From: Tilletiopsis washingtonensis
Lineage: Eukaryota; Basidiomycota; Exobasidiomycetes; Entylomatales
NCBI RefSeq assembly: GCF_003144115.1
Contig: NW_020312003.1
Location: 408,153 to 472,152 of the forward strand
Direction: 5' to 3'
Length of the DNA stretch: 64,000 bases
A model generated the notes under the pieces. The model worked only from the letters and a program-made list of their open reading frames with translations, had not been told where the DNA came from and did no database searches. Shown piece by piece: positions 1 to 64,000 of this stretch. Numbering within the stretch: the stretch's first letter is position 1; every line of letters starts with the position of its first letter. A program made the translations under genes and the position numbers.

Positions 1-2965
1 TGAAGCACGCAGCCGGCCGCACCGCGCTGCCCGACTGGGCCGCAGACGTGTCGCTGTCCTTCGGCCAGGAGCCCACGCTGCCAGTCGCCGACATGCGCAG
101 CCATGGCGCCGGCGCTCGCTTGGAGCGTCATCTGCTTCGTCCCGACGACGACGACGTGACGCTCAGCACCGAGAGCGGCACGGGCGTGCCGAGCGCACTT
201 GCAGGAGAGGACTCCTACATCCCGGGCGTGGGCCGTGGCCTGCGCAGCGCCGCATCTGCCTCGCGCGATGCCCGCGTGCTCGACATCGTCGGCGACCTCC
301 ACCCTTCGCCGGCCGTGGCCGCCCGGCATCAGCGCCTCTCGCGCCCCACGCCCGAGGCCAGCAGCAGCGGCTCCAGCTCGAGCGAGAGCGAGAGCGACGA
401 CGAGCTCGATGCGCTGGGCTCGTACCCGGGCACTGCCAGCACAGGCAACCACCGCGGTCTGCGTGCCACGCCGTTGGGTCAGAGCCGCCGGGCGGTGGCG
501 CACGTCCGGCCCGCTCTTGGCGAGACGAAGCTGGCAGCTTTCCGGGCAGCCGAGCGGCCGGCTCGGCCGCAGCAGCAGAAGCCGGTTCAGGCGCAGGCGC
601 CGCAGCGCTTCGTGAGTGTTTGCGGATTCCTGTGCCAGCCAGCCGTAGCTCACCTCCTCTTCAGTCGCGCGGCACCTCTGCTGCGCCGCAGACGTCGCCT
701 TCGCCAGCGTCGCGGCCCGTTCGAGCCGGCAGCGCGGCCACCGCATCAACATTCGGCGACGCAGCAGCACAGCTGCGAGGCGCGATGCGTGCTGCAGAGG
801 CAGCAGAGAACGACGACAGCTCGGGCGAGACGCTGCTGGGATCGGCGCAGGGTCCGGACGGAGTGCAGGCCAATCTGCAGCACAAGGGTGCCGAGGCTGC
901 GCACGACGATCCGTGGATGGTGCTGCCGTCCGGCCGGCGCATCGGTCCCTCGGCGTTCCGGGCTCGCCTGCCTGACCTGTCTGGCGTCACTTCCGCACTC
1001 GGCTCGCCGGTGCGGACGCGCAAGGCGGAGGCACACGTGCCCCTCGCGAAGCTCAAGCAGCCGCCGCACGAGCTCGAGGCGCTTTCGGGCTATGTCAAGG
1101 GATGGCAGCGGGAGCTTGGAGCGACACAAGCACAGTTCGAGGTGCACCGAGGAGAGTGGCAGCAGCAGGTGGGCGCACTGCAGGCTGAGCTCGACGACCT
1201 CAAGCGCCGCCCGCCGGCTGTGGCTGTCGCGTCGCCCGGTCCAGTGGCCGCAGCGCGAGAGTTCCAACGACAGGAACGGGAAGAGCGCTACACAGCGGCC
1301 GCTGACGCTCAAGGCTTCGCCGAACCGATCCGCGCATCGTCGCCGCTTGTGCCTAGCTCGGCACGCGCTCGCGACGGCTCCAGGGACAACGTCGAGACGG
1401 CACCTTCTTCTCAGCAGCAGCGGGAGAGCGACGCCAAGATGCAGGCTCTGCACGACCATGTCCGCCAGCTTGACGCGGAGCTGGCCAAGTACCGCGAGGA
1501 TGCGGAGAGAATCCGTGCTGCTACGCCTGCCGCTGCAGCACATGCCACAGGCCGCCGGGCAGAAGAGCCCATCCGCGTTCCGCGCGCCAGCCGAGCGCAA
1601 GCAGTGCAGGCCGGCGGAGGATCGTCGCCGAGCGACATGGATGCAGACGCACTCCGTGCCCACGTCGCTCGCGTCGAGCACGAGGTCGTGCAGCTGCGCC
1701 GCTTCGTCGACAACGTCCCGGCAGATGCGAGGCGCTTCGCTGCCTCGTCGCCTGCTCCTGTGCTGCCGCGGAAGCACCGCACGCGCTCGCGCAGCGATGC
1801 GGGTGACGCAGAGCACAGCAGCTCGGACGGCGACCTTGGTGCCGCAGGACTGGCGTCGCTCGTTCAGTCCCGACCAGTCTCGCGGAGCTCTCGCCGGGCC
1901 GCGAATGTCGCGGCACAGCTGCACGGAGTCGAAGTCTGGAGCGAGGGCATCCGCGAGGAGGCACAGCGCAGCATCACGCCGCCGAGGAACTCGACGCCGC
2001 CGCTTCCACACTCGCGGGCCAACTCTCGCGCTGCCGCCGTGCAAGACGAGGCTGAGGGAGATGAGCTAGACCCGGACGAGACTGCGCGGCCCCGCGACCA
2101 CCAGCCTCGCGCCGGATCGAGCAGCTCTCGTCGTCAAGCGCCAACCACCACACGCGCCCGTCACCTCTCTTCCAGCAGCGCGAGATTCATCCCTGCCGCT
2201 GCTGGTCAAGTTTCCGACGACGAGCGGAGCCAGGCAGCTGCAGACGAGACTGTCGACGACCTCGATGCAGACGTCACGATCGCCCACGAGCGGGCAGAGC
2301 GGACCTTCGAGGTGGTCGCCGCCCGCGGCGAGGCTGCGCGCCAGCGCGCCGATGGACAGCGGCAGCTTGAGCACGACGAGCGCTCTTGCACCGTCTGCAA
2401 GGCGCGCAGCAAGACGGAGAGCCGCAAAGCGGCGCGCAAGGAGCGCGTCCGTGCTGGCGAGCGCATCGACGGCGGCGCCGAGGGGGCCGAGGACGAGGTG
2501 CTGCTGCTCTCCTTCCTGGAGGCAAGCGAGGAGGCAACTGCACTGGGGCAGTCCGCTCCGCTGCTCGGCTCGCGCCAGCTCAAGGTGCTGCAGCGCCTGG
2601 TGCAGGAGCACATGGACGAGTTCGTGCACGCGCGCATGCTCTACGCCGAGCTCGCCGACGAGCTTAAGGGCATCGACCCGAGCATGAGCGCCACGCGGCG
2701 CCGCATCCTGGCCGAGCACGTGCTCGAGGCCGTCGAGCAGCTCGAGTTCAAGGCGTCGCGCATCAACGCACTGCAGCTGCTGCTTCCGCCGTCCGCACCC
2801 ACGGAGACCGAGCACCGCAGCAGTGCGGCCAAGACGCCCAAGACGTCCTCGGCCGCCAAGAAGTCCAGCCGTGCGGCGCGCAACTCGCCGCCGACGATGG
2901 ATGTGCAAGTCGACCGTCCCTCGCAGCGCAGCGGCTCTGGCAGCCGCCGCACCTTCCACGACTGA
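1..2965 (+). CDS. Ppc89/Cep57-like spindle pole body protein, 5'-truncated
   Basis: The gene runs in from the left edge, so its start is missing. The frame is open from base 3. Two exons are visible, 1-611 and 665-2965, separated by a 53-bp GTGAGT...CAG intron at phase 0; about 969 residues remain. Most of the protein is low-complexity, rich in Ser, Ala and Arg, with heptad-like stretches (for example near bases 1085-1210 and 1435-1510) suggesting coiled coils. The C-terminal part (about bases 2380-2790) has a CxxC pair (CTVC) followed by a helical block with EHMDEF...YAELADELKGIDPS...RR and KASRIN. This matches the Cep57 microtubule-binding domain found in fission yeast Ppc89, which anchors Sid4 and the septation network at the spindle pole body. 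The family call rests on this block; the rest is not conserved enough to judge. Function as an SPB scaffold is inferred. Confidence 0.7.
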   Translation, partial: EARSRPHRAARLGRRRVAVLRPGAHAASRRHAQPWRRRSLGASSASSRRRRRDAQHRERHGRAERTCRRGLLHPGRGPWPAQRRICLARCPRARHRRRPPPFAGRGRPASAPLAPHARGQQQRLQLERERERRRARCAGLVPGHCQHRQPPRSACHAVGSEPPGGGARPARSWRDEAGSFPGSRAAGSAAAAEAGSGAGAAALRECLRIPVPASRSSPPLQSRGTSAAPQTSPSPASRPVRAGSAATASTFGDAAAQLRGAMRAAEAAENDDSSGETLLGSAQGPDGVQANLQHKGAEAAHDDPWMVLPSGRRIGPSAFRARLPDLSGVTSALGSPVRTRKAEAHVPLAKLKQPPHELEALSGYVKGWQRELGATQAQFEVHRGEWQQQVGALQAELDDLKRRPPAVAVASPGPVAAAREFQRQEREERYTAAADAQGFAEPIRASSPLVPSSARARDGSRDNVETAPSSQQQRESDAKMQALHDHVRQLDAELAKYREDAERIRAATPAAAAHATGRRAEEPIRVPRASRAQAVQAGGGSSPSDMDADALRAHVARVEHEVVQLRRFVDNVPADARRFAASSPAPVLPRKHRTRSRSDAGDAEHSSSDGDLGAAGLASLVQSRPVSRSSRRAANVAAQLHGVEVWSEGIREEAQRSITPPRNSTPPLPHSRANSRAAAVQDEAEGDELDPDETARPRDHQPRAGSSSSRRQAPTTTRARHLSSSSARFIPAAAGQVSDDERSQAAADETVDDLDADVTIAHERAERTFEVVAARGEAARQRADGQRQLEHDERSCTVCKARSKTESRKAARKERVRAGERIDGGAEGAEDEVLLLSFLEASEEATALGQSAPLLGSRQLKVLQRLVQEHMDEFVHARMLYAELADELKGIDPSMSATRRRILAEHVLEAVEQLEFKASRINALQLLLPPSAPTETEHRSSAAKTPKTSSAAKKSSRAARNSPPTMDVQVDRPSQRSGSGSRRTFHD

Positions 2966-3205
2966 TGGCGATGTGCGCTGTCGTTTCCGCCGCGCCTGAA
3001 TGCTCATGCTCCGCCCAGCCGCTCTTCTTACCCTTCATGCCGCACCCATATCATCGCTAGGCTTCGTTCCAATTGCAGGCTTCGTTACTCTGAGCCTCTT
3101 GGGTATCGATTCGTTGCTGCGATGCGTGATGTACAGATGATCGGGAGAGGTGGCAGGTGCGCGGCGCGTCCGTGCAGGGTCAGGCGCAAGGGCGAAGCGG
3201 CATAT

Positions 3206-5546
3206 CTACGGGTGTGAGGCCTGCACCAGCGCACGCAGGTCGTCGTCGATGACGGGCAGAGCGGCGGCGGCGGGTGCATCGATCGTCTTGCCGCCGGGCT
3301 TCGAGCCGGCGGCTGCGGCATCTGCGGCGTCGCGCTGCTCGATGAGAGCGGCAAGGGTGCGCGCCAGCACCTCTGCCTGCGCCAGCGTCGCCTCCACGTC
3401 GATTGAATGAGACAGGCCCTGGAAGTACTGCTCCCGTGGTCAGCGACGGCGACTTGGGCTGCGCAGCATCCCGGCTCTGCTCACAAGCAGGATCTCGTCG
3501 AAGTTGTAGAGATAGCTGAGCAGCGGATCGCGATGCTGCTGCAGGATGGCCAGCACGACGAAGAGGTGCAGGTGGTCTGTGAGCCCAACGCGCTGCCGGT
3601 CAGTCCGCACTCCGCCTCGTTGCTCGTCGTCGTCGTCATCGTCATCGCTGCGCGGCTCGGCCGCCCACATGGCCTCCCAGAGCTTGATCACGCTCGAGAA
3701 GTCGAACTCGCGCTGAGCAGGAGAGGCATAAGCACGGGTTTCGCTGGCGAAGTTGCAGGTCCAGCTCACCTTGAACACCACGAGCAGCCATCTGTGTCAC
3801 AGGCTGCGTCAGCTCGCGACAACCGCTGCATGCGCACGCAACGCACCTGAAGCAGAAGAAGAGGTGCAGCGAGTCGGTGCTTTCGAGATGCGCATACACC
3901 GCCGGGTCCATGACCTGGATGAGCTTCTGCAGCAGCGAGAGCTGACGGCGCATGCCGCTCTGATCGGCATAGAAGTTGGAGCGCTGCGGAATGGGATGAG
4001 CGCAGCTCAACGCCGGCCTGCCAGGCGCACTCACGACGCGCTCCATGAATCCGGCAAAGCACCAGAACGTCCGGGCCTCGTCGCCTGCGCAGACCGAGTA
4101 GATGGTGGCGCAGAGATCGCTCATGCCCTGCACGTAGCTGCCGAGCGCCGTGTGCCGGGTCCCGCCGGTCCGGAGATCGATCTTCTCGCCCAGCGCTTTG
4201 ACGCTCTCGTCTGCGCCAGCCGGCTGAGCGCTAGATCCAGGCACAGCACCGCTGCCTTCGCCCTTCGCTTGATCCCAAATGACGTAGGTCATCAGCACAT
4301 CCGCAAGCGCGGACATGTGCGGATTCGGCGGCGGCGGCGTGTCGACGTCCTGTCCGGCCTTGGCTCCGTCCAGCGGAGCGTTCGGAGCTGGCGCTTTGGT
4401 CGGCGCAGGCGGCATCGGCAGATTGGCAAAGAGCGGCAGCTTGCGATCGGTGCGCACGCAATCGACGTGCACTCTGTGCGCCTGCTCCTTCATCCAGGGC
4501 GTCTGCTGCAGCTCTGAACAGCGTTGCTCCTCGCGCTCGCGCTCCCGCGCGGGTGTCGCAGCATCGAGGGGGTCGTGCGCCGTGCGCGGAGCTGGAGCGA
4601 CGCCCGAGAGAGGCATCGCACTGGGACCTGCCCAGGCACGCTTCGCCGCCCAGTACTCCTCGACGCGCCGCTCCCACTTGCGTGCGCGCTCCGCGGCCGT
4701 CTCGCCCATGCGCCAGTCCTCGGCGCCCAGCAGAAAGGACCACGCCTGGCAACGCGGCCGTACGTGCAGAGAGGCGGGGTCGGCACCTGGCTTGCAGGTC
4801 GGCGCAGGTCCCAGGCTTCGCCTGAAGATCAGCTGCCGCGCTTGCGAGAACGGCACGAGCGGCGCGCCTTGCTTGTCGAAGAAGCTCTCCCACTCGGCGC
4901 TGGTGATCGGCCGCATTGCATCGCGCGTCGGCGTAGGCCGCTGCACCGAAGGCTGCAGGTCCAGGATCTCAAAGGCACCCAGCACGCTCGGCTCGTGCGC
5001 CACGCCGCTCTGCTCGCCCTTCTTGCGCGCCTCCTCCTGCTCTGCCAGACGGCTGCGTTCGGCCTGCTCGGCAACCTGGCGGGCGAAGCGCGCGAGAAAG
5101 ACGCGGGCGCTGTCGAACTCGCCGCCGATGGCCTTGGCGGCCTCGGAGTGGCGCCACTCGGGATCGCTCGGCCCCAGTGGGTAGAGCGGGCCGTGCTGTG
5201 CGAACGACGTGATGGCGTCGGCCAGGCCGGCGGCACGCGGCCCGGCGCCGGCCGACTCGGCGGCGATGCGCGCGGCGATGGGGTGCGAGAGCAGCGCGTG
5301 GGCGCCGGAGCGCGCCGCCGAGGTGATCTGGGAGAAGTGCGAGAGCACGGCGAAGCGCGTGGTGCGTGCCCAGGCGCCGAGCGGGTCGTCGGCGGGCAGC
5401 GTGCTGCTGGACGGCAGCGCGAAGGACGCGGCGGAGTGTGCGGCGCCGCCGGCGGCAGGCGGCCCGAAGATGTCGTCAGGGTAGTCGTCGGGGTCGGGCG
5501 CGCGCGAGGCGGCAGCGGCGTGCGAAGCTCTGCTCGACTCGGGCAT
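3206..5546 (-). CDS. GYP7: Gyp7-type TBC-domain Rab GTPase-activating protein
   Basis: Five exons on the minus strand: 5546-4035, 3983-3847, 3791-3770 (a 22-nt microexon), 3712-3485 and 3427-3206; 706 residues. The TBC domain fills roughly residues 205-640. The arginine finger motif reads VDCVRTDR and the glutamine finger SYVQGMSD, so both catalytic residues are present. Further family blocks are FWCFAGFMERV joined by splicing to RSNFYADQSGM, and WLLVVFKREFDF followed by HLFVVLAILQQHRD. The order and spacing match Gyp7/TBC1D15, which stimulates GTP hydrolysis on Ypt7/Rab7-type GTPases at the vacuole. The N-terminal region has the SHFSQITSAAR block but no clear PH-like domain ahead of it, and an approximately 20-residue insertion lies near the start of the TBC domain. 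An Asp-rich run sits near the C-terminus. The start ATG at 5546 is the first in the frame. Confidence 0.85.
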
Positions 5547-8412
5547 GGCTGCGACTGGGCAAGGTGATGGTGGCTGAGAAGAGGCAGCCAGCAGACCAAC
5601 TCAGACTCGACGTCGGGCGCACTCCACACGCGCCGCCAGCACCGGGCCGCGTGGGAACAGCGCTGCTGCGCACTCAGCACCGTGGGACGCCGGCCGGTCT
5701 CGCATCGCCGGCTACTCCTGCCACCTTGGCTTCCGATCCGAAGGCTGGCAGCTGCTCATTGGGCGCAGAATCCTTGCCGAACAGCGCACGCTCGACCAAT
5801 CTGCTCTCCACCGTGATGTGCGTTCTTGGGGCTACTCGGCACTCTTGCCGGAGGCCGGGTAGCACAGGCATGGGTCTGGCGGTCCCGTCAGAGCGCACCG
5901 CCTTCCTTCTGGCGCCATGCTCGTCCAAATAGGCCATGGATGAGTGTGGCATGCACGAGATGGACGTAGTCCGCTTGATGAGAGGCGCAAGGACTAGAGG
6001 AGCGAGAGCAAGCTTGCGCACATGCCTGTGCAGCGAGTCTCGCATCTCACGCCGCACCATCTGCGCCCGGCCCGGCGTCTTGCGAGCATGTGACGCTGGT
6101 CTTGCACCCCACGATGTGCTTCTGCGTCCCCAAGTCAACCTCTCAGCATGCCCTCGTGCTCGTGCAGCGGGGCCGCCTTGACGTCTGCACCGCTCGGCCA
6201 GCGGACACGTGAGGCCGCTTCGGCGTCGCCTGCATGCTGCTGATGCTCGCCGGCGCCCACCTTTCTCACTCCGCTGCGTCAACGTCGTCGTGCTGGCACA
6301 CTTCAGACTTGAATGATCGACGATGCGAGGCCCGCGTGCCGTCTGCACCTCCCGCGCTGTGCGCTGTGGTTTGACGGACCTGAGCATGGCATGCAAAGGC
6401 CTGGGCGTGGCCGAGCGCTCGGGCCAACTCGAAGGGCGACGGCCAAATTTGGCCGCGATGGCAGCTGCGAGCCCTCGTCCGTGGGTGCTGCGGCGCCGCA
6501 CCGTCTCGGCGAAGCAAGCAACCCGCCCGCAGCCGAAGCGAGCTGCTCGCCGCTCGCCTTTTGAACGCAAGACGCTGCCCACCTTGGCGTCGCTCATCCT
6601 CCGCGGGCAGGTCTCCGGAGGCGCCCAGCAGCATGAGTCGCAGCGTCGGAGCGCGGAGCATCGGCTGAGTTCTGTCGGAGAGAAGCGCCGCCTTCGCCGC
6701 CTGCTGGGCGCCGCACATGGCTTTGCGCTCGTCTTCTGCGCCTGGCCGCTGACGCCATATGGCAGCCCCGGCCGCAGCATGCACACAGCCTCCATAAGCA
6801 TGCTCCCTCTAAAGTCTGCTGGACGGCGCAGCAGGAACACATCGTAGCCTCTGCACGCCGACGCTCCATGCTGCGGCACCTCGCGAGCGACGTGGGCGAC
6901 CCTTCGCTCGGCCGCCGACCTTCCTAGCGCACTACGCCCGTCAACGCCCCGCCGATCCTGCTGCTGCGCCCGCCGCCGCTCGCTTGCAGCTTAATGCGAC
7001 GGCTCGCCTCTCACGCCTGTCTCGCGAGACGCAGCCTGCTTGCCGCAGCAGCCTGCCAGCCGCAGATGCAGCCGCAGGCGGCGATGCTGATGCTGCGCTG
7101 CGCCGATGTGGTCTGCAGGCGCTGCCTGTCTGCTGCACCCTTGCGTTCCGTGGGGTGGCGCTTCTCTGCAGCAGCGCACACGAGGCACGACGCGGACAGC
7201 AGCAGCAGCGCAGGAGCAGCGGGCGGCGGCGGCAGCATCGCGCGACGATGGACGTCGGTCGGACCCTGCCGCTTGGGCATCTCGCGTGCACCGCTCAAGT
7301 GCCGCCGCACGCGAAGACGCGCCCGAGCATCCACATCCGAGCGGGCTCGCCCGGTGCCGTTCCAGATCCGCTTTGCCGCAGCAGCACCGTCGTGGCTGGG
7401 ACGCAGGCGTGGCCCAGCAGCGGCAGGAGAGCGCTGCCGCCTGCGGTACGCGCGGCGCTGCCAGGCTGCGCTGCTGGCCCCGGATCAAGAGGCGCCGGCG
7501 GCGCTCATCAGCGGAGGGACGGAGGGACGCTCTCCAGCGCCACGCGCCGCGCGGGCCGCCGCCACTCACTCACGATGCGCTCGGACGTGCGAAGATTGCA
7601 TCGCCTGCAGAATGATTCGGGTGGAGCACGGATCAGCATAGCAGCAGCAGCCTTCTGTCGTGCTCGTGACTGAGAGGGCACCTTGGCGCGCGCGCAGTCA
7701 GAGGAGGCACGGGCGGTCTCAGCGTGGCGCGCGCGCCGCCGTCGTGCGGCCGCCGCGCCGCTCTCGCCCGCTGCGCTGCGGCAGCGCTGCTGCTGGTGCT
7801 CTCGCGAGTCGAGTGCTTCCGCCTTGCCTCTTCTCCTCTGCCCTCTGCTCGCCGCCGCTGCCGCCTCCTCGCAGCACCGCTCCGTCCCGCTCGCGCTGCT
7901 GCTGCTCTTCGAGTGCGCATCGCCCATGGCCCGCCTCAGCAGCCCGTGATCCTTCCTTCCGCCTCACGCCTCTCTCTCTCTCTCTCTCTCTCCGCGGGTT
8001 TCCACCTCTTCCTCGCGCGTGCTCCGCCCGGCTCGCCTGCTCTGCTGCTGCGTCTCTTGCGCACACACTCTCCGTCACTCCCTCCGCGCCCCACGTCTGG
8101 TGCGCCTCTTCACTCGCAGCTGCCGGTCGCTCGGCGTGCATCGTGCTGCCACATCGCCGTAGTGGCGTGCCGGGCTCTGGCGCCTCTGCGACCGCGCACA
8201 AGGCCAGGCCGCCTCTGAGCCGTGCGGCGCCTGCTGGGTCGCCGCTCGACAGCACGTCCGGGGCGCTCGTGGCCGAGCCGTGGCCCCGGTCTGCCGACCA
8301 TCCTGCACCCGTGTCACGAGCCGCCCTCCTCTCATGCTGTTCGTGCTCTGAGCATCGCACGTCCCGTACCTCCCGCTCAGCAGGGCGCGCTCCCGGCTGG
8401 AGGCTTTGAGGC
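5547..8412. other. Long intergenic region, no recognisable gene
   Basis: This 2.9-kb stretch separates the divergently transcribed Gyp7-like and YTH genes. It contains open frames on both strands, the longest about 400 codons on the minus strand between 5674 and 6879, but their translations are Arg/Cys/Ala-rich, lack family motifs and have no splice-linked partners. A (TC)11 tract lies at 7971-7992 in a pyrimidine-rich zone upstream of the YTH start. Most likely shared promoter and long 5' leaders. Confidence 0.5.
7971..7992. repeat. (TC)11 microsatellite
   Basis: Eleven uninterrupted TC units within a pyrimidine-rich region about 420 bp upstream of the YTH gene's start codon. Such CT tracts are common in fungal promoters and 5' leaders. 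Confidence 0.9.
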
Positions 8413-11400
8413 ATGGCCGACTCTCGAGCGCCAGAGCCGGGCACACCCTCGCCCGGCGACTCACGCAGCGGAGGCGGAGGGCAATCGGCAGCCAGAGGGC
8501 CGCCACCGAATGGTGAGTGAGAGCTGCTGCTGGTGGGCGGAGCGGGTGCTGCGTCGTTCACTGCACGGGCGTGGTCCGTCGGGCGTGTTCCGTCGTCAGG
8601 CCGGAAGTAGGGCTCCTCATTTCCAGCGCGCTGTGCCTCGCACAGTGCAGCTGCGATGCAGCCCGCGAGCTCTCTGAGGCGCCATCATTCTGACGCACTC
8701 CGTAGGCTATGCGCCAGTGGAACAGCACGCTGCATACCCATCCGGGCCTGCAACCTACGGCTGGGGCAGCGATCGTGGTCCGCCGGCCCAAACGCAGCGC
8801 GCGTGGCAGCAGCAGCAGCAGCACCAAGCGCCGTCATCACAACCAGCGCCGCCGGGAGCCAACCCGCCGCACACGTATGCTGGGCAGCCGTATCATCTCG
8901 TCGAGGTGCGCAGCGTGCCGTACTCCGCGCCGGGCGTGCCACTGGCTGCACCAAGCGTGCCGTACTATGCGCCGTATCCCGACAGCTCGGTTCCAACGAC
9001 GTCTGCGCGCGGTCAGCAACGCATGGACCAGGAGCGCATGATGATGCAACAGCAGCAGCAGCAACAGCCGCAGCCGCACCCTCAGTCGCAGCAGTATCCG
9101 CCGCAGCAGCTCCCGCGCGAGCAGCAGCAGCAGCAGGCGCAGCCTCGCATGACGCATCAGCAGCAGCCGCATCCAAACCAGATCTACCGGTCGCAATCGC
9201 AGCACTCGCATCCGGGCGCACCGCCGTCGCGGCAGGCGTCGTACGATGCTGCCGGTGCCTATCCCGTCACCTACTTTCCCTACGGCAGCCCGGGCGTGGC
9301 CGTCGAGACGCAGCCGTCGACGCCGCGCTCGAGTCAGGGGAGCATCAGCAACGTGCACTCGCCGGCCTCGTCCATGGGCGGCTCGTCGGCGCCGACCGAA
9401 TGGTCGGGCTACTATCCAGCGTATTCCGCTGCGCCGGTGAGCAATCTGCATCTCAACAAGGCCACCCTCGCGGCTGAGCGACGTTCCTTCTCGCAGCATG
9501 GCTACGCGCCTTACTTTCCTCCATCATCACCGGCGCCGACGTACGCCATAGTCGCGCCGCCGCACATGCAGCAGCAGCCATACGCCCAGCACGGGCAAGC
9601 ACCACAGGCATACGCTGCAGCAGGCGCGCCGGCCACTCACGCCTGGGCGCCGGCGTACTACGTGGCGCAGCCCGGGCCGCCACCGCCAGCCGGAGCGCTG
9701 ATGCAGGCGGCGCCAAGTGGGCAGCAGATGCCGGCGCGCGGCGGTTTCAGCGGCCCAGGCCGGGGCGCGCCAGCGCCTCGCGGACACCAGCAGTACGGGC
9801 CGCACATGCCGACGGCACGTCCTGCTCCGGCAATCCCGGGCGGCGTCAGTGGGATGGCACAGCGCCCGCGGCCTGATCTGGGCCGCTCGCAACCCAGCGC
9901 GAGTCGCTCAAGGACCGCCAGCAGCGGAGGCAACAGCGCCACTGGCGCACCCGCGCCGCTCAACAATCCGCTTCCGCCACGCCCTCCAGCCGCTCCGCAG
10001 GGCGAAGGCTCAGCCACGACGCAGCAGACCGTGCCATCAGGCTCTGTCGCCGCGGTGCCGGGCTCGCCGCATTCGTCGCAGAGCCATCCGCGCGGCGTCT
10101 ACCGTCCGCTGTACCACCCGCAGCAGGGCCCTCGCTCAGAGCACGTCCTCTGGGTCGGTAACGTCCCCAGTGACGCCACCGTCGAGGAGTTGTGGAACGT
10201 CTTCGCGCAGCTGCCGCCGGACGACGCCGAGCCCGAGCACGCAAAAGCAGGGGCGGCTGCCGAGGAGGGCCCTGACGATGCTGGTGGCGACACCGGCAGC
10301 GTCAGTGCGCGAACAGACGACGAGAGCGACCACGGCGTGCTCTCCATCTTCGTCATTTCACGCTCCAACTGCGCCTTTGTGAACTACGCCTCGCCGCGCC
10401 ATCTCGAGCGCGCGGTCAAGTTCTTCCATGACAAGCCGGTGCGGCCGGAGGACACGCGCTGTCCGAAGATGGTGTGCCGCGTGCGCAAGAAGGAGGACGA
10501 GTCGCAGGCTGGCGTGCAGGGACAGCGCGGACGCGGCATCCACGTTGCCTTGGTCAAGGAGCACGAGCGCAAGCGGCGCGAGGCGGCCAGGGCGCAGAAG
10601 GCCGACAGCGGTGGCTCCAGCGGTTCCGCGGGGCATGCCACGCGGCAGCCCAGCGACGCTCGCTCGAAGGGCAGCGTCAGCTCGCAGTCTCCCAGGCGCT
10701 CCGGATCGGATGAGACGGCTCGAGCATCTCCTTCCACTCCGTCCGTTGAGCCTGCCGCACCGAAGCCCGTCGCAAGCCCGGCCAGCATGCTCTCTCTTAG
10801 CCTGAGCCCCACTGCCACGACCGGCAGCAGCGGCGATCGTCCACCGCTGGCCCACGACAGCTCTGGCTCCATCTCGATTGCCTCGACGAGCTCCTCGCTG
10901 CTTCGACACCCAGTCTTCCGCGAGCGCTTCTTCATCCTTAAGAGTCTGCGCGCCGAGGACCTGGATCGGTCCGTGCAGACCGGCCTATGGGCTACGCAGC
11001 CGCATAACGAGGCAGTGCTCGATCAGGCGTACCGCAACAGCGAGACGGTGTTCCTGGTCTTCAGTGCCAACCAGAGCGGCTGCTTCTACGGCTACGCGCG
11101 CATGACAAGCCTCATCCGCACGCAGACGACGCCCAGCAGCAGCACACAGGCGAAGCGCGACAGCAACGGCAGCAATGGCAGCAACGGCACGCCAAAGTCG
11201 CCGAAGAGCATCGTGCAGAGTCCCTCTCCTGCCCAGTCGCCGTCGTCGCCGGCGGGGTACTCGTCGCAGAAACGGCCAAGCGTCACCGTCACGAAGCCGT
11301 CGACCATCGACGAGGGCGACGAGAGCAGCTCTACGTCCACGCGCAGCACATCACGCTCGCTGACGCCGGAGCAGGCGCTCGAGCACCTGGCCAAGCACGG

Positions 11401-12472
11401 CGCCACGACCTCGTACATGCTCTCGCCCGCCGAGCGAGACCGCGATCCGATGGCTTCGCCGCAGCCGATGACGCCGCTGGACGAGGACAGGCAGTTCCCA
11501 AGCGCGACCACCTCGCCCGACGACCGCGAGGTCTTCGCAGCTACGTGGCCGCCGTCGGAGCGCCAGTGCCAGGAGGCTGACCAGGAGCAGCAGCACCGCA
11601 ACACGCTCTCGCCGCGTCTGCTGCGGGCTGCCACCGCCGCGGAGATGGGCGCTCCGCCCGGCACCCCTACGCGTAGCAACAGCAGCCTTTCTTCGCGCTC
11701 GAGCCTGGCGCCCATCGTCAGCGGCGCCAGTGAGATCAGCGACCAGGAGCTTGCTTCTGCACGGCCGCCTTCGCCAAGCAGTTCGCCCCGGCGACCGTCT
11801 GTCGCGCACGCGGATGCCGATGGCATCAAGCGGCTTGACATGGCGCACCCTGTCGGTACGCCGACTGGCGTCGTCATGTCCGCGTCGCTCGGGCCCAACG
11901 ACTCTGTCTCGGTCTCTCATGCTCAGCGTGCCGACCAGATCTCCCTCCGCGCCGTCATACACAACCTGCGCCTGGAGGAGCGCGAGTCGCAGCGCAAGGC
12001 TGCCGAGCTCGAGGCTCATCTCAACGGCCTTTCAGTCGTCTCCGGCGACGGCTCGTCTGGCGTATACGAGCCTTCGCGCAAGCCGAGCTCCGAGCCGCGC
12101 ACGCAGGGCTCTGGCGAGACGGACAACACCACGGCGTCTGTCGACACGCCGCGCGCTGCCTCCTCTGACTCGTGGGGCCAGCCGTTCCGGATCGAGTGGC
12201 TCGAAACACGCCCGCTGCCGTTCCAGAACGTGCGCCGCCTGCGCAATCCCTGGCGCGACAATCGCCAGGTCAAGGTGTCTCGCGACGGCACCGAGCTGGA
12301 GCCAAGTGTCGGCCGCCAGCTGCTCGAGGAGTGGAGCAAAATCGGCACGGACGAGGCCAACGCGGCGGCCCGCGCGCCGCGCCAGAACTCAGACGACACC
12401 GACGATGGCGAGGAGGATGCGCCGCCGCCTCGTCGACGAGGCTCCAGGCAATCTGGTGGCGCCCGCTCCTGA
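8413..12472 (+). CDS. RRM + YTH-domain m6A-reader-like RNA-binding protein
   Basis: Two exons, 8413-8512 and 8706-12472, joined across a 193-bp intron (GTGAGT...TAG, phase 1); 1288 residues. The first exon begins with an ATG and encodes a Gly/Pro/Ser-rich start that runs straight into the second exon. Residues about 35-480 are Gln/Pro/Ala-rich with poly-Gln runs. An RRM lies near 510-630, with RNP2-like LWVGNV and RNP1-like NCAFVNYA. The YTH domain starts near 768 (RERFFILKSL, then GLWATQPHNE with the first cage Trp, and CFYGYARM). It breaks off near 836 and resumes near 1187 (DSWGQPFRIEWLE, LRNPWRDNRQVKVSRDG). The intervening about 350 residues are low complexity with one coiled-coil-like helix. 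The second half resembles YTHDC1. Binding of N6-methyladenosine RNA is inferred from the family. Confidence 0.88.
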
Positions 12473-12988
12473 TCTCCCCGACTCACCGAAATGCAAGACG
12501 CTGCTGCGGTCGCGCAGCGTCATCTGCAGGAGGACGCGTCCTCTCTGCACCTTCTTCTTCGTCTTTCCGAATACTTCTACTGCTACTTTGCCCGATCCGT
12601 CTCCTCTGCAAGTCCCGTCGTCGATCTCAGCGAGGTCGGCTTGGCGCACGGTCGCGCAGCCCTGCTGGGCGCGACCGCCACATACACATATTCGTCATCG
12701 CCCCCGCTGCAGCCATACGCTCCATACGTCCCCTCATAGTCCTCGTCAGATATCATACAAGCGCCTGATCTCCCATCCCGGCCTCTCTCAGCCCTACTCG
12801 GCACCTGCATTCGCTCGAAACAAACTCATCGCTTGCCGATTCGCTCAAGCACACTCTAGTCATCCGTCCCGCCTCATACACGCCGCGCGACCATTTCAAA
12901 TCAGTCAAAAGTTGCTGCTGCGTGTGCATGGTATGTGTATTGAGGCAAGGCAGCGAGCAGGGAGCACACAGCAGGGAGCGCGAGAGCC
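12473..12988. other. Convergent 3' intergenic region
   Basis: About 500 bp between the stop codons of the YTH gene and the MAPKK gene, which converge here. It is visibly richer in A and T than the flanking exons and holds no supported gene; probably the two 3' UTRs and terminators. Confidence 0.6.
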
Positions 12989-15151
12989 TTAGGCGAAGCC
13001 AGCTGCGTCCACCGTCGGACTGCCGACGAGGCCCACGTCGGCCTCGCGCATCTTGGCCTCGGCACGCTCATAAGCCGTGCGGCCCTCCGCATCCAGCTGC
13101 GTGGCGTCCGGCACGGCGGGCGGCGTGCCTGCAGCGCCGGCCGAGAGGGGCGAGGGCTCGCCTCGTTGCGCGCTGGTCTGCTCAATCTTGAGCGAGGAGA
13201 GCGACGGCTTGCTGCTCACGAGTGGCGCAATGGGCTTGGGCGCCTTGCGCACGCTTGGGATGCGCCCGAGGATGCCGGCGTCGGTCGTCGTGGGCGTGGC
13301 GGCGGTGCTGCTCGGCTCGGAGCCCGGCGCAGGCGGCGGCGCAGGCCAGCCCCAGACGTCGGCGATGAAGCGGGCAATGTCGGGCTGCGGCTGCCGCGTC
13401 TCGCTCTTCTTGATGAAGGGATGGCTGAGCATCTTAGTCGGGCCCGGCCGCTTGGCCGGGTCCTTCTCGAGACAGCGCTCGACGAAGTCGCGCAGCGCCC
13501 GCCCCCACTTGACGCCGGCCTGCGGGTCGTCCTGCAGCTCGGGCACCGGCATGGAGACGACGTATGAGAGCAGGTCGATCGGACCCAAGGGCGGGTCGCC
13601 CTCGGGCGGGAAGGGGAAGCGATTGGATGCGACCTCGAGGATTGTCAGGCCGAGAGACCATACGTCGGAGCTGATGTTGTATGGCAGCCCGCGGATACGC
13701 TCCGGCTGCGCGAGAGGGGACATGGTCAGCGCAGACCGTGGACGCTCCGAAAGCGCAGACGCACTGCCATGTAGTAGCTTGTACCTGTGAAGGTGCCCGC
13801 CATCGAATTGATCAGCTCGCCCGAGACGCCAAAGTCGCACAGCTTGATCTGCCCTGAGCGCGTCACGACGATGTTCGACGGCTTGATGTCTGAGGCGCTC
13901 GTCTGATCAGCGCACGGACGGCTCACGCAGCACAGCAGCACTCACCGCGATGGATGATCTTGCGCTGCCTGAGGTACTCCAGGCCCTTGAGCCCGGCCTC
14001 TGCGACCTTGCCAAGCACCTTCTCGCCCGTGCGCCCGTTGCGCTTCTTGACCATCTTGTAGATGCCGTCGAGACTACCGCCCTCGCAGTGCTCCATGCAG
14101 ATGACGATGCTCGTGTCCTCGTCGGCGAGAAAGGCGCCGTAGTAGCGCACAATGTACTCGCTGTGGCACGTGCGGTTGAAGGCCAGCTCGCGCAGGATCT
14201 GCCGGTGTATTGCCGGATTGGGCGACGTCGAGATGGTCTGTTCACCCAGGTCAGCGACCAACGCAAGCAAACGCCCGCCAGGACAAGCACTCATATGCGC
14301 TCGGGCCACGAGCACGCACCTTGACGGCCATGACGATGCCTGTCGGCGTATGCCGCGCCTTCTTGACCTCGCCGCTCGCGCCCTCGCCGATGCGCCCCAG
14401 ATCCTCCAGGTGGCCCTTGAGCCTCCACTCCTCGGACTCGTCGCCGTCGCGCGCGCCGCTGCTGCTGGCGTTGCTCGCCTCGCTCGTGGCGCTCAGACTG
14501 CGGCGGTGCATGCCGGCGCCCGCCGCGCTGGAGCCGACGACCGGCAGCCGGAGCGCCGCATTGGACGGTCCAGCCTGCGCGTCTCCATTGCTGCTGCCTG
14601 CATGCGACGTCTCGGACGCAGAGCCGGCACCGTCGACGGAAAGCCCGCCAATGGCGCGAATGAGATCGTTCGTCAGCGCGGCAGGATGCCGCCCCTCGCC
14701 GTGCGGCACCGTGTCGGGGTAGATGGTCTGTAGTGCGGCCGTGGCATGGCCCTCTTCCACATCGAAGCCGACGCTGGGCGGCGCGAGGCCTGGCGTAGGC
14801 AGCGAAGAGTCGTCGTCGCCCGAGAGGCTGAGCGAGAGGTTGGTCGAGAGGCCCGAGAGGCCGTTGCTCGTCGGCATGGCCAGCGATAGGCCGCCGGCGC
14901 CGCGAGCTGACGAGGGGCCTGCGTGCAGAGAACTCAGCAACTCATAGACGCAGCAACAGCAGCACACTGCCATGCGCACGAGAGGAGGGCAGCGCCAGCT
15001 TGGGCATGCCGGCCCGCCGCGGCGGCCGCGGCGGGATGATGGAGAGCGACGGCGCCGGCGAGCCCGCTGCTGCGGCGGCCGGGCTTGCGGCTGCGGAGCC
15101 GCTCGGCACCGCCAGGTGGGGCGCCAGCGGCGCATTGGCGCGCTGGTCCAT
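12989..15151 (-). CDS. MAP kinase kinase, Mkk1/Mkk2 (cell wall integrity) type
   Basis: Five minus-strand exons: 15151-14980, 14918-14320, 14237-13946, 13889-13765 and 13705-12989; 634 residues. The start ATG sits in an excellent context (GCCGCCATGG). The kinase domain starts near residue 225 with GEGASGEV and AVK, then has HRDIKPSN and DFGVSGEL, the latter two assembled across introns. The activation loop reads [18 protein letters not shown], a dual-site MAPKK loop closer to Mkk1/Mkk2 than to the Ste7/Fuz7 or Pbs2 versions. C-terminal kinase blocks ([27 protein letters not shown]) are intact. The N-terminal [15 protein letters not shown] resembles a MAPK docking D-motif. The expected role is phosphorylation of the Slt2/Mpk1-type MAPK in the Pkc1 pathway; the pathway is inferred from loop similarity only. 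About 140 residues after the kinase domain are low complexity. Confidence 0.85.
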
Positions 15152-15922
15152 GGCGGCGCGTGCCTGCGAGATGTGCTGTGGCAGGCGGACGTCGGGAGAG
15201 CGAGGGCGAGGCAGCTGCGAGCAGCGGAGAAGGTCGTGTGGACGGCCAACGGCGGGGCAGCTTCAGGAAGAGAGCGACGTGCGAGCGACTTCGGCGAGAC
15301 ACGCGGCTGCCTCTCTGGAGGCAAGCAGTACGTCGCGTGCGGATGTGGCGCTGGCAGTGATGGCGGGAGGGACAGGGGCCGAGAAGGTGTCTGCCTGTGC
15401 CTGATGGAGAGCGGAGAGGAGGCGGAGAGGGGGCGGCGCCCGTGCGCGACCCGTGCGAGAGGCTCCGCGCCAAATCATTGCTAATCGGACTACAAGCCGC
15501 AGAGGCGCCTTTGTATTTGGCGCCGTGGGAAAGCAAGCCGGAGCTGTATGCGTCGATTAGGATCAGTTCAAGAATCGCCGCATCGAATGCGGCCCGCCTC
15601 CCCCTGAGCTCCACTCCTTCCTCCCGCCTCTGCATCCGGTTGCGGTGCCAGCCTGCACTTGCCCTCCTCTCTCGCGTCGGTGCAGCTCTTGCTGCATCGC
15701 TGAGCACTGCACAGACGCAGCGGCCGCTCGCGAGGTGTGGGCGGCGCTCTGGCCGCAGCAGCCGCGCGAAGCCAGGCGTCGGCTGCGCTGCCTCACAAGG
15801 ACGATGCGCACCTGTCCTCCTCCGCCCTCAAAGCCAGCGCTCACCCTTCTTTCCTCCGTCGTACATCCGCTATTCTCGGCACCCCAGCCTCAAGCTGCCT
15901 GCACCAACGTCGTCGCTTGAAC
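15152..15922. other. Divergent promoter region
   Basis: About 770 bp between the MAPKK start and the FunK1-like kinase start, transcribed in opposite directions. Contains several short open frames without ATG-supported or conserved products; I see no gene. Confidence 0.5.
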
Positions 15923-18548
15923 ATGCTCGAGGCCTTCTTCGACGGCCATCTGCCGCACGGCGCAGGCGCATCTGACTTCAAAGCATCTCACGCGCCCGAG
16001 GCAGACGATGAAGAGTGGGACACGAGCAGCGAGGAGCATAGCGAGCCGCCGTACGACCAGGTCTACAGGGCCATGCGAGGTCGTCACCTCAAACGCTTTG
16101 TCAACATCTCACTGCGCGAGAAACAAGGAAGCGCCTCGAAGCAGAGCGCGGAGGCTGTGTGCCGAGAGCTTGCCTCGCAGCTCATCGGCAAGACGACGTA
16201 CGACCCGTTCCGGGACATGGCATGCAACCGCTCGCCAGGAGAGACACTGGAGGACGGCTTCATTCGGCTCGCCAACGATGCATGCTCTTTGCTCGGCAGC
16301 TCGCTGCGGTTCGAGAAGTCCAGCCACCGGACCATCGCAAGCTCGAACTCAGTGAGATCACAGATGCGCCGGAACTGCCTTTCTAGACGCTGATAGGCAT
16401 CGTTCTTTTGAGAGCGGCGATGAGGACGAGGAAGTCACGTATAGTCCAGCAGACGTCACACTCCGGCGAAGCATGTCGTCTGCTGCCAGCCCACACTTTG
16501 CCGACGTCCTGTTCGTGGGCGTGGTCAAGCCGACAGAAGAGCAGGACAAAGACGAGCGACTCATGAGTCAGCTCGCTTGGTACATGTGGATCCTGCGTCG
16601 CGAACAGTGCGCCGTAGCGGTGTGCCACGGCTTCACACTCTGCGGACACGTACTGCGTCTCTGGCGCTTCGACGCTCACACGTACTCGTGCGCGCTGGCC
16701 ATCGACCTGGGCCGCGCCGATCACATGCCCACTTTCGTCAAGTTCATCACCTTCGTCACCAATCCGAGCGAGGTGCTCGTTCGATGGACACCGCCGCCAG
16801 CAGGGACGCCCTTTCGCATCGCTCGGACGCAAGACGCCGAGGCGCAGTCGTCCTCCTCAGCCGCGACAGTCGAAGACTGGGGTTTCGTCGACGAGCCTCA
16901 GCTGCTCATCGTGCGCAATGAGCTCTTCGGCGGCCGGACAGCCTGTTGGGCGGGGAAGGCAAAGAGGCTCAGGCCTGCCATCCGTGCCGAGTCAGGCAGT
17001 CCGACCGGCGAGGCGCCCGACTCGGACGCGCCCCAGTACGTCGTCATCAAGACGACCTGGGTCGCGTCCTACCTTGTCGGTCACGAAGCAAAGGTTCTAC
17101 GTCATCTCGCTCATCACAACGTCAAGAACGTGCCGGTACTGCTCAGCACCGTGCTCCTGCCCGAGCTCGCTCGCGTCCACACGAGTTCCAACGCGCTCGT
17201 CCGCGAGCCTGAGATGATGGGCGAGGCCAGCGGCCAGATTCCCGAATGGTCCTGGCACGGCATTGCGCTCGACGTCGTCGTGATGACCTCCCCTGTTGCG
17301 AAGAAGGTCGAGACGTCCGAGATGTCAGCAAGAGACATGCTTCTCTTCTTCAGCCGCGCTGCGGAGATCTTGCGCGATGTGGCTCTCGCCAACGTACACT
17401 ACCGCGACATCAACAGCGGCAATCTGCTGCTCGTGGCAGATAGTAGCGGCGACGACCCACAGCCGTTGCTGATCGACTTCGGCAACGCCCGCATCGGCGA
17501 TGATCCTCGCGGCGACCTCGAAGACGCGGCAAACGACGCGCGCCGCTTGCGCCTGGCCGCCGACGACGCTCGCAGTGCCAATCAACACTTCATGTCGCTG
17601 CGCTCAACAAGCAGTGCGACTATCCTCAAGATCCTCGCCGACGAGGAGCAGGAACTGGTTCGCGAGCGAAAACGGCACGCGGAGGTCAAGACGGAAGAAG
17701 AACGCCGCGAGCTCGCCATGGGGATTGAGGAGCACTGCGCAGAGATCCAGCGGCAGCGGGACGATCTCAACGTCGAATCGATGCAGCATCGCGCAATCGA
17801 CGATCTCGAGTCGCTGTTCTACCTATTTCTGCATCACAGCGCACTGCGAGCCGGCAGGCAAGAGCTGTCGGAGAAGCTGAAGGATCCGAAGTACAAGGAG
17901 ACGCTTCTAGGCGATGGCGCGCCGCGAATGGTGAGTTTCTGATGCTGCGCGACACCGGGCTGCCAGCGTGTGCTGACCAGGTGTATCGCTCAGGGACTAC
18001 GCACGGGAACTCTCATCGCTCTCGAGGGCCCATGGAAGGCCTTGTTCAGTGACGCGTCTCTTAGGCCCATCTTTGGCAAAGACGTCGCGACGACGACGGC
18101 GTCCTCTCTTTCCCGCCCCCTTCCGCCCGTTGGTGGCATCCTCTCAGCGCCCGAGTCGCATGCATACGAGAACTGGATCAACGCGCTGGCTCAGGCTTCT
18201 GCCGACTGCACCGTGATCGCTCGCGACCGGGCGGCACAAGACGAGGCTAGCAGCAGTCGCGGTGCGCCGCTCACCTCGCCGTTCTGCAAGTCCGAGGGCT
18301 CGCGGCCCACGCGCGGCGCAGGAACGAAGAGTAAGAGTGCTCCTGCCGTGCCTGCAAAGCGGAAGCGGGCAGACAAGGAGAACCCGACTGTCGCGCCTCG
18401 CGACGGCTCGCGCTCCGGCCTTCGCTCCAGCCCGCGTCTCGCTCTTCTCTCCAGCGCGCATCGCCGCACACCCTCGAACGAGTCATCCAGCTCCGAGCGG
18501 AGCGAGCCTGCCAGTCCGTCTCGCGCTCCGCGCAGGCGCATTGAGTAG
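15923..18548 (+). CDS. FunK1-like fungal protein kinase
   Basis: Three exons: 15923-16351, 16413-17930 and 17994-18548; 833 residues. The first ATG in the opening frame is at 15923. The region encoded near 16500-16750 (DVLFVGVVKP, LAWYMW, CHGFTLCGHVLRLWRFD) matches the N-terminal lobe of the fungal FunK1 family. The catalytic loop reads HYRDINSGNLLL and the metal site LLIDFGNARI, both typical of FunK1 rather than classical kinases. A charged coiled-coil segment lies between the DFG-like site and the last exon, and the Arg/Ser-rich tail has NLS-like KRKR. The second junction (17930/17994) is clear. The first junction is weaker: only GTGAGA at 16352 with a TTTTGAG acceptor at 16412 keeps phase, and the frame just before that acceptor also encodes a plausible peptide. 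A sequence error or decay at that spot is possible. Substrate unknown. Confidence 0.72.
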
Positions 18549-18715
18549 CTCATATACCCCAATCGCGCCCCACACTAGCCGAGCCGAATAGCACATCATA
18601 CCCTGGCGTGGCGAGAGCCTGTGGGAGGCGAGGGGACCCTGGCGCGGCCTCGTCGGTGGAGCGATGCACCGTGACATGCGGCGTGTGAAGGTGGCAGAGC
18701 GAGGCCTCTCTATTC

Positions 18716-19090
18716 TCATTCTCGCCTGCGGTCCCGCTCCGCCTCTGCCGCCTCCTCCTCCCAGCCATACTCGCGCTGCACGAGTGCCACGCGTGTGCGG
18801 TAGGCGGCATACCACGCCTCCTTGCCGAGCTGCTGCGCGACGAGGTGTTCTGCGTTGCGCTTCCACTCGCGGATGCTGGCCTCGTCGCGCCAGTACGAGA
18901 GGGTGATGCCCTTGTCACCCTGCGCCGCCGACTCGGCGCCGAGATAGCCGGGCGAGCGCTGCACGAGCTGCTCCATCAGTGCGGCCGTGCGCGCGTAGGC
19001 GGCGCCGTCGAGGTCGGGCCGGCGCGAGCTGCTGAAGGCGACGAGATAGTAGGGCGGGCGCACGTCGAGGCGCGCCGGATGGCCGGACAT
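18716..19090 (-). CDS. Small ABM-fold (antibiotic biosynthesis monooxygenase-like) protein
   Basis: A single exon of 124 residues. The pattern YYLVAFSSSR near the N-terminus, then MEQLVQRSPGYLGAES, ITLSYWRDEASIREWKRN and W...YRTRVALVQREYGW, is the dimeric alpha+beta barrel layout of small ABM-superfamily proteins. The conserved SYW...D...WK block is clear. Members include heme-degrading and quinol monooxygenases as well as proteins with no known activity, so the reaction cannot be read from sequence. It converges on the FunK1-like gene, with 167 bp between their stops, and diverges from the PEP4 gene. The C-terminal Glu/Arg-rich tail is probably disordered. Confidence 0.75.
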   Translation of the reverse strand: MSGHPARLDVRPPYYLVAFSSSRRPDLDGAAYARTAALMEQLVQRSPGYLGAESAAQGDKGITLSYWRDEASIREWKRNAEHLVAQQLGKEAWYAAYRTRVALVQREYGWEEEAAEAERDRRRE

Positions 19091-19617
19091 CGTTGAGCGT
19101 GCTGCGACGAGGCCACGACGGGCTCGAGATGCGCGCCTCTTGAGCGTTGCTGCGGCGCGAGCGAGTCACAGCGCCCCTTGCCCGTGGCGTCAAGGTGCGT
19201 GCTGCAGATGCAGCGCGAGATCGCGGCCGCGGCGGGGTGGCTTTGGCCGGGGCTCTGCTGCCTGCAGCTTTGGTGCCTGGTGACGGCAGCGTGCGCCGAA
19301 GAGGGGCGGCGGCTGCATGCAGCTCGATAGGCGCGCCGCCAGCACGCAGCACAGGCCCTGTGCCCACGGCCCATCGCCGCATCGGCTCGGCAGCGCGCAG
19401 GGGCCCGCGCAGCCGCTGAGCGTAGGCAGGCGGCGTGCTGCCGGCTGCTGCACCCTCTCGCTCGCGCGCGGCCGCGCTGCTCCACACCGCCGGCGTGGCG
19501 TGGTGCGCAGCAGCGGCAGCGGCGGTCGCACCGAGCACCGCGGCGGTTGCACGTCCTGCTCAGCCGCCGCCGCACGCCCTGCCTCTCGCCCCCCACCATC
19601 CCCTCCACCCCCGCACC
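19091..19617. other. Divergent promoter region
   Basis: About 530 bp between the ABM-fold gene and PEP4. It becomes C-rich just upstream of the PEP4 ATG. No gene seen. Confidence 0.5.
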
Positions 19618-21336
<1,719 letters not shown>

Positions 21337-21700
21337 GCGCTCCTGACCGCACACTGGCCCATGGCCAGGCGCAACGTCGCGGCCTGCTGCGCGCCGCGCT
21401 CTGACCGGGCCCTCTCTGCTCTCATCGGCTATTCTTCTCGTGTCTCTCGGCTCTCTCTCCTGCATCTGTCCCGCGCGTAGCACCCACTCCCTCCCCCGAA
21501 TCGTCAACTACCACGAATGAATACACCCTGTGCACTCGAGACGCGCGGCGCATGTGTGGACTGATGCTGTGGGTGGGTGGTGGACATGAGACGTGCTGGG
21601 GATGAGGTGTCCGTGATGATGAGATGATGTGAGGGCGGCGAATGCGTCATGAGTGCGTGAAGGGGGGTCGTGAGAGGGGCGGAGAGGGATGGGGGAGGAA
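21337..21700. other. Convergent 3' intergenic region
   Basis: About 365 bp between the stops of PEP4 and the UBLCP1-like gene. The plus strand is purine-rich (repeated GATGA and GGGG runs), i.e. pyrimidine-rich on the other strand. Probably 3' UTRs; no gene. Confidence 0.6.
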
Positions 21701-23709
21701 TCAGTCGGCCTGCGGCGGACCGGCCACATCCGGCGTGTCGGCCTGCGTGCCTGGCTGCTGCGCGGTGGCCTGCGACAGCGACTGGGACGAGGACGGAGGC
21801 GGAGTAGGAGTGCTTGAGAGGCGCTGCAGCTCCGCCGCATCAGGAGCTGCACCCTCGGTGCTCTCAGCGGCGGTGGATGCAGCAGCTGCGGCGTCAGCCG
21901 GCGCCGCCGCCGCCATCGTCTCGTCCGTCTCCTGCGGCAGCTCTCCCGCCGCCGGGCGCGGCGTGTCGGGCGTCGCCGCCACCGTCGTCGATTGCGGCAG
22001 GTCGGTGACGAGAGGCAGCTGCACGTACTTCCAGTCCGCGTTGTTCGGACACGCCTCGTTGAAGTTCGTCACGTTTGGGTGTGCCAGCTGCAGGCAGTAG
22101 CGCTTCAGCGCGGCGAGCTCAGAGTCGAAGCGGGGTGCTTTGCTGCAAGCAAAGTCAGCCAATGAAAGCGACAGGGCTGCTGCGAGGCGACGCACCGATA
22201 CGGCGTGATCTTGAGCCCGTTGGCCGGGTTCATGGCGAAGTTGCGCGAGAGATCGTCCACGTGCAGCGTGTTGGCTGGCGGGGCAGAGCGTGAGCGTCGG
22301 GCCACGGCCAGCACAGACGCCTGCCAGACGTACCTGCGCTGTAGTGTTCCGGAAAGCGCCGCCAGATGAGCTCCAGCGCTGCCGATGCCGAGAGAGCGTG
22401 AGCGTCGCCAGCAAGTCGATGCCGCACGCAGCGTCATACGCACCCTTGACCTCGTGCTTGTACTCCGTCTGCACAGCCGGCTTTGTAATGTCGGGCTTCT
22501 CCCACATCAGGCTCTTCACGCTGAACATTGGCGTGCGGTCGATGACGAAGGAGATGCGGTCTGCGGATTCGGCGCGCGCACGTCAGGGCCGTCGGTCCAA
22601 GCTCAGCGCAGGCACAGCTCACATCGCGGGTCGGCGAGCATGTTGAGCTCAGTCAGCTTAGCCTCGAGCCAGCGCCAGGACGTCTGGCTCCAGACGCAGA
22701 TATCGTAGTACGGGTAGACAGCCGCCAGGAACTGCGCAGCGGCTGCAGTAAGCAAAGCGCTGTCGGCACTGACTCCCTGGTGAGACGCACATCATGCAAG
22801 CCGGGCCGAATGGACTCGCTGGCGAGCCGGGAGTTGTCGAGCAAGACTTTGGTGTCTGCGATCGTGTAGTCGAGGTCCTGCACGTCGCGCGTGAGCGTGG
22901 TCGGAAGACAGCAGCACGCCTGACTCACAAGCACCAGCAGACCACCTTTCAGGCCGCTGCGAGGCGGGTGCATTACGGGAAAGTCGCCGAAGCGCTGGAT
23001 GGTCTTCTCCAGCTTGGCGTGGTTCTGCAGGCGGGTGTCAGGATGCGGCCCGACCGCGAGAGGCTACATGCTCACCTTTGGGTTCTCATGTCTGGGAGAA
23101 AGAAGAGCTGTGTGAGCGCGGTCGTGCAAAGAGGGCGTCCACACTCACGGGAGAAGCGTCTTCTGCGCCTTGGCCTCCTCCTGAGGGGCCTGGTAGTCGA
23201 CGTCCTCGGACAGAGCCGCCGTCTCGCGCGCGTCCTGCGGGCATGTGAGCACAGCCGCACAGACATCGCTGCAGGATAGAGCTCACCTCGAGACCTAGCA
23301 GCGCCGCCGGATCCTTGAACGTGTCGACAAGCGGCGTGCCAATGACCTGCAGCGCGAGAATGCGCTCGCCCAGTTCGCTGCGCCCCTTCCAGCTCGACGG
23401 CGGCGGCGCCAGCTGCGAGATGCGGCTGCTGTCCGGCGGCAGCCGGCCGCGGCTGAGGCCGAGAATCTTCTGCCGCTCCGGCGGAATGTCGGTGAGCGAG
23501 AAGATGGCGGCCTTGAGATCCTCGACGAGATCCTCGTGCGCCAGGCGCAGCGAGTGCACAGCACTACCGTGCCTGACGCGCACGGCGATCCACTCCTCGA
23601 CCGCCGGCTCGGCAGCGGCGGCAGCAGGCATGGTCGACGACGCTGCAGGAGCAACAGCGCTGTAGGGCATGGCGGCAGAAGCCTCGGCTGCGCTGCCTGA
23701 GGCTGCCAT
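21701..23709 (-). CDS. UBLCP1: UBLCP1-type ubiquitin-like domain phosphatase
   Basis: Ten minus-strand exons: 23709-23287, 23234-23149, 23091-23076 (16 nt), 23024-22929, 22877-22791, 22731-22623, 22560-22444, 22378-22334, 22274-22196 and 22142-21701; 499 residues. A ubiquitin-like domain occupies about residues 30-135 (LRLAHEDLVEDLKAAI, IPPERQKILGL). The HAD-type phosphatase follows: the nucleophile motif is DLDYTIADTK (DxDxT), then RPGLHDFLAAVYPYYD, ICVWSQTSWRWLEAKL, SFVIDR and VDDLSRNFAMNPANGLKI. This order is that of UBLCP1, which dephosphorylates the 26S proteasome regulatory particle in the nucleus. A C-terminal extension of about 100 Ala/Pro/Ser/Thr-rich residues goes beyond the usual end. 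The start is the first ATG of the frame; it diverges from CSN4. Confidence 0.92.
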
Positions 23710-24215
23710 GGCGGCGAGCCGGTCGGCTGGTGGGCACGCGCGGCAGCGAGTGTTGGTCTCCGGTGTGGAGGGCGGCGAGGACGTGCAGCAGCGGCGGGGC
23801 ACTCGCTCTCACGACGACGCTCGCAAACTAGCAACAGACACGCTGCAGAGGTGTGCAAGCCGGCGAAGGGGTCGGGGGAGAGAAAACAAAGACAGCGAGC
23901 GAGCAGTGAGTGGTAGAGAAGGAAGAGGCCAGGCGGAGGATGCCTCAGGGAAGCTGGCGCGCGGCGCACGGTGCACGAGCCAGCAAGCTCAAGGCCTCGC
24001 TCTCCACCCGCCGCGGCGCCGCGCTGATGACGCTTCGACAGCGGGCGCGGCTTGATGAGCACCACCATCCCCCTCCCTGCCTCGCACCCACACACCCGAG
24101 CACTTGGACAGCGGTGCAGCGCACCTGCTTTACCTTCGCTCTCAGCAGCGCTGCGACTGCCCGCTCCACCCTCGCGCCTCCACCTGCCCGCTCAGCTCGA
24201 CCCGGCGTGCCCAGC
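23710..24215. other. Divergent promoter region between UBLCP1 and CSN4 genes
   Basis: About 500 bp shared between two start codons facing away from each other. Both genes act in the ubiquitin-proteasome system, so shared regulation is conceivable. No gene seen. Confidence 0.5.
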
Positions 24216-26003
24216 ATGACGGACGCGGCGCCCGCCGACTTCCTCGCCGCCCTCTCGGCACTGGCCAGCTCGCCGACGTCGACGCGCGCCGCAGCGTACC
24301 AGGAGCAGCTGCACTCCCTGCTGCGCCGCCCGCGCCGCGACGTTTCGCCGGCTGCCCTGCGCGCTGCGCTCGCCGCCTTCCTCGACGCCGCCGTGTTCAG
24401 CGATGCCAACTCCACGGGCGGCGGCCTCGTCGTAGGCCGCCAGGTGCTGGAGGCCTTTGACACGGCGCTTGCGGGACCGCTGAGCGCGCCGCCGGCTGAG
24501 CGCAAGGACGAGGAGCTGGGCGCCGAGGACCCGGCCGTCTGGGACGAGGAGACGCGCACGACGCTGTTCGAGGATGCCATCGAGAAGGTGCAGCCGCGAG
24601 TGCTCAGCTTCGAGGAGCAGGTGAGTGCACTCATGGAGATGTCGCTGAGCTCTGAGCTAACGCGCCATCTCTCAAGGCGTCGTCGCTGCGACTGCATCTG
24701 GCCGACCTGTACGAGTCGGCGGAAGACTGGGCGGCGGCGGCAGGGGTGCTGCAGGGCATCCCATTAGACTCGGGTCATCGAGCCGTGTCCGACACCAACA
24801 AGCTCGACGTGCTCGTGCGCATCGTGCGCCTGCTGCTCGAGGCTGACGATGCCGTCGGTGCAGACGTGTCGCTGAAGCGCGCCTCGCTCGTGCTGCACGC
24901 CGTGCCCGGCGCCACGCCGGCGCTGCCGGGCATCGAGCAGGAGGGCACGCCCGAGGAGCGCCGCGAGGGCAAGAAGCTCGGCCTCATGTTCAAGCTGTGC
25001 CAAGCGCGCATCTACGACGCTCAGCGCCGCTTCATGGAGGCCAGCACGCGCTATCACGAGCTGAGCTTCGTGCCCGAGATCGACGAGGACGAGCGGACGC
25101 AGGCATTGTAAGTTCGGGCCTGACTGCAACAGCAGCGATGCTGACATGGTTTGCTTCAGGTCTGCCGCCGTGACTGCTGCGATCCTTTCTCCAGCCGGAC
25201 CGCAGCGCTCGCGCATTCTCGCGACGCTGATCCGCGACGAGCGCACGTCCTCGCTGGACCAGCACACGATCCTGACCAAGGTGTTCCTCGGCCAGATCAT
25301 CCGCGCGTCGGAGATCGCCTCGTTCGAGGCCATGCTAGCGCCGCACCAGAAGGCCGAGCTGCCGCCGACGGCCAATGAGAAGGCCATGGCTGCCGCCGAT
25401 GCTGCCGCTGCAGCTGCCGCTGCCTCCAACTCGGACGGCGACGTCGAGATGGGCGACTCGGCGCCGCCGCCTGCTCCCGTCCTGCGCACCCAGACAGTGC
25501 TGTCGCGCGCCATGATCGAGCACAACGTGCTGGCCGCCTCGACGCTGTACGCCAACATCACCTTCAGCGGACTGGCTCTGCTGCTGGACCTGACTGCGCC
25601 AGGTGAGTCTGCCGTATGTGCTATCCTGATTCTGGCTGACGCACGCCCAGCCGCCGAGTCGACAGTGCGCCGCATGGTCGTGCAGGGCCGTCTTAAGGCC
25701 GAGATCGACCAAGTGGGCCCTGGCGGAGGCGTCGTCACCTTCTTGGCAGGCGGCCGCGGCGGCGCAGCAGAGGCGGGCACCGCTGGCGGACTTGGCAACG
25801 TGGCCGGCGATGGCGACGAAGGCGAGGCTCAGGAGGACGAAGACGATCCCGACGCAGTCTGGACACGGCGGTGAGCTAGTGTGCTGCTGAGGGGTCTCGA
25901 CACACGTGCTGACTCGTCACGCAGGTGGGACCAGCAGATCGCCCGCACCGCCTCCAGCCTTGAGGCGACGAGCTCGTACATCAAGAGCCTGGCCGCAGCA
26001 TGA
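24216..26003 (+). CDS. CSN4: COP9 signalosome subunit 4 (PCI domain)
   Basis: Five exons: 24216-24620, 24677-25107, 25160-25602, 25651-25870 and 25925-26003; 525 residues. The N-terminal and central parts are helical-repeat-like. Recognisable CSN4 blocks are LRLHLADLYESAEDWAAAA, NKLDVLVRIVRLLLEADDAVGAD, MFKLCQARIYDAQRRFMEASTRYHEL and SILATLIRDERTS-type sequence, followed by LDQHTILTKVFLGQIIR. The PCI winged-helix part follows (NVLAASTLYANITFSGLALLL, VRRMVVQGRLKAEIDQ). An Ala/Asp-rich insertion of about 35 residues sits in the PCI region, and a Gly-rich acidic insertion precedes the last exon. The complex removes NEDD8 from cullin-RING ligases. It converges on the M16 protease gene with only 97 bp between the stops. 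Confidence 0.88.
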
Positions 26004-26100
26004 TCCGCGCTGGCAGCAATGTACACACTACATCCAGGACCCGGTCTGATTTCAGATGGTGGCACAGGGTCCGGCGTCGAGGGTCTACGTCTATGCCCTT

Positions 26101-29100
26101 TCACAGCTTGCCCTTGGCGCCCTCGTCCTCGCTCTCCTCCTCGCTCTCACTGCCGCTCTCGCTGCCGCTGCCGCTCTCACTGCCGCTTGCGTCGCTGTCC
26201 GCGCCAATGTCGAGGTCACGCCGCTCCATCTCGTAGCCAACCTGCGTAAGGGCCGTTTGGATCTGACGACGAGGCGCGTGAGCAGCAGCACCGCTGTGAA
26301 GCGCAGCAGAGAATGCTCACCTCCTCCGTGCGAGCGGGCGCGCATGCGACGGCGCACACGCTCGTGGCGGGGTCGAAGATTGGCAGGATGTACTGCGCAG
26401 GCGATCAGCATAGAGCGCAGGGGCGCCAAGCTGGGCTCGCACCTTCTTCAGTGACTCCTGCACATCGGCCAGCTGCACGTGCTCGATGTCCGCCAGCAGG
26501 CGGCGGCCGCGGCCCTTGCCCGTGCCCTTGAGCACGTCGACGAAGCTCTCGGCGGCTGCCTGGCCGACCGTGCCCTCCGAGTCGGCGACTGAGAAATGCA
26601 GCGAGCTCTTGGCTGCAGAGAGAAGCGGGGTCAGGAGACAGCAAGCCAGCGGTCAATGTCTGGACTCACCGCTGTCGAGCGTCGTCTGGTCGATGGCCAT
26701 CGTGCCGGCGGCAAGCTGGCCGATGACCTTCTTGGCCTCTGCGAACGCCTTGGCCGAGTCGGGCGACCGGTAGAGCGAGAAGTGGATGTGCCCCGCCTCC
26801 GTGTCGGAGCGGATGCTGGCGCCGTACGCCAGGCCAGCGCCGCGAATGAAGCGCCAGAGGTACGACTGGCGGGCACCGAAGTCAGCGACATCCTGCGCTG
26901 TTGAGTCTCAGGCACGCTCACCTCCATCGCGTTCAGGATGCCAATGGTCACGACGAGCGCGGCCGTGTCGGGCTGCTCAAAACCGCTGAGGCCCTTGGCC
27001 GTGAAGACCGAGTACGAGCTCTCGATCGTAGGCAGCGGGCAGATGAGACCCTGAGCGGCGGCATCAGCAACAGTTGCATCTTCAGCGTGCCGTCGGCCTT
27101 CACCTTCTTGGCTGGCTCCTTGCCAAGTGCTGTCAGCACCTGGCTGGACCACGGCACGGGCTCGGTCTGCACCGGCTGCCAGCTCTTCTCGCGCAGCAGG
27201 TTGTCGACCCAGTCGCTGCGTGGCCGCTTGAGGCCGAGCACGTCGCCCGTCACGCTGACGCGCATGCGCTCGGGTCGGAAGAGCACGCTGCGGATCTCGT
27301 CGAGCTCGCGCACGACGGCTTCGGCGTCGCTGGTGCTCGCATCAGCGGCACCGAGACGCTCAGCGAGCTTCGGAATCGTCTCCAGGCTCTGCAGCGACAG
27401 GAAATGGTCAGCGATGCGCGAGCAGCGGCGCGACTCCGAATACGCACCGAGAGCACGGAGTTCGCCACGTTCGTCGACAGCTCGAGCGAGTGCGTCAGAG
27501 CGCGGGAGAGCGACCAGGAGATCTGAGGAAGGCGACGCGGTGAGCACGAGGCGCAGCTGTGAGCAGTCAAGCGCAGACTCACCGACCGTCCATCGCGCTT
27601 CTGCTCGGGCAGCGACTGCACGAGCTTAGCCGCAGTGACGCGAAGCCGCTCGACGGAGAGCTCTGCGCCCCACAGTAGGTCTGCGCAGAGGGGAATGTCA
27701 GTGGCGAGGTCAATGCTGATCTTCACTCAGCACTCACCGCGCAGCCAGGCAATTGCCTTGCCGTAGTTCTCCCGCTCGACGCGGATCTCGACGGACAGCA
27801 TCTCGGCGAAGCCATTGCCGACGCCCAGGCCCGTCTCGTAGCCGAGCGTGTCCTCGTCCAGGCCCTTGACCACGGCCTCAAAGCCCAGCTTCGTGCCGTC
27901 GGGCCGCGTGATGGGCAGCGAGAAGAGCGCCGAGAGGTAAAGATTGAGGTGGCCGCGCAGGTGCGGCGGCAGTGCTGCGGTGCTGAAGATGGCAGTGACG
28001 GTGCAGAACGCGCTGCTGACGTGGTCCCACTGGATGGCAAAGGGCAGCGGCTCGCCGTCCTTCTCGACATGCTCCTGCACGCGACGGTCAAGTGCGGACG
28101 GAGCGCCGCCGGAGCCGTTGATGGCGGCGACGGCTCGCGACGTCTTGCTGGCCCCGCCAGGCACGTTGACGGCCGTGCCGACCTCGATCCACTTGATGCT
28201 GTCTACGCTCGGCACGGCAAAGCTGTTCAGCATCTCTGGCGGAATGTCGCGGTCGTTCTCCGCCTTTGCCTTCTCGAGCTCCTCATCCAGGCGCTTGAGG
28301 CCCTTCTCGCCAAGCTCCTTGCGGCGAGACTCCTCCAGAGCCTTGGTCTCGGCCTTGAGCTTGGCGGCGAGCGAGCGCGACGGCCGTCCGATGACGACAT
28401 TGCGCGAGTTGCCGATGAGCCACTTGTCGAGCAGCGCGGCCCACTGCTCGGCACTCCAGGCCGACAGCTGGTCGAAGCGCGTCATGTCGTCCAGCGCCGC
28501 CTCGAGGTCGGCACCGTCGCGCCGGCCGTAGAGCATGTCGGCGATGATGGCGTCGGCAAACGAGTCGGCCGGCTTCGTCTCGAGGCTGGCCAGCAGCTTC
28601 AGCCGGTCGCGCTTGAGCACGAGGGCGATGCGCGTCATGTCGATGCCCTCGCTGCGGATCTTCTCCAGCAGCGTCACGAGCTCGCGGTCCAGCGTGTCCA
28701 GCTTCTCGGTCGGCACCGAGGAGAAGTAGGCGCTCAGCGTCGTGTGGCCCGCCTTGTCCTCGTTGGCCATGTAGATGTCGGTGCACAGCGGATCGTCGCG
28801 CTCGACAAAGGCCTGCTGCACCGGTGAGACAGCAGAGTCGATGAGGTACGTGCTGAGCACGCTGAGCGCCTCGTTCGTGAGGAAGTCGTGGTACTGCGGC
28901 CCGACCCACGTCACGGCCACCTCGCCGACGCTCTCGTCCTTCTCCGGGAACTCGATGAACGCGCGGCGCCGGCGCTTCTCGACGGGCTGATCCGGGTCCG
29001 GGCGGTCGACGCCCGGCGTCTCGGCCGCGCCGTCAATGACGGGCGCAACGTTGCTCTGCGTCTCAACAAACGGCCGCTTCCAGCCCTGCGGACCCTGCGG

Positions 29101-30322
29101 GCCATGCGTCGAGCCGGCAGCCTGCAGCCGCTCCTCGATCGGCGCCAGTGAGTCCAGCAGCGCGGCGCGCTCCAGCGGGCCGCACACGACGAGCGCCATG
29201 TTGTGCGGCGCGTAATACGTGGCGTGATATTTGCGGATGTCCTGGATCTTGAGCACACGCAGCGCAGACATCAGGCCGCCGGTCTCGGAGCGGTAAGCCG
29301 AGCTGCGCGGGTACAGCATGCGCTGGTTCTTGAGCTCCATCAAGTCACCTGCCGTGTTCTCGCGGCTGCAGCAGGCGTCAGATGCGTTCTATGTGTCGCA
29401 GCGACCGCACTCACCCCTGCATCTCCGAGAAGACGACGCCCGAGTCCTCGCCCTTGCCATTCACGTGGAAGACCTCAGTCGTGAAGCCTGCGGCAGTGAG
29501 CGTCGGGAAGAAGGTGTGGTCGAGGTAGATGTCGAGCATGCGGAGGAAGCCGTCAGAACCCGCCGTCGTGAGCGTGTAGGCCGTGTGGTCGTTGGCGGTC
29601 CATGCATTGGTGCCGCTGGCGAACGCGCGGTTGGCCAGGCTGTCGAGCACGCCCTTGTACGGGTACTTCTTGGAGCTGGACAGCGCTGGCTGTCAGTGGC
29701 ATCCCGCCGCGGACCCTCACTGCAACGCACCCAAGGAAGATGAGGTGCTCCAGCGTGTGCGGCACGCCGCTGTCCTCGAAGATCTCAGACGCCATCGTCG
29801 CATAGCTGTTCAGCAGCGGACCTGCCAGCGCTGCGTCAGTAGGGCGATAGACTGCGCCGCAGTGCACAGCTACTGGACGCTGCCCCTTGGCGATCACTGC
29901 CGTCGCGCTATCGCTCGGGCCCACTGTCGCCTCCTGCTCGCGCCGGCGCAGTACTCACTGTCGAAGTTGGCCCAATACACCGTCATGCCCGTCACGCGGC
30001 TCTGCCACTTCTCGACGCTCATGCCCGGCGCATAGTGCAGCTCGACGCGGCGCACGAGGTCGAAGTTGGCGTGCGCCTGCGGCGGCGCGGGCTGCGTGGC
30101 CGCCATGGTCGCGAGGCCGCGCTGCGGGACGGCGAGGCGCGGAGCAGCGAGCGGGCTGGTGCGCAGTGCGAAAAACGCAGCGGCAGCAGAGGCGGCGGCG
30201 AGCGTCAGCGACGGGGCGTGCCGCGAGCGCAGAGGAGCGCCGAGGGTGGAGAGGCGCGGCGAGGCGGGCGGCGAGAGCGGGCGCAGGCGGGGAGTGGCGC
30301 GGCCGAGCAGGCGCGCGAGCAT
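26101..30322 (-). CDS. SDD3: M16-family metalloprotease, Sdd3/YOL098C type
   Basis: Twelve minus-strand exons: 30322-29959, 29821-29731, 29675-29415, 29365-27738, 27680-27583, 27522-27448, 27388-27104, 27050-26922, 26865-26670, 26612-26443, 26392-26321 and 26262-26101; 1176 residues from the upstream ATG. The zinc motif is HTLEH (HxxEH) in EIFEDSGVPHTLEHLIFLG, and the distal glutamate lies in GVVFSEMQG. Further family blocks are KKYPYKG, TNAWTANDHTAYTL, YRSETGGL and YLWRFIRGAGLAYGA. This is the long, four-lobed single-chain M16 form seen in yeast YOL098C/Sdd3. The first 72 residues, before a second in-frame ATG at 30106, are Arg/Ala/Ser/Leu-rich with no acidic residues and look like a mitochondrial presequence. 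The C-terminus is a Ser-Glu-Gly acidic tail. Physiological substrate is not known. Confidence 0.9.
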
Positions 30323-30586
30323 CGACGGGGGCAGCAGCGACGGCGGGCAGGCGGAGCACGTGCAAGGAGCTGGTGTTGTAGGGCCTGCGAGTAGTGGTGG
30401 AGGGACGGCAAGAGCGTGGCGCAGCGAGGCCGGCAAGGTACCGGCGAGACGGCGTAGCTAATTCTGGAGGGGCGCAGCGCCTCGGGAGTCGGGCCGCGGC
30501 TGTGCAGCCGTGGGTCCAGGCAGTCCTTCTCACCGAACACGCCTCATGCTCACCTCCGCTCCCTCACCATCCTCGCCTCAGCCAAC

Positions 30587-32789
30587 ATGCTCGAGCCGCC
30601 ACGGCAGCGCGCCGACACGGCGCTGCTGCTCTACGCCTTTGGCTCCTTTGTCGCTGCGCCGCTCGTGCTCTTCCTCTTCTTCGCGCTGCGGCACCGCGCC
30701 GCCGAGCGCGCCCTGCCCATCTCGCTGCCCGTGCCCGAGGCCGCGCAGCCCGGCTGGACGGGCCGCGTGCTCGCCGAGCCCGCCATCAGCGATGCCAGCC
30801 GGCCGGACGTCATCGTCTGCTACGACCCTGCTACCGCACAGCACATTGCTGACCTGCCCGCCGACTCGCGCGAGCAGGCCGAGGACAAGGTGCGCCGCGC
30901 CGACGTCGCGCGCCGTGCCTGGGGCACGTCGAGCTTTGCGCGCCGCCGCCGCCTCTTGCGCACGATCAAGAAGTGGTGTGTCGACGACATGGAGGGCATT
31001 GCGCGCGTCGCCTGCCGCGACACGGGCAAGACGGTGAGTGATGCGTGCTGGTGTTGCCCGGCAGCTCCGTGACCTTCTTCGCTCAGGCTGTCGACGCGCT
31101 GCTCGGCGAGATCCTCACGACGCTGTCCAAGATCGACTGGCTTGTCGCGAACACAGAGCGTGTCCTGAAGCCCGAGGTGCGCTCCAGCAATCTTCTGCTA
31201 GCCCACAAGCGCTGCGAGGTCCACCACGTGCCGCTCGGCGTCGTAGCCGCGTGCGTGAGCTGGAACTACCCGATCCACAATCTGCTCTCGCCAGTGGTCG
31301 CGGCGCTTGCTGCCGGCAATGCCGTAGTCGTCAAGGTGTCAGAGCAGGTCGCCTGGTCGTCTTCCTACGTGCTCAGCGGCCTTCGCGCCTGCCTCGAGGC
31401 CTGCGGCGAGGACCCGGATCTGGTGCAGGTCGTGTGCTGTTACCCGCAGAATGCCTCAGCCGTGACGGCCAACCCGCTCATCAAGCACCTGACGTTCATC
31501 GGCAGCGAGTCGGTGAGTGCGCAACGCGACTCAACTGATAGCGCTACGCTGAATGCGGCGTGCTGCAGGTCGCGAAGCTCGTGGCTATGGACGCTGCGTC
31601 GGCCATGATCCCGCTCACGCCGGAGCTCGGCGGCAAGGACCCGCTCATTGCCCTGCCCGGCACCGATCTGCCCTTCTTCGTGCCGACCTTCCTGCGCGCC
31701 GCCTTCGGTGCTGGCGGCCAGAACTGCATCGGCATTGAGCGCTTCCTCGTCGCTCGTTCCATTCTGCCTCGCTTCATCGAGCTCGTCGAGCCGCGCGTGC
31801 GTGCTCTCCAGCTTGGCTCGTTCCTCGACGACACGCCCTTCTCTGGCTCGCGCGAGAAGGCCAGCGCACACGTCGACGTCGGTGCATTGATCACGGGCGC
31901 ACGCATCCCCAGACTCGAGCAGCTCGTCGCGGATGCCGTCAGCAAGGGCGCCCGCTGCCTCGTTGGCGGCAAGCGCTTCGTGCACCCCAAGCATCCCAGC
32001 GGACATTACTTTGCGCCGACGCTGCTTGTCGACGTGACTCCGTGAGTACGCTCGCTGTGCATGACTCTGCCCTTCCGCTCACCTCTGCGCAGTGACATGG
32101 AGATCGCGCAAGAAGAGCTCTTCGCGCCTGTCATGCGTGAGCACGCATTGACTTGCTCTTGTCAGCCTGGCTCTTACATCTCCCCACAGTCGTGATGGCG
32201 TTTGACACGACGGAGGAGGCGATTCAGCTTGCCAATGGCACGCGTTACGGCCTTGGTGAGCCCGGCTTGCTCTCGCAACGCGTCTGTTGCTGACCAGAGC
32301 GATGCAGGCTCGAGCGTGTTCGGCTCAAACGAGAGGGAGTGCCGCTATGTGGCGAGCCAGATGGAGGCCGGCATGTGCAACATCAACGAGTAAGTCCCTC
32401 TCTGCATGCCTGCGCGACGGCATGCTGACGCCGCATCCTCTTCCCAGCTTCGCGTGCGGCTATCTGAACCAGGGCTTGCCCTTCGGCGGCGTCAAGGCGT
32501 CAGGCAGCGGCCGCTTCGCCGGTCCGGAAGGTGAGCTGCGCAGCTGCTGAGCGCTGCTGGTCCTTACTTACACTGCACAGGCCTGCTCTCGTTGACCTCC
32601 ACCAAGGCCGTCACGTCCGACCTGCTCTTCCGGCTGGTGCGCACGGCCATCCCTGGGCCGCTCGACTACCCACTCGCCAAGCCAGTGCGCGCCTGGTCGT
32701 TCGCGCAGGGGCTGGGCACCTTCGCGGGCGGCAGCTCGCTCAGCGACAAGGCCTGGGGCCTCGCAGCGCTCATCCGCGCCTCCTTCTAG
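30587..32789 (+). CDS. MSC7: Membrane-anchored aldehyde dehydrogenase, Msc7 type
   Basis: Eight exons: 30587-31033, 31087-31512, 31569-32041, 32093-32136, 32190-32255, 32308-32389, 32448-32530 and 32581-32789; 609 residues. A hydrophobic segment near residues 12-34 (LLLYAFGSFVAAPLVLFLFF) predicts an N-terminal membrane anchor. The ALDH fold follows: VSWNYPIHN, the general-base glutamate in TPELGGKDP, the catalytic cysteine in GAGGQNCIGIER, and LPFGGVKASGSGRF near the C-terminus. Such anchored aldehyde dehydrogenases match yeast Msc7, an ER-associated protein with an aldehyde dehydrogenase fold. All catalytic residues are retained, so NAD(P)-dependent aldehyde oxidation is plausible, but the substrate is unknown. 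It diverges from the M16 protease gene across 264 bp. Confidence 0.9.
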
Positions 32790-33017
32790 ACACCTTGTCG
32801 GGGTGGTGACAAACTCGCTTTTTCGCGGCGCTGCTACAGTTACAAAGGGGTGGCCAGAATCCAGAGGGACACTCGTGGCGAGGTCGAAGCTAAGCGGTGA
32901 AAGAGTGCGGCTGAGCGTGAAACGCTGCGCGGGGCGAGAGAAGAAAAGACGGGCAATGGTCTCGGGCGCTTGGTGACAGGAAAAGGGAATGTGCGGGACG
33001 AGGCGGGAGCACGGGCG

Positions 33018-35174
33018 CTAGTCCTCATCGCGGTTCGACTGGAGCTCGTCGCCCTCCTCGGCGTCCTCCATCGCCTCGTCGGCCGGAGGCGTCTTGCGGC
33101 CGCTCGACGGAGCGGAGCCGCGCGGAGCAGGGGCCGCAGTCTTGTCGGCAGCCGGCGCGCTGCCGCTCGGCGCAGCGTCTGAGTTGGTCGCAGGCGCAAT
33201 TACGGGCTTGGTCTCGGGCGGCGACGAGCCGGAGCCGGAGCCCGCCTTGGCCTCGAGCTCCCGCACGCGCGCCTCGAGGCCCTGCACGCGATTCTCCCAC
33301 ACCAGGCGCTCCTCGCGGATGCGCCGGTCGACGGTGGCGTCGAGCACGCGGCTGGAGCGCTGCAGCGTCTGCAGCAGTGTGTTGGAGCGGCGCACCTGGT
33401 CCTCGAGCGTGGCCTTGAGCGTGCGCGAGTCGCTGAGCGAGTCGTAGAAGTTCGAAAAGAGCGAGAGGAACTGCGTCTTGCTGCTCGGCGGCGAGCGCAA
33501 GTGCTCAGGCAGGCGCGCCGTCTGCGGAGGCAGGCCAGCCGTGCGCGGCGGGTTGTTGCTCTGCGGCACGGGCGGGCCGCCGCGCATAAAGGCCGTTGAG
33601 TGGTAGGCGGGCGAAGGCAGCGTCGCCGTCTGCGGCACGAAGCGCGCCGACGCCGGCGGGGGAGCGAGCACATGGCGAGGAGGCTCGGGGCGCGCTGCGC
33701 TGCTGCGCTGCTGAGGCGAGCCAACGTGGCGCTCGTCTTCGCCCTCGCGAGCGCGCACAGCGCTGACGTGGTTGTGCGCCGCCATGGGATGGAACGGCGG
33801 GTTGGGAGCCTCTTGCGCCTCGAACGACATCTTCTGCGGCGGCGCGGAGCGCGCGATCGGCGTGCGGCCATCGGGACGCCGGCCGTCGGACAGCTGGTCG
33901 TGCGTCGGGCTGCTCGTGGCACCGGTGTCGATGTGCAGCCGGCTAGCCTTGGCTTGTGCGGCGTCGCCGCGCCGGCGGTTCAGCGGGACGCTGCTCTCAT
34001 AGGGCGCGTCCGGGCCGCCGCGCGTCTCGTGGCTAGTGGGTGGAAGCAGCGAGGCACTGCTGTGGGTGCGAGCATCCGGCGGCGAGTAGCGGCCGTTGTG
34101 CTCGGGGCCGCGTCGCATACGAGCGCGGTACGCCTCCTCATCCTCGTCGAGCTGCACGTAAGTGTGAGTATGACGCGAGCTGTCGCGTGTCGCGTGTCGC
34201 GTGGCACTCACCGGCTCGTCAGCATCCTGTCTCCGGCGCTTGCCATTGGCTGCGTCTTCCTCACGCGAGGTGAGGTTGTTGAAGCTCGGCAGCTGCGTGC
34301 GCGGCGAGGGCTGCCCGTTGCGTGCCATGCCATACGCAGGCGAGGACGCAGATGGGCCCTGGGCCAGACGTCCGGACGGCATGTGGCGCGCGTCTGCGTC
34401 GCGCAGCTGGGTCGAGCGGCTCTGCGGCGAGTGGCGCAGAGAGCTGTACGATGTGTGAGGGCTGATCGACGCGTTGTTAGCGATCAGGCATGGGCTAGAT
34501 CACCTGTAGCTGACTCACGAGTTGGCGTAGCGGCCGTCCTCCTCCGCGCCCCGGCGTCTGCGGGCCTCCCACGCCGCTTCATCCTGAACGCCAGACTGCA
34601 TGGGACGTGGACTCGCGCGAGGGCTCGGGCCTTCGCCAGAGACGTGTCGGCGGTCTGAGAGGGCACGCGCGGGCTGAGGAACAGGGGATGCCAGCGACGG
34701 CGCCGTTGCCATTGCCCCAGAGAGGCAGCTCTGGTACGACAGGCGTCGGACGGGTACCGCAAAGTCGCACGCGGCGGGCGGTACCTTTTCGGTCTTGACG
34801 ACGACGGTGTCGCCGGCGTGCAAGCCAGGTGTGGCGGGAGTGAGTACGCCCGAGTGCGAGCGCTGATGGGTCAAGCCCTGGCGCCCGACGCTTTGCGGCT
34901 GCGGCTGCAGATGCTGCTGCAGGTGCTCTTGCTGCTGCAGAAGCTGCAGCTGCTGCTGCGGGTGCTGCTGCAGGTGCTGCTGCGGCTGTTGCTGCTGCCG
35001 CTGGTGCTGCTGCTGCATTACGACGGCGACAGCAAGCCCGCGCGGCGAAGAAGGAGTGGAGCGAGGAGCGACGGGCGGCCCAGGCGAGCGAGCGGCAGAT
35101 GAGGGCGTCGTATGAGGATGCAGAGTGCCAGCGCGCCGGCGCACAACGGCGGGAGGATCGGCCGCAGCAGACAT
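33018..35174 (-). CDS. Glutamine-rich coiled-coil protein of unknown function
   Basis: Three minus-strand exons: 35174-34519, 34461-34212 and 34151-33018; 679 residues. I do not recognise a known family. Residues about 50-95 are Gln-rich (CAG-type codons); most of the rest is disordered, rich in Ser, Pro, Arg and Ala. The only compact part is near residues 540-615, with FLSLFSNFYDSLSDSR, LEDQVRRSNTLLQTLQRSSRV and VQGLEARVRELEAKA, which reads as a helical or coiled-coil region. KRRR-type basic clusters suggest nuclear entry. The composition resembles transcription or chromatin regulators, but that is only suggestive. The 60-bp intron 34152-34211 has good splice sites yet is frame-preserving. 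The start is the first ATG in frame, with CATG context on the opposite strand at 35172-35174. Confidence 0.65.
34905..35020. repeat. Interrupted CAG/CTG trinucleotide tract
   Basis: Clustered CTG units on the plus strand (CAG on the coding strand) encode the Gln/Leu/His-rich stretch of the glutamine-rich protein. Units are interrupted by other codons, so it is not a perfect microsatellite. Confidence 0.75.
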
Positions 35175-37881
35175 GAGGAGGGAGAGAGGAAGAGGAGAGA
35201 AGGCAGGCGTCAGCTGCAGCTCGGCGGGCAGATGCTGGGCGCATCAGGCCACAGATGTAGAGTCAAAGCGCGGCGCAGCGGTTCGAGGGGAGATGACTCG
35301 TCGTGCCCGGCTGCCGGGCGCCAACACGCGGCCCACGTCGCCCCAAACGAAAGCATTGAACGCCAGGGGTCGCCGGGCAGGAGCAGAATCGAGTGTGATG
35401 ACCGATGAGGCGCAAGATTGGACAACAGACAGGAGCAGGCGTTGCTGCTGTGCTGCTGCCGGCCCTCGTCGCAGCAAATCGTCCAGGAATGGCACAGCTC
35501 CGGCTCGGGAACGCCGCCTGCTGCCGTCAACCTCGCACACACGGCGGCAGCGCACCTGAACCGTCGGCCACTCGTGGCGCGAATCTGCTGCGCCCACGGC
35601 GCGTGCCAGTGCTACAAAGTGCACTTTCGCTGCGCAATGGCGCCCCTGTCAAGACGCCCGAGCGGCGCGCTACGGCCGAGCTCATCTAAGCCTCGAGACG
35701 AGCCGCCGCCGCCGCCTACCTGTGCGCAGACCTGGCCATCACCTTCGGCCAAGGCACGGTCCGAGAAGTTGCGCCGAAGCCAGCCGGCAGCGAGAGCGCT
35801 CGCGAGCAGCCCACGTCTTCGCTGCGCTGCGCGACGCCCCTCCTTCGGCCTCTCGGCGATCGTGTCGCCCTGAGCTAAGGCCATGATTGGCGCGCACGGG
35901 CATGACATGCACCGCCTGGCGCTTGATGGGCCCCCTCCATCCTCGAGATGCAGGCAGCAGCCGCGGTCCATCTCGCAAGAGAGGAGCAGCAAGACGCGCC
36001 TGCCCCAGTGGCAGATGGCCCCTCACCACGCACCACCGGTGGCTCATTCGCGCGCTACGAGAGCACGCCACGTGCACGCAGATTGGCGCACAGGGGCGGA
36101 GCCGTCGACGACGCCATCGGCACCGCCGTCTGGCAGCACGACGCCCCTTCGGCTCCGGCTCGCGGCTGTGTCGACCCGCCATGCTGCGCCAGCTTCGCGG
36201 CCAGCCTCCTGCGCGAGTCATCTGACCCTTCTCAAGAGACACGCGGGCGCCGCAGAGGAGACCACTCGGCGCGCCCAGGGCAAGGTGGCCTGCACTCACG
36301 TGAGTATAGCCGCGCGGCGTGAGTGCGGCGCAGGGGCAGGTACGAGAGGGACGGCGCTCGGCGAACGTGAGGCGGCGAGGGAAGATGTGGAGCGGAGCGA
36401 AGGCCAGAGAATGCGCGGCAGGAGAAGGAAAGAGAGAGCGTGTGTGCGCGAGTGCGCGGTGCGTGGGTGGGAGAGGGTGGAGAAGAGGCACGGTGCGAGG
36501 CGGCGCCGTTGTCGTGCACTGGCCGCTGCCGCGCGGCGGAGGCGCGGCGTCGGTGGCTGATCGCTTCGAGAGACGGCGCAGGCGCGGGCGCAGCACGAGC
36601 AAGCTCTGGCGCCGGTGCGGCGGGCGGCCGGCCGGCGGCGGGCGGCGCTGGCGGCGCAACGGCGGCGCAGCAGCAGCGCCTGCACCGGCGCCTCGCGCGC
36701 TTGCGCCGCCGGCCGGCGCCCTATGACGGAGTGATGGGGCACGCGGCGACTCTCGCGCCCGCCGCGCTACGCCCTCACGGACAAGAGACGCTTCCGCCCA
36801 CGCGGGCCGTGCTGGCACTTCCAAGCTCTGGCTCGAGCCACCTGGCAGCCTTCTCTTGCATCCGGGGACGAGCAGGCAGAGCGTCGGCTGGAGCGCTGCG
36901 GCGGCGCTGAGGAGTGCTCAGGCCTCGCCGATGACGACGAGGACTGCGTCGCAAGGGGCTCGCGACGGGTGGGATCGGGCGCACCGTCCGGCCGGCCCAG
37001 CGCACCGATGACAAGAGAGGCGCTGGCAGCAGCGGCAGCGGCCGAAGGCACGTATGATTAGCTGCGCCATGCAGGGCGGCATGGGCCCCTTGTTGGCGCC
37101 CGCAGGAGGCGACCGGAGCATTTCGATGGCGGGAGCTGAGAGTGCGCTGGCGAGGCCTTTGTTCGCCTTTGTCTGGAGCTCTGGCGGATGAACAAGGCCC
37201 CAGCGCACGACGTCCAGGTCCATGCAGGTGCAGCACGAGCCTCCGCTGCTCCGCTTGCTCGTCATCCGCGTCAAGCTGCCAGACGCAGACGAGCTGCACG
37301 CTGCCGCGCTGCCGCATCTTGACGCTGCCGCTGCCGGCGGCGCGGTCCTTTTCGAGCGCCGCCCAGAAAGAGAGCTCCTCAAGCGCAGACAGCTGCAGCG
37401 GCAGCGCCTCGGAGCGGCAGAGCACGCAAGATCTCGTCCAGCATCGGACTCGTGTCGGGCGTCGCGATGCGGCGCAACGCGGACGCGCGCGCGCATGGTG
37501 CCTGATTCGCTCCGCCACACCTTGCGCTCGCCCCGCAGCTGCGCCGCTCTGGATGCTGCTCGATGAGATCACATCGTGCTGACTTCTTCCTGAGGATGGC
37601 CATCGCGCTCGCTGCCCAACGACAGCAGAGGCCACGCGACCTGTGCCATACCGGACGTAACTGGATGTAACAGGGACATCGTGAATTCGTGCGCGCACAT
37701 CGTGAGGGGGTCGATCGTGAGGGTGGAGGTGGTACAGGTGACGCGGGTTCGTGAGCGAGTCGTCGCAGATGGGATGGTACAGGAGAGAGTGAAGGGACAG
37801 GAAGGGAACAAGCTACTATACTTAGGAGGTGCGCGGGGAAGACGAGCTTTTGACGAGCGACTGTCGCTCGCAGAGGGGTGC
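35175..37881. other. Long intergenic region, no confirmed gene
   Basis: This 2.7 kb lies upstream of the glutamine-rich protein gene and downstream of the Byr4-like gene. Several long frames exist but most translate to Arg/Ala/Cys-rich nonsense. On the minus strand between about 37600 and 37030, short segments look more protein-like (for example SALEELSFWAALEKDR and DVVRWGLVHPPELQTKANK), but they lie in different frames with no GT-AG intron between them. I could not build a gene. Confidence 0.45.
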
Positions 37882-40800
37882 TCAGCGCGATGCGGCCTGC
37901 CGAGCGAGGCGCTGGAGCAGGTACAGGTGCTCCTTGCCGGCGGCTCGCGCCGTCTCGGCGCCGTTGCGCGTCGGCAGAAAGGCTCTGACCTCGTCCTCGT
38001 GCCGGCGGCTGGCCTCGAGGCACGAGGCCCACAGCGCCGCGTCGACGAAGCCAGCGAGCTCGGCCGGCGGCTCAGCGTTGCGCCGCTCGATTGCCGCCTC
38101 GATGACGGCCGACGACACGGCGCTGCTGGCCGAGCGACGCGGATGTGCCTTGCCGTCGCCGCCAGCCACATCGCGCAGCAGGTCCGTCGAGCGTGCACGT
38201 CTGGCCGCCGCCGCACCGGCAGCAGAAGGAAACGTTGGCGCAGCCTCGAGCACGTCGGCGCTCTCGTTCTGCGACGAGCCCTCGTCGAGCTCCGCCAGGT
38301 CGGCAAAGGGATCCGGCTCCTCGACGCCGTGCGCGCTGACCCAGCGCAGAGCGAGTGGGTCGAAGCGCATGTCGCCGACGATGCGCGCGCCGCTCGACGC
38401 CACGCCCGCCGGCGGCGAGGTGGGAGCGCCAAAGAAGCTCGACGTGCTCGAGCCGGTGAGCTGCGTGATGAGCGCCGGCCGCGTGTTGGAGCTCAGAGCG
38501 TTGTCAAAGTCGCGCAGCGCCGCCTCGTTGCCCTCCCACTTCTGCTTGGACATGTTCCAGCGCATGTCGCCGACGACGCGAGGCGCAGCATCGACGGAGC
38601 CGAGATGGCAGATGAGCGTCGGGTTGCCACTGGCACGGCCGCGCTTGCCGGCGGGCTGACGGACCTTCTTGGATGCCATCGGGTCGAGGGTGCGCCGGCT
38701 GCGAGAGCCGCCGACTGATGCCGACGCTTCCGACCAGCGGCTCGTGATGGCAGCAAGCACCGCACTGCCGCGTGCACGCAGAGTGTCGTCCTTGCCGCCC
38801 TCGCGCAGCGTGCGACTCTCGCGTTCAGTGCTCGTCGGCAGGTCGTCGAAAGACTCGAGCTCGTGGCCATCGCCGTACATGCGACCACGCTTGGGCCGGC
38901 GCAGCATGCGCACGGCTGCTTCACGGCCGGCCGCTGCTCCAGCGGAAATCGCCTGCGCCAGCGGCGAGGCAGGCCGACGAGTCGCGGCATCTGTCTCGCT
39001 GGCTCTTGCTAGCGAGGAGGCTGTGTGCATCGCGAACCGATTGGCACCGACACGCGTAGGCATGAAGGACGAAGGCGTATTCGGACGTGCCGGTGGGTGA
39101 CCGTCTGCTGTGACGCTGCGCTCTCGAGCGGCGCGGACCTCGGCAGCGCGAGCGCGAGAGGCGGCCGTAGAGGCTAGCAGCCGGGAGCCCGTTGGCTCTG
39201 CCACGGCGCGGCCGGGCTGCTGCGCCGGAGCGGCAGGCGGGGGCATCGCGTCGACACTGAGATGCGGCAGGCTGCGCTTGCGCGAGAGGCTGATCGGTCG
39301 AGACGATGTGCCAGCTGCGTTGCTCGTTGCGGCTGCCGGCGTGCTCGACGGAGTAGCGAGGTCGCCGACGCTCTTCTTGTAGCGCAGCGGGCGCACGGCC
39401 GAGAGTGTGCCAGGTCTTGGGCCGCTGCCAGGCATGTGACTGTACGCAGACGGCGCGCGCGGCGGAGACGACTTGATGCCGCTGGGAGCAATGCGCGCGA
39501 GCTGAGGAGACGATATCGTGACAGTGACCGACGGCGGAGGCGGCTGCGATGGTGTTGACCTGGTGTCTGACAGCGTGCTGCGGCGCGAGGGCTGCGTCGA
39601 CCGTCCGCCGCCAGACTGCGCCGTGTAGGCGCTGTTGCGGCTGCGGCGGCTGGACGGCGGCGGGCCGCGCAGCTTGTAGGAGAGCGACTTGGCGTGCAGG
39701 CGGCTTGGCGAGAGATCGAGATCGTCTGAAATGACGAGGCCCGTCGCAAAGTCGGCATCGCTCTCCGTCGGGCTCAACGGCACGGCATCGTCGGACTGGC
39801 CAAGAGCGAAGCCGCCTCGACGCGCGTTGAGCATCGCCTGCAGCTTGTCGCGTGGCGACTGAGGCGCTAGAGCACTTCCGTCGACGGGAGTGGCCTGACC
39901 AAAGAGGTCGTCAGGCACCTCGAGGCCGTCCAGCAGATCCTCCTCATCGTCTGCATCGCTGCTCTCCATGCAGTGCAGGCCAACACTGCTGCCTCCCGCG
40001 GAGCGATCGCGCGATGGACGAGAGGCATCGACGTCCGGCGAGCTGCTGCGCTTGCCCGGCGCTTCGCCCCACAGCTGCTTCTGCTGCTCCAGAGCAGGCT
40101 GCGAGCGCTGCCGCGTGATAGTAGGGCTGAGCTGCAGGCGGTCCATCTCCGGGCCGAGCTCGAAGGCGCCCTCGAAGTCGTCGGTCTCCGTCTCTGCTGT
40201 GGGAAAAGTGACGCCCTGCGCCTTGTCGCTCAGACGATTCAGGCTCTGCGGAGAGAGCAGCGACGATGCGGCGGAGGAGCAGGACGAGCCAGTCGCCCGG
40301 CGCCGCGGACTAGAGCCGTGCGAGCCGGCGTGCAGATCGGCGGTGGTGCCGTCGCTCGTCTCGCCCATGCCAGAGTCGAAGTCGGTGTCGGCACTGGTGT
40401 AGCTGGTCGGACGCCGGAGGACCACTGCGGACGGCAGCACCTCGGGCATCTCCAGATCTTCGTCCCAGTCCAGCTCCACATCAGCAATGGGCGCGCGCGC
40501 CGGCTGCAGGTGTGTGACGGTGCCGCTGAAGGCATCACCCTCTGCTGCGGCGATGCGGCTCGCCTTGCTGGCGGAGCTGGCAGCAGCGAGCTGCGCGAGC
40601 GTGTCGCCCGTCAGCGCCGAGAACTTGATTGTGTCCACCTGGTCCTCGTCCTCATCGCTGAAGCCGTCTGCAGCATCATCCGCATCGGCGAAGCTGCGCG
40701 CAGGCGCTGGACCTGCCGACGCGGCTGGCGTCGAGTCGCCGGCCTCGGAGCCAGCGACGCTGCTCGCCGTGCCGGGGTGCGAGTGCGCCGAGTGCGCGAC

Positions 40801-40926
40801 GGAGAGCGACGAGGGCGGGCGCAGCGCCACGGCGGGCGAGACTTCGGAGAAGTCAAAGTCGCTCTCTGCCCACTCCTCGGGCATCTCGGGCGAGGAGTTG
40901 GCGGGCGGCGGCAGCGTGCTGGCCAT
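37882..40926 (-). CDS. Byr4/Bfa1-like spindle pole GAP scaffold
   Basis: A single exon of 1014 residues starting at an ATG in good context (40926). The N-terminus is acidic with WAESDFDFSEV and, later, VELDWDEDLEMPEVLP and LDGLEVPDDLF, the DFD/DLE-type short motifs seen in Byr4/Bfa1. The C-terminal part has the paired blocks VVGDMRWNMSKQKWEGNEAA and IVGDMRFDPLALRWVS, followed by PDPFADLAEL, which is the conserved Byr4/Bfa1 signature. Between them the protein is Ser/Arg-rich and probably phosphorylated. Byr4/Bfa1 pairs with Cdc16/Bub2 to form a two-part GAP for Spg1/Tem1 and so holds back septation and mitotic exit. The assignment rests on the repeated M[RK][WF]xxxxxxW blocks. A Cdc16/Bub2 partner is not obvious in this window; the TBC protein nearby is of the Gyp7 type instead. 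Confidence 0.78.
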   Translation of the reverse strand: MASTLPPPANSSPEMPEEWAESDFDFSEVSPAVALRPPSSLSVAHSAHSHPGTASSVAGSEAGDSTPAASAGPAPARSFADADDAADGFSDEDEDQVDTIKFSALTGDTLAQLAAASSASKASRIAAAEGDAFSGTVTHLQPARAPIADVELDWDEDLEMPEVLPSAVVLRRPTSYTSADTDFDSGMGETSDGTTADLHAGSHGSSPRRRATGSSCSSAASSLLSPQSLNRLSDKAQGVTFPTAETETDDFEGAFELGPEMDRLQLSPTITRQRSQPALEQQKQLWGEAPGKRSSSPDVDASRPSRDRSAGGSSVGLHCMESSDADDEEDLLDGLEVPDDLFGQATPVDGSALAPQSPRDKLQAMLNARRGGFALGQSDDAVPLSPTESDADFATGLVISDDLDLSPSRLHAKSLSYKLRGPPPSSRRSRNSAYTAQSGGGRSTQPSRRSTLSDTRSTPSQPPPPSVTVTISSPQLARIAPSGIKSSPPRAPSAYSHMPGSGPRPGTLSAVRPLRYKKSVGDLATPSSTPAAATSNAAGTSSRPISLSRKRSLPHLSVDAMPPPAAPAQQPGRAVAEPTGSRLLASTAASRARAAEVRAARERSVTADGHPPARPNTPSSFMPTRVGANRFAMHTASSLARASETDAATRRPASPLAQAISAGAAAGREAAVRMLRRPKRGRMYGDGHELESFDDLPTSTERESRTLREGGKDDTLRARGSAVLAAITSRWSEASASVGGSRSRRTLDPMASKKVRQPAGKRGRASGNPTLICHLGSVDAAPRVVGDMRWNMSKQKWEGNEAALRDFDNALSSNTRPALITQLTGSSTSSFFGAPTSPPAGVASSGARIVGDMRFDPLALRWVSAHGVEEPDPFADLAELDEGSSQNESADVLEAAPTFPSAAGAAAARRARSTDLLRDVAGGDGKAHPRRSASSAVSSAVIEAAIERRNAEPPAELAGFVDAALWASCLEASRRHEDEVRAFLPTRNGAETARAAGKEHLYLLQRLARQAASR

Positions 40927-41722
40927 GATGGAAAGCGCGCAGATTGGTGGCGGGTGGAGGAGTTGGGAAAGGCGCTCAGGCGGGAGCGCGCATCAGTGGG
41001 ACATGGCGGATCGTGAGAGGCAGCGAGGTCGTGAGAGCAAGCGCGGCACGGCCAGGCGCAGATGCGAGGGATGCGGCAACGGCAGAGGTGCTGGTGCCGA
41101 GATCGAGTGGTGGTGGATGTGACGCAAGGACCGCATGCAGGCCGCGCACAGCAACCTCGAGCGCGGGGGGAAGGCCGCCTGCGCCTGTCACACGGCGTGC
41201 GTGCCTTGTCACGCGCCGCGCGCGCCGCCGCGGACAAGGCTAGGCTGAGGCAAGCGCAGCAGCAGCACCTCGGCAGGCCCTCGTGGGAGCTTCTGACGCC
41301 CGACGATCAGCACTCCCGCTCGCGATTGCACTTCCCGCCCGGCACTAGATGCTGCTCGCTCAGATGTTGGGGCATCCAGCAGCATCGGAGAGGACAGGAG
41401 GTGGCGGCCTTGCGCCTCGCACACGACGCTGCTGTGGTGCTGCTGGGCAGGCTGATGAGGGCAATCTCGGCCTTCAACGCTGGGGCCCCGTGGCCCTGAC
41501 GGGTGGTGCCGCGCCGTGAGTCCCTGCTTCACTGCATCGAAGTCACGGGCAGTCCGCCCGAGCCGGGTCTGAGTCGCATATGGCATTCCAAGCAGGTAGG
41601 CGCGCTGCGCGCAGGTGTTCCAGGAAACGTCCAAAGGAGGAGGCAGGGCCACAAGCCGGAGGGAGAAGCGTGGCGAGATGCAAAAGAAGGAAGATCATAA
41701 GAAGTCTTGAGGTGCTGGCGCG
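40927..41722. other. Intergenic region upstream of the Byr4-like gene
   Basis: About 800 bp between the Byr4-like start and the DENN gene's stop, both on the minus strand. No conserved frame; probably the Byr4-like promoter and the DENN 3' UTR. Confidence 0.5.
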
Positions 41723-44700
41723 TCATGCCTTGACCTGCTGGCGCGGCGTGGCATCGACGTCCTTGCCGTTGGCTGCGTGGCCGTTGCTCTGCGCGCCCAG
41801 GCCCGGCGTGGCGTCGATGGCGGGGTTCGACGTGTCGCCGGCGTGCGAGCCTGGCGTGCCCGGGGCCGAGATGAACTCGGGCGAGTCCTTGGGCGTGGGT
41901 GCGCTGCTCTGCTGCTTCCACGGGTTCGACGGCTTGCGCTCGCGCGGCGGTGGCCGCGTGGGCGTGCCGGTGGGCAGCGGCGACGAGGCGGCCTGCGCCG
42001 GCTCGATGCCGCTGCTGCTTGGCGGCGTGGCGGCGGCCTGCGAGAGGTTGCCCGACGACGCAGACGGCGTGACTGCCTTGTAGGCCGACGGCCCCGCAGC
42101 GAGACGCTTCTCGCGGCGCTCCTGCCGGGCGAGGCGCTTCTCGCGCTTGCGCGCGCTCTCCATGGCGTAGTCCATGTCGCTGTAGTTGTCGTCGTCGGTC
42201 GTCATGCCGCCGCCGCCGCCACCGCCCACGCTCGACGGCGCGCGGTAGTGCGACTCGCTCTCGCTGGCCATGCCGCCGTGGCCGATGCTCGACGGAATGC
42301 CGTACTCGTAGCGCATGCTCGAGATCGACGCATTCGACGTGCGCCGGTCGCGCCGGCGCTCGCTGCGCTCGTACGTGCCCGAGCGGCGGCCCTCGAGGTT
42401 CGTCAGCGTCGACTCGAGCTGCTGCTGGATGCGCGAGATCTGGTCCGTCACGACATTGGTGCGCGCCTGGATCTCCTGGTTCATCTGGTCGTCGGGGAAG
42501 TGGTGCACCTGCGACGAGCCGTCGGCACCCTTGCGCTCGCCGTCCTGCGAGCCCTCCTTGCCGCGCGCCTCGTGCCCGTTGCGGCTCGCCGCGCGGCTGC
42601 CGCGGCCCTCGGAGATGCGCGCCTCGGCGGCAGTGCGGTGCCGCATGATGCTCTCGGCCACCTGCGAGGGCGTGGCGCTGTGGTGCGAGCCGTTGGGGCT
42701 GCTCGGGCGTGCGAGGCGATTCGCCTGGCCGTACATGTCGAAGCGCGACATGTCGAACTCGCCGTCCTCGCCGGCGCCGGCGCCGCTGATGACGTTGCGG
42801 ATCTCGTCCATCATCGCCTCGCGCTCCTGCTCGAGCGAGTCCATGGCCTTCTGCATCTTCAGCAGCTCGATCTGCGCCTGCTCGCGCGCGTCTTCCGTCT
42901 CTGTGGACAGCAGTCGGGTCAGCACACATCTCGGCGTCACAGCAGACCCACTCACCCTTGAGACGCAGCTGGATCTGCACCTGCTCGAGGTCGCGCTGAG
43001 CCAGCGTCGAGCTGAGGCGCCGGCTCTCGCGCCGCTCCTTGTCAACCTTGCTGCGCAGGTCGTTGGCCTCGCGCGTGAGGCGGTCGACGAGCTGCTGGAT
43101 CTTGGCGAACTGCTGCTTCCACATCTCGGACTCGCTCATCAGGAACGCCAGGCGCTTGTTGAGGCGGCCGATCTTATTCTCGAGGCCGTCGCGCGCATCG
43201 ACGAACGTGCTGGCGCGGCGCCGCAGCGCAAGGATCGCGGCCAGCTCCGCCTCGCTGGCGGCGCCAGCCTTGGACGCACGCGTGCGCAGCACCTTCTGCA
43301 GGAACGTCGAGCGCGTCGTGTCCTGCAGCGCAAGGTCAAAGGCGGTGAGCGCAGGGCCCTGGTCGAACCACGAGGGACGCTCGAGCTGCTCGTAGGCAGA
43401 GTTGCGCTCGCGCAGCTGCACGTTGCTCAGCGGCCGGAAGCGCCCGCCCGGGTACGCCTCGACGTACTGGCGCGGCGGCGCGTGCTCGACGCCCGAGATG
43501 GAGATGCCCGTGGCGAGCTTGCGCTTGCGGCGCTCGCGCACGCTGCCCGTGCTCGGCGCGTGCTTCGGCGGCCGCGGGCACGAGATGTTGTTGACGTCGA
43601 GGTCCACGACGCACACCTCGGGCGCGGGCTTGATGATGCTGCGCAGCTCCGTGTTGATCGCAATGATCCACGAGCCGGGATCCTCGAGGTAGATGCGCAC
43701 GTCGCGCGCGTGGCAGTTCTGGTTTGCCACGCCGCGCCAGCCGCGCAGCTCGACGATGTGCTTGAACGTCTCGACGGCCAGGCCGAGCAGCGCCGGGTGG
43801 CGCGATTGAAAGAGCACGCGGCCGTTGGGCGAAAGCGCAATCTCGCAGATGCTCAGGATGTTGTCCAGGCTGAGCGTCTTGAAGATGGGCCACATCGAAA
43901 AGTCGATGCCGATCAGGCCCGAGCCCCACTCGAGCGCGCCGGGGAACTTGCACACGAACGTCAGCTCGTGGCTCGGGCTATCGATGAGCACCTGCTCGCC
44001 GAGGCGCGGCGCCGGGTGCCGCAGAATCGTGGCCATCTGCTGATTGTGCATCTCGATGTTGCGCGAGTACTTGTGCCACGCCATCTTGTTCCAGTCGCCG
44101 AGCAGGTCGTAGAGCGGGTAGCGCGAGACGATGCAGATGGCGTACGGCATGAAGAACGTGTTGTGCGCCGGCAAGAAGGAGTAGCCGTCGCCATTGGCGC
44201 CGTCGTCGTCCGCCGCCGTCTCCTCGGCGCCCGTCGTGTCGGTGTCGCCGCCGCTCCAGCCATTGCCCGAGCCGCCGTTGCGCTTGTTGTTCGCGGCGGC
44301 GGCCTTGGCGTCGGCGCGCTGGCGGTTCATGCGCGTGAGCTCGCGCTTGATCGTGCGCGCGCGGCGCTCGTCGGCGGCGCTCCAGACAGTGAGCACGACG
44401 CCGTAGAACGTGGCCGGGTCAGGGCTGTCGCCAAAGCCGTTGCCGGCAGCCGCGCTGGCGCCCGGTCCGCGCTGCAGGCCATAGCCCTCGCCGACGGCGC
44501 TGGCGGCGTTGGCCTTGCCGACAGACACGCCCACCGCGCCAGTCGCCTTGCGGCCCTCGGTGCGGCCCATCGTGCCCGTCTGGTCGAGCGTCTCGCCGGA
44601 AGACGTGAGCGTGGGAACCGAGAACGAGAAGGTGTGCGACGATGCCGAGGGCGGGAAGTTGGCCTGGCCCGACACAATCTCGATCTCGCGCGTGAAGGAG

Positions 44701-45925
44701 AGCTGTGCGCAGGGCGTGAGCATGCGGGCTGGCGGGCGCCACATCGCGCGCGCTTACCTTGAGCGCCTTGCTGAGCACGCGCGCAGTCTCTGCGCGCTCG
44801 ACGCCGCCTCGCCCGTCTGCCATCTCGATGAACTTGGGGTTCTGCGGCTTCTTGCCGTCTGCGCCCCGGCCCTCCCACTTGGCCGCGCCGCTGTCCTTCT
44901 CCTTCGTCGGCGTCTTGCCGCCAGTGCTGCGCGCGAGAACCTCGCTGGGCGAGGGGCAGATCGAGCAGCCCAGCACCTCGGGGCGCCAGAAGCGGCCCAC
45001 GGCGCCCTCGATGTGGTGCACGCCCGCGACACAGTCCTCCTCGGCGAGCGTCCACACGGACGGATCCTTGGGCAGCTGATGATGCGCGATGCGTCAGTTC
45101 AACGCGCGCAGCGCTGCGTGCAGGCCACTCACGCCAAAGACGGCATAGAGCTGCGCAACAGTGTTGCCGTCGCCCTTGCCGGGCGCAACGCGCAGCTCGC
45201 CCTCGTCCGTCTCGAACTCCTCGCCGAGCGGCTGCAGGCCCAGGCTGACGCCGCTCGCGTTGGCCGAGTTGAGCAGCGAGCCCTTGCCCTTGCGCCGCGA
45301 GCTGGCGCTGCCCGTGCCGCGCTTCATCGACTTGCTGAGCGAGCCGATGGACGTGGCTGGTGAGTTCTGCGCATACAGGCCCTTGCGCGAGCCCTCCAGC
45401 GGACTGATGCCATCGTCTTCAGCCGCCTCGAGGTGGGCCTCCTCGTGCTGCGCCTTCTCTGCCGCGGCACGCTGCTGCTCGGCAATGCTGCTCGCCGGCG
45501 TCGTGGCGCCCGGCGTGCTGGCCGCCAGCGGGTTCGAGGCCTCGGTGCGAGGCGTCGGCGTGACGCTCTCGCTGCGCACGCGGTGTGCTCCTCGTGCAGC
45601 GCCAAAGGGGTCAGCAGAGAGCCGGCCGGGCGTGCCCACCTCGCTGGGCGTCTCGGGCAGCGGCGGAGCGTCAGAATAGTTCGTGGCGCGGCTGGATGCA
45701 CGCGAGATGCCCTCGCTGAGCGACTGGCGGGGCGCAAGAGGCGTGTCAGCAGCTGGAGCGGCGAGAGCAGCAAGCGCGAGCGACGCTCACCTTCCTCCGG
45801 CTGGCATTGCTCCGCACGCTGCGCAGGCTCTCGGTGGACTTGCGCGCCGCTCGCAGCAGCGACGCAAAGCCGCCGCCGCCGGAGCTGGAGCTGCCGTTGG
45901 CGTTTGCCGTGTCGCGAGAGGACAT
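41723..45925 (-). CDS. DENN-domain protein, putative Rab guanine-nucleotide exchange factor
   Basis: Five minus-strand exons: 45925-45791, 45723-45133, 45075-44758, 44702-42956 and 42900-41723; 1322 residues. After a Ser-rich N-terminus, a DENN module spans about residues 230-690. It starts with VAQLYAVFGLPKDPSVW and HHIEGAVGRFWRPEVLG, then FYGVVLTVWSAADERRA, PYAICIVSRYPLYDLLGDWN, and the cDENN-like core TLSLDNILSICEIALSPNGR with FKHIVELRGWRG. A predicted coiled coil follows at about 850-960. The C-terminal third is charged and Ser/Pro-rich. DENN proteins usually activate Rab GTPases by nucleotide exchange; the specific Rab cannot be inferred. The exon chain is supported by phase-matched splice sites and a start encoding RAARKSTESLRSVRSN across to the next exon. 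The large antisense frame opposite exon 4 is a mirror artefact. Confidence 0.82.
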
Positions 45926-48142
45926 GTCGAGCGAGCTTCGGATGTGGCGGAAGAAAGCGCCTCAGAGAGCAAGGCGCAAGCTGCAGCAGCGTGTGGAGCG
46001 CTCAACAGCCAGGTGGATGCGAGCGTCGAGGCTGCGAGAAGCTGGCGGCGCGGCAAAGGCCAGGCCGGACTAGCGCGGCGACGTGCAGTCCTGGGCGAGC
46101 GGCACAGCGAGCTGGGCTGGCGGTGCGAGACGGTGCGTGGCGCGCAGTGCTGCTGGTGGTGGTGGTGCGGCGGATGGATGGAGACGCGATGCTCGCCAGC
46201 GCTGTGGGTGTGCGGCGGCGTGGGTGGTGCTGATGACGACGACGATAGAGCCGTCCGAACTCGTCTCGCTGCACCTGCGAGGTGAGACCTGAGACGGACG
46301 GCCGAGCTCCGCTCCGCTGGTGCGCTCCGAGGGCCACGGCGATTGAGCGCGCGCGGGTGCTGCCGCTGCGCCCGCGGCCGCCTGGCGCTGCGCCTGCTGC
46401 TGGGTGAACCTTCCTGGCTCAGCGCGAGCTTGCTTGCTTGTGCCGAGCCGCGTCGCGTCCGCGTGCTGCAGCTGCAGCGGCGTCGGGGTGAGAGGCAGCA
46501 GAGCACGGCTCTCGGCGGCAGCGGCACCAGACGTGCGCGCAGTCAGAGTGGGCAAATCTCGGCGGCACCGCAGCGGGAGGGCACGCACCTTGGCGGGCGC
46601 ACTCTCTCGCTCTGCCTCGCTGCCGGCCTGCCTCGTCACCTGTCTCACCCGCACCTGCCTTCTTCGGCTGGCCGCCGGCGTGCCTGCGCCTGCACCTGCA
46701 CATGCGTGCTTCACGTGCTGCGACAATGAGCGTCATGCTGATGAGGCCCCTCTCCACAGAGTGCTGCCGCCGTGCCTCTTCTCGCGCTCCACGCTGCAGG
46801 CTGCGTGCTCGTTCTGTCGCCGGCGCCGCAGGTTGCTCTTGGCCGGCGGGCGGTAGCGCTCCCGAGGCAAACTCGCCGTGCGTGGTGAGACGCGAGATCT
46901 GCGGCGGATGCTGCAGCAGCGCAGACAGGAGGGATCTGCAGCGCATGCTGAAAGGCGAGATGAGGGCGAGCGCCGCCGCGCATGCTGCTCCAGCGTTCAG
47001 AACATCGGGCGCAGCGGCGGCGGGCGGCGTGATGCGCGCGGTGGTGGGCCGTCCCTCCTCCTGCTGCTGCCCTGCTGCTGCGCACACGTCGCAGAGGGGC
47101 TGCTGACAGCACTCAACTCCATATGCCGGCGGTGCGGGACGATGAGGCCGCCGAGCCGGTGAGGAGCCGACGGACTGGGGCAGGCCCCGAGAGACACCTC
47201 CTAGCTCCTCGACGGCGCGCTCCTCGCTCGCTCCTCGGCACTTGGCGCCGCTGCGCCGGCTCCCGATTGCCCTGCAGCTGAGCGGGTGCAGCCTCGCTTT
47301 CCGTCGGCGAGAACCCATTCCAAACAGACGGTGCATCTTCCGGTGCCTGCGTTCTGCATCTGCGAGGTAGAGGCCGTGCGGCTGCATGCAGCACCCACCC
47401 GCAGCACCCCGCCGGCCGCGTGCCGGCAGCCGACCCGATCCGCGAGCTGCAGGCCAGCTTTTGACCTGCGCTCGTCGTGCTCGCACAACTCTGGCTCAGA
47501 TAGCGTCGGGCAGACGCACCAGGATGCTGAGCGGGATGCGCTGGCCGACGCTGATGGAGTGACTCCTCGGCGAGCGAGCGCAGCCTGTGAGTAGGGGCCA
47601 GGCGGCTCAGGTACGCGGCGCCGAGCTCGACCGAGGGACGACACGCCGCACCACCCTTGCTGCGCCGATTCGCCAGACTCGACTGCATCGCAACGATGCA
47701 GCAGCCTTCTCTCGCTCTTCGCTACGGACTGCAGCCCGAGAAGCACTCGGCACCTCTCGAGAGGTGTGAGCTTTGACCTGCTGCTGCTCTCCCTCGGCGT
47801 GCTTGCACCACTCGCGACGCCACCGCCTAGCAGCTGCGCCGTCTCTGTGCGCCGAAGCGCTTCAGCTGTATGTACAGCACAGCTCTCGTTCTCTCTCGAG
47901 GCGCATGTGCCAGCAGCAAGGGCCTTGCGGTGCCGCCTCGGCATGCGCCGAGCCGGTCGTCGAGCGTGGGAACAGCTGGCGCAGGGCAGCCCCGCGCGCG
48001 CGGCGTGGCGTCGACGATGACGGCGACGTGGAGCGTGCATCGTGGCGCAGCGGGGCGGGTGTTGCTTGCGCCTTGCCTCCGCCCCTCATCTCCCACCGCA
48101 CCGCACCGCACCGCACCGCATCCGCAGCCGCACACCCTCGCC
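45926..48142. other. Long divergent intergenic region
   Basis: 2.2 kb between the DENN gene start and SEC22 start. Open frames on both strands are composition-driven; none shows a motif or a sound splice chain. A (CCGCA)5 repeat lies just before SEC22. Confidence 0.5.
48096..48120 (+). repeat. (CCGCA)5 tandem repeat in the SEC22 leader
   Basis: Five perfect CCGCA units end 22 bp before the SEC22 start codon, so the array probably lies in the 5' UTR or core promoter. Confidence 0.85.
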
Positions 48143-49067
48143 ATGGTGCTCTCGACGCAGATCGCGCGCGTCTCGGACGGCCTGCCGCTGGCGCAGTCCG
48201 TCGACGACAGCGCGACCGAGGCGGCGCTCTCCGAGTACAAGCAGCAGGCCAAGCTGCTCTTCCGGCGCATCAGCCCGCAGGCCGAGGTGCGCTGCACCAT
48301 CGAGAGCGGGCCCAAGTACACGTTCCACTACCAGATTGCGCCGCCGCCCGGGCGCGCAGACGCCGTCGTCTTTCTCATCATCACCGACCGCTCGTACCCG
48401 CGCAAGCTGGCCTTCAGCTACCTCGACGAGCTGGCCAAGGAGTTCGAGCGCTGCTACGGCGCACAGGTGGCGCAGCGGAATCTGCGCCCGTATGCGTTTG
48501 TCGGCTTCGGTGCGTGCTGCCGTGCCAGGTCTCGTTGTGTCCTGCTGACGATCTGGCGGCAGACACATTCATGCAGCGCACCAAGCGGCTCTATGCCGAC
48601 ACTCGGTCAGCGCAGACAGCAGTGGAAGAGAAGGCGGGCGGCGCAAACAGCTTGAACCGGCTGAACGACGACTTGCAAGACGTGTGAGTAGCGTGCAGCT
48701 GCGAGAGACGAGGGCCCCGTGACCTGAGACTGCTCTCCGCCGCGCAGCACCTCGGTCATGACGAAGAACATGGAGAGCCTGCTGTGGCGCGGCGAGACGC
48801 TGGACCGTGAGTACCCAGTACACGCTGCCGTTCGCCACAGCCTGATGTCGCGCCGCAGAGATGAGCAATATGTCGTCGTCATTGCGAGACGAGAGTCTCA
48901 AGTATAGGAAAGCAGCCAAGCAGATCCGCATCGATGCCCTGCTGCGCCAGTACGCGCCGTGAGTGCAGCTGCCGCGCTGGCGCGCTTCGTCGGCACTGAC
49001 GACGCCGCGCAGGATCGGTGCCATCGCTCTTATCTTCCTCTTTGTGCTCTGGGTCAAGTTCTTCTAG
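48143..49067 (+). CDS. SEC22: Vesicle SNARE Sec22
   Basis: Five exons: 48143-48509, 48563-48683, 48748-48806, 48859-48958 and 49013-49067; 233 residues. The N-terminal longin domain shows TFHYQIAPPPGRADAVVFLI, DRSYPRKLAFSYLDELAKEF and YAFVGF. The SNARE helix runs through LNRLNDDLQDVTSVMTKNME and LLWRGETLDQMSNMS, with the central-layer Arg in LWRGE. The last exon encodes a short hydrophobic anchor (IGAIALIFLFVLWVKFF). This is the R-SNARE of ER-Golgi transport. The start is the ATG in GCCATGG context; intron phases all agree. Slightly longer than the roughly 214 residues of yeast Sec22. Confidence 0.95.
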
Positions 49068-49609
49068 CAATGTCACGCCGTTCCTGCGGCCGCAGCACGA
49101 CGCAGGCAGCACCCGCGACGCACTGCGCCCGCGGTCCGAGCCCCTTCGCAGCCGCCAGCACACGCGCAGTCGAGAGATGGATGCAGTACGGTAGCGGGCA
49201 TGGCTGAGCAAGACAATGTGGGAGAGGCGGCTGGGGGTTGTATGGCGGGCATCGCAGATCGTGGCAAAGGCAGAAAGGGCGTAAAAGGGGGTGGGCGGGC
49301 GACGACGCGCGTGGGTGGGCTGCGTGCCGCTCCTCCTGGACGTGAAGATGGTGTGCGTGTGGCGGACGAGGTGTGTGTGCATGAGGAGCGCTGGTCATAT
49401 AAGGGGCAAGGGGAATGGCCGCGGCGGGGCTGGTGGTACAGTGAAGTGCATGGGAATCGTCGAAGAGAAGGATGCGGGAACAGCCGCGGCGCCGTTGAGA
49501 TGGCGCCGCTTGCTGCGGCGGGATGCGGCGTCGTTTATGGCCGGATCTTGCGCCTCTGAGAATGCCGGGAAGAGAGAGGGAGAAGGCGGTGAAAGCAGCA
49601 TCGAGACCC
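49068..49609. other. Convergent 3' intergenic region
   Basis: About 540 bp between the stops of SEC22 and the CH-kinase gene. Plus strand becomes G-rich with GGGTGGG runs. Likely two 3' UTRs; no gene. Confidence 0.6.
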
Positions 49610-52600
49610 CTACATGATGCTGCAGTCCTGCTTGCTGCTGGCGCGGCGAGCGCGCTTGCGCTCCGCCGCCGAGGCAGACTTGTCGACAGTGGCCGTCGTC
49701 GGCGTGATGGCGCCGTCGACCTTGTTCTTGCTGCCGACCGACGCGAGGCGCGCGTCGCTGTGGAAGGACGTGAGGCGCTGGCGGAACGAGCGCTCGCTGT
49801 CGCGCCCGCCCTCGTTCGACGCCAGACGGTTGAGGTGCGGCGTGCTGATGGCCGCCGAGTGCGTCGCGCGGTGGCCCCGCGACGGGAAGCGCGGCGGCGG
49901 CGCAGCGGGCCGCGTCGACTGCGAAGAGCTGTGCCGGTGAGCGGCGGGGCGCGCGATGGCCTGCTTGCTGTTGTTGAGCGTGCTGGGGTTCGTCGAGCCC
50001 GTCGAGTTCGTGTGCGCCATGGCGTGCGACGCGCTCGAGACGGTGCTTGAGCCGCTGACGCTGCCGAAGCTGACCGAGCCAGGCCGCTCGCGCCGCTGCG
50101 AGCCGCCCTGCGAGCTGCTGAACGAGCGGGCAATGGAGCCGTTGCCCGCCTGAGTCTCCAGCTCGACCGCCGGCGAGGGCGAGCGCACGCGGCCCAAGCC
50201 CATGCCGGGCAGCAGCGAGATGCGGCGTCGCCGGTGCTCTCCGGTCGTCGGCGAGACGGGCGTCTCGGTGCTCGTCGGCGAGATGGGCGTGGTGGCCATC
50301 TCTCCAATGCTGCCCTTGCTGCTTCGCTTCCACTTGTTGAAGTTGGGGATGCGGAACGTGGGGCCGAGCGCCGGCGACTGTGTGCCGGGTCCAGGCGACG
50401 GCGACGGAGCGGGCGACGAGGCGCCGAGGCCTCCGAAGCTGGGCAGGCGTGCCAGGTCCACCGAGCTGCGCTGGCCAGCGAACATGAGGAGCTGCGCGCG
50501 GAGGTTGCACGGCGCATGGGCACGACGAGCGCAGCTTGCGTGGCAGATCAGGCCGCACTCCTCGCACAGCACGGCGTGCTTCTTGACTGGCTCGCGGCAG
50601 ATCTTGCACTGCACCGCCTTGCTGAACGTGCTCTTGACGAAGGCGTGCGCCTTTGGCTCCTCCTGGCCGTCGACAGCGGCGTTCAGGTCCAGGAGCGACG
50701 GGTCGAAGCCAGCAGCGTGCAGGCCGCGCTCGATGCTGTTGCTCGCGACCATGCTCGGCGAGCGCAGCATGTCGACGGAGCCGTCGCTGCCGCGGCGCAC
50801 GGCGTCCTCGAGGTTGGCAACGATCGGGAACTCGGACAGCCCGCTGGGCTGACGCAGCTTGCCTGCCGCGCTGGGGTCGTCCTCGCGCACCCAGCCGTGC
50901 GGGTCAGAGGCAGCGCGCAGCGACGTCAGCTCCGGACGCGCATCGTGACGCGGCGGCGAAGAGGCCGAGCGTGCGAGCTCCGACGGGCGCGACGGCGAGG
51001 GGGCCGACGCCATGACCTCGTTCGTCTCGGCGACGGCGCCGATGGCCGCATGCAGGCTCTTCAGGTCGACCTTGCGGAAGTCGGCCGAGATGCGGCGCAG
51101 GAACGGCACGCTGTCCTGCGGGCGCAGCTCCTTGGCGCCGGTCCACGTCTGGCGCAGCCACTGGTGCTCGAAGAGCATCTCGGCGCTCGGGCGCATCGTC
51201 GGGTCCTTGTCGAAGCACAGCAGCAGGAAGTCGCGCAGCAGCGGCGAGATCTTCTCGGGCAGCGGCGGGCAGTCGTCCTCGACGATGCGCCACATGGCCG
51301 ACATGGCGAGCATGTCGCCGTACGGCGGCTTGCCCGTCAGCAGCTCGATGATCGTGCATCCGAGCGACCAGATGTCGGCCGACGTTGACGCGCCCTTGAG
51401 CTCGATGACCTCGGGTGCCACTGTGAGGCGTGTCAGTCAGGGCCGAGGCTGCAGCGAGGCCTTACTCACTCCAGTTCGGCGTGCCGATTGCATCGTTCTT
51501 GACGTTCTGGATCTTCTCAACGGCCTTGAGATTGAGCGAGACACCAAAGTCGGACAGCTTGACGTTGCCGTTCTTCGTCGTCAGGATGTTGGCCGCCTTG
51601 AGGTCGCAGTGCACGACCTTCATGTCGTGCAGATAGTTGAGGCCCTCGAGGATCTTGACGACGTAGCTCGCGACGAGCTTCTCGGGGAAGTTGCCAAACG
51701 CCTTGAGCGTGTGCAGCAGCGAGCCGTTCTCGACGTACTCGAGAATGATCGAGACGACGTCGGGGCCACGCACGAGGCCCTCGTACTTGACGACCGACGG
51801 ATGCGCGAGGCTCTTGAGCAGGTCGACCTCGTTCATCAGCTGCGTCACCTCGTCCTCGCTCTTGCCTTCGAGCTTGATGCGCTTGACGGCCATCATCTGG
51901 CCCGAGTTGAGGTTCAGGGCGCGGTACACCGAGCCGAACTGGCCGCGTCCGATGCAGTTGCCCATCTGGTACGTCACGTTCGGCTTGCCCTCCTCGACGA
52001 CGACCAGCTTGTGCTTGGCGCCCGGCGCGACGGACGGGTCGCGCGACAGGCGCACGCCGCCGCTGACCGCTGCGACTGAGCTGGTGCCATCGTCGCGGGT
52101 TGCGTCGCTGCACAGCGTGTTCGTGTACAGCGAGCCGACATCCGACTCGAGGCGAGAGCGGCCGCTGACGTGCGACGAGATCGCCGACATCGCTGGGGCA
52201 TCAGACACGTCCGAAGATGCGCCATGCGGGCTGCGAGGGATCTGCAGGTCCGAGGCGTAGCGCATGTGCCGGTAGTTGGGACGCGCAGCGGCTGACTTGG
52301 GCGAGGCGGGGACGAGGTTGACCGACGACGAGCTCGACACGTAGCCCGCCATGCCGGCGTTGAGCGATAGGTGGCGGCCGATGCGCTTCACTGTTGGCGA
52401 CTCGTGCGCGGAGGCTGCGCGCGGGAAGGGCACACGGGCCGGCGAAGAGGACATGCTGGGGAACGCAGCGACATTCTCACTCGAGCCGCCATCGCGATGC
52501 GGGTTGAGCGAGGATGGGCCCGCGTACGAGCGGGCGCTGTGGCGGCGCACCGGCGCCTGGCGTGCCGGGCTGGTGCCGCTGGGAAAGCGGTGCTCCTCGA

Positions 52601-54920
52601 AGTCGGACGACGTGCGCAGCGGGCGGCCTGGGCTGCCGCCGGCTCCGTGCTGCAGCTCTTGACTGATCCGCCGCTGCGAGCTGGCGCGCGCCATGGGCGA
52701 CGACGCGTGTCCGAGGCCGACGAGACGCGGGCTGGCGTTGCCCCTAGCAAGCTCATCGTCGTCCTCGTCGTCATCGTCATCGGAGGCACGCACGGCACGA
52801 GTGTTGAGGCGCGGCGGCGAGCGCAGTAGGTCCTCGAGGTCCTCCTCCGCCACGCCGGTCAGGCTGATGGCCGACTCGCTGAGCTTGCGGTCGCGGTACG
52901 GCATGCGCGTCTCCTCGTCGCTACCGCGCGAGACCGAGTCGGCGAACGTGATCGAGACACCCTTCGAGCGCATGAACTGCGGCTTGGCACCGACGTCGCT
53001 TGAGCGGCGGTGGCGCTCCTCCTTGGCGTACCTGTTGCCGGCGACGAGGATGCGCTCTGCCTCTTGCCGCTGCTGCTGGATGGAGAGCGCAACCGGGTGG
53101 CGCTGCCCGCCGGAAGGACGCTTCGCCGGCGAAGCGCGCGGCGAGAAGCCAGAGCCGCGCGGAAAGGGCACGTCCGAGGGGCTGTGCATGAGCTCAGAGC
53201 CTTCGTCCAGCGAGCCGTGAGGCGTCAGCGGCGGCGTCTGCGTGTTGAGGATGCGCGGCGCCGCTGATGAGCGCAGAGGCACGGGGATCGCGGCGGACGG
53301 GCGGGAGGCCGGCGAGCCGGTAAGGCCGCGTGCGCTGGCCGAACGCTCGAGCGCAAGCACGGTGTGGACTGCGCGCTGCAGGCCCTCGACGGTGGCGTCT
53401 GTCAGGTCGAGCGGATGGAAGAGATCCTTGGAGCGCACGCCGAGGTAGTCTCTGGCAGCACGGAGGAAGCGCGAGATGTTGTCGGCCTTGACCCAGTCGG
53501 CGTCGCGGCGGTCGATTGTCTCGATGCACTTTGGGTGCAGCTGGTTCGCCAAGAGGCACAGCAGCACGCCGTCAGAGAGGCTCGTCCAGAAGTCGAGCAG
53601 CTCGGTGGTCGCGTCGCCAGAGCTGCGGACATCGCTGTCCTGCTCGACGCGCGAGGCCAGACTGTCGATGCGATGCCGGTCGGCGCCCATCTCCTGCCGC
53701 GAGAGTTGCGAGAGCTGCGCGACGATGAAGGCGCGAGCTGCCCGCACGTTCGTGGTGCTCCGACTGCTCGACGCTGCATCAACTCCGACGGACGAGTCCG
53801 TCACCGCTGCCGTGGCCACGCTGTGCGTGAAGAGCGTCGTGCCGGTGCCGGCAGTTGCAGTGCTGACATCAGACTCTGTCTCGGCAGTCAGCATGCTGTT
53901 GTCGAAGCGCGAGGCTGGCAGCGGCGCCGGCGAGGGCAGCGGAGACGACGGCAGCGAGGGCGCGACGGCCGTGTTCGACGAGGATGACTGTGCGCTGAAG
54001 CGCCGTGGCCGCGTGAACCACGTTTTGATGTTGCGCAGCGATGCATCGCTGCCGGCCGAGCGGCGCTTGTCCTCTGTCGCGGCGGCAGCCAAGGGCAGCA
54101 GCGCAGGCGAGCGTGGAGTGCTCTGCGGCACGCTGCGCACCAGGACGGTGTCGCCCGTGTGCTCTGGCGCAGTGCGGTCGGACGACGGCGCGGGCGACTC
54201 GCGGCGCACCGTCACGTTGCTGCTCTTGCGCTCGCGCTGCGACGTGCGTCGGTGGAGCAGGTTGCTGCTGCTGTCCAGCACCGGGCCGACGACGGCTGCG
54301 AGGCTCGGCAGCGCCTGGCGGCCGTCCTGTGCGGGGCGCGACCACGCGCTGTGCTTGCTGCGCGGCTGGCGCCGGTCGTCCAGGTCGACCATCGGGTCGG
54401 AGGAGAGATGCAGCTCCGGTGTCGACAGCGACGCAAGCGCCAGGTTGCGGTGCGAGAGGCTCGAGGGCCCCGCTCGCGACTCGATGTGGTCGCGGTTCCG
54501 CCGATCGTGGCGCGGCGTCGGGCTGTCGAGCTCTGACGCCGACGGCCGCGGAGCGTCCAGGCTCGCACGAGACGTGAACACTGGCCGTCGCCCGGGTGCG
54601 TTTGCCTGCGACGCCGACTGCGACGGGGTGATCGAGGAGAACGACGTGCTCGTGCCGACGTCAGACGGCGCTGTTGCAGCGGACTCGACAGCGAGAGACG
54701 GCGCGGACGTGCGTGGCTTTGGCGTGGGCGACAGCGAAGAGTCGCGCGTTGGGGCTGCCCGTGGTGTGGCAGAGCCGGGGACAGAGATACGCGCCGGCCG
54801 TGGCGGTGGTGGCCCTCGACGCGGCGCCCGAGAGGCGTCGCCGAAGCGGCCCGGAGTGGAGTGATCGACGGCTGCGAAGTCCATCGACGGCGAGTGCATG
54901 ATGGCGGTGACAGCAGCCAT
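49610..54920 (-). CDS. CH-kinase-C1 protein of the Cdc7/Cdc15 (septation) type with CaaX end
   Basis: Two minus-strand exons, 54920-51470 and 51420-49610; 1753 residues. The order is: a Ser-rich disordered N-terminus; a calponin-homology-like domain at about 392-525 ([44 protein letters not shown]); more disorder; a STE-type kinase at about 985-1243; a C1 zinc finger at about 1408-1460 (H, CKIC, CEEC, HASC, C); a Ser-rich tail; and the C-terminal tetrapeptide CSIM. Kinase blocks are [51 protein letters not shown] and, across the intron, [15 protein letters not shown]. They match fission yeast Cdc7, Aspergillus SepH and budding yeast Cdc15. The HRD arginine is replaced by Cys. Expected role: GTPase-dependent septation/mitotic-exit kinase at the spindle pole. 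The CaaX box predicts farnesylation, and C1 predicts lipid contact. Confidence 0.85.
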
Positions 54921-57900
54921 ACCGGGCTCTGCGATGAGGTTGCTGGAGCGTGGCGGGATCAGCAGGGTGTGGCGAGCGAGGATGCGGTGAACAAGAGTTT
55001 CACGCCGCGATCGGGAGCAGTCACGGCGAGGTCGAGCCTTTCGCCCCTGTTGCCAGACCCTATCGAGCGCTCGCCGAGCTTGCCTCGTACGCTCGCACTC
55101 ACCTGTGTGCTGTTGCTGGTCCGATCTCGGTGTCTCGTCTGCGGTGTGCGGATGCAGGTATGGGCCCGATCTGATGGATGAGGAGTCTCAGCGATGAAGT
55201 CGACCGCAGAGAGTGCTCTGTGCGAGCCGAAGCGTGCCAATCACGCCCGTGGGCCGCACGCGCCTCGTGCGATGGATGCACGGCGGCCCCGCGTTCCACA
55301 AGCGCTCGGACCGCGCCGATGGCGCGCGTCCGCGGCCCGAGCTTGGCGCGAGCTCATCACTCACAGATGAAGGATGAGGCGTGCGTGTTGTTGATGGCGC
55401 TCCGAGGGATTCTACGCGGTGCAAGGAAGTGTGAGATGTGATGGAGGAGCAGGACGAAGACGCGGCAAAGAAGGCAGCGCTTATGACCTCGAGCTGCGTG
55501 TCTCTCGCAGGCCCACGCTACGCAGAGCGTCACCCCTTACGGCGTCCCCCTTTCCGATATAGCACGGCCGGCATTTGCGTGCGTCACAGGAGCAGTATCA
55601 GAGCCGCGGGCCAGCATCAGCTGCGCTGCAGATGAGCAGCGCAGAACGGCCGGCTGAGACTAATTGCACTTTGCCGCACGTTCACAGCGCTTTCTCTGCG
55701 CACCGGCTGCCGTAGCGCAAAGCGCCTTCATCCGCTCCAGCTCGCCGGTCTTTTCACCGCGCCGGCCGGCACCTGTCCCGTTTCGCAGGCAAGCACATCT
55801 GCTGATCCTGCTCTGGGCGTGTGGCTGGATGCTGCGAGTGATGATGACGCGTCTGGACGCCGGTCCGCCACTTGTAGCCCCTACTGCACGATAGGCTCGA
55901 ACGACACGTGGCCATGCTGACGAGAGACTGCTCGAGCTGCCTCGTGCTGAAGGCTTGGCGCGAAAGAAGCTCGGAGCGAGGCTGCAGGCTCGCTGGATCC
56001 CGCCATCGCAAGAGGGCCGTCCAGACGGAGGCCCCCTCGCGAGCCGCGCTACCCCGCACGACGCGCACCGCTCTCTCCACGGCGCCCAGCGGCTGCCTCC
56101 TATGTTCCTCCTCGCAAACCCGCCGGAGCCAGCGTTGCGCAGTCGAAGCACTCACGGAGCTATTTGCAGCACCCTTGCTCCACTCTCTGCCCGCCCAGAG
56201 TGCGGCGCGCCCGGGCGCAACTGCCCGGTGTGGCTGTGTGCAGGTGCGGGCGCACTAAAGGGGCGAGTCGCCGTGGAGAAGAGATGCGCCTGACTGCGCA
56301 GCCCAGAGAGGCGAATGCGACTGCGCGGCAAGGACGGGGCGCCGAGGACGACGCGAGAGGCGTGGCGAGGAGCGGTGCGGGCTTGGTGGAGCCAGGCGAG
56401 GGCGGCGGAGGGGGTGCGGAGGTGGCACGCGCGTGCGCGACAAAGCGACCAGCCGAGGTCTCGTGCCGCAGGGTGCGCAGCGGGCGGCGCAGGCGGGTGC
56501 GGCGCGAATGGATGAGCGCCAGAGGGAGTGAGCGGTCGAAGGAGGAGGAGTGAGCGGTGGCCAGGGCGAGTCAGGGCGAGGGCGAGGGCAGCGCCAGGGC
56601 AGGCGGGTGCGGAGGCTTGGGTGTGCTGCGAGGGGCGCCGGTCGGCGGCCGCGCCGGCGCGGTGCGGGTGCGCGTTGCGCCGCGCGGTGCCGGCGAGTGC
56701 GCGTTGCAGCCTGCAGCGGAGCGCGGCAGCGGCGGCGGCGCGACACCTCTGCCGCTGCGCCCAGCTGCAGCCGGCCCCAGATGGCAGGTGCTGAGCGGCG
56801 TGCGGCACCCTGCCCCGGCCCGCCCTGGGCCGCATGCACCATGGCACGAGCGAGGCAACCCAGCAGCGCAGCAGCCCGCCCGTTCTGAGCGTGCTTCTGC
56901 CGCTGAGAGGTGCACGCCCAGCAGCCGCTGCGGAGCGGCACCGCAGCCGCACCTCGTCTCGACGCCGCTGCCGCCGCGCTTAGCCGCTGTCATGCATGCA
57001 TGGCCAGGGGCTCACGAAGCGCCGCGCCGAGCGCCACGCGCGCCATGCCGCGTGCAGCGTCGCCCGTCGACAGGCAGCGTCTCGCCGTCCGTGGCGGCGT
57101 CAGCCCCAGCGTGCTGCACGCTGCGGCAGCAAGCTCGAAGAGCGCACCAGCGCCAGCACAAGGCTCAGCGCGAGCGCGATGGCGCATGCCAGGTGCAGGC
57201 CCTGGCGGGTGGAGCAGGCGACACGAGCTCGTCCAGCGCAGAGGCAGCATCGGCCGTGCGCCGCAGCAGCCGCTCAGCACCAGGCAGCGAAGAGCGCCCG
57301 ACGGCCTCGAGCATCCGCCGCTCCGCTGCGTCGGAGCAGCAAGGCGTGGCTCGCCGCCAAGCGCACGGCAGCAGAACGCAGCGGCAGCGCATCGAGGCGG
57401 CGAGAGGGGCCTCCGAGGTGCAGCTCAGGCGCAGCAGCGCTGCAGGCGGAGCTCGGCGAGGTGCAGCTCCAGCCTGGCCCGTCCGGGCAGGCCCGCCGCC
57501 GGCCCCCTCTCGCGGCTCTATCGGGGCGATGGGCTGACCTTTTGATCCGCCCTCTCATGCGCAGCCGCCGCAGCAGCAGGCCGCCGCAGGCGACGGCACG
57601 CCGTGGACCCTGGCGCGGCCCGCGAGGCGTCGCGTCGCATCGCCCGCCGCCCGCGGCACGCCAGACGCACCCTCGCGGCCCCCACAGTCACGTTCGCTCA
57701 GCGAGCGATGCGGCGAGCGAGCGGGCCGGGCAAGATCGCGCCAGCGCGAGCGATTAAGGTGCAGCGGCCGGCGCGCAGCAGATGCAGCAGATGTCCGCAC
57801 GCCGCCTAGCGCAGCGCACGCACGCTGCATGCTGATGCTGACAGCGTTCAGCTTGGACGAGGCGAGGCCATGCCGGCTGCGCGCTGGCGTCACCCCGCGC

Positions 57901-60595
57901 TGCCGCAGGAGAGCGAGCCGGAGGCTGCCTGCAGCTGAGGCCCCGCTGCCGTTCTGCGAGCTGCGAGGTGAGGACGGCAGCGATCAGCACGCGGGCCTCG
58001 ACGGCGTCGGCGCGGCGAGCTGGAGAGGTGCCGCAGCTCGGCGCAACCACGGCGCATGCCGCCTCCGCCGCGCCGCGGCTCCGCACGTCGCCGGCCCCCT
58101 GCCTCGTTCCCACCACCTGAGACCGCGCTAAGGAGCGGCCCGGCATCAGCTCGTGCAGCAGGCGAGTGTCAGCTGCGAGGGCGACAAGCAAAGGGCGTGG
58201 CGTGTGGCGGCCCGCAGCAGCGCAGCGACGGGCTCGCGGCGCGCTCGCCTCGACGGCGGCGGCTCGCTCGGCGTGGGCGCCGTGGGCCGCCGCGGCAGTG
58301 CAGCACCCGCGCTGCACCCTGCATGCTGCTGCATCCCTCCGGCTGTGCCCGCTCGTACCCTCACCTTTGTCCATCTCAGCGTCTGATGCTGCAGAGAAGA
58401 GCGGCATGCGAAGCCCTCTGCTGCGCAGCGCAGGACGGGAACGGCCGAGCTGTGCTGCGGTGGGCCCGCTCGCCGCTGGCCCCCGGATCGACGGGGTCCC
58501 TGCGCTCTGCGAGCAAGGACGAGCTGCATGTGCATGCCACATGCTGCGCCAGCGCCTCGGCGCTCAGCATGCGGACCAGCAGAGCAGCAGCAGCAGAGCA
58601 TCAGGAGCAGCGCGAGCATCATGCTCAGCATCCAGCCGCAGAAGCGATTGCGGCCGCAGCACAAGGCTCGAAGCGGCAGGCACAGCGGCTGGCGCCCACA
58701 TGCTGCTCGGCCGCGAGAGCAAAGGCGAGCCTGCTCGATCGCGATGCGACGCCTCGGCGCAGCGGCGCACCGCAGGCACGAAGCCGACGGAGGGGCCGCC
58801 ATGCAGCTGCAGGCACCGGAGCCGGGCATGGAGAGGCCCAGTCCGGCCGTATGTATGCTCGAGGCCCGGCTTGCTGGGCCCGCGTCCGGCGGGGAGACCC
58901 TGCAGAGTCGCATCCTTACTCGGCGCAGCGCTGCGGCACCGGCGCCGGCGCCGAGCTCGATATCGAGAATGCCGCCGACGTGTGCTCCGGCGGCAGAAAG
59001 AAAGAGCGTTTGTGGCCCATCCCTCGCGACGACGAGAAAGGCCCGCAGGCTCGCTGTGGCGGTGCACGGCGCGTCGGTGCCGGCGTGGCGAGCACGGGCA
59101 GCAGACGCGTTCGCTGTCCTGCGACTGACTCCGCCGCATGACGCCTTGACACAAGTCTCCTCGAGGCGGCAGCGAGGGCGCGCAGGGCACGGAGTCCGGC
59201 ACCGCTGCTGAGGAGCGCACGCGGAGCAATGGCAGAGCGCGCAAAGACAGGGAGAGGGACCCCTGCTCCGCCCCTCCTTGCGCGTCGTCGTCGCGACGCC
59301 GTGGCCGACATCGGCGTCGCCGGCGACTGGCAGCGCCGCTGATGGGCCGTCCATTGCAGCCCCGCAAGACAGCGCGAGGCTGGCGTAATCGCCTCCTCCC
59401 AGCAGGAGAGCAAGGCTCCGAGCTTCACACACGCCTTTGCGGTGTCTCACCTCCCCTTCGCCGTTCGCGTGGGACAGCTGCAAGGGCGCGTCTGGCGGAT
59501 ATGCCGCGCTCGCCGCCCTCTGGCGTGGACGAGCGGCGCGAGACAGGCCAGCGTTTGCCACTCGCTTCATGCAGCTTCTCCGTCTGGAGCCCCGCACGTC
59601 GCCGCGTGCTGTGACAGGCACGACAACACGACAGCAGGCTGCTGGAGGGGAGCCGTCGCGGCGAGTGCGGGGGAGCATGAACGGTGTGGCGAGCGGCGCC
59701 AAGCTCGGCGGAGGCATGCGAGCGCGACGCGCCTCCGGCTCGGCGGCAACGCACGCGTCGCGACACTCCGCCTCGCCGCGAGGCCATCTCGAGAGGACTC
59801 TCGTCGCCGTCGGAGGCTCTTGCGCTCGAGTCTGAGCGGCTCTGATGTACCGCAATATTCAGAACTGGTCGCAAGTCACCGGCAGGCGCCACCAGCGGCG
59901 GCGCAGAGCAGCCCGCACGGCCGCTCGCGACGTCGGGACCTGCCTGTCTCGTCGCTTTGGCCCAGCGTCTCTGACCTGCCAGCCGGAACGGCAAGGCGGC
60001 TTGACCTTTGGAGCATCCGCTTGCCGCTCCGTCAGCCGGCACACGGATCTCGCTCGAGACCACATGGGGCCGCTCGGCAGCACATGCCATGCGCACGCGG
60101 TCGTGGTGTTGGCCTCAACGGCGCCAACGGACGAGAACGCGTCCGACGTTGCCGACATCTCACTCGCGAGCCTTTGTCGCTCCGCCCGTCGGTCAGACGT
60201 CTGAGTGCACAGTGTGTAGCAGAGCTGCTCGCTACCGCTAGCATCTTCTGGCGTCGACGGCGATTGCCATTGGACTTTGAGAACGCCAGGCTTGGATGTT
60301 CACGACCTTCGAGGCTGCCTCTTCAGCGTCCTGGCCTGCCCGAATGGGCGACAGGGCGAGCGCTGCTTCGTGCCCTTGCTGCACGCACGACCTTGCTTGA
60401 AGCATGAGGCGCTTAAGAAGACCAACGTCACACCTCCACGCCAGGTTCTTGCCTCAATCAACCCTCAAGCTCAAGCAGAGACTCGACGACCAGACCGAGA
60501 CGATCCCGGCCAACGCGACCCCGAATCATCGACTGACACACCCCTCATCGACACGCGCTGCACCGCCATCAAACTCTTTCGACTGACCCCGCAGC
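54921..60595. other. 5.7-kb gene-poor region between divergent genes
   Basis: The longest gap in the window, flanked by the CH-kinase gene and the secreted-protein gene, both pointing outward. Many overlapping frames on both strands (one of about 570 codons, minus strand, 58146-59855) translate to Arg/Ala/Cys-rich sequences without motifs. The part from about 56200 to 59100 is particularly GC-rich with scattered GCAGC units. No tRNA-like B box, transposase or reverse transcriptase signature seen. Confidence 0.5.
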
Positions 60596-61385
60596 ATGCG
60601 TCTCTCCGTCTTCACGTTGCTTGCTGTCGCTGTCGCAGCAAGCACTGTCCAGGCTGCCGCTCCGAACGCCCAAGATGCCAAGCTCGGCTCCCTGAACGCC
60701 GACGCCAAGACAGCCGACTACTCCGGCGTGCCTGATCTGAGCGTCGAGGTCGAGCGAGGTAAGTGTCTCTTCTCTTCGTCGATCAGGACGTTTGCTCATG
60801 CTCGCTTCGCAGACGTGGCCGAACTCGACGGAGAGGAGCGCACCATCGGCACGCAGCCGGCCTTCCTGCTCCATGCACACCTGCTGCGCAACTCGCAGTC
60901 GCCCGAGGAGCTGGAGCGGGTGCGCGCCCTGGGCCTCCGTCTGCTCTCGCAGGGCGTGTCGCTCGACAAGGTAAGGCGAGGTCGATGCTTTGCCGACGCA
61001 CAGTGCGCTCACCTGCGATTCTTAGATCACCGGCGGCGATGAGCAGCTCAAGACGCTCCTCTCGGAGGACTACGGCCTGGTCAAGGTGACTGCCTCATCG
61101 CCGCATTCCTCCGTCAAGGGCATCAACGCCAACGCACACAGCCGTAGCCTGCAGCGCCGTCGCGCGGCCCGTCGCGACCTCGAAATCGAGGCGGAGACGT
61201 CCGAGATCAGCACCCCCGACGAGAAGCTCCTCGACGAGGACGAGGATGAGGAGGACTACGAGCCGGACAACGCGCCGCAAGAGGCCAAGGAGCGCAAGAC
61301 GGAGCGCAGCAGCGACGCGCACCCCGACGACGACGAGGACGGCGAGGTCGCAAACGCCGAGGTCCAGATTGGCCGCGAGGTCTGA
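60596..61385 (+). CDS. Small secreted acidic protein, unknown function
   Basis: Three exons: 60596-60758, 60813-60970 and 61026-61385; 226 residues. It begins with a clear signal peptide (MRLSVFTLLAVAVAASTVQA). The middle part contains a helical-looking block (FLLHAHLLRNSQSPEELERV, RALGLRLLSQGVSLDK). Then comes a basic cluster, QRRRAARRD, which could be a Kex2-type processing site, and a strongly acidic C-terminal third (LLDEDEDEEDYEPD and later DDDEDGE). There are no cysteines in the mature part that I can see. No family recognised. Secretion or a secretory-pathway location is inferred. It converges on the siderophore transporter gene, with 190 bp between the stops. Confidence 0.78.
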
Positions 61386-61575
61386 ACCCCTGACATCCGA
61401 GACACACTACCCTGTCACCTTTTCTGCTCACTCTGCTCAGACGCGCGGCGATGTGGAAACAAGCGTGACGTTATACGAGGCCCTACTTCCAGCTAATGCA
61501 CATGGTGAAGCGTCGAGAGACGGAGGGGGCAAGACAGGGGAAGAGGAGAAGCTTTTGTGCAGGCGGCAACGGAAC

Positions 61576-63664
61576 CTAGACGCGGACCTTGCGGTCGAGA
61601 TCCTCATTGCTGTCCTGGCGGATCGGCGCCGAGCCCGTCGACGGCTCGTCACTGACGCAGTTCTGCGTGTTGCCGAGCTTGTAGTCGGTGAGCAGGCATG
61701 CCGCGACGATGGGCACGGCCGAGAGCGCGCAGGCGACGATCAGGGCAATGTGCACGTAGTCGGCCCACGCCTGGATGAGGGCCGCACGCTGCGGCGAGCC
61801 GAGCGGCCACTCGGCAAAGATGCCCGACGGCGCAATGAAGGCGGCCGAGATCTGCGCCGGCGTGGCGCCGACGGGGGCGAGGTAGCGCGTGAGGCGCTCC
61901 TGCAGCACGTGGTTCTGCAGCGAGCCGAGGATGGCCGTGCCGCACGCGCCGCCGATCTCCGTCCAGAGCAGGACGAAGGCCGTGACGATGGCGACGTCCT
62001 GGTGCTTGACCGACACCTGGGCGCCGACCTGCAGCAGGATGCCCATGAAGCCGCCGCCGAGGCCCTGCAGCACCTGCGGGAAGACGACCTGCACCGTCGA
62101 CGAGGCGGCGTCGCGGTAGCGGATCATGAGGCCGAGTCCCAGCAGGCGGATGCAGCAGCCGAAGACAAGCAGCCACTTGAAGCGCTTCGTCGCCGCGGCA
62201 ATGGCGCCGGCCATGATGCCGAAGACGACGAGGCACAGGCTCTGCGTGTTGCTGGCAAGCGGAGGCGTGAGCAGCAGCAGATGGGTGGTGTGCCGGCGAC
62301 ACTCACGAGAAGTACGTGGCATCCGAGCTGTTCCAGTCAAACGTGATCTGCACCCAGGTGTACGCGCTGCATGGCAAGGTGTGAGCCTCTGCGCGCACGA
62401 GACTTGCGCAGACCACTCACGGGACCCAGGCCAGGTAGAAGGCAGCGAAGTCGAACAGGCCGATGAAGAAGGCGGCGAGGCAGACGTTCTTGTTGAGGAA
62501 GAACTCGCGGCGGATGACGGGGCGCGGGGCCAGCAGCCACTCGTAGAGGCCGAGGATGATGAGCAGGCTGCCGCCGACGACGAGCATGGCGATGATGTGC
62601 GACGCCTGCCAGCCGTCGTTGGCGAGGCCGGCCAGGTTGATGGCGAGGAGTACGAGCACGAACGAGGCGGCGAGGATGAAGAGGCCGAGCAGGTCAAAGT
62701 CCTGCGCGGCGCGGCCGAGCTCGGAGAAGACGGAGGCCACCTTCTGGCCGGCCGACTTGTTGGCGTAGCTGCCCTTGGCAAAGTACGGGCGCGGCCTGGC
62801 CAGGCCCTCGCGCTTGGCCTTGCGCTGCGTCAGGTAGAGCGCCAGGATGACGGGCGCGCAGGCGACGGGCACGACGATGGCGAAGCTGCAGCTCTGGCGT
62901 CAGCACAGCGCACAAGAGTCGCAGCACGAGACACTCACGAGCCCGGACCCCAGCGCCAGTGCACGGGGTTGGCAAACGGCGCCAGCTGGTTGACAATGCG
63001 CGGCGCGACGGCAAAGTTGATGACGTACGGCAGCGACACGATGCCGATGGCAAAGCCGCGCCACTGCGTCGTGACCGTGTCGGCGAGGAGCGTCTGGTTC
63101 ATGATCTGCACGCCCGTCGAGCCGAAGGCGTAGAAGACGACGCCGGCCATGAGCGTGGCAAAGCCGTGCGACGCGGCGACGATGATGAAGCCGAGCACGT
63201 AGAGGAAGAGGGCGAGCATGTAGCCCTCGGCGCGGCCGAAGATGTCGGAGAACTTGGCGATGGGAAACTTGCCCGTGGCGATGATGACGATCTGCATCGT
63301 CTGCAGCGCCGTGTAGAGCTGGTAGGAGTTGAACTGTGCGGCGCGTGTGAGCACGGCAGACAGAGGAGCGGTGCTGCGGCGGCAGATGCCATGCTTCACC
63401 ACACCCACTCACCTCGCTCGCGGCGGCCTGCGTGTAGGCGTACATGGTGTTGTTGTCGAGGCCGTTGACGTAGGAGACGAGGAAGATGCCGACCCACATG
63501 ACGTACACCTTCCAGCCGGCGATGCGGCTCACCGCCTCGGCCGTCTGCACGCCGGCCTGCTTCTCGAGCGACGAGGCGTCGTCGGAGTGCGCCGTGTGCG
63601 AGAGGCGGCGCTCGGCCTCGACGGGCGCGGCGGCCTGCTGCTGCTCATTCACGGCGAGCGACAT
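61576..63664 (-). CDS. Siderophore-iron transporter-like MFS protein
   Basis: Five minus-strand exons: 63664-63413, 63333-62939, 62885-62421, 62366-62307 and 62251-61576; 615 residues. After a soluble N-terminus of about 55 residues, the MFS core starts with VYVMWVGIFLVSYVNGLDNN. The blocks TMYAYTQAAASEFNSYQL, IATGKFPIAKFSDIFGRAEG and GSTGVQIMNQTLLADT are typical of fungal siderophore transporters (Arn/Sit1/Str/Mir type). About 12-14 hydrophobic segments follow, ending in a Ser/Asp-rich cytosolic tail. Expected role: proton-coupled uptake of ferric siderophores at the plasma membrane or endosome; the siderophore cannot be told. A frame-matched ATG further upstream (63832) exists, but the 63664 ATG is preferred because a CATATA element lies between the two. 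Confidence 0.9.
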
Positions 63665-64000
63665 GGCGGAGGAGGCTAGGGGCTGGGGAGAGGAGGTGGT
63701 GTGAGGGAAGGGGCGGCAGGCTGCTTGCTGCCGGTATATGAGCGCCCAGGCACGCCGGATGCGCCGCGTGAAGGAGCAGCGCGCGGCGTGGCGTGGCGCT
63801 GCAGCAGGCCCATCTCCCAGCATCCATCCCATCAGCGCGGCCGCGGCACCTCCTCGGCTTCAATGCCAGCACCATCTCTCTCTCTCTCTGCGCGGCAAAG
63901 CCACAGCTCGGCCAGGCACGAGCAGCACACGCCAATGCAGCGCACCGTGGGTCTGCTGCTGGCGCTCTCTGGCGCGCTGCTGGGCTGACATGAGCGCATG
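63665..64000. other. Upstream region of the siderophore transporter
   Basis: No gene seen up to the window edge. A CATATA-like element (minus strand) lies near 63735-63740, about 70 bp upstream of the start codon, and a TC microsatellite at 63875-63889. No GATA core is visible in either orientation. Confidence 0.5.
63875..63889. repeat. Short TC microsatellite
   Basis: Seven TC units plus one T, upstream of the siderophore transporter gene. Confidence 0.85.

Follow-up and report, generated by a model that had tools for sequence, protein, structure and literature searches.

The septation kinases Cdc7 of S. pombe, SepH of A. nidulans and Cdc15 of S. cerevisiae belong to the STE11/CDC15 group and carry their kinase domain at the N-terminus. 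In Raf and KSR a kinase domain is joined to a short-loop C1 zinc finger, which precedes the kinase, and no calponin-homology (CH) domain is present. The Vav family (CH-Ac-DH-PH-C1-SH3-SH2-SH3) has a calponin-type CH domain at the N-terminus and a C1 nearer the C-terminus, on either side of a catalytic RhoGEF core. Extracts of PMC9105162 describe OpHcd2 as having a kinase near its N-terminus and a C-terminal armadillo-type fold similar to that of S. pombe Cdc7, and the Rhizopus oryzae Cdc7 homologues are described in extracts of PMC2699053 as Cdc7-type kinases that lack the characteristic C-terminal tail.

The window, the stretch of 64,000 nucleotides of Tilletiopsis washingtonensis DNA analysed here, holds on its minus strand (54920-49610) one gene of two exons and a single intron, encoding 1753 amino acids. 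A CH domain, a protein kinase and a C1 finger follow one another in this single gene. Relative to Cdc7, SepH and Cdc15, the kinase is central rather than N-terminal, the armadillo match is lacking and CH and C1 are added; unlike in Raf and KSR, C1 follows the kinase, which belongs to a different group. The likeness to Vav, whose core is a different enzyme, is one of analogy and not of whole-protein homology. The R. oryzae homologues, compared by description only, share the missing tail, and the extracts do not mention CH or C1. The features of the gene are as follows.

51470..54920, minus strand: exon 1, covering residues 1-1150 and ending after base 1 of codon 1151; it encodes a low-order N-terminus, the CH domain, a linker and the kinase N-lobe as far as GTPNW
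53337..53747, minus strand: calponin-homology region, residues 392-528
53388-53600, minus strand: core of the CH match to Pfam family PF00307, residues about 441-511
51155..51971, minus strand: protein kinase domain, residues 984-1239, split by the intron; G-loop at 991, Lys at 1013, HCD at 1104, DFG at 1124 and GTPNWMAPE at 1146
51421..51469, minus strand: intron of 49 nt, GTGAGT...CACAG
49610..51420, minus strand: exon 2, which encodes the kinase C-lobe, a linker, the C1 domain and a low-order tail and includes the stop
50504..50647, minus strand: C1 zinc finger, residues 1409-1456, PF00130
49613..50503, minus strand: C-terminal tail, residues 1457-1753, with few hydrophobic residues

The start is the first ATG of an open frame that is already open from 55187. 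The CH domain and most of the kinase lie in one uninterrupted exon, and the kinase C-lobe and C1 in the other; the intron interrupts the kinase's W-MAPE codons, which splicing joins again to read TPNWMAPEV. Third-position GC reaches 0.75 over the first 150 codons and 0.83-0.95 beyond, compared with 0.61-0.66 in the flanks (600 bases on each side). Because the codons of the CH domain exceed the flanks in this respect, the domain lies within coding sequence; the first 150 or so codons are less certain.

Pkinase (PF00069) recognises the kinase domain in both exon proteins, at 149.7 bits for exon 1 and 60.4 bits for exon 2. The solved kinases closest to it are MAP3K2 (E 1.8e-58) and then MST4. By motif, the G-loop, the VAIK lysine, the catalytic aspartate, DFG and APE are all there, and the kinase looks active. 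The arginine of the HRD motif is replaced by cysteine (HCD, a non-RD loop), which suggests control by means other than activation-loop phosphorylation.

The CH region scores 43.2 bits against PF00307 when excised (E 5.1e-11; curated cut-off 26) and 38.4 bits, also above the cut-off, on the long exon protein, the match spanning profile positions 23-91 of 109 and leaving the first helix uncovered. The CDC24-calponin family (PF06395, cut-off 21.3) gives 23.1 bits on the excised region and 18.3 on the exon protein. Solved structures matched include calponin (1h67, E 4.3e-10), Vav-3 (E 1.3e-5) and Vav1 (E about 0.002). An origin of the match in low complexity was rejected, as the region aligns with calponin along 70 residues. 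A single-sequence model reached a pLDDT of 50.6, and the best 50 rows of the Foldseek fold search contained no CH domain. The region is read from its sequence as a single CH domain of the calponin/Vav type. Such a domain does not on its own demonstrate actin binding, and its type does not prove it here.

The C1 region scores 34.6 bits against C1_1 (PF00130) when excised (E 1.7e-8; cut-off 26.5) and 29.5 bits, still over the cut-off, on the long exon protein. It follows the pattern H-X12-C-X2-C-X10-C-X2-C-X4-H-X2-C-X7-C, with all eight zinc ligands kept. Typical C1 domains that bind diacylglycerol (DAG) or phorbol esters have 13-14 residues between the second and third cysteines; the window C1 has 10, short of a full-length DAG-type ligand loop, and in the alignments the same loop has 10 residues in RASSF5, 9 in Raf-1, 12 in RacGAP1 and 13 in Unc-13A. 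The short loop, RASSF5-like and near that of Raf-1, makes the diacylglycerol route less likely, and the domain is atypical-looking. The best solved-structure matches (RacGAP1, Raf-1, RASSF5 and Unc-13A; E 0.004-0.009) are each weak singly and B-Raf and KSR are also among the matches; the DAG-binding types Unc-13A (E 0.009), RasGRP1 (0.026) and PKC-delta (0.037) lie close behind the atypical domains. The model of the region (pLDDT 65.2) gave, among the best 50 Foldseek rows, mostly ZZ, B-box and RING/U-box zinc folds, with none described as C1 and none at E <= 0.001; like that of the CH region, the model speaks neither for nor against the domain. A RING or PHD identity was rejected, as C1_1 scored highest on the excised region and no other listed family there passed its cut-off. 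An earlier note had proposed that a CH domain (residues 392-525), a kinase and a C1 finger (residues 1408-1460) are fused in one protein; gene structure and Pfam matches bear out the order and the single-gene origin, and both boundaries were right within a few residues.

The same genome contains a further gene, on contig C22, that is revealing of the identity of the window gene. Its product of 1386 amino acids has a kinase at 55-305, with an intact HRD, and a C-terminal armadillo-like region that matches PF24768 at E 1e-12 (48.5 bits, below the family cut-off of 79.9) and PF25598 at E 0.047, the hydrophobic content of the protein being 0.32-0.48 over residues 801-1300. This build matches the one published for S. 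pombe Cdc7, as given in extracts of PMC9105162. Over 256 residues the C22 kinase shares 54.7% identity with the window kinase (314 bits), and outside these domains no convincing alignment of the two proteins was obtained. Besides the window gene, the genome gave 54 kinase matches; five other places were aligned at length, and these did not include C12:118519, one of the better matches (65 bits). Identity to the window kinase is 31.6-40.8% for the other six aligned kinases, and in a tree of eight sequences, which contained no named Cdc7 or SepH sequence, the window and C22 kinases are sisters (support 0.955). Among the kinases aligned, that of C22 is thus the closest relative, and through this kinship the window kinase probably falls in the group of Cdc7, SepH and Cdc15. 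No armadillo match at E <= 10 was found in either exon protein or in the part after the kinase, in searches whose HMMER filters drop most weak matches, and no Pfam domain or armadillo match was reported for the tail (residues 1457-1753).

Since the genome has a kinase of conventional build on C22, the window gene appears to be an additional relative of the septation kinase with another build. It is very probably a Cdc7/SepH (STE11/CDC15-type) family kinase that arose long ago as a paralogue of the septation kinase; its assignment to the family, its age and its conservation are judged from the architecture and from kinship to the C22 kinase at 55% identity. The earlier assignment to the Cdc7/SepH/Cdc15 type probably stands as regards kinship, and has to be corrected in so far as the better counterpart by build is the C22 gene. 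The contrast drawn with yeast Cdc7 and Cdc15, which were said to be without CH and C1, falls away on this reading, because a paralogue is not their equivalent and the C22 gene has the Cdc7 build. The path to the division site that the note proposed as absent from the yeast models depends on domain functions that the short C1 loop and the single calponin-type CH domain leave doubtful. Elsewhere in the genome, Mob-family genes lie on two contigs, and a genome search for the CDC14 family (PF08045, a SIN component) returned no match, which does not in itself show absence.

As to function, CH and C1 would be docking and control modules at the two ends of the protein, most likely directed at the cortical cytoskeleton and at a complex of small GTPases bound to membrane or cortex. 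Attachment there would concentrate and unlock the kinase, which may then phosphorylate kinases of the GCK/NDR type in the network for morphogenesis or septation, in an arm parallel to the canonical SepH arm. This mechanism is offered tentatively, the odds being against it; the best explanation as a whole is given a probability of roughly 0.6.

The reading that survives best beside this one, at about even odds, is that the gene is a standard paralogue found across the lineage: tail-less Cdc7 homologues would predate Dikarya, and CH and C1 would be ordinary additions in a larger fungal group, present in databases without comment. PMC2838846, which catalogues Pfam domains in the kinases of 30 fungi (5 of them basidiomycetes), places C1_1 in the ten commonest accessory domains, as far as the extracts show; its main text contains neither "calponin" nor "CH domain". 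Against this reading, the literature on Cdc7 homologues, in the extracts concerned, does not mention CH or C1, and the prokaryote and viral collections contained no fungal relative, as is expected of such collections. No CH- or C1-bearing Cdc7/SepH kinase appeared among the listed titles and abstract openings of open-licence PMC literature, which does not prove that none has been described.

A Vav-like clamp, in which CH and C1 fold onto each other or onto the kinase and keep the enzyme switched off until it is released by phosphorylation or a ligand, with targeting secondary, is unlikely. The matches of the CH domain to Vav-3 and Vav1 are in its favour, as is the HCD loop if it reflects an alternative mode of control, and autoinhibition is documented in Vav proteins, where CH-Ac and the C-terminal SH3 contact the DH-PH-zinc-finger core in the closed state (extracts of PMC6562523). 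However, calponins outscore Vav against this CH domain, and some 450 low-order linker residues separate it from the kinase.

Still more doubtful is that the window gene is the septation kinase itself and acquired CH and C1 as a means of getting to the division site via actin and lipids. The kinship to the C22 kinase and the presence of both domains would agree with this, but C22 already has the published Cdc7 build and the C1 loop has the length of that in RASSF5 rather than Unc-13A. The septation kinase of this genome is likelier to be the C22 gene. That CH and kinase stem from two adjoining transcripts is highly improbable and was rejected, the frame running without a stop from one to the other in a single open 3451-nt exon with coding-type third-position GC throughout codons 151-1050.

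If the paralogue is conserved, yeast-based models of septation would overlook another kinase of the Cdc7 group that has targeting and control domains of its own, and caution would be warranted against labelling every Cdc7-like kinase in such genomes SepH. A bolder extension, a long shot at present, is that in these fungi the Cdc7/SepH family split anciently into a spindle-pole kinase-armadillo branch and an undescribed CH-kinase-C1 branch, in which a Vav-like clamp on a non-RD kinase, opened by GTPases or the cytoskeleton, would provide the division machinery with a second input, coming from the cortex.

Outside the genome, the exon-1 piece of the kinase had no confirmed relative in the prokaryote genome and viral contig collections, and neither a 60-residue kinase core nor the kinase C-lobe matched the viral contigs. 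The sole viral-contig match of the CH region, L011, was rejected as a chance match: against it the full 1753-aa protein gave no kinase match and, at E <= 1, one 66-column piece of 36% identity around DLTDATVE (E 0.002) and one 20-column piece (E 0.89). The same 60-residue core found 18 loci in prokaryote genome contigs, all in records labelled bacterial and 35-56% identical in the best segment. These are presumably bacterial kinases, although one of them, L014, comes from a rumen MAG of low coverage and may have been carried over from a eukaryote.

The earlier note had proposed that a CH domain, a septation-type kinase and a C1 zinc finger are fused in one protein, and the presence of all three in one gene is borne out by a two-exon model in which both CH and C1_1 exceed their Pfam cut-offs:

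54920-49610, minus strand: CH-kinase-C1 gene, two exons, one 49-nt GT-AG intron, 1753-residue product

The intron interrupts the W-MAPE motif of the kinase, and TPNWMAPEV is regained on splicing. Exon 1 encodes the CH domain and the kinase as far as W-MAPE, and exon 2 the remaining kinase and the C1 domain; the CH-kinase and kinase-C1 linkages therefore need no additional splice. Translation is placed at the earliest ATG in this open frame, and GC3 is 0.75 in codons 1-150, 0.83-0.95 in later codons and 0.61-0.66 in the flanks (600 bases each side, same phase). Of the whole model, confidence is lowest for the extreme N-terminus.

To relate this kinase to Cdc7 and SepH, the part of its domain encoded by exon 1 served as a query against the genome (32 contigs, 18.7 Mb) and gave 55 matches, one being the gene itself. 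Five other kinase places were compared, on contigs C22, C19 (two), C6 and C23, and the one on C22 is the most revealing:

C22, ~135.3-140.1 kb (locus L030:766-5594), minus strand: kinase-plus-armadillo gene, modelled splicing

Splicing at 12 GT-AG introns, as against one in the window gene, yields a C22 protein of 1386 aa, whose kinase spans residues 55-305 and whose C-terminal part matches ARM-repeat models (PF24768, E 1e-12, yet under that family's cut-off). The window and C22 kinase domains share 54.7% identity over 256 residues. A tree built from eight kinase domains (two PDB entries and six sequences of this genome) pairs them with support 0.955; beyond the kinase, blastp returned nothing better than pieces at E 1.5. 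Cdc7 of S. pombe and its Ogataea counterpart are described as having an N-terminal kinase and a C-terminal armadillo-type fold (PMC9105162). This build is matched by the C22 gene but not by the window gene, for which no ARM match at E <= 10 was listed in either the exon-2 protein or the post-kinase part. The C22 gene is the strongest candidate in this genome for the genuine Cdc7/SepH; both this orthology and the family name itself rest on architecture and kinship, since the tree holds no named Cdc7 or SepH. SepH of A. nidulans is classed as STE/STE11/CDC15 in a kinome paper (PMC3591445). Searching the genome with the profile of CDC14 (PF08045), a family of SIN components, yielded no hit, which does not show absence.

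The earlier note's interpretation is thus supported in part: the septation-type label holds as kinship to the C22 kinase, whereas the window protein is less probably the septation kinase itself, its most fitting reading being a paralogue within the Cdc7 family that carries CH and C1 domains. A second Cdc7-type kinase lacking the C-terminal tail has precedent (homologues in Rhizopus oryzae; PMC2699053), and C1_1 is given as a common accessory domain among fungal kinases (PMC2838846). Among the titles and abstract openings listed from open-licence PMC papers, none describes such a kinase with CH and C1. Scans of prokaryotic and viral collections yielded no relative from fungi, as is to be expected of them. 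The gene is quite possibly routine for its lineage and perhaps already in databases; its worth lies in the unusual build and in a clear correction of the earlier naming.

The two exons together cover the Pfam kinase profile, and the nearest solved structure is MAP3K2 (E 1.8e-58), followed by MST4. The catalytic residues are kept (G-loop 991, Lys 1013, Asp of HCD 1104, DFG 1124, GTPNWMAPE 1146), with one distinctive substitution:

51603-51611, minus strand: HCD catalytic loop at residue 1104, Cys replacing the Arg of HRD, a non-RD kinase by motif

The C22 kinase, its nearest relative in the genome, has HRD. Because this Arg is replaced, the window kinase would be controlled less by activation-loop phosphorylation and more by its end domains.

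The CH domain is single and of calponin/Vav type. The profile searches for the two end domains gave 43.2 bits for the excised CH region (cut-off 26, E 5.1e-11) and 34.6 bits for the excised C1_1 region (cut-off 26.5, E 1.7e-8), and both also pass in the exon-long proteins (38.4 and 29.5 bits). The CDC24-calponin model passes its cut-off of 21.3 on the excised CH region (23.1), whereas the exon protein, at 18.3, falls short of it. Calponins are the nearest solved structures (1h67, E 4.3e-10), with Vav-3 and transgelins next. The profile match begins only at position 23 of 109, so that the first helix has either diverged or is separated by an insert. Possible binding partners of this domain are actin, another protein and its own kinase; Vav autoinhibition, in which CH contacts a C1-containing catalytic core (PMC6562523), offers a useful model, though only by analogy.

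All eight zinc ligands are kept in the window C1, and its loop between the second and third cysteines is 10 residues long, compared with 10 in RASSF5, 9 in Raf-1, 12 in RacGAP1 and 13 in Unc-13A as aligned. These four are its best structure matches, though individually weak (E 0.004-0.009); RasGRP1 and PKC-delta score close behind, and the similarity scores by themselves are not decisive on DAG control. C1 domains of the typical DAG-binding kind have a loop of 13-14 residues, so that, given the short loop here, contact with a GTPase, a protein or an acidic lipid appears likelier than DAG control. The genome holds three further C1 matches; the two over cut-off have 11-residue loops, and the third falls below cut-off. 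Fold models are neutral on both identities, neither supporting nor refuting them: the CH region (pLDDT 50.6) found no CH among its best 50 rows, and among those of the C1 region (pLDDT 65.2) ZZ, B-box and RING/U-box chains predominated, with no E value under 0.001.

Other loci were also seen, one elsewhere in the genome and three in the window:

contig C1:1035778-1041995 (locus L034): region with a strong, single CH profile match (92.8 bits) and C1-domain and kinase matches
16356-17939, plus strand: match to FunK1-type fungal protein kinase (PF17667, E 1.4e-18)
13412-14210, minus strand: further protein kinase gene, match in three pieces
8678-12469, plus strand: large frame with YTH domain (PF04146, E 2.6e-45) and YTH1-type RRM (PF25701, E 3.1e-11)

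On contig C1, the CH match shares its strand with a C1-domain match and kinase matches ~4 kb away; the region looks like an alpha-actinin-type gene beside a PKC-like gene, both identities being guesses, rather than a fusion.
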